In this document: piece after piece, positions 1 to 24,983 of the stretch
Position numbering within the stretch: position 1 is the first letter of the stretch
How the letters are laid out: each line of letters begins with the position of its first letter
IMG/VR virus record: IMGVR_UViG_3300025645_000426
Span: 1-24,983 of that record
Strand: one strand, 5' to 3'
DNA: 24,983 nucleotides
Source: a virus
The notes under the pieces: generated by a model
Database searches by the model: none
What the model was told of the DNA's origin: nothing
What the model saw: the letters and a program-made list of their open reading frames with translations, nothing else
Translations under genes and position numbers: made by a program

Positions 1-376
1 AGCTCTTATGAAACTAAAAGAGAAGGTAGGTAGAATTGCAGAGAGTGGTGGTATTACAGGGCTGGACGGTCGTAGATTAATCGTAAGGTCTGAACACGCC
101 GCACTCAATACATTACTACAGGGCTGTGGAGCTATTATAGCTAAGCAGTGGATAGTTGACATTCAAGTAGCTCTAAAGAACTCTGGACTAGACAAACACT
201 GTAAGCAAGTAGTTATGGTGCATGATGAAGTACAGTTCGAGTGCGAAGAAGCCTATGCAGACCAATTAGGTAAGGTATTAGCAGCGGCGGCACAAACAGC
301 AGGAGAAACTCTAGGTATGCGAGTTCCTGTAGAGGCTGAGTATAAGATAGGAGATACGTGGTATGACACACACTAA
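1..376 (+). CDS. Family A (T7-type) DNA polymerase, C-terminal part
   Basis: This is the 3' end of a gene that enters from the left edge; the frame is open from base 2. The product is the palm/fingers end of a replicative T7 gp5-like DNA polymerase. The stretch GLDGRR..VRS.HAALNTLLQ closely resembles T7 gp5, and VMVHDEVQFEC contains polymerase motif C (HDE), which carries a catalytic metal-binding Asp. The end, with the G-DTWYDTH tail, matches the family's C-terminus. The stop codon lies inside the start of the next gene (14-base overlap). The exonuclease domain and the true start lie outside the window. The visible motifs make the family assignment secure. Confidence 0.95.
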   Translation, partial: ALMKLKEKVGRIAESGGITGLDGRRLIVRSEHAALNTLLQGCGAIIAKQWIVDIQVALKNSGLDKHCKQVVMVHDEVQFECEEAYADQLGKVLAAAAQTAGETLGMRVPVEAEYKIGDTWYDTH

Positions 377-578
377 AGATAGATTTAGAGTTAAGGAGTT
401 AACGTACAATAACGGTAAGACAAAGTATGTAGTAGAGCGATATCAGATTACATGGGCAGGGAAAGGATGGGTAAGTTATCACGATTGTGGAAACGTAGAA
501 GATGCTATAAGACTACGAGATACTCTTAATACTCAAGCGGCTTTGGTAACTGTAGTGTCTGAGAGGGTAATAACATAA
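363..578 (+). CDS. Small protein of unknown function (71 aa)
   Basis: A compact 71-residue protein whose ATG lies inside the last codons of the polymerase gene, so translation is probably coupled. It has no membrane segment, signal peptide or Cys pair. The sequence alternates basic and hydrophobic residues (KYVVERYQI, GWVSYHDCGN) and then has a short predicted helix (VEDAIRLRDTLN), compatible with a small alpha/beta fold. I do not recognise a family. Its place between the polymerase and the SSB suggests a replication accessory role, but that is only context. A promoter follows directly, so this is the last gene before a new transcription start. Confidence 0.7.
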   Translation: MTHTKDRFRVKELTYNNGKTKYVVERYQITWAGKGWVSYHDCGNVEDAIRLRDTLNTQAALVTVVSERVIT

Positions 579-593
579 AGAATAATAAAATGA

Positions 594-622
594 TTGACTT
601 ACGAACTAATAAGTGGTATAAT
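594..622 (+). promoter_or_regulatory. Sigma70-like promoter upstream of the SSB gene
   Basis: A -35 box TTGACT (594-599) and a -10 box TATAAT (617-622) are separated by exactly 17 bases. TGG directly precedes the -10, giving an extended -10 (TGN). It lies in the 95-base gap between the 71-aa gene and the SSB gene, with transcription expected to start near 629. The leader is about 45 bases and contains AGAGGT before the SSB start. This is close to consensus for host housekeeping sigma factor and matches two other promoters in this window. Confidence 0.85.
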
Positions 623-673
623 GTATACTGCTCAACCGAATTAAACTTAAATAACAAGTAGAGGTAATACATC

Positions 674-1084
674 ATGGCTAAACCAGTAAAATTAAGTAAT
701 GTTACATTGTTTTGGGCTAACTTGGCTAAACCTAGCACTATGTCTGGCAAGTATCAAGTAGATTTATCCCAACTAAGTAGCCGACAAGTAGAAGGCTTAG
801 AGAAAATGGGAGTATCTGTAAACAACAAAGGTGACGACCGTGAGTTCTTTGTAACATGTAAGAGTACGTATGCAATTGATGCTTACGATGTAGACGGTGC
901 AGTTATACGCGGCGCTCTAGTAGGTAATGAAAGCAAAGCTGATGTAGTAGTTACACCTTACGATTGGAAGTCTCCTACAGGCAAGAAAGGTACTAGCTTA
1001 GGTATTAATAAATTAGTCATTACAGATTTAGCAGTGTTCGAGAGTAACGATGAAATTGATATGAACGACGTAGAGGAGCTGTAG
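674..1084 (+). CDS. Single-stranded DNA-binding protein, T7 gp2.5-like
   Basis: A 136-residue protein, shorter than T7 gp2.5 (232 aa). It starts MAKPVKLSNVTLFWANL and has a beta-rich body with aromatic residues suited to an OB fold, and an acidic C-terminal tail (about 123-136: ESNDEIDMNDVEEL). In T7-type SSBs the acidic tail recruits polymerase and helicase-primase. The role would be coating single-stranded DNA and coordinating replication and recombination. It is the first gene after a strong promoter, with AGAGGT as ribosome binding site, and lies between polymerase and exonuclease as expected in T7-like modules. The assignment rests on tail, size and neighbours; overall identity to known SSBs was not computed. 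Confidence 0.75.
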   Translation: MAKPVKLSNVTLFWANLAKPSTMSGKYQVDLSQLSSRQVEGLEKMGVSVNNKGDDREFFVTCKSTYAIDAYDVDGAVIRGALVGNESKADVVVTPYDWKSPTGKKGTSLGINKLVITDLAVFESNDEIDMNDVEEL

Positions 1085-1085
1085 T

Positions 1086-1133
1086 GTGCGTTATATTGAT
1101 GACAGATGTACTGCGTACTCAGGGCGTAAGTAA
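1086..1133 (+). CDS. Possible 15-codon micro-ORF between SSB and exonuclease
   Basis: A GTG-initiated ORF (GTG then RYIDDRCTAYSGRK) exactly fills the gap between the SSB stop and the exonuclease ATG. AGAGGAG near the end of the SSB gene is a good Shine-Dalgarno for it. A second GTG ORF in another frame (1084-1137, 17 codons) uses the same ribosome binding site and ends by overlapping the exonuclease start (ATGA). Either could be real or simply keep ribosomes moving into the exonuclease gene, which has only a weak site of its own. Support is weak. Confidence 0.25.
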   Translation: MRYIDDRCTAYSGRK

Positions 1134-1808
1134 ATGATTGCCCTAATTGATGCAGATATGCTGACGTATCGTATCGGTTGGGCGTGTAATGAAGAGACTG
1201 AAAAGACTGCGGCGAGTGCGTTGCGGTCTTTCGTTTCTCAAATCCTTGTAAATCTCAAGGAAGTAGACTGGCAAGACTACGAGTTATTCTTGTCAGGCTC
1301 TACTAACTTTAGAAAAGACATAGCTGTTACTGCACCTTACAAGGGTAACAGAAAAGATTTAGAGAAGCCAGTTCATTATGCGTTCTTACGAGATACTATG
1401 CTTAACGAGTACGAAGCAGACTTATCAGTAGATGAAGAAGCTGATGACACAATAATGAAGAGATTTACAGAGCTAAACGGTGAAGGTATTATATCCTCAC
1501 TAGATAAAGACTTTGACCAGGGTGCAGGCTGGCATCATAACTTCGCTAAGAATGAGATATATTATGTTACAGAGGAAGAAGCGTTATTCAACTTCTATTC
1601 TCAGTTCCTAGAAGGTGATAGAATCGACAATATCATCGGAGTTAGGGGGATAGGTAAGGTTAAGGCTAGAAAGCTCTTAGAAGGCAAGACAGCTAAAGAG
1701 ATGTTTGAGATATGCGGTGATAAGTTAGGTAGTTACGAGAGAGCTTTAGAGAATGGTAGACTACTGTATCTTCGCAGATATGATAATGAGATATGGGAGA
1801 GTCCTTAA
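1134..1808 (+). CDS. 5'-3' exonuclease, PIN/FEN-like (T7 gp6 type)
   Basis: A 224-residue metal-dependent nuclease that in T7-like phages degrades host DNA, removes RNA primers and takes part in recombination. The N-terminus has the catalytic Asp pair ALIDAD (D6, D8). An acidic cluster DEEADD (100-105) follows, then SSLDKDFDQ (D124, D126). FLEGDRIDN (159-166) and a helix-hairpin-helix motif VRGIGKVKARKLL (about 170-182) come last, the order seen in FEN-like nucleases. All expected acidic metal ligands are present, so it should be active. The ATG follows a weak ribosome binding site (GGGCG). The stop TAA overlaps the start of endonuclease I (TAATG). Confidence 0.92.
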   Translation: MIALIDADMLTYRIGWACNEETEKTAASALRSFVSQILVNLKEVDWQDYELFLSGSTNFRKDIAVTAPYKGNRKDLEKPVHYAFLRDTMLNEYEADLSVDEEADDTIMKRFTELNGEGIISSLDKDFDQGAGWHHNFAKNEIYYVTEEEALFNFYSQFLEGDRIDNIIGVRGIGKVKARKLLEGKTAKEMFEICGDKLGSYERALENGRLLYLRRYDNEIWESP

Positions 1809-2215
1809 TGAAAGCTAAAGCAAGTAGTTATTATCGCTCAGGCTTAGAAGGTAAAGTAGCTAAACTACTACCTAGAAACATGTTTAAGTATGAGCCTTTT
1901 ACAATACCCTATACAACATATCGAAACTATACACCAGACTTCGTAGCTGGTGAGTTCGATGAGTATATTGTAGAAGTAAAAGGTTTCTTCAGGGTGGGGG
2001 ACACGCAAAAGTACAAAGCAATACGCGACTCTCTACCTGAGAATCAAGAGTTAATATTCATGTTAGCAGATAAGAATAAGAAAGTACGAAAAGGAGCTAA
2101 GATGACTATGGGACAGTGGTGTGCTAAAGAGAAAATCACTGGCTTTGACCTTAAAGAGATGGACGCATTTTTGGAGTATTGTACTGATGACCGTACCGAA
2201 GTACAGAGAAGTTAA
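1808..2215 (+). CDS. Endonuclease I, Holliday-junction resolvase (T7 gp3 type)
   Basis: A 135-residue resolvase that cuts branched DNA. In T7 it resolves junctions before packaging and breaks down host DNA. RSGLEGKVAKLL matches the T7 gp3 N-terminal helix, and the catalytic set is complete: E14, E29, D44 (YTPDF), E56 and K58 (VEVKG), with E14-E29 spacing of 15 as in T7 (E20-E35). I chose the ATG at 1808, which overlaps the exonuclease stop as TAATG and has GGGAGAG upstream; an ATG five codons earlier (1793) sits inside that ribosome binding site. The 3' end overlaps the next gene by 29 bases. Confidence 0.93.
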   Translation: MKAKASSYYRSGLEGKVAKLLPRNMFKYEPFTIPYTTYRNYTPDFVAGEFDEYIVEVKGFFRVGDTQKYKAIRDSLPENQELIFMLADKNKKVRKGAKMTMGQWCAKEKITGFDLKEMDAFLEYCTDDRTEVQRS

Positions 2216-2723
2216 TCTAAAGAGACGTTACGGATTAACTCTAGCGGATTATGACGCGCATGTAGAAAGCCAAGACGGTAAGTGTATACTATGTAGTTCA
2301 GAGACTAATCCACTACATGTAGACCACTGCCATGAAACTAATGAGATACGAGGACTACTCTGCCTTAACTGCAATACAGGACTAGGTAAGTTTAAGGAGA
2401 GTGCAGAGCTACTCGGTAAAGCTAAGGATTACATAATGACAGCAGATGTAAAGAAAGATAGAGCAGAAACAATAGTAGGAGGTGTATACGATAGAGGAGT
2501 ACATTACCGATATCAGTACAAAGGAGTTAAACTAGACCCTTTCCGTATAGCTAAGATATACAATTGCAATGGTGTACAGCTAACGATACTAAAGAAAGTA
2601 TTAGTAGTAGGCGAAAGAGGACATAAGAGTGCTGTAGAGGACTACAGAGACATTATTAACGCCGCTAGTAGAGCTATAGAGATGCTAGAGGAAGACTTAC
2701 TAGACACAGAAGGAGATTCATAA
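2187..2723 (+). CDS. Endonuclease VII domain fused to DUF3310 (gp1.7-like) domain
   Basis: A 178-residue two-domain protein. Residues about 10-83 are a recombination endonuclease VII (HNH) domain: zinc ligands C33/C36 and C59/C62, HVDHCHET with D46 at the place of the T4 catalytic Asp, and N63 after the second Cys pair. Residues about 104-170 look like DUF3310, the family of the T7 gp1.7 nucleotide kinase and phage SaV1: VHY at its start, a middle helix, then GERGHKSAVEDYRD and a helix AIEMLEED. The first domain would resolve or nick branched DNA; the second may act on nucleotides. I chose the ATG at 2187 because upstream residues are a shadow of endonuclease I. The DUF3310 match is by eye. 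Confidence 0.8.
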   Translation: MTVPKYREVNLKRRYGLTLADYDAHVESQDGKCILCSSETNPLHVDHCHETNEIRGLLCLNCNTGLGKFKESAELLGKAKDYIMTADVKKDRAETIVGGVYDRGVHYRYQYKGVKLDPFRIAKIYNCNGVQLTILKKVLVVGERGHKSAVEDYRDIINAASRAIEMLEEDLLDTEGDS

Positions 2724-2773
2724 TGTTTGCACAATTAGTATTAATAAACTGTAGTCTAAAGATTTGGAGTTAA
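2723..2773 (+). CDS. Possible 16-aa micro-ORF
   Basis: ATG overlaps the stop of the preceding gene (TAATG) and has a strong Shine-Dalgarno AAGGAG nine bases upstream. The 16-residue product (MFAQLVLINCSLKIWS) is hydrophobic. Its stop lies one base before the next ATG. The packing and ribosome site suggest it is translated, either for a product or to pass ribosomes on. No family recognised. Confidence 0.35.
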   Translation: MFAQLVLINCSLKIWS

Positions 2774-2774
2774 T

Positions 2775-2945
2775 ATGCCCTTAACATATACAGACTTATG
2801 TGAAAAACTACAGAAGCTGGACGAGATAACCTTAATGGAACTATTAGAGATTAGCTCAGAAGACTTAGTAGAGCGTTTTCAGGATAAGATTGAACAGAAA
2901 CGAGACTTCTTTGAAAAAGACTTAGAGGATGAAATTTATGATTAA
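2775..2945 (+). CDS. Small acidic protein of unknown function (56 aa)
   Basis: A 56-residue, strongly acidic, helical protein. After an N-terminal helix (YTDLCEKLQKLDEI) comes LLEISSEDLVERFQDKIEQK and an acidic end (DLEDEIYD). GGAGTTAAT gives a clear ribosome binding site. Small proteins with this LLEISSEDLVERF-like motif occur in other podoviruses from memory, without known function. It may be an adaptor or inhibitor; nothing in the sequence points to an enzyme. It sits between the DNA-metabolism genes and nrdB in a run of small co-oriented genes. Confidence 0.75.
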   Translation: MPLTYTDLCEKLQKLDEITLMELLEISSEDLVERFQDKIEQKRDFFEKDLEDEIYD

Positions 2946-2968
2946 ACTGATGCAAGAGGTACTTATTA

Positions 2969-3178
2969 ATGGAAGATGAATTTAACTTTAACAGCACACC
3001 CTTCAGCAAGCATAGCAGGACTAACGAGCTTCTCTTCTTCGGTATGCCGTTGTTTGGGGGCTGGCTACCCTTCATAGGTTTTAGGACTGAAGACGTAGAA
3101 GATATTAGATATAGAGCCTTTATAGCTGAGTGGTGTATGTATTCAGTAGGTTATGTGACGCACATAGAGGGGTTGTAA
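2969..3178 (+). CDS. Small protein of unknown function (69 aa)
   Basis: A 69-residue product with an aromatic, glycine-rich centre (LLFFGMPLFGGWLPFIGF) that could be a single membrane-associated segment, followed by an acidic part (TEDVEDIRYRAF) and an aromatic end. AAGAGGT precedes the ATG. The stop TAA overlaps the next start as TAATG, as in other confirmed genes here. No family recognised. A small inner-membrane or membrane-bound host-takeover protein is possible, but that is inference from hydrophobicity only. Confidence 0.6.
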   Translation: MEDEFNFNSTPFSKHSRTNELLFFGMPLFGGWLPFIGFRTEDVEDIRYRAFIAEWCMYSVGYVTHIEGL

Positions 3179-3360
3179 TGACTAAGAACCAAACAGACTT
3201 TGAAGACGTGGACGTTCCTAGTAAGACTCCTAACTGGAAAAGCTCCTACACTAAACAGATGGAGCTTAATCTAGAAGCTATAAAAGATGCTGTTGATGAG
3301 TGTCACGAGGATATACAAGAGAAAATAGATAGGCTTATAGAGACACAGGAGAAGTGCTAA
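3178..3360 (+). CDS. Small coiled-coil protein of unknown function (60 aa)
   Basis: A 60-residue protein starting MTKNQTDFEDVDVPSK. The second half is a charged helix (LEAIKDAVDECHEDIQEKIDRLIE) with heptad-like spacing of hydrophobic residues, so a short coiled coil is likely. I chose the ATG that overlaps the upstream stop (TAATG, with GAGGGG before it) rather than one 16 codons earlier inside the previous gene. No family recognised; the gene belongs to the small-gene cluster before nrdB. Confidence 0.65.
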   Translation: MTKNQTDFEDVDVPSKTPNWKSSYTKQMELNLEAIKDAVDECHEDIQEKIDRLIETQEKC

Positions 3361-3361
3361 C

Positions 3362-3409
3362 ATGCTCAAAAACTATACAGTTATTAGAAAAGCAAAGGAG
3401 AATACATGA
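3362..3409 (+). CDS. Possible 15-aa micro-ORF
   Basis: An ATG one base after the preceding stop opens a 15-codon basic peptide (MLKNYTVIRKAKENT), with AGGAG ten bases upstream. Its TGA stop overlaps the next ATG (ATGA). Tight packing and the ribosome site are the only support. Confidence 0.3.
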   Translation: MLKNYTVIRKAKENT

Positions 3410-3477
3410 GTATAAGAGGTGGTACACATGAAAGTGTATTTGTAACTAAATACAAAGAAGTTGATACATTAAAATAA
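3406..3477 (+). CDS. Possible 23-aa peptide gene
   Basis: A 23-codon ORF starting MSIRGGTHESVFVTKYK, preceded by a very strong Shine-Dalgarno (AAAGGAGAATAC). The same 12-base phrase AAGGAGAATACA also precedes the 23-codon PqqA-like gene near 6.39 kb. It ends 17 bases before the nrdB start. No known peptide family recognised, and it does not resemble PqqA. Confidence 0.4.
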   Translation: MSIRGGTHESVFVTKYKEVDTLK

Positions 3478-3494
3478 TAATAGAGGAATAACTT

Positions 3495-4451
3495 GTGGAA
3501 TTACCAAGATTACTACAACCGAAAGATACATATACTATTGATTATCCACAAGCTATTGCCTACGCTGAAGCACAGCAGGATATCTTCTGGACTGCCAATG
3601 AAATTGATATGGAGAAAGACCTACATGGTTTAAAGACAGACCTTACCAAAGCAGAGTACACAGCAGTTACAACAGCTCTTAAACTGTTTACTTTATACGA
3701 GCTTAAGGTAGGTGATTATTGGCTAGAGTATGTATTTAAGACCTTTAAAAGACCTGACATTCAGCGTATGGCTAGTGTGTTTGGATTCTTTGAGTTAAAT
3801 GTACATGCTCCATTCTATAATAAAGTAAATGAGGTCTTAGGGCTTAACACTGATGAGTTCTATGAATCTTATAAAGAGAACAAAGTACTGTCTGGGCGTA
3901 TGGAGTGGCTAGATAGTGCCTTCACTAAGGATACAGCTTGGAACGTAGCGTTAGCTAGTATTGTAGAGGGTGCTATCTTATATAGTAACTTTGCCTTCTT
4001 CAAGCACTTCCAAGCTACTGGTAAGAATAAGTTAGTAAACTTGTGTGCAGGTATCAACTTCAGTGTACGTGATGAGAACCTCCACAGTGAGGCAGGAGCG
4101 TGGTTATTTAGGACACTGGTAGCAGAGCAAGAGTTAGATAGAAATATCTACTTAGAGAGGCTTACAGAGGCTTGTAGCACTATCTATGAGCATGAAGCTG
4201 GTATCATAGACCTACTCTTCAAAGAAGGTAACATAAAAGGTATTACACCTGAGCAGATGAAGCATTTCGTACAAGCTAGATTAGACTTGTGTATGAACCA
4301 ATTAGGGTTTGACAAAGTATATAATCCAAGCTATGACCCTATTAGTAAGTGGTTCTATACCAATATCAATAGCGGTCAATTACACGACTTCTTTCATAAG
4401 CAGGGTAATAATTATAATCGAAATTGGGTAGAGGGGAGGTTTAAATGGTGA
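3495..4451 (+). CDS. nrdB: Ribonucleotide reductase, class I beta (radical) subunit
   Basis: A 318-residue ferritin-like R2 subunit that generates the radical used by the alpha subunit to make dNTPs. Visible ligands are E158 (VEGAILYSNF), E194 and H197 (RDENLH) in the second half, and E69 (LYELKVGDYW), E100 and H104 (FELNVH) in the first. Two points differ from textbook R2: the first carboxylate appears to be Glu rather than Asp, and the usual ExxH reads ExxxH. The radical position is therefore Phe107 or Tyr108, depending on the alignment anchor. The start is GTG at 3495 with AGAGGAAT upstream; the next ATG would remove the N-terminal region. It overlaps nrdA by seven bases. Confidence 0.93.
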   Translation: MELPRLLQPKDTYTIDYPQAIAYAEAQQDIFWTANEIDMEKDLHGLKTDLTKAEYTAVTTALKLFTLYELKVGDYWLEYVFKTFKRPDIQRMASVFGFFELNVHAPFYNKVNEVLGLNTDEFYESYKENKVLSGRMEWLDSAFTKDTAWNVALASIVEGAILYSNFAFFKHFQATGKNKLVNLCAGINFSVRDENLHSEAGAWLFRTLVAEQELDRNIYLERLTEACSTIYEHEAGIIDLLFKEGNIKGITPEQMKHFVQARLDLCMNQLGFDKVYNPSYDPISKWFYTNINSGQLHDFFHKQGNNYNRNWVEGRFKW

Positions 4452-6145
4452 GTAGTATCTATGATGAACTAAGTAAAGAACGTAAAGAGTTACAAACAAT
4501 CGGTAAGCTACCATCTTGGACAACGACTCCAGCATGGCAGTTACTAAAGGAGAAATATACAACTGATGAATACCCAGACCTATACTCTATCTACAAACGA
4601 ATCAGTAGTAGTGCCGCCAGACACATGGGTGCGGATAAAGAACACTATGAACGAGTATTCTTCAATCTACTCTGGAGAGGGTGGCTTGCTTGTTCAACCC
4701 CTGTCATCGCAAACATGGGTACAACCAGAGGGTGTCCCGTATCATGTTCAGGTAACTTTGTAGGAGATAGCGTATATGAATTCTATGAGTCCCAAAAAGA
4801 GATTGCAGTTCTTACAAAGAATGGCTTTGGAACTAGTTCTTACCTTGGAAACATTAGAGGACGAGGAAGACCTATCAGTAGTGGAGGGACAGCTTCAGGT
4901 GTGCTACCAGTCCTCAAAGATTTTATCCAACTATCTAGGGACGTATCACAGGGTAATACACGGAGAGGTGCTTGGGCAGGTTATATCGAAATCGAACACG
5001 AAGACTTCTGGGAAATCATTACCTACCTCCAAAACAACCCAGACGACTTCAACCTCGGATGGATTATCTCTGACGAATACATCGCCAAGCTCAATTCGGG
5101 CGATGGAGAAGCTCTTGAGCGATACCAAAGAGCCTTAAGAGTTAAGATGCTCACTGGTAAAGGTTACTTCTTCTTTACTGATAGAGTACATGACCAACAG
5201 CCACAACTGTATAAAGACCAGAACCTACGATGTACAGCAAGTCAGTTATGTACAGAGATTACATTACACAGTGATGAGTTCCATACCTATACGTGTGTAT
5301 TAAGTAGTATGAACCTTAGCTTGTATGATGAATGGAAAGATACAGATGCAGTACAGAATAGTATCATCTTCCTAGACTGTGTAGCTGAAGAGTTTATTCA
5401 GATGGGTAAGGGTATTAAGGGCTTAGAGAAAGCAGTACGCTTCACAGAGAAGTCAAGAGCATTAGGATTAGGTGCATTAGGTTATCATACCTATCTTCAA
5501 TCTAAGTCTATTCCTTTTGAGTCTTTTGAGGCACATCAGCTTAACAAGGATATATTCAAACATATCCGTAAAGAAGCTAACATAGCCACTAAGAAGTTAG
5601 CTAAGATACTTGGTGAACCAGAATGGTGTAAGGGTTATGGGGTGCGTAATACACATCTACTAGCTATTGCTCCTAATACATCTAGTGCTTTAGTGTGTGG
5701 TAGTGTATCTCAGGGTATTGAACCAGTGTATAAGAACGCCTTTGTTCAAGGTAGTGCTGGTGGGGAGATTAACCGAGTTAACAGTGAACTGATTAAAGTA
5801 TTGGAGGCTTATGGACAATATAATGATGAGACTATTAGCAGTATCATTAATAATGGGGGTAGCGTTAGCCATCTGGGATATCTTACCGAGTTAGAGAAAG
5901 ATGTATTCAAGACAGCCTTTGAGATTAATCAAGAGTCTATCATACGTCTAGCGAGTGCAAGACAAAAGTATATCTGTCAAGCACAATCTATTAATCTATT
6001 CTTTCCTGCGGATGAAAGTGAAGAAGTAATTAGTGCTGTACACAAGTTAGCCTTTAATGATAAGTACATTAAGTCATTGTACTACATTAGAAGTGAAGCA
6101 GGTGTTCAGGGGTCTACGGGTGAGTGTGTAGCGTGTGAAGGCTAA
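4445..6145 (+). CDS. nrdA: Ribonucleotide reductase, class I alpha (catalytic) subunit
   Basis: A 566-residue catalytic subunit, shorter than bacterial NrdA (about 760 aa) and without an N-terminal ATP-cone, so overall allosteric inhibition by dATP is probably absent. Visible: STPVIANMG, C101 (PVSCSG) and C284 (TYTCVLSSMNL) as the redox pair; C269 and E271 (QLCTEI) in the active site; Y546-Y547 (SLYYIRS) for radical transfer; and C561/C564 at the C-terminus for rereduction. The position equivalent to E. coli Asn437 (NLCLE) is Gln267. The gene has a strong ribosome binding site (GGGGAGG) and overlaps nrdB, so the subunits are co-translated. It provides deoxynucleotides for phage replication. 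Confidence 0.94.
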   Translation: MVSSIYDELSKERKELQTIGKLPSWTTTPAWQLLKEKYTTDEYPDLYSIYKRISSSAARHMGADKEHYERVFFNLLWRGWLACSTPVIANMGTTRGCPVSCSGNFVGDSVYEFYESQKEIAVLTKNGFGTSSYLGNIRGRGRPISSGGTASGVLPVLKDFIQLSRDVSQGNTRRGAWAGYIEIEHEDFWEIITYLQNNPDDFNLGWIISDEYIAKLNSGDGEALERYQRALRVKMLTGKGYFFFTDRVHDQQPQLYKDQNLRCTASQLCTEITLHSDEFHTYTCVLSSMNLSLYDEWKDTDAVQNSIIFLDCVAEEFIQMGKGIKGLEKAVRFTEKSRALGLGALGYHTYLQSKSIPFESFEAHQLNKDIFKHIRKEANIATKKLAKILGEPEWCKGYGVRNTHLLAIAPNTSSALVCGSVSQGIEPVYKNAFVQGSAGGEINRVNSELIKVLEAYGQYNDETISSIINNGGSVSHLGYLTELEKDVFKTAFEINQESIIRLASARQKYICQAQSINLFFPADESEEVISAVHKLAFNDKYIKSLYYIRSEAGVQGSTGECVACEG

Positions 6146-6154
6146 GGAGGTAGA

Positions 6155-6325
6155 ATGGCGGCTACGAATGATATAACAGGAGACAAACTAATCTCTAGAG
6201 CTTCTACAAAGGTATACAATGAAAACTATGAACGTATCTTTGGTAAGACTAAGTTAGAAGAAAAACTAGAACGAGAGAGATTAGAAGAGGAAAAAGCTGA
6301 GAAATGTAAAGAAGAATCCCTATAG
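6155..6325 (+). CDS. Small charged protein of unknown function (56 aa)
   Basis: A 56-residue protein directly after nrdA with AAGGAGG as ribosome binding site. The N-terminus reads [15 protein letters not shown], then a linker with [11 protein letters not shown], then a highly charged helix ([17 protein letters not shown]) likely to form a coiled coil. Small proteins with NDITGDKL and ..YRDNYDRIF-like motifs are common in tailed phages, from memory, without known function. The TAG stop lies within the -35 box of the following promoter. Confidence 0.75.
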
Positions 6326-6351
6326 ACTTTTTAGCTTATTTGTGGTATAAT
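6323..6351 (+). promoter_or_regulatory. Sigma70-like promoter of the PqqA-like gene
   Basis: A -35 box TAGACT (6323-6328) and a -10 box TATAAT (6346-6351) with a 17-base spacer; TGG precedes the -10, giving an extended -10. Eleven bases from the end of the spacer through the -10 (TGTGGTATAAT) differ by one base from the promoter at 594-622. Expected transcription start is near 6358, about 36 bases before the PqqA-like ATG. It gives the peptide gene its own transcription. Confidence 0.8.
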
Positions 6352-6393
6352 AACAACAGTGTAATAAAGCACTATAACAAGGAGAATACAATC

Positions 6394-6465
6394 ATGTGGA
6401 CTAAACCAGAATACAACGATATGCGTTTTGGCTTTGAAGTTACAATGTATATTTGTAATCGCTAA
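6394..6465 (+). CDS. pqqA: PqqA-like coenzyme PQQ precursor peptide (23 aa)
   Basis: A 23-codon ORF whose product matches PqqA, the ribosomal peptide from which pyrroloquinoline quinone is built. It begins MWTKPEY, then D9 and R11, and contains FGFEVTMY with E15 and Y19, the Glu-x-x-x-Tyr pair that radical-SAM enzyme PqqE joins while PqqD presents the peptide; it ends NR. Length and spacing equal those of gammaproteobacterial PqqA. AAGGAG lies nine bases before the ATG; the gene has its own promoter upstream and a terminator 14 bases downstream, forming a transcript of roughly 155 bases. No other pqq gene is visible, so host PqqB-E would be needed. The assignment is by eye against the family consensus from memory, which is distinctive. 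Confidence 0.9.
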
Positions 6466-6479
6466 GCTCTAGAAACAAC

Positions 6480-6515
6480 AAAGCCCTACCTAGTGAGAAC
6501 TAAGTAGGGCTTTTT
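6480..6515. terminator. Bidirectional rho-independent terminator between converging arms
   Basis: A 10-bp stem AAAGCCCTAC (6480-6489) / GTAGGGCTTT (6504-6513) is extended by TAGT/ACTA closing a GAGA tetraloop, with one C-A mismatch. TTTTT follows on the plus strand (6511-6515). Read on the minus strand it continues into TTTGTTGTTT, so it can also end the leftward late transcript, whose last stop is at 6528. It insulates two converging transcription units. Confidence 0.9.
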
Positions 6516-6527
6516 ATTGCCTGCGAT

Positions 6528-9254
6528 TTACTGCATAGTGGACTGACCAGCCCTTTGCATTTGTTGTTGACTATTCTGTCTTAAAAAGTCTAAGTCATCT
6601 TCTAATCCCAGCTCTGAAGCTGAAGGGTTATTACCGTTATTAACAGCAGTTACTGCGCGAGAACTAGTTAATGCTGTAGCTGGTATAAAGTTACCATAGA
6701 GTTTATTAAACTTCCTAATATTCTCAGGCGTAGCTTCTAAGAGTAAAGCCTTTAACTTATTAGGGTCTTTCATAGCATCTACTACAATGTTATTAGCACC
6801 ATCTACTGTTAGTTTACCTAATATCTCATCATATTGTCTAGCGAACATACCAGAGGTTCTTAGAGAAGCCCCTGAAGTACCTGCACCAGCCTGAGCACCT
6901 AGACGAGATGCGTACGTACCACCAACTAAACTTATAATCCTAGAAGGCGCATCAGTAACTACACCTTTAGCCGCTTGAGTAGCATTCCGTGTCTCTATCT
7001 TAGCTAACTCTAGACCTATTTGGTCAATCAAGCCTAGCTCTTCCTTAGTAAATAACTTATTAGCCGCTTCTCTAGTATCACGCGCTAGTCGTTGAAACTT
7101 AACACCAGATAACGCATTAAACGCCTGGGTTGGTTCAGCATGTCTTATTAAGAACTCACCATACGCAGACTTAAGACCATCTAGAGCCGCGCCGCTACTA
7201 TCTTGCTTAACAGTGCTAACAAGTGAAGACATAATCCTACCTTGTTCAGCATCGTTTCTAGCGGCTAAGATACGCTTCATAGCCTCATCAGGACTACCAT
7301 CTAGGTACAGTGAAGTAACTGACTTATTCTTAATGTACTTAGACATGTTATTACCAACTACAGAACCGAACATCTCATCCACTAAGCCTTGTTGGTCTAT
7401 ACTCGATGTAATACCAGCAGAGAACTCAGGAAACTCATTGAGCACTGTTTCATGTTGTTTTAAGAAGCGTCTAGCGTGTTCTACGTTAAAAGCACCTGAG
7501 CCTTTCTCTGTAGTTACTTCCTTGAATAGAGCTTTCATATAGTTCTCTACTTGAGGCATAGCTTCTGGTGAAGCCTGCTTAAGCTGAGCAATACTCTTGC
7601 GTACGTTTTCCTTAGAAGCGCCTAACAAGAAGTCTGCTGTGCCTTCATCAGTAGAAGAAGCGCCTCCTGTACGTTCATAACCAAGTAACTTACCTACTCT
7701 ACCTTGTGTAAACTTAGTATTAAGCTCTCTAGAGTACGTTACAGCATCTGCATACTCAGGAGATACCTCAGCTAGACTATCATAAATCTCTGCATTTAAC
7801 TCAGAAAGCACTCTAATCTTGTTTCGGTTAGGAGCATCTAGAGAGCGTTCTTTAGCTATGTCGTCACCTAGTCTACTTCTTAAGTCTTTTAAGACAGCTA
7901 CAGTAGGCTTCTTCATGGCTATACCTTTCTTGAATATACCGTCTTTATCAACCCTACCTACTAAATTAGTAACATAAGCTGGAATATCATCAGGGTCTGA
8001 AGCTATAGTCCTACCTCTAAGAATACCCTCTAGTGTTGTACCTACACGGTCTCCGCTTACAGCACCATCATTAGACAACTTACCCCATAGAAGCTTCTCT
8101 GTCTTACGCGCTTCAGCTACTGACTCTTCTACTGTTTGTCTAATAACTCTAGAGTAATCTACTGGGCTAGCGCCTGCACCAAGACCATTAATAGTATCTT
8201 GAGCTTTAAACACTGCCTTACTACGTAGAGCTTCTAAGTAGTCTACAGTTGCTTTAGAGCTACCTTTACCAACTAACAATGCCTTAGCTCTGTTGATTGA
8301 AACATCAGTAGCATCTGCAATTAACTTAGCGAACTCTGGGTCTTTGTTCATAGCCGCTTTCAGTAATGAATTAATACCTACGTCTTTAGTACGAGTAACA
8401 GGGTCTAGCTGTAGAATGGTATCATCCATTAAGTTATTAAGAGCCTCACTAGTAGATTGAGACTTCTTCATAATAGTCTTCTCAGCTCGAACAGTAGCAC
8501 CGTTCTTAGCAAACATGTTCTTAAGATTACCTGTTAGTATTGAAACATCTGTAACACGCTTAACAATCTCTGTAGCCAATGAAGGAGTTATACCACCAAT
8601 AAGCTCGCCGAATAACTCAGCATTAGCATTATCTGGGTATAACTCAGACATTACTTGTCCACCTACAGCAGATGTAACTACGCCAGCAGTCTCTAAAGCC
8701 GCTGTAGTTGTTGGTTTAGAAGCCGCAGTTACAAGTGCCTTCTGAAAAGAGTTTAAATCATCAAATGCTTTAGTAGCTAATTTACTACCAGCGACTTGGA
8801 AGCCACCAGCAGGCAATATAGTTTCTCCGCCAATACGGGCTATCTTACCTGCTAAATCAGTAGGTCTTGAGCCTTCCGCAGGAAACTGTGTACCTAGAGA
8901 GTTAAGACCTGCTCTAATGCTCTTAGAAGAGCCTAAAGGGTCGAAGTTCTCATCTACTAAGCCTGTCATTCTCATTATACCAGTGGCTAAATCTACAGGA
9001 AAGCCTAACATGGAAGTTAATCCATAGTTAAACTCACCTAGTAAACGTCCAGTTTCCTTACCAGCGGCACTATCTACTTGCTGTGTAGGCGCAGGCGTTT
9101 CCTGAGCTGGTACTTGCTGAGCAGGCGCAGGAGTCTGTTGAGCAGGCGCAGGAGTCTGTTGAGCAGGCGCAGGAGTCTGTTGAGCAGGGACAGCAGTAGG
9201 CTGAGGAGCACCTTGTTGTTTAAGAAAAGCTAAGTTTTCTTCTAGAGTTGGCAT
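6528..9254 (-). CDS. Large internal virion / DNA-ejection protein (gp16-like position)
   Basis: A 908-residue protein, the last gene of the late operon. Residues about 15-60 are a Pro/Gln/Ala-rich linker with three exact PAPAQQT repeats; the rest is mostly helical with glycine-rich stretches (for example LVGGTYASRLGAQAGAGTSGAS) that could insert into membranes. The end is Gln-rich (RQNSQQQMQRAGQS). Size, helical character, position after two other ejection-type genes and distance from the tail genes match the large inner-core protein of T7-like phages, which forms the conduit across the envelope during DNA ejection. I see no lysozyme-like motif. The start overlaps the upstream stop as TAATG. 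The exact function is inferred. Confidence 0.7.
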   Translation of the reverse strand: MPTLEENLAFLKQQGAPQPTAVPAQQTPAPAQQTPAPAQQTPAPAQQVPAQETPAPTQQVDSAAGKETGRLLGEFNYGLTSMLGFPVDLATGIMRMTGLVDENFDPLGSSKSIRAGLNSLGTQFPAEGSRPTDLAGKIARIGGETILPAGGFQVAGSKLATKAFDDLNSFQKALVTAASKPTTTAALETAGVVTSAVGGQVMSELYPDNANAELFGELIGGITPSLATEIVKRVTDVSILTGNLKNMFAKNGATVRAEKTIMKKSQSTSEALNNLMDDTILQLDPVTRTKDVGINSLLKAAMNKDPEFAKLIADATDVSINRAKALLVGKGSSKATVDYLEALRSKAVFKAQDTINGLGAGASPVDYSRVIRQTVEESVAEARKTEKLLWGKLSNDGAVSGDRVGTTLEGILRGRTIASDPDDIPAYVTNLVGRVDKDGIFKKGIAMKKPTVAVLKDLRSRLGDDIAKERSLDAPNRNKIRVLSELNAEIYDSLAEVSPEYADAVTYSRELNTKFTQGRVGKLLGYERTGGASSTDEGTADFLLGASKENVRKSIAQLKQASPEAMPQVENYMKALFKEVTTEKGSGAFNVEHARRFLKQHETVLNEFPEFSAGITSSIDQQGLVDEMFGSVVGNNMSKYIKNKSVTSLYLDGSPDEAMKRILAARNDAEQGRIMSSLVSTVKQDSSGAALDGLKSAYGEFLIRHAEPTQAFNALSGVKFQRLARDTREAANKLFTKEELGLIDQIGLELAKIETRNATQAAKGVVTDAPSRIISLVGGTYASRLGAQAGAGTSGASLRTSGMFARQYDEILGKLTVDGANNIVVDAMKDPNKLKALLLEATPENIRKFNKLYGNFIPATALTSSRAVTAVNNGNNPSASELGLEDDLDFLRQNSQQQMQRAGQSTMQ
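9121..9183 (-). repeat. Three exact 21-bp tandem repeats
   Basis: Three identical 21-base units (plus-strand start GCAGGCGCAGGAGTCTG) run from 9121 to 9183, followed by degenerate copies on both sides. They are in frame and encode PAPAQQT repeats near the N-terminus of the large ejection protein. Exact identity at wobble positions points to recent slippage. Confidence 0.95.
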
Positions 9255-10501
9255 TACTTGTTTCTCCCTTGCTCAATTTGCTCCCTTAGTTTAGAGGCGC
9301 GTTCTGAGAAGTCTTGTAGTTGATGAGGAAGTAAGTCTTGAGTATTAACGTTAAGCAAGTCTGTAGCTTGCATAGTATCAAAGTCATAACGAGGAGACAA
9401 CACAGGCTCTACAATAACATCTGCGGGGTTTATTCCGTAAGTCGTAGAGATTCTATTGTACTTCTCATTTACAGAATTTTGACGCTTACCTAGACTATCT
9501 TCATAGGTTGCTACTAATCTAGATATATCATTCAAAGCCTCTTGTGTATATGTACCACTAAAGAACTTAGTAATACTTCCTGATACGCGTTCTCCTAAGT
9601 TACCTAGTTTAGCCCACTTGTTTAACTCAGCTTGTGCGCGTACAGAACTACCAAATAGTTCAGAGATAGATTGTTGAGTAGCTACAGAGCCTGCACTGCT
9701 ATTTGCACGTAAAGCGGCTTTTACTTTATCTACCTTATCACTATCCTCTAGAATAGATTTAGTATCTTGTCTATAGTTATCTACTACAGTGTTCCACTCA
9801 GTAACTCCTTCACCTTTGCCAACATTAACAGTAGTACCATTACCACCTAGTACAGAGATTTTGTTATCTTTAGTATTTAATTGATAGTCTCTGCTCAAGT
9901 CTTTAATACCCCGCTTCTGAGCCTCTTCAGCTGTCAGTGTTACGTAAGCATCTTCAGGTTTAGCACGCTCTGCATTAGTATCCAATACATCTTTGTAGGT
10001 TAAGTCACCAGAAGCGTAGCCTTGAATCAGGTCTTCAGGGATTTTCTTCTCAATAAAACTAGTCACATTAGCTTGAAGCTCTTTGTTATCTTTCTCTAGT
10101 ACCGTTTGAGCTAGTAAATCTTTAGTTAATTGACGTTCAAAAGCAATAGACTCAGCGTTACCGTAATCTGTACTATTATACTTACGGATACCCTCTAGCC
10201 TTTGTTGCAAGTCAGCTACAGAGTTTGGAGCAACGTCTGTAGGAGCAGGCGCTATTGCATCTTTAGTTGCTTGGTCTCTTGCCGCATATTGCTTAGCCTC
10301 TTCCGTTTCAGCGTAAGGAGTACCTAAATACTTAGAAGCTAAAGCGCCTAAGAAAGAACCTACACCTACACCAGCCTTATCAGCTCCTGTTTGTGCTCTA
10401 GCCATATTACTTTGCATAATATCACCAATTTGTCCTTGAAAGGCTCTTTGACGCTGTGTTGTCATCTCCTGTAAGGTAGGATTTCCGAATACATCTGGCA
10501 T
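9254..10501 (-). CDS. Internal virion / DNA-ejection-type protein (415 aa)
   Basis: A 415-residue, mainly helical, soluble protein starting MPDVFGNPTLQEMTTQRQ. Early on it has a glycine/alanine stretch (GVGVGSFLGALASKYLG), followed by charged helices and a C-terminal helix (LQDFSERASKLREQIEQ). It lies between the S74-domain protein and the 908-aa protein, both joined by TAATG overlaps, which is the position of a middle-sized inner-core protein (gp15-like) in T7-type late operons. I do not recognise a specific family from motifs. The ejection role is inferred from position, size and composition. Confidence 0.65.
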   Translation of the reverse strand: MPDVFGNPTLQEMTTQRQRAFQGQIGDIMQSNMARAQTGADKAGVGVGSFLGALASKYLGTPYAETEEAKQYAARDQATKDAIAPAPTDVAPNSVADLQQRLEGIRKYNSTDYGNAESIAFERQLTKDLLAQTVLEKDNKELQANVTSFIEKKIPEDLIQGYASGDLTYKDVLDTNAERAKPEDAYVTLTAEEAQKRGIKDLSRDYQLNTKDNKISVLGGNGTTVNVGKGEGVTEWNTVVDNYRQDTKSILEDSDKVDKVKAALRANSSAGSVATQQSISELFGSSVRAQAELNKWAKLGNLGERVSGSITKFFSGTYTQEALNDISRLVATYEDSLGKRQNSVNEKYNRISTTYGINPADVIVEPVLSPRYDFDTMQATDLLNVNTQDLLPHQLQDFSERASKLREQIEQGRNK

Positions 10502-11610
10502 TACTTAGCCTCCGCTAGTTTATCCGCTAACATCTTATAGTTAACTCTTAAGTAACCATCAGAACCTTCAGAGATAGCTTCAGGGAAAATCTCCCGAACC
10601 TCTTGAGCAATTACACCATACTCAGGGTCTACAGAGATACCTAAGTCTTTAGCTATATCATTCCAATCCCAAGTATACCATTTAAGTCCTAATGCATCTG
10701 TGTCTACGTAGTCTATATTAGACTTTAAGCGCCTATCTGAACCAGCCGCGGCAGAAGTTCCACCTGTCACGTACGCCGCCCCTACTTGACCTGCCGCGCC
10801 TACTAACGAGCCTAAGAAACCTTTACCGTCTTTTTCCTGTTCTTGACCCGAAGCCATAGCACTAGCCGCTTGAGCCGCCGCAACACTACGAGCCTGTTCA
10901 GCAGATAGTCCAAGTTGTAGTAGTTGATTCTCAACATCACTAACACCAGTACCCATACCAAATAGACCTTGAGCACCACCTAGTAAGTTCTGAGTATATT
11001 GTTGTTGTCCTTGTTGATTGATACCAAAGACACCAGATTCTAAACCATAGCGCCCTTGTGCCTCTTGCATTGCTTGTTGTCTGCTTTGACCTGCTACGTC
11101 TGCTAAAGTCTGAGACTGTGCTCTACCTAGTCCAAATGCATCAGGCTGTACGAAGCCGCCTTGACCAGCTCCTGCGCCCTCTGAAGCTAATCTAAGCCCT
11201 AGTCTACCACCACCAAACAAGTCACTCTGTAGCGCCGCATTCTGTTGAGCAAACGCAGGCTGTAACATTGCTGCTTGTTGATTAAAGTAGTTCTGACTTA
11301 GTTGGTCTATGTTACTATTAAAACCAAACTGTTGAGGTTGTTGACCTAAGGCATTAGTAAGACTAGGAAGTAACTGATTAGTTCCACCTAGAGCTTGCTG
11401 TTGAATATTACTGTATTGGTCACTAGCTGTAGCGCCATACTGGTTGTCAGCATTACCATAAGCAGTACCAGAGCCTGTAGTGACTGTGAAGGGCTTAAAC
11501 GTAGCTTGTTGTGCTAATTTGGCTACTTGTCCATTTACACTAGAACCGCCACCTTTACCCTTTTGCTTTAGGGCTTGGTACTTCTCATGGAAGTTAATAT
11601 ATTTACTCAT
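10501..11610 (-). CDS. Gln/Gly-rich virion protein with C-terminal peptidase S74 domain
   Basis: A 369-residue protein. Residues 1-250 are rich in Gln, Gly and Ala (QQPQQFGFNS, NQQAAMLQPAFAQQN), like small ejection proteins of podoviruses (gp14-like). A short Gly/Ala segment about 265-288 could cross a membrane. Residues 291-369 are an intramolecular chaperone, peptidase S74 domain: SDRRLKSNI (S291 is the expected cleavage serine), LGLKWYTWDW, YGVIAQEVREIFPEAI and YLRVNYKML. In tail spikes this domain folds trimers and then cuts itself off. Its place in the ejection-protein block rather than on a fibre is unusual. Confidence 0.8.
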   Translation of the reverse strand: MSKYINFHEKYQALKQKGKGGGSSVNGQVAKLAQQATFKPFTVTTGSGTAYGNADNQYGATASDQYSNIQQQALGGTNQLLPSLTNALGQQPQQFGFNSNIDQLSQNYFNQQAAMLQPAFAQQNAALQSDLFGGGRLGLRLASEGAGAGQGGFVQPDAFGLGRAQSQTLADVAGQSRQQAMQEAQGRYGLESGVFGINQQGQQQYTQNLLGGAQGLFGMGTGVSDVENQLLQLGLSAEQARSVAAAQAASAMASGQEQEKDGKGFLGSLVGAAGQVGAAYVTGGTSAAAGSDRRLKSNIDYVDTDALGLKWYTWDWNDIAKDLGISVDPEYGVIAQEVREIFPEAISEGSDGYLRVNYKMLADKLAEAK

Positions 11611-12029
11611 TATTTGTACTCCACTGGCAATTCATAAAACATAAACCTCTTCTGAAAACCGTCATCTTTAAATACCTTAGACCAGCCTACACGTCCATAG
11701 GACTCTATAATCTCACAGCCTTGCTCTTTAGCAAAAGCTCTTATCCACTTTAGCATCTCATCCTTCCATAACATTACATCTTTACCCGCTGTGAAGTGCA
11801 TAATTAAAGCTTTCACTTGAGGATAATGAGTAGGCTCTGTAACTACAAAGCCATATACTTCCTCACCCTCATGCGCAATCCATAACTGTTGATTGTTATT
11901 TCTAAGGTTAGTCCTTATATCGTTAGCGGTAAATCTACCATAAGTGTACTTAGCGGCATCGTCTGCAAAGTCCTTAATCTTATGCCAAATTTTATCTATG
12001 TTCTGTTGTTCAATAAAAGTAATTTCCAT
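11610..12029 (-). CDS. GNAT-like protein in the late operon (T7 gp13-like position)
   Basis: A 139-residue protein with the layout of a GNAT acyltransferase: an N-terminal helix pair, LWIAHEGEEVYGFVVTEP (strands 3-4), VKALIMHFTAGKD (strand 4-5, where acetyl-CoA usually binds), a long helix (MLKWIRAFAKEQGC), and EIIESYGRVGWSKVFKDDGFQK near the end, typical of the last GNAT strands. Proteins of this size with a GNAT-like fold occupy the same place before the ejection genes in T7-like phages (gp13), where they help virion assembly and may lack enzymatic activity. The classic acyl-CoA loop (Q/RxxGxG/A) is not clearly present, so a structural role is likely. Confidence 0.65.
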   Translation of the reverse strand: MEITFIEQQNIDKIWHKIKDFADDAAKYTYGRFTANDIRTNLRNNNQQLWIAHEGEEVYGFVVTEPTHYPQVKALIMHFTAGKDVMLWKDEMLKWIRAFAKEQGCEIIESYGRVGWSKVFKDDGFQKRFMFYELPVEYK

Positions 12030-12031
12030 AA

Positions 12032-12619
12032 TTAGCTTGTCGAAACAACCCCCTGTAAGTAAACGCCGCCTGAAGGATAATTAGTTGAATTACCTTCGTA
12101 GAAGCCTGAAAGAGTTATAGTATCTCCTCCATTATATGCAATATTCATTATGTACTGCTTGCTATGTAGTCTAGGAGTCCTAGCAGACTTAGCAGTCCCT
12201 ACAGTAAACGAAACATGTAAGTAAGGTAGTTGAATCCATGTAGTACCCGCTACGAGAGCGGAAGAGACTAAAAAGGTATCTCCTGCATTCCTCTTAAAAT
12301 CTGGTAAGAAACTAGATATACTAAATGATGTAGATACTGAAGGAGCGAATCCTGTTACTGTAGGAGATGTTCCTTGAGAGAACGTGTAAGCCTTACTAGC
12401 ATTCTGAAAGTTAGCTGTAGAGATTGCGCCGCTCGTTGGAACATTAGGGACAAAAGAGCCTGCTAGGGGAGCGTAGTAGTTAGTATAAGTTAAAGGTTTA
12501 ACATAAGCACCACCTGAGTAATATTCCTCTAGACTTATAGGGTCTACACCGCCAAATAAGTCCTGAATATCATCAAAGGATACTGCACCCTCTGGAAGTG
12601 AGTTATTAGTGATAGCCAT
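12032..12619 (-). CDS. Tail or fibre-associated structural protein (195 aa)
   Basis: A 195-residue protein. The first 80 residues hold motifs recurring in phage tail proteins: VSFDDIQDLFGGVDPISLEEYY, then VPNVPTSGAISTANFQNAS. The remainder is beta-rich, with Thr, Ser and Gly (TWIQLPYLHVSFTVG, GGDTITLSGFYEGN), resembling a fibre tip or adhesin-like fold. It sits directly after another fibre-type gene (TAATG overlap) and two bases before the GNAT-like gene. It is probably a minor tail or receptor-contact protein; the motif family is known from many phages, the exact role is not. Confidence 0.65.
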   Translation of the reverse strand: MAITNNSLPEGAVSFDDIQDLFGGVDPISLEEYYSGGAYVKPLTYTNYYAPLAGSFVPNVPTSGAISTANFQNASKAYTFSQGTSPTVTGFAPSVSTSFSISSFLPDFKRNAGDTFLVSSALVAGTTWIQLPYLHVSFTVGTAKSARTPRLHSKQYIMNIAYNGGDTITLSGFYEGNSTNYPSGGVYLQGVVSTS

Positions 12620-13209
12620 TATGCAATAGTATCGTTAGCTGTAATAGATGAATCAGCAACGAGAGCACCTGTAGAACTTAATGTAAATATATTATCTCCG
12701 TTATAAGCGATGTACAACGTAGTACCACTCTGGTAGATTTGAAAGCCTGTCTTAAGCTGTGTAAGGTATAAGCCCTCTGAAGCTTTTAAGGCTACACTAT
12801 CTGCTACAATATCATTAGCTACAATATCTTGAGTAGCATCATCTAGTAAAGCATAAGTAGTTAAAGAGCCTAGAGAGTCATCTACGAACGCTGTAGTAGC
12901 AAGCTGAGTAGTATTAGTACCGAGAACTGCTGTAGGTGCTGTAGGAACTCCTGTGAACGCTGGAGAGACTTTATTAGCTTGTACGAATGCAGTAGTGGCT
13001 ATTTGAGACGTACTAGTCGCTGTAGCCGCGGTAGGCGCTATAGGCGTACCAGTTAAACTAGGCGAGTTAAGGTCTGCTTTAGTATTAACAGCAGTCTGAA
13101 TACCATTAAACTCATCATCCAATTCAGTACCAGAGACTATCTTTAAAGGATTACCAGTAAGCAAAGAATCCTTACTAGCGAAGTTTGTTGATTTAATATA
13201 TGATGACAT
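12619..13209 (-). CDS. Tail fibre protein with TGTPxAPTA repeats
   Basis: A 196-residue fibre-type protein. Residues about 47-112 contain two copies of a tail-fibre repeat, SLTGTPIAPTA...QIATTAFV and AFTGVPTAPTA...QLATTAFV, well known from phage tail fibres. The N-terminal 30 residues may attach it to the tail, and the C-terminus is beta-rich (TGFQIYQSGTTLYIAYNG). It follows the tail nozzle gene (TAATG overlap), as expected for an accessory fibre or adaptor. At 196 residues it is too short for a complete receptor-binding fibre and may be a linker carrying the next gene's product. Confidence 0.75.
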   Translation of the reverse strand: MSSYIKSTNFASKDSLLTGNPLKIVSGTELDDEFNGIQTAVNTKADLNSPSLTGTPIAPTAATATSTSQIATTAFVQANKVSPAFTGVPTAPTAVLGTNTTQLATTAFVDDSLGSLTTYALLDDATQDIVANDIVADSVALKASEGLYLTQLKTGFQIYQSGTTLYIAYNGDNIFTLSSTGALVADSSITANDTIA

Positions 13210-14765
13210 TATAGTACCTTACCTTGTTTAACGTATGTTGAAATCTTCTGTAGAGATAAAGGCGCTCCATCAATCTCTGCTTCGAAGCCTACCTGAAGAA
13301 CTGCTCCTGCTCCTGCGGCTGGCGCTCTAATCTGTTCAATTAATAAACCACCAGAGTACTCTGCAATATTATACTCTCCTATGTTATACTCATAGATAGT
13401 ACCTGAAGATAACTGATAAGGGAACGAGCGATACTGAGTATTATAATCAAAACCAATCTTCATAACAAAGTTCTGACCAGTAGCTCCTACAACTGTAGAG
13501 GCTATACGCTTAGCAATCTTAATAACATTAGGAATACCTAAGTCAAACGGATTAGTGAAATATACCATCCTATAAGATGAACCGTTATCTGTGTAACCAA
13601 AGTACTCTGCAACACCATCAATCTGTGCAATGTAAAGAGTGTCTGAATAGTCTAATAAACCTTTATGCCGTAAGCCAGCCCATTTAGTAACCCTATATGA
13701 ACCATCCTGAAGAACTTCTTGTGAATTAAAACAATAGATTATAGAGGATGTAGGAAAGCTAAGTAGGTAGAAAGAGTTACGAGGAGACCATACACTTTTA
13801 ATCTTAGAAACTGTCTCTGCTTCAATTGCTTGTATGATATCATCTTTAATATTCTTACTAATATCTCTGATTGGCTGAGACTTCTCTTGCACCGTACGGT
13901 TGAGGCTTTGTACGCCTGTTTCAGATAGGAAGATAATATCAGAGCCTGTGTTTTGAACTGAATCTCTAGCGATACATCCGACACCAGCAATTACCTCTAT
14001 AAGTGTTAAAGTAGCTGTAGAGATACTGGATACGAAGTTGTCTGCGTCCCCATAGATTATAATATGTCTCTTACAGAAAATGATTAAGTATCCGTTGTGC
14101 GCACCTAGTGCTATAATCTCATCAGTACCGTTAGTCAGTACACTAGAGATATCCAAAGAACCTGAAGTACCGCCTGACCAAGCTACACCGTCTAAAACGT
14201 CAGTGAAGTACACTGTAGTCTTGTTAGTTGATGTATTAGCCGCCCATAACCTACCATACGCTGATAGTACACAGTTAGCATCAGGAGCAGTACCTAAGTA
14301 AGCAGCGTGCTGGTCAATACTCTTAAACTCATCGGTAGTAGACTCATTAGTATAGTAAAGAGGTTTATAGCCTTGTTGGAAGAAGTATTCTCTATCGTTC
14401 AATGAGACTGCTTGCCAGTTACCTGTGAGTAATGTATCTGTTGTTGTTAGCGTAAGAGTTGTTAAGTCTAATACACCTTTGTAGAATGTATCAGCCGACC
14501 AAGACACGAAGTTATTAACACCATTAATATCAACAAAGCTCGCTACACCTGTTAGGTCTATTCCTATATTATCCCCTGCTATAGTATCTACTGAGGCTGT
14601 TCTAGTTAACCAGCCCTTACGTGAGCCTAATCTACCAAATTTATCTATAACACAGTTATCAGCTTGTCTAGCATACTTAATATCTGCATTAACACCTGAC
14701 TCTTGAGTATTTAACCCCAGAAAGCCTACCGAGTCTATAGCGGCTGTTAGTAGTTCTTTAGCCAT
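13209..14765 (-). CDS. Tail tubular protein B / tail nozzle (gp12-like)
   Basis: A 518-residue, beta-rich protein starting MAKELLTAAIDSVGFLGLNTQE. It contains features of the podovirus tail nozzle family: an early DNCVIDKFGRLGSRKGW motif (FGRLxxRxG), repeated beta strands around residues 160-300 (AYGRLWAAN, NGYLIIFCKRHIIIYG) like a beta-propeller, and KWAGLRHKGLL further on. These proteins form the lower tail tube through which DNA leaves. It lies immediately downstream of tail tube A with a TAATG overlap, the conserved T7-type order gp11-gp12. Overall length is in the range for P22 gp10-like and related proteins. Confidence 0.82.
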   Translation of the reverse strand: MAKELLTAAIDSVGFLGLNTQESGVNADIKYARQADNCVIDKFGRLGSRKGWLTRTASVDTIAGDNIGIDLTGVASFVDINGVNNFVSWSADTFYKGVLDLTTLTLTTTDTLLTGNWQAVSLNDREYFFQQGYKPLYYTNESTTDEFKSIDQHAAYLGTAPDANCVLSAYGRLWAANTSTNKTTVYFTDVLDGVAWSGGTSGSLDISSVLTNGTDEIIALGAHNGYLIIFCKRHIIIYGDADNFVSSISTATLTLIEVIAGVGCIARDSVQNTGSDIIFLSETGVQSLNRTVQEKSQPIRDISKNIKDDIIQAIEAETVSKIKSVWSPRNSFYLLSFPTSSIIYCFNSQEVLQDGSYRVTKWAGLRHKGLLDYSDTLYIAQIDGVAEYFGYTDNGSSYRMVYFTNPFDLGIPNVIKIAKRIASTVVGATGQNFVMKIGFDYNTQYRSFPYQLSSGTIYEYNIGEYNIAEYSGGLLIEQIRAPAAGAGAVLQVGFEAEIDGAPLSLQKISTYVKQGKVL

Positions 14766-15415
14766 TACACTTCATACCATATTGTTTGTTCAGGATGCTT
14801 AGCCGCATCTAAAGCGATTGAATCAGATAAAGAGCTTTTAGCTTTCATGTAAGCAGATGTAGCCGAAGCTCCCCCGTCTTCACCACGCTCTTCAACTGCC
14901 ATAGCATACGCTAGTAACGCTACAGGCTTATCAGGTACGATTAATATATCATCATCTGCTTCTAAGTCTACGGAGCGTACATTAGCATTGAATAAGATTG
15001 TGTAAGCCGCATCAGGAATAGGGTAAAAATCTATTAGAGTATCACCATCAGAACTAACACCATTGAAAGAGTAGTATTGAGGCTCTCCTGTCTGCGGAGT
15101 ATCTGTAGTTAGGAATAACTTATTAAACTCTTCTACAGTCTTAGGTTTAAGTTCTCTATTGGTTGTGTCGTTCCATACGTCTATGATGGTAAAGCGAGAC
15201 TCAACAGATTGTAGTTCCATGTTGAATGTGTTAGCTTCTGTATTGCCCTGTAGAGTTGTACGAGTAGCTGACCATTTCCACGAGTTTTCTACTTCTTCTT
15301 TAGCGTCATTAACTAAGATACCAACTAAAGCAGAGTACTCATTCTGAGATACAGTATCCACAGTACGTTCACGTAGTCTCGTTAATACATTGTTTACTAG
15401 TTGGATATATGTCAT
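14765..15415 (-). CDS. Tail tubular protein A / head-tail adaptor (gp11-like)
   Basis: A 216-residue protein matching the tail tube A type. It has an N-terminal helix MTYIQLVNNVLTRLRE, ILVNDAKEEVENSWKWSATRTT (a motif typical of this family), a middle beta region with EPQYYSFNG and IDFYPIPDAAYTI, and a C-terminal helical part ending EQTIWYEV. It forms the ring joining portal to tail nozzle. The gene abuts the holin gene (stop and start adjacent) and overlaps the nozzle gene by one base. About 200 residues is usual for this family (T7 gp11, 196 aa). Confidence 0.85.
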   Translation of the reverse strand: MTYIQLVNNVLTRLRERTVDTVSQNEYSALVGILVNDAKEEVENSWKWSATRTTLQGNTEANTFNMELQSVESRFTIIDVWNDTTNRELKPKTVEEFNKLFLTTDTPQTGEPQYYSFNGVSSDGDTLIDFYPIPDAAYTILFNANVRSVDLEADDDILIVPDKPVALLAYAMAVEERGEDGGASATSAYMKAKSSLSDSIALDAAKHPEQTIWYEV

Positions 15416-15802
15416 TTAGTTAACCTTTAAAGTTTTAGCTACTTTCTCTGCACCCCTAGAGACTACATAGCCTCCGATACCGATATTTAGCAATGCCCAC
15501 ATCTGATTAGGAATATCTAGCAATGGAGCATCTGCCCAGAATAAAGAGATGTAAGGATATAATATATAGTTGTTTGCGATAATAGCTACGAAGGTTAACA
15601 TAGTAATAGGTCGCCACGTAGCTGTTAATATATGCTCTGATTTAGCCTCTGCTACTACTACCTGCATAGAAGCATCTAGCTCTTTTAGAGCACCTGATTG
15701 AGCTAACTCTAGAAGTTTAAGTTGCGCTTCAGCTTTAGCTTTAGGGTCTGGTATGACCTTATCAAGTATAGAGGTAATAGCAGGTAGTAAGAATTGTAAC
15801 AT
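15416..15802 (-). CDS. Holin of the 3-TM (GTA holin) family
   Basis: A 128-residue membrane protein. After an N-terminal amphipathic helix and a charged helix (KAKAEAQLKLLELA) come a linker with AEAKSEHILTATWRPITML, the TWRP motif of the GTA_holin_3TM family, then hydrophobic segments about 68-92 and 102-116, and a basic C-terminus (EKVAKTLKVN). Such proteins permeabilise the inner membrane to start lysis. It follows two other small membrane-protein genes, forming a probable lysis cassette inside the structural block. No endolysin is visible in the window, so the muralytic enzyme must lie elsewhere. Confidence 0.82.
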   Translation of the reverse strand: MLQFLLPAITSILDKVIPDPKAKAEAQLKLLELAQSGALKELDASMQVVVAEAKSEHILTATWRPITMLTFVAIIANNYILYPYISLFWADAPLLDIPNQMWALLNIGIGGYVVSRGAEKVAKTLKVN

Positions 15803-16137
15803 TATTTATTCACCTTCTTGTTAAGTTCATTCTCAACCCAGTTTCTAAAGTTTAGCTGATTATCAGAACTCCATCGGGTATTTTCAATCTTAGCGACTCG
15901 TCTCTCAATGCCTCTAATTTCACTGTCTAGATTAGTGATAGCTCCTGATACTGTTACTAAAGTTTCTCCATATACTCTAATACTTGCACTAATATCTCTT
16001 AAGGCTAAAGCGTTCTGGTAAGTAGTAAATGAGTTCCAAGATAGTAGCATTAGGATTCCTGCAACTACTACCTCCCCTGCGTATTTCTCGAGCATCGTCA
16101 CCTTTGCTTTTTCCTTTAAAGTAGTTATCCTATCCAT
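15802..16137 (-). CDS. Small single-TM protein, probable lysis accessory
   Basis: About 111 residues from the ATG at 16137. There is a basic N-terminus, one hydrophobic segment (VVVAGILMLLSW), then a helix with heptad spacing (ITNLDSEIRGIERRVAKIE) and an end with RWSSDNQLNFRNWVENELNKK. This layout, one membrane anchor followed by a coiled coil, fits a spanin-like or holin-associated protein and is common beside phage holins. The start is uncertain: 16137 lacks a Shine-Dalgarno, an ATG at 16095 has AAAGGTG at good spacing, and a GTG at 16206 would overlap the upstream gene by 82 bases. It shares a TAATG overlap with the holin. Confidence 0.6.
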   Translation of the reverse strand: MDRITTLKEKAKVTMLEKYAGEVVVAGILMLLSWNSFTTYQNALALRDISASIRVYGETLVTVSGAITNLDSEIRGIERRVAKIENTRWSSDNQLNFRNWVENELNKKVNK

Positions 16138-16649
16138 AACGCTAGTATCAACATAGCTAGGGCGATATCTTGCGCCCCTCCGTAGATACTCTCCGCTCTT
16201 TCCCACTGTAAGTTATCCTTCTCAGCCATTAGAACACTAAGAGGAAACCAAGAAGCAAGAAATAGTATTGAAAATGTAACTAAAAAAGGACTCAGTACCC
16301 AGTACAAAGACACTAGAGTTAAGAACCACCAGTATAATCCTCGTAGGAAAAGAGAGGTTACAAAGTAATCATCGGTATCAATCTTAGAGAACTTCTCAGC
16401 TATCCATTGAATACCGTTATAGTCACCATCACGCCTAGGATTAGTCATAGTAGGACTGTCTGCAATTCTACGCATTAAGCCACCAATCCATTCTCCCCAA
16501 CCCATAGACTCACCAGCGAGATAACCTACAGCCACTGCTACACCGATGTAAGGATTCCAAGTAATTAGCCCAAAGACTACACCCAAGAATATGGCTATAA
16601 TTTTAGCCCCCCAAGAGTGCGTACCTCTTAATCTATTAAGCCAATACAT
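16125..16649 (-). CDS. Multi-pass membrane protein of unknown function (174 aa)
   Basis: A 174-residue integral membrane protein with about four or five hydrophobic segments: roughly 16-50 (KIIAIFLGVVFGLITWNPYI and following), 105-145 (YWWFLTLVSLYWVLSPFL and following) and 158-173 (DIALAMLILALWIG). Between them is a polar loop with NPRRDGDYNGIQW. The ATG at 16649 overlaps the upstream stop as TAATG and is preferred to one 10 codons earlier inside the previous gene. It sits between the fibre-assembly gene and the small membrane protein and holin, so a role in lysis timing or membrane modification is possible. I do not recognise the family. Confidence 0.7.
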   Translation of the reverse strand: MYWLNRLRGTHSWGAKIIAIFLGVVFGLITWNPYIGVAVAVGYLAGESMGWGEWIGGLMRRIADSPTMTNPRRDGDYNGIQWIAEKFSKIDTDDYFVTSLFLRGLYWWFLTLVSLYWVLSPFLVTFSILFLASWFPLSVLMAEKDNLQWERAESIYGGAQDIALAMLILALWIG

Positions 16650-17194
16650 TAAACGAACTCCTCTTCTGGTTGCATCCAAGAGGTAGGCAATGTAACAGCT
16701 TCTACTTCTACAACGGTTGTAGCCGCTTTGTTAGCCGTCTTTAAGGCTAGTCGAGTAGCAAAGTTAATCTGTCCTCGCATAAGCAATGTCTGGCTTAAGC
16801 CTTGCAAATCTGCATAAGTCATTGTTACTTTATTGTTTAAAGCGTCTAGCCAGTAGAAACCTTCAGGTACAGCACCCGCACTTAATACCGATACCACTAA
16901 ATCTTGACTTTCTTTATCGGCTTGAAAGGTTGTAGCCATATAGTCGATTGGTAAGGCATTAGCATAGTCGTAGCCACGTTGTATTTCTGCGCCTTTTACT
17001 AGCTTAGCCTGCTCTAATAAAAAAGCATCTGTTGGTATAGGTCTGTCAGGAGGTGTCCACTCAGCTATACCATCTGCCAGCATTTCAGCTATTTGACTAG
17101 CAGTGAGCAGACTAGTATTGCCGTAAGTCCTACCAGAAGCGCCACGTAGTGTTTTGAATCCCGTAACACCTTTTATATCTTGATATTGTTGCAT
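16649..17194 (-). CDS. DUF4376-like protein, probable tail fibre assembly factor
   Basis: A 181-residue protein directly downstream of a large fibre gene. The second half resembles DUF4376, found in tail fibre assembly chaperones: AEIQRGYDYANALPIDYMATTFQADKESQ, FYWLDALNNKVTMTYADLQ, and a final helix about 135-165 (RGQINFATRLALKTANKA). The first half (GFKTLRGASGRTYG, ADGIAEWTPPDRPIP) may bind the fibre. Role: folding or attaching the receptor-binding fibre. Fibre and chaperone are joined by a TAATG overlap, supporting paired function. The domain match is by pattern, not search. Confidence 0.65.
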   Translation of the reverse strand: MQQYQDIKGVTGFKTLRGASGRTYGNTSLLTASQIAEMLADGIAEWTPPDRPIPTDAFLLEQAKLVKGAEIQRGYDYANALPIDYMATTFQADKESQDLVVSVLSAGAVPEGFYWLDALNNKVTMTYADLQGLSQTLLMRGQINFATRLALKTANKAATTVVEVEAVTLPTSWMQPEEEFV

Positions 17195-18636
17195 TAGTTT
17201 GTAACCCCTCTACCATATTTAAGGTCTTGGTCAACCCACGCTTCCCAAGCATAAGATACCGCACTAGTATTATTTGTTGTTGAACGGAACTTAACGCCAT
17301 TACTTAAAAAGTCAATTACCGCAGATGGGTGCGTGTAAACCGTTGTATTATTTACTACGAAATGCGTTGGCTTATACCCTAGATAAATGAATGTACCATT
17401 TGCAGAGCCATTACCAGTATATGTACCTTGTGAATAGTCGTTCTCTGTTCCAGCACTAACAAACACATTATAAGGTGTAGCTATTGCAGGTAGGTTCTTA
17501 GATGATAGTGCTAGAAAACCTGTTGGTGGCGTGTATGTCCATGAGGATTCAGGTATAAACAGCTCAACTGTACCGCCCAGCGCCCCGCTATTTGGACAAT
17601 ATATTGCAAAACTAGTAGCCACAGAACTTATGTCTATAACCCCTTGTGCCACGTTATTTACATAATATTCCATCTCTAAGTCGTCAACATTAAGCGCCAA
17701 TCCTACGATGTCACCATTGTTAAAACTAGAAGTGTATGCGGTTTGCACATTATTAATTAGTTTAGTGCCGGTTCTGAATATAGTGGCTGAACCACCTGTT
17801 GCTACAGCGTTTATACTTAGTTCAGAGTTGGCTACCCCAGCTACTCGATATTCATCAAAATTTAGTGTAGGTATTTGCTCAAAGTAATACTTACCAGAAG
17901 ACACTGCCATAGTGCCTCTTGTTTTACCCCCAGATGAAGTTGAAAATGTGTACCTTGTACCAGCTCTAGTAAAAGCAATGTTTGAGTTAGATGCGTCCAA
18001 TAGATTACAAATACAATGATTATCAGTAGGAGTATCAGTTGATTGCGTTACGCCTGAGTTAGTAAAGTCATTACCGTTACCACTTGAATCCTCACCTAGA
18101 CTTGCACCGTTCTGGAAGTTCAGATAGAAACCGTTAGTACCGTAAGTACCTGCGTAGGCTTTAGCTACCCATTGACCTGTTATTGGGTCTGTTTTTGCGA
18201 AGTCTGCGCTATCTTTTAATGACTCTACAAGATGAATTTCTGATATATACCCACTAAAATAACTTGTTCCTGTCCTGCCTATATCGGGGTTAGTTAAGGC
18301 AGATGTAGTAACTGCACCAAGATACACACCATTAACCTCTAGACCGTTATTACTTACACAGATATGATAAAAATTAGCTACATCACGAAATACAGCGGTA
18401 GTTGTCAGCCCAAAAGCAGTTATGGTATCGTTTGCATTAAATTGTAAAGCCCCCTCAACTATACCCATAACCGCGCCGAGGTTAGACCTCTTCAATAATA
18501 CTGAGATAGTTATTGTTGCGCCTGTAGTCAATGTTTTACTTAAGTAATCACTCTGCTCTGCCGCAAACGCACCACTATTAGGTACGTCGTAAGCTACACC
18601 ACGATTCCTTCCACTGATTAATCCATTAGGTATCAT
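17194..18636 (-). CDS. Receptor-binding tail fibre/spike with LamG- and SPRY-like domains
   Basis: A 480-residue protein with two sugar-binding-type beta-sandwich regions. Residues about 20-200 resemble a concanavalin/LamG fold (SDYLSKTLTTGATITISVLLKR, YHICVSNNGLEVNGVYLG, YFSGYISEIHLVES, then DSSGNGNDFTNSGVT). Residues about 235-370 look like a SPRY domain (GKYYFEQI, FNNGDIVGLALNVDDLEMEYYVNN, VELFIPESSWTYTPPTGF). The C-terminal 100 residues may form a further lectin-like tip (GYKPTHFVVNN, VSYAWEAWVD). Such combinations occur in phage tip proteins that recognise surface glycans. The start overlaps the previous fibre gene as ATGA, suggesting that the two assemble together. Confidence 0.75.
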   Translation of the reverse strand: MIPNGLISGRNRGVAYDVPNSGAFAAEQSDYLSKTLTTGATITISVLLKRSNLGAVMGIVEGALQFNANDTITAFGLTTTAVFRDVANFYHICVSNNGLEVNGVYLGAVTTSALTNPDIGRTGTSYFSGYISEIHLVESLKDSADFAKTDPITGQWVAKAYAGTYGTNGFYLNFQNGASLGEDSSGNGNDFTNSGVTQSTDTPTDNHCICNLLDASNSNIAFTRAGTRYTFSTSSGGKTRGTMAVSSGKYYFEQIPTLNFDEYRVAGVANSELSINAVATGGSATIFRTGTKLINNVQTAYTSSFNNGDIVGLALNVDDLEMEYYVNNVAQGVIDISSVATSFAIYCPNSGALGGTVELFIPESSWTYTPPTGFLALSSKNLPAIATPYNVFVSAGTENDYSQGTYTGNGSANGTFIYLGYKPTHFVVNNTTVYTHPSAVIDFLSNGVKFRSTTNNTSAVSYAWEAWVDQDLKYGRGVTN

Positions 18637-19697
18637 GCGCCCACCACCTCAACAATCTCAACACTTGTGATTAATGCTGTATGTTTAACAACACGACACT
18701 CATACTTAATTGTAGTTAGTAAATCAGGGATAGTGCCTACTGGATAACAACCTGCACCGAGCGTTACGGTGTATGTTCCTGCCCCTGTGATGTTAAGTAG
18801 AATCACACAACCACCGTAAGCGCCATCAGCAGGTTCATTGATAGTGACTGTTCCAGTTACTGCACGGTATTTAAGCCATTCAGTAGTAAGGTCAGGCGTG
18901 ATAGTGTTTGATACGAGTGTTTCAATATCTGTTGTGAAGCCTACTGATAGATTATCTGAAGCATTGGCTTTTAGTATGTCAGCATTAGCCGCCTCTGCGC
19001 CAATATCTGCCAGAACTTGAGCAGGAGTACGAAACTCTATACCTGTTTCGCCTGCATTTACTCTAGGATAGTTAATAGATTGACCAGCTAAACTATCGAA
19101 GGAAGGAATTGTTAAAGCACTAGCCGCCGCCGCCTCTGCTGAAGCTAACGCATTAGACTCTGAAGTACTTGCATTACTAGCTGAAGTAGCCGCGTTAGAA
19201 GCCGCTGTGCTAGCTGTAGAGGCATCCGAAGCTGTTGCTAGTGCATCTGCCGCAGTAAGCAATACATCGGCGTGTGTGAGTACTACATCGGCGTTTGTAG
19301 TCACTACATCAGCATTAGTTAATAATACATCAGCCGCTGTAGCTATAGCATCCTCCGCAGTAGCGTCTGCATCTAAGCCTGTTGCTAATAAGTTAGCCGC
19401 TGTAGTTGCTACGTCTGCGTTTGTAAGAACTACATCTGCATGTGTTAGGACTACATCAGCATGGGTAAGAACCACATCTGCCGCTGTAGCGAGTGCGTCT
19501 GCCGCTGTTAAAAGAGCACTAGACGCTGAATTTGATTCAGATATACTAGCCGCAGAAGCACTTGCGCTTGCCGCAGTTGCGCTAGCCTCTGCCACACTCG
19601 CAGAAATACCAGCATCTGTTTCTAGTTGAATTATTTGATTGAGTGAGATAGAATCGGTAGCTGAAGGAGCGCCACCTTGACCGCGATAGATAGACAT
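18633..19697 (-). CDS. Tail fibre with long heptad-repeat shaft
   Basis: A 354-residue protein. The N-terminus MSIYRGQGGAP probably docks to the tail. Residues about 33-195 are a low-complexity Ala/Ser/Thr/Asp shaft; within it about 64-158 are 7-residue repeats of the form TxADVVL / THADVVL, consistent with a trimeric coiled-coil stalk. After about 198 comes SFDSLAGQSINYPRVNAGETGIEFRTP, common in phage fibres, then a beta-rich end. It is the first gene after the capsid terminator and is followed by the LamG/SPRY protein and its likely chaperone. Role: extended stalk linking tail and receptor-binding tip. The start has AGAGGT upstream. Confidence 0.82.
   Translation of the reverse strand: MSIYRGQGGAPSATDSISLNQIIQLETDAGISASVAEASATAASASASAASISESNSASSALLTAADALATAADVVLTHADVVLTHADVVLTNADVATTAANLLATGLDADATAEDAIATAADVLLTNADVVTTNADVVLTHADVLLTAADALATASDASTASTAASNAATSASNASTSESNALASAEAAAASALTIPSFDSLAGQSINYPRVNAGETGIEFRTPAQVLADIGAEAANADILKANASDNLSVGFTTDIETLVSNTITPDLTTEWLKYRAVTGTVTINEPADGAYGGCVILLNITGAGTYTVTLGAGCYPVGTIPDLLTTIKYECRVVKHTALITSVEIVEVVGA
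19224..19508 (-). repeat. Degenerate 21-bp tandem repeats coding fibre heptads
   Basis: About thirteen in-frame 21-base units encode seven-residue repeats (TAADALA, TAADVVL, THADVVL, TNADV..). Units differ mainly at wobble positions, unlike the exact repeats at 9121-9183, so the array is older and kept by selection on the protein. Confidence 0.8.
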
Positions 19698-19736
19698 TTA
19701 AGTACCTCTAAGTATTCTGTGTTTTATAAATAAGGA

Positions 19737-19764
19737 AGGGAGACCCTCGCTAAAGAGCCTCCCT
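19737..19764 (-). terminator. Probable terminator downstream of the capsid gene
   Basis: On the minus strand AGGGAG and CTCCCT form a 6-bp stem with an inner CTC/GAG pairing and a loop; a T-rich stretch (TTCCTTATTT) follows. It lies in the 80-base gap between the capsid gene and the first fibre gene. T7 also has a terminator after its capsid gene. Partial read-through would give more capsid than tail protein. Confidence 0.6.
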
Positions 19765-19777
19765 AATACTACTTAGA

Positions 19778-20734
19778 TTAAGCAGGTACAGCGATAACTA
19801 AACCAGACTCAGGACGTAAGACTTGAGTACCGTAGATAGTATCAGCAGTGAATAAATCACCTAAATACTCTTGCTTATACTGAGACTGCGAACGAACACC
19901 AAGTTGCTCTGCGAGCACCATAGCATCCTTATGTACTAACATCGCACCACGAACCTTGATTGCACCACCTGCGTTCTCAGCGGCTGATTCGATTTCTGGA
20001 CAGTTAGTTGATACAAATACATCAACACCGTACAATGAACCGATTTTACCGTTAACAACACCACGTTCATTAACAAAGTCGCTAGATTGGTAGCGGTCAA
20101 TACCCATGATAGTCTCACGAACGCTTGGTGGAATTACCAATGCTCGATTGTCCATAGGAGTATCGCTGTCGTCTAACTGTGTAATTAACTGACGGAATGC
20201 TAAGTCAGTGAATAAGTCAGTAGCCGCTACAGTATTCTCTACGAAAGGTGTAATACCATTAGCACCATCAATGTAGAAAGAGTTACTATGAACCCAACCA
20301 GCAGGAGCACCAGCAGAGACTGTACCGTCACCGAAGCCTGTACCTAACAAGAACAAATCAGTATCAACTTGTTTAGCTAGTGCATAACCAGCATCGTCTG
20401 TGTAGAATCTACGCATAGAGCTTAATGCTTGTACATCTGTAATATCTTCGATTAAACGAGAGTATTCATAATGTTTGTTTACGTTAACAATTACTTCTGA
20501 TTCAGTTGCCGCAATCAAAGAGACTTGAGATTCAGCTACCTTAGCAGATGCAGAGCCACGAGTAGGTTTAGGGATATGTAATGTATCACCTTTCTTACCT
20601 TTCATAGACATTTTGTTAACTAGATTTGCGAGTACAAGACTGTTCTTGTAAGCCGCTACGATTTCATCTGACCACAAGTCAGGGATAAATTTAGCACCTG
20701 TTGTGTTCGTTACATGATTTGTTCCTAAAGCCAT
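19778..20734 (-). CDS. Major capsid protein
   Basis: A 318-residue protein of HK97-fold podovirus capsid type. It starts MALGTNHVTNTTGAKFIPDLWSDEIVAAYKNSLVL, with KKGDTLHIPKP and VNVNKHYEYSRLIEDI typical of these capsid proteins, and later VDTDLFLLGTG, NRALVIPPSVRETIMGID, GSLYGVDVFVSTN and AMVLAEQLGVRSQ near the end. It lies directly after the scaffold gene and is followed by a terminator-like hairpin, the T7-type order gp9-gp10. A GGAG ribosome site lies 11 bases upstream. Length is slightly below T7 gp10A (345 aa). Confidence 0.92.
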   Translation of the reverse strand: MALGTNHVTNTTGAKFIPDLWSDEIVAAYKNSLVLANLVNKMSMKGKKGDTLHIPKPTRGSASAKVAESQVSLIAATESEVIVNVNKHYEYSRLIEDITDVQALSSMRRFYTDDAGYALAKQVDTDLFLLGTGFGDGTVSAGAPAGWVHSNSFYIDGANGITPFVENTVAATDLFTDLAFRQLITQLDDSDTPMDNRALVIPPSVRETIMGIDRYQSSDFVNERGVVNGKIGSLYGVDVFVSTNCPEIESAAENAGGAIKVRGAMLVHKDAMVLAEQLGVRSQSQYKQEYLGDLFTADTIYGTQVLRPESGLVIAVPA

Positions 20735-20756
20735 TTCATTTTACTCCAAAGTAAAG

Positions 20757-21596
20757 TTATTTAACTCGACCTTCTGAGTACGCTTTGGTTATCTCATCGG
20801 ATAATGCCGCATAGCGTTCAGGGTCGGTTCTCATTAAGTTAATAATATCAGCACGTCTATATACTTTTCTAGACTTAGATTCACCAGAGCCAGCCGCCGA
20901 GCCTGTAGAAGCTTTTTGTCTTTCTTGCTTCAAGTCAGCTTTTTGGATTTCTTTAGTGTTCTCTTTAGTTTTACTTAGTCTACGCCAAGTACTTAAAAGC
21001 TCTTCTGCTGACTCCCAATCATACTCGTTAATTGCACGAGCCGCCATCTGTCCACGTATGTTCGAAGCTTGTATCCATGCTACAAAGTCTGGGTCATCAC
21101 CTAGCGTTGCATGTTCTGGAAACTCCGTATTGATACGTTGCATAAACGCTTGCTCTTTTAACTGCTTGTTAAGGTTCTTTACCTCAGCAAGTGCAGGATT
21201 ATTAGCAATCGCTTGTTCAACAGCACGTTTAGGGTCATCGAAGAAATCTAATTCTTCATCTTGTTGTACATTGCCGTTCTGATTCTGGGCGGTATTACTG
21301 TCGAGATTTGTCTTAACAAAATCATCTACTATCTTGCGAAGCTCTCCAACTTCTGAACTATGACGACCTAAAAGCTTCTCAGCTTCTTTGTGCATCTGAA
21401 TAATCTCAGCAGTAGTCTTACCTCGGTATTTCTCAGGTAGCTCGTCTGTCTTATCAGTTACATCGTCATTATCAATGCTATTACCATCAGGTTCATCTAC
21501 ATTGTCTGTAGAGTCTTCGGTATATAACTCGTTAAATTCTTCACCTTCTAGTAAATCAGGTTTAGTAAGGTTCTCAGGTTCTATAAATGTAGCCAT
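20757..21596 (-). CDS. Capsid scaffolding protein (gp9-like)
   Basis: A 279-residue, very acidic protein. Residues about 15-60 are rich in Asp and Glu (NELYTEDSTDNVDEP); helices follow (TAEIIQMHKEAEKLLGRHSSEVGELRKIVDDF), then PKRAVEQAIANNP, and a basic C-terminal helix (SRKVYRRADIINLMRTDPERY) that would contact the capsid protein. Composition, length and position just before the capsid gene match T7 gp9-type scaffolds, which guide procapsid assembly and then leave. The start has CGGAG upstream. Confidence 0.88.
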   Translation of the reverse strand: MATFIEPENLTKPDLLEGEEFNELYTEDSTDNVDEPDGNSIDNDDVTDKTDELPEKYRGKTTAEIIQMHKEAEKLLGRHSSEVGELRKIVDDFVKTNLDSNTAQNQNGNVQQDEELDFFDDPKRAVEQAIANNPALAEVKNLNKQLKEQAFMQRINTEFPEHATLGDDPDFVAWIQASNIRGQMAARAINEYDWESAEELLSTWRRLSKTKENTKEIQKADLKQERQKASTGSAAGSGESKSRKVYRRADIINLMRTDPERYAALSDEITKAYSEGRVK

Positions 21597-21626
21597 TATT
21601 AACTCCGTACTTTGCAGTATTGTGGA

Positions 21627-21845
21627 TTAGTTTTTGCCATTAGCGGCTCTCTCGTGATGCTTTGCCCATTTCGCCGTTGCAGTAGGGTAATCACCCGACA
21701 TCGCATCCAACTTAAAGTTACCACCAGAGATTATCCGTCTAGCTTTAGTTCCGCATTCTGGGCAGGTCGCTTCCTCTATTTCTTCAGAGACGAACAGCTC
21801 AAACATGTGGTCAGTGAGACATAGGAAATCATAAACTCTAATCAT
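21627..21845 (-). CDS. FmdB-like single zinc-ribbon protein (72 aa)
   Basis: A 72-residue protein beginning IRVYDFLC, with C9 and H13 (CLTDH) and C28/C31 (CPECG), followed by TKARRIISGGNFKLD. This is the layout of FmdB-type regulatory zinc ribbons as found in phages, with a Cys-His pair in place of the first CxxC. The C-terminus contains AKWAKHHER, a basic helix. It lies upstream of the scaffold gene and overlaps the previous gene by eight bases. The function in phages is unknown; DNA, RNA or protein binding is possible. Confidence 0.75.
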   Translation of the reverse strand: MIRVYDFLCLTDHMFELFVSEEIEEATCPECGTKARRIISGGNFKLDAMSGDYPTATAKWAKHHERAANGKN

Positions 21846-22080
21846 CTGTTTCTTCTGTAGTTACAGAGTCATAATTATTACGAATCATAGTCTCAAAGTT
21901 CTTTGTATTATTAAGAATGAGTAACTGTCCTTTTGCAAGGAATAGGTCTTTTTCACTCTCAACAATATCAAATGTAAAACGAGATATACTTTCTTCTACT
22001 TCACCTACAAACTGTTTCCAGCCCGCTGTAGCGAATAAGTCGAAGTAGTCCTCGTAATACTTTTGGTCTTCTTTTGTCAT
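21838..22080 (-). CDS. Small acidic protein upstream of the capsid genes (80 aa)
   Basis: An 80-residue acidic protein: MTKEDQKYYEDYFDLFATAGWKQF then helices (VEESISRFTFDIVESEKDLFLAKGQL) and an acidic end (TTEETDD). Proteins with a YYEDYFDLF..GWKQF-like start are found next to zinc-ribbon genes and portal genes in other podoviruses, from memory, without assigned function. It is the first gene of the unit controlled by the promoter near 22.2 kb and has GGAGAATG-type ribosome site directly upstream. Possibly an assembly factor. Confidence 0.75.
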   Translation of the reverse strand: MTKEDQKYYEDYFDLFATAGWKQFVGEVEESISRFTFDIVESEKDLFLAKGQLLILNNTKNFETMIRNNYDSVTTEETDD

Positions 22081-22110
22081 ACATTCTCCAATAAAGGTGT
22101 TGACGTAACT

Positions 22111-22157
22111 GGTACTTCAAAGAGATACAGGCTCTCAGTACCGAAACTTTCCTGTAT
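22111..22157 (-). promoter_or_regulatory. Leader with two mutually exclusive hairpins
   Basis: In the leader of the capsid-gene transcript, GGTACT/AGTACC (22111-22116 with 22137-22142, extended inward by GAGAG/CTCTT) and ATACAGG/CCTGTAT (22125-22131 with 22151-22157) are two inverted repeats that share bases, so only one hairpin can form at a time. No U-tract follows. It may be an RNA-stability, RNase III or attenuation element, or chance. Confidence 0.4.
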
Positions 22158-22211
22158 TGCTAATTAGTTCTTGACTTTTGTGTCTAAATGTGTTATGTAG
22201 TTATGCTAGGT

Positions 22212-22240
22212 ATTATAGCACACTTTTGCGTAAAAGTCAA
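22212..22240 (-). promoter_or_regulatory. Sigma70-like late promoter upstream of the capsid module
   Basis: On the minus strand TTGACT (22240-22235) and TATAAT (22217-22212) with a 17-base spacer; TGC precedes the -10 (extended -10). It begins 12 bases after the stop of the small gene downstream of the portal and drives genes from 22080 leftward. The start is expected near 22205, giving a leader of about 125 bases. The -35 arm AAAAGTCAA (22232-22240, plus strand) is mirrored by TTGACTTTT at 22171-22179. Confidence 0.85.
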
Positions 22241-22252
22241 GCTTTATTTAAC

Positions 22253-22435
22253 TTATTTTGCTTTATCTAAAGTACCCTTTGCAGTAGTAGAAATTGTTGT
22301 ACCTATTTGCTTAGGAAATGTCGGCATCTCTAGGATTGCTACTTGACCCTCTAAAGTTTTAATACGACTATCTAGTTTCTCTAGAATAATATTTACATCT
22401 TCTAGGACTTTATTTAAATCGCTTGCTGTAATCAT
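22253..22435 (-). CDS. Small coiled-coil protein downstream of the portal (60 aa)
   Basis: A 60-residue protein whose first 37 residues form a helix with heptad spacing (LNKVLEDVNIILEKLDSRIKTLEGQVAIL), a likely coiled coil, followed by a flexible tail (TFPKQIGTTISTTAKG). The start overlaps the portal stop as ATGA. It is perhaps a head-completion or accessory protein; no family recognised. Confidence 0.65.
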   Translation of the reverse strand: MITASDLNKVLEDVNIILEKLDSRIKTLEGQVAILEMPTFPKQIGTTISTTAKGTLDKAK

Positions 22436-24420
22436 TTCGGTTGTTTCCTGTTTGTCATCTGAAGGGTTGCGATATTCTCATTAGAAGCAATATCCATTTG
22501 TTGTATGTCTAGCTGTTTATTCTGTAACTCTAATTGAGCAATCTTAATCAACTGTTCAAACTCATCAACTGTAGAGTGCTGTGCAAGTGCCGAGATACGG
22601 CGTGTTTCTTCTTCTATTGGTAATAGTTGAGTCTCCACTTGGTTTTGTTGGAAGCGGCTTTGAATCTCCATAGTCTCTGCTTGTAGTTTCTGTAGAGTAG
22701 CTTGTAAGATTCCCATTTGCATTTGTTGTTCTGCTTGTTTCTGTTTCTCAGCTTCTGGATTAGGCTCATTAGCTTGTTTAAGTAATGCTAGTAATTCTTC
22801 ACGATTACTTAGATTCATCTGGTCTACGATACTAGATAGTAATGCAGAGTATGCAGGAGAGTCGGGAGACATAGTTTGTAATAATTGTACTAACTGTGTT
22901 ACTTCATATTCTCTAGCTACTATACCTAATGAACCTGTAACTACAAACTTGTGGTCTTGAGCTTTATATAGTTCTGGATTATACTGCATATAACGACAAG
23001 CCGCTTTAGACACAAATGGCATTAAGAAGTTATCTTGGAAGTTAAGTAATGTACGTTTATGTCGTTTGATGATAGCACCTAATGACATAGACACTGCACC
23101 TACTTTAGCGTCTCCACTCATAACATTCTGCATACCTGCACTGTCTACAGCACCTGTAGCTTGTTGAACCATATCTTGTAATGCTTGACCTTGAGCAAAT
23201 GTAATCTGATTTAGTGAACCAAAGTTAAATGGTTGTAGTATCTCAGATGGATTACCATTAGTTAAGATTGTTTGACCAGCTCTTATCTGTGGTTTAGCGC
23301 CCCTAGGCATCCGTGTAGCGTCTATAGCCATCATAGGATGTATGGTTAGGGCTAGTGCATCAATTCGTGCCCTCATTTCGGTATCCAGAGCCTTCTGAGG
23401 GTTATATCCTTTCTCACAAACACCTCGTCCCCAGAACTTACTAGGTACAGTATCCCATTGAAAGGCTACGATAGGTCTATCATTCTGCATGTACGGATTA
23501 GCTTCTACTTTAAGTAGTGTATCACCATTAGCAATAATAACAATAGCTTCAACGTATGAACCATCATCTTTAACGTCTTTATTTACCGCTAAATCCTCTA
23601 GCATCTGCTCGTCTTCATCCATATCTGCACTATCCATCATATCTAATGCAATTTTGAATAGGTCTTTAGGGACTAAGCCGTAGTATTTAGTTAATCGTAC
23701 TCTATCTGAGTTCTGGTATGTTAATTCTTGGTCTGGCTCAAGCTCTGAATCAGACTCTACAGTACCTACATCTACTTTACGGTAGATACCAGACTCCATA
23801 TCTTGCTTAACTTGATGATAAGGAACAAACATATCAGTAGCACAGCCTAAAGCATCCTCAATAGATGGTGCAAGAGGGTCAATTAGGAAGTTCTGAGGCA
23901 GTACAGGGCGCATTTTAACTAGGAAACGCTCTTTCTCATATACACCTACCGTTAAAGTACTACCGTCGCCTGTAGGCTCTGTAGCTGGAACGAACTCTTT
24001 AATCTCTTTTAGATAAATCTCACCGATACCTGTACCATATACAGCGGCATTGATTAGAACTTCAGAGATACTAGAGCGTGCTCGAGCAAACTGCATATCT
24101 TCTTGTAGTTGTTTCTTGGTAAATTCAATATCTAAGCGTTCTTCGTCTTGAAAGTCATCTCTAATCTCAAACCAATTACCTCTACCAAACGTAGCTTCTT
24201 CTACTTCAGCTACAGAGGACTCCACAGCTTGTTGTAGTGCAGGTGTTACTAGACGTGAGCGTTCTGAGTCGCGCATACTATCTGATTTATGCCAGATGCC
24301 ACGCCAGAGTCTGTAGTATTCTTCAAATGAATCACGATAATTGCTATCGAAGTGGTCTCTCCACTCATCACATTTTTCCATAACAAAGCTTGTTAAGGTG
24401 CTTTCAGAAGTATCTTCCAT
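22432..24420 (-). CDS. Portal (head-tail connector) protein
   Basis: A 662-residue protein, the dodecameric ring at the capsid vertex through which DNA is packaged and ejected. The N-terminus has WRDHFDSNYRDSFEEYYRLW and LVTPALQQAVESSVAEVEEATFGRGNWF, typical of podovirus portals. Later come INAAVYGTGIGEIY, FLIDPLAPSIEDALG, RPIVAFQWDTVPSKFWGRGV and KGYNPQKALDTEMRARIDA. The last 120 residues are Gln/Glu-rich helices (QMGILQATLQKLQAETMEIQ), like the barrel of P22-type portals. T7 gp8 is 536 residues, so this one has an extended C-terminus. AGGG precedes the start. Confidence 0.88.
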   Translation of the reverse strand: MEDTSESTLTSFVMEKCDEWRDHFDSNYRDSFEEYYRLWRGIWHKSDSMRDSERSRLVTPALQQAVESSVAEVEEATFGRGNWFEIRDDFQDEERLDIEFTKKQLQEDMQFARARSSISEVLINAAVYGTGIGEIYLKEIKEFVPATEPTGDGSTLTVGVYEKERFLVKMRPVLPQNFLIDPLAPSIEDALGCATDMFVPYHQVKQDMESGIYRKVDVGTVESDSELEPDQELTYQNSDRVRLTKYYGLVPKDLFKIALDMMDSADMDEDEQMLEDLAVNKDVKDDGSYVEAIVIIANGDTLLKVEANPYMQNDRPIVAFQWDTVPSKFWGRGVCEKGYNPQKALDTEMRARIDALALTIHPMMAIDATRMPRGAKPQIRAGQTILTNGNPSEILQPFNFGSLNQITFAQGQALQDMVQQATGAVDSAGMQNVMSGDAKVGAVSMSLGAIIKRHKRTLLNFQDNFLMPFVSKAACRYMQYNPELYKAQDHKFVVTGSLGIVAREYEVTQLVQLLQTMSPDSPAYSALLSSIVDQMNLSNREELLALLKQANEPNPEAEKQKQAEQQMQMGILQATLQKLQAETMEIQSRFQQNQVETQLLPIEEETRRISALAQHSTVDEFEQLIKIAQLELQNKQLDIQQMDIASNENIATLQMTNRKQPK

Positions 24421-24444
24421 TTTAAACCCTATATTGTTTGTGAA

Positions 24445-24855
24445 TTACTTGCTGTACTCTTTTAAGTACGCGGCTGCTGAACTACAGAACTCTGAATTAT
24501 CTTGTAATAGCCCTATAGCTAGATTACATTTATCGCATAAAAGACTTCTTACTTCGCCTGTATCATGGTCATGGTCTACAACTAGCTTGCTATGTCTAGT
24601 ATATTTAGAGTGAATGTTGCAAATAGCGCACCTACCCTCTTGCTTTTTACTCATTTCTTCGTATTCTTTAAAGCTAATACCGTAAGAGTACCTATATTGT
24701 ATATCTCTTACTTTTTCTTTATTTTCTTTTCTATACTTTTTACGAGCTTCTGCGGAGCATTGCTTACACTCGTTTCTGTATGCTTCTCTGTCTTTTCTGT
24801 ATAGAAAGTTATCTATTGATTTTTCTTCACTGCACTTAAAGCAATTCTTTTTCAC
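24445..24855 (-). CDS. Free-standing endonuclease VII / HNH protein
   Basis: A 136-residue nuclease. An N-terminal zinc-binding part has C5/C8 and C30/C33, followed by a basic linker (ARKKYRKENKEKVRD) that may bind DNA. The catalytic domain has C76/C79 (CAIC), VVDHDHDTG with D94 as the likely metal ligand, LLCDKC (C107/C110) and N111. This is a complete endonuclease VII core, more complete than the fused copy at 2.2 kb. The start is GTG at 24855 with AGGA upstream. It separates two virion genes, a typical location for a homing-type HNH endonuclease, though junction resolution is also possible. Confidence 0.82.
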   Translation of the reverse strand: MKKNCFKCSEEKSIDNFLYRKDREAYRNECKQCSAEARKKYRKENKEKVRDIQYRYSYGISFKEYEEMSKKQEGRCAICNIHSKYTRHSKLVVDHDHDTGEVRSLLCDKCNLAIGLLQDNSEFCSSAAAYLKEYSK

Positions 24856-24872
24856 TTTAAAATCCTATTATG

Positions 24873-24983
24873 TTAGTAGATGTCAGCAAAGAAGCCTTGA
24901 AAGGTAGCTACTATATCTAACCCTGTAGTAGCGCCTTCAGCAGTCACTCGTACGTCGTGATTAGGTGGTATAATTTGGTAAGG
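24873..24983 (-). CDS. C-terminal end of a probable virion protein (partial)
   Basis: The reading frame is open from the right edge for 36 codons and ends in TAA 17 bases before the HNH gene. The residues PPNHDVRVTAEGATTGLDIVATFQGFFADIY are beta-rich, like the ends of phage structural proteins. The start and main part lie outside the window, so the function is not known; position before the portal suggests a late virion gene. Confidence 0.55.
   Translation of the reverse strand, partial: PYQIIPPNHDVRVTAEGATTGLDIVATFQGFFADIY

Follow-up and report, generated by a model that had tools for sequence, protein, structure and literature searches.

In the synthesis of PQQ, PqqE, together with PqqD, crosslinks a Glu and a Tyr of the precursor peptide PqqA through their side chains, which become PQQ, and one PqqA peptide is consumed per cofactor. 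Cyanophage psbA is a known case of a phage providing a short-lived, rapidly turned-over part of its host's energy metabolism; phage pqqA would likewise supply a high-turnover component, but psbA encodes a working protein subunit, whereas PqqA is a precursor consumed one per cofactor. The closest described system is the contig VP_266 from Lake Baikal, derived from a T4-like virus of Methylophilaceae, on which PqqA is encoded together with methanol dehydrogenase (PMC7678222, 2020). The gene pqqA has also been listed among viral genes in reservoir sediment (PMC13188868, 2026). A sequence-only reading of the DNA analyzed here had stated that no phage PqqA system was described, which is wrong in view of the 2020 report on VP_266. 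On the bacterial side, Methylophilaceae carry multi-copy pqqA with a single pqqBCDE (PMC4109929), and the multiple pqqA genes of Methylovorus respond to different stimuli, as cited in PMC6520949.

The window, that is, the whole stretch of 24,983 bases of one IMG/VR virus record (probably an incomplete genome, a 25-kb fragment), carries a pqqA gene of its own. The window and VP_266 share a phage-borne PqqA, a predicted methylotroph host, and the same proposed role, but the window represents a podovirus, its peptide is of the Methylophaga type, its gene is arranged as a transcription unit of its own, and the record showed no dehydrogenase. The orphan pqqA genes of Methylophaga and Methylophilaceae hosts (PMC4109929) specify the same peptide, several with a terminator-like hairpin right after the stop codon, but differ in being chromosomal and in having flanking DNA without evident homology to that of the phage copy, as seen in the two genomes with the identical peptide (L292 and L261, below). 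A stand-alone pqqA, some 23 codons long, is also present in the phages P19250A, Venkman, MEP301, MEP401/402, and Melnitz, and that of P19250A again lies at a converging junction, but these phages belong to other lineages, have Methylophilaceae hosts, and carry the gene at other genome positions. In the open-access literature searched, no description was found of how broadly pqqA occurs across unrelated methylophages, of its restriction to them, of its layout as an autonomous unit, of the invariance shown by the crosslinked Glu and Tyr, or of a likely Methylophaga phage. The features of the locus in the window are as follows.

4445 to 6145, plus strand: nrdA, ribonucleotide reductase large subunit, left edge of the insertion slot (phrog_84, E 1.2e-141)
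6155 to 6325, plus strand: 56-aa ORF separating nrdA from pqqA, with a stop codon that overlaps the pqqA -35 box (ORF list)
6323 to 6351, plus strand: predicted sigma-70-type promoter, -35 TAGACT (6323-6328), 17-nt spacer, extended -10 TGG-TATAAT (6346-6351) (sequence motif)
6379 to 6384, plus strand: ribosome-binding site AAGGAG, 9 nt 5' of the ATG (sequence)
6394 to 6465, plus strand: pqqA, PQQ precursor peptide, 23 aa, with Glu15 and Tyr19 (translation, Pfam and TIGR02107 profiles, Methylophaga muralis match)
6480 to 6516, plus strand: predicted intrinsic terminator, hairpin (6480-6513) and T-run
6528 to 9254, minus strand: final late-arm gene, 908 aa, right edge of the insertion slot (ORF list)

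The 23-aa product of the ORF carries E15 and Y19 at the spacing for crosslinking by PqqE (ExxxY). Against the Pfam PqqA profile (PF08042), the peptide scored 44.6 bits (E 1.3e-11, cut-off 21.1), and against the TIGR02107 equivalog of NCBIfam 50.9 bits (E 8.9e-14, cut-off 20). Because both scores exceed the cut-offs, the peptide is no chance resemblance, and the ORF is, as judged by these profiles, a true PqqA. PqqE and PqqD were both absent from the window by profile search, and other pqq genes could lie beyond the fragment. The identification as PqqA, the location and Glu/Tyr spacing of the ORF, and the lack of a visible pqqE or pqqD in the window, all proposed by the sequence-only reading, were thus borne out.

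The same holds for its proposal of a separate mini transcription unit, for which the extended -10 promoter, the AAGGAG motif, and a terminator 14 nt after the stop codon are all present. The promoter matches the consensus at 10 of 12 positions, with TG preceding the -10 box, and its score was equaled by 0.5% of shuffled upstream sequences; enrichment of the promoter consensus upstream of viral pqqA as a class was tested and none was detected, so the quality of the window promoter is not to be generalized. The terminator hairpin (6480-6513) has a predicted stability of -20.2 kcal/mol (z -4.45). Since GTTGTTT follows the hairpin on the minus strand, the terminator may be bidirectional, possibly serving the converging late arm as well. 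The Rfam scan of the window matched no family.

The gene is flanked by the rightward early arm (nrdB, nrdA, and the ORF 6155-6325, which matched no PHROG) and by the leftward late arm with its stop at 6528; among the late-arm products in the window, PHROG profiles identify a major head protein as well as a portal. As a host-like metabolic gene (68 of 72 bases) in a bona fide phage with these two proteins, pqqA is a putative auxiliary metabolic gene. By eye, two ORFs near either end of the window (2121-2723 and 24445-24855) show Cys/His patterns resembling HNH or endonuclease VII, and the protein encoded at 18633-19697, with ADVVLTHADV-type repeats, is probably a tail-fibre stalk. The whole window gave no match to phage records by megablast.

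Among the nearest nrdA relatives (L003-L012), pqqA is absent in the DNA covered. In five of them (L007, L008, L009, L011, and L012), the nrdA stop lies in or directly next to the converging late-arm gene, leaving an empty junction, while in the remaining relatives, other small ORFs occupy the slot. On this evidence, the nrdA/late-arm junction is a variable, moron-like position, in agreement with what had been read from the window sequence, and the window pqqA has the marks of a moron, namely its own consensus-level promoter and terminator and its absence in close relatives. All 80 MCP relatives examined also lack pqqA within the DNA covered, and because neither these nor the nrdA relatives have the gene, pqqA is apparently not essential to this phage lineage. 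The expectation that the ORF would be found intact in relatives failed for the nearest nrdA relatives, but held for more than 100 other phages. Podoviruses with window-like portal or head proteins do have pqqA, at other positions and with differing peptides: with a small ORF on one side and the portal gene on the other (L148), adjoining the major head gene (L157), or upstream of the portal gene (L122 and L187). These differences suggest repeated acquisition or movement of the gene.

One genome per species was scanned for the 10-residue PqqA ending, and nearly all matches were from Methylophaga and relatives; since the pattern itself dictates the peptide ending, it is the exact match of both peptide and DNA that gives the host call its strength. 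The commonest PqqA among the Methylophaga-type matches is 23 aa long. The window peptide is identical to one of the nine PqqA copies of Methylophaga muralis (L261) and also to that of a metagenome-assembled genome of the same family, Methylophagaceae (L292). At the DNA level, the window ORF is identical to L292 at 68 of 72 positions and to L261 at 67 of 72, every difference being synonymous. Because of this identical peptide with silent DNA differences only, the host of the window virus is probably a Methylophaga-like methylotroph. No name beginning with "Methylophaga phage" is present in the NCBI taxonomy.

Nine Methylophaga-type genomes carry two to nine pqqA each; in seven of them, PqqE and PqqD each occur exactly once over cut-off, and the remaining two show neither. 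The presence of host pqqD and pqqE, to which the earlier reading had pointed as a check, was hence found in most of these genomes of the probable host group. In the family of M. muralis, pqqA was found in 47 of 57 genomes in up to nine copies, and in the family around a Methylophilaceae metagenome-assembled genome in all 60, in 1 to 12 copies; Methylophilaceae-type genomes as small as 1.3 Mb still have two or three. Many pqqA copies alongside one pqqD and one pqqE, together with the response of the Methylovorus genes to different stimuli, suggest that the dosage of PqqA precursor matters to Methylophaga and Methylophilaceae hosts. For Methylophaga nitratireducenticrescens, a c-di-GMP riboswitch is listed as flanking a pqqA gene (PMC12530212).

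Of the 50,697 phage records searched by tblastn, those with PqqA were nine isolates of methylophages (Venkman, MEP301, MEP401, MEP402, the four strains of Melnitz, and P19250A), a Manatee Spring virus, and a pair of records named for Acinetobacter. The gene is thus present in every one of the nine Methylophilales/Methylophilaceae isolates encountered; HIM624-A and MEP431-434, Methylophilales phages named in the taxonomy, appeared in no search and are outside the nine. The gene is annotated as PqqA in none of the nine, and the published descriptions of MEP301, MEP401, Venkman, and Melnitz mention no phage PQQ gene. In Melnitz, a hypothetical ORF occupies the strand opposite pqqA. Whether the query was of Methylophaga, Methylophilaceae, Klebsiella, or Pseudomonas type, the matches were confined to methylotroph phages and a single metavirome genome, apart from the two Acinetobacter records that were set aside; the queries patterned after the Klebsiella and Pseudomonas peptides added no further record. 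Both Acinetobacter records are named "Acinetobacter phage MD-2021a". The first, of 144 kb (CAKLQF020000010.1, L460), was rejected as phage evidence: its pqqA is surrounded by ppk, a radical SAM gene, pqqB, pqqC, and pqqD, and the record is evidently DNA of a chromosome mislabeled as phage; the second, of 13 kb (CAKLQH020000055.1), was set aside by the shared name.

In IMG/VR, searched with degenerate DNA patterns for pqqA, the gene was found in well over 150 contigs. The loci from three scans, including a few isolate records, gave at least 191 PqqA peptides, at least 80 of them distinct, and the true number is larger. About 133 of these peptides are of Methylophilaceae type, and 11 start with MKWE as in a methanotroph copy. 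The pqqA-bearing viral records reach 372 kb, and three stand out as being of jumbo-phage size (L343, 372 kb; L430, 356 kb; L333, 172 kb). A second Methylophaga-type phage pqqA, with a changed N-terminus (MFTQNWVTPEYSDMRF...), is located at 8773-8856 of L325, with an extended -10 sequence TGGTATAAT upstream and a terminator-like hairpin downstream. PHROGs v4 matched no PqqA family, and annotation pipelines based on PHROGs will therefore miss pqqA. As far as these searches indicate, pqqA is far commoner in phages than annotation shows.

The first DNA pattern fixes GFEVTMY and is unusable for judging conservation of the Glu and Tyr; the second was anchored on the N-terminal half. With the latter, 120 viral matches were obtained, and all 119 complete ones are 23 aa in length with Glu15 and Tyr19. 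The only incomplete case, the truncated L440, runs past the end of its contig. The pN/pS of viral pqqA was 0.026 over codons 14-19 and 0.107 over codons 14-23, and synonymous change was close to saturated (pS about 0.7). The PqqA peptide is under purifying selection across phages. An RBS-like motif was found 5' of 117 of 117 related viral pqqA genes. For 79 of 178 viral pqqA genes, a terminator-like hairpin follows within 90 nt, as against 113 of 2266 other genes of the same loci. A total of 59 among 181 viral pqqA genes are antisense to both neighbours, and 33 lie at a converging junction as in the window. PqqE over cut-off was found in none of the 50 larger pqqA-bearing viral records, some of which are fragments. 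One of the 50, G067 (L123, 72 kb), encodes a full-length PQQ methanol/alcohol dehydrogenase at 34049-35731 of the record (608 bits, TIGR03075), a pairing that recalls VP_266 from Lake Baikal.

It is quite probable that the window carries a genuine, functional, host-derived pqqA in a podovirus of a probable Methylophaga-like host, and that the gene serves as a stoichiometric precursor supply sustaining PQQ-dependent methanol dehydrogenase. This reading draws on family membership, architecture, host-like sequence, purifying selection, the absence of pqqE in phage records, the host pqqD and pqqE with many pqqA copies, and the restriction to methylotroph phages, and from these we infer the expression, processing, and metabolic benefit of the phage PqqA. 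The podovirus would have acquired pqqA from a bacterial host and retained it; additional PqqA would be produced from the phage's own promoter, bound by host PqqD and PqqE, and crosslinked between Glu15 and Tyr19; the remaining host Pqq enzymes would complete PQQ; and PQQ would keep methanol dehydrogenase loaded, maintaining carbon and electron flow while host transcription falls. Since pqqA is restricted to methylotroph phages, methanol dehydrogenase is the likely client. An increase of host PQQ supply by phage pqqA is the best reading of the single pqqD and pqqE against many pqqA, the invariant Glu and Tyr, the absence of phage pqqE, and the methylotroph-phage restriction. Against it stand the several pqqA copies that hosts already have, the lack of the gene in the nearest nrdA and MCP relatives, and the promoter consensus, which is unenriched for the class.

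Besides methanol dehydrogenase, PQQ has further dehydrogenase clients, and the peptide or PQQ might act outside methanol oxidation, in redox protection or with a different PQQ enzyme, for example; alternatively, the RNA and not the peptide might be what counts. These alternatives are unlikely, as the confinement of pqqA to methylotroph phages indicates methanol dehydrogenase, it is the peptide that is under selection, and the window has no Rfam family. A neutral passenger, recently copied from a host rich in mobile pqqA genes and of no benefit to the phage, would agree with the numerous and scattered host copies and with the close phage relatives devoid of pqqA, but is very improbable in view of the strong purifying selection at a pS of about 0.7, the intact frames and RBS in all, the enrichment of pqqA's own terminators, and the presence of pqqA in unrelated phage lineages. 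The suggestion in the sequence-only reading that the peptide ties up PqqD/PqqE, extended here to other factors that bind PqqA and to a slowing of host methylotrophy or a diversion of SAM and reductant, would fit a peptide without PqqE in the 50 larger records, but such a decoy could dispense with the crosslinked residues, which are never lost (119 of 119), the window peptide exactly equals the M. muralis copy, and G067 pairs pqqA with a PQQ dehydrogenase, making it a highly unlikely explanation.

With precursor supply as the preferred reading, a wider proposition can be put forward, tentatively: stand-alone pqqA may be a near-universal, repeatedly acquired, and overlooked gene of methylotroph phages; precursor supply, and not the Pqq enzymes, may limit PQQ in infected cells; and host-phage traffic may help to explain the scattered pqqA of the hosts. 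The blind spot in annotation is systematic, a 23-codon metabolic gene being present in nine of nine isolates and labeled PqqA in none. A large share of the methanol in oceans and lakes is processed by methylotrophs such as OM43, LD28, and Methylophaga, whose first enzyme has PQQ as its cofactor. If methylophages routinely carry the PQQ precursor, infection would act directly on one-carbon flux, and precursor dosage would be a testable control point of PQQ synthesis.
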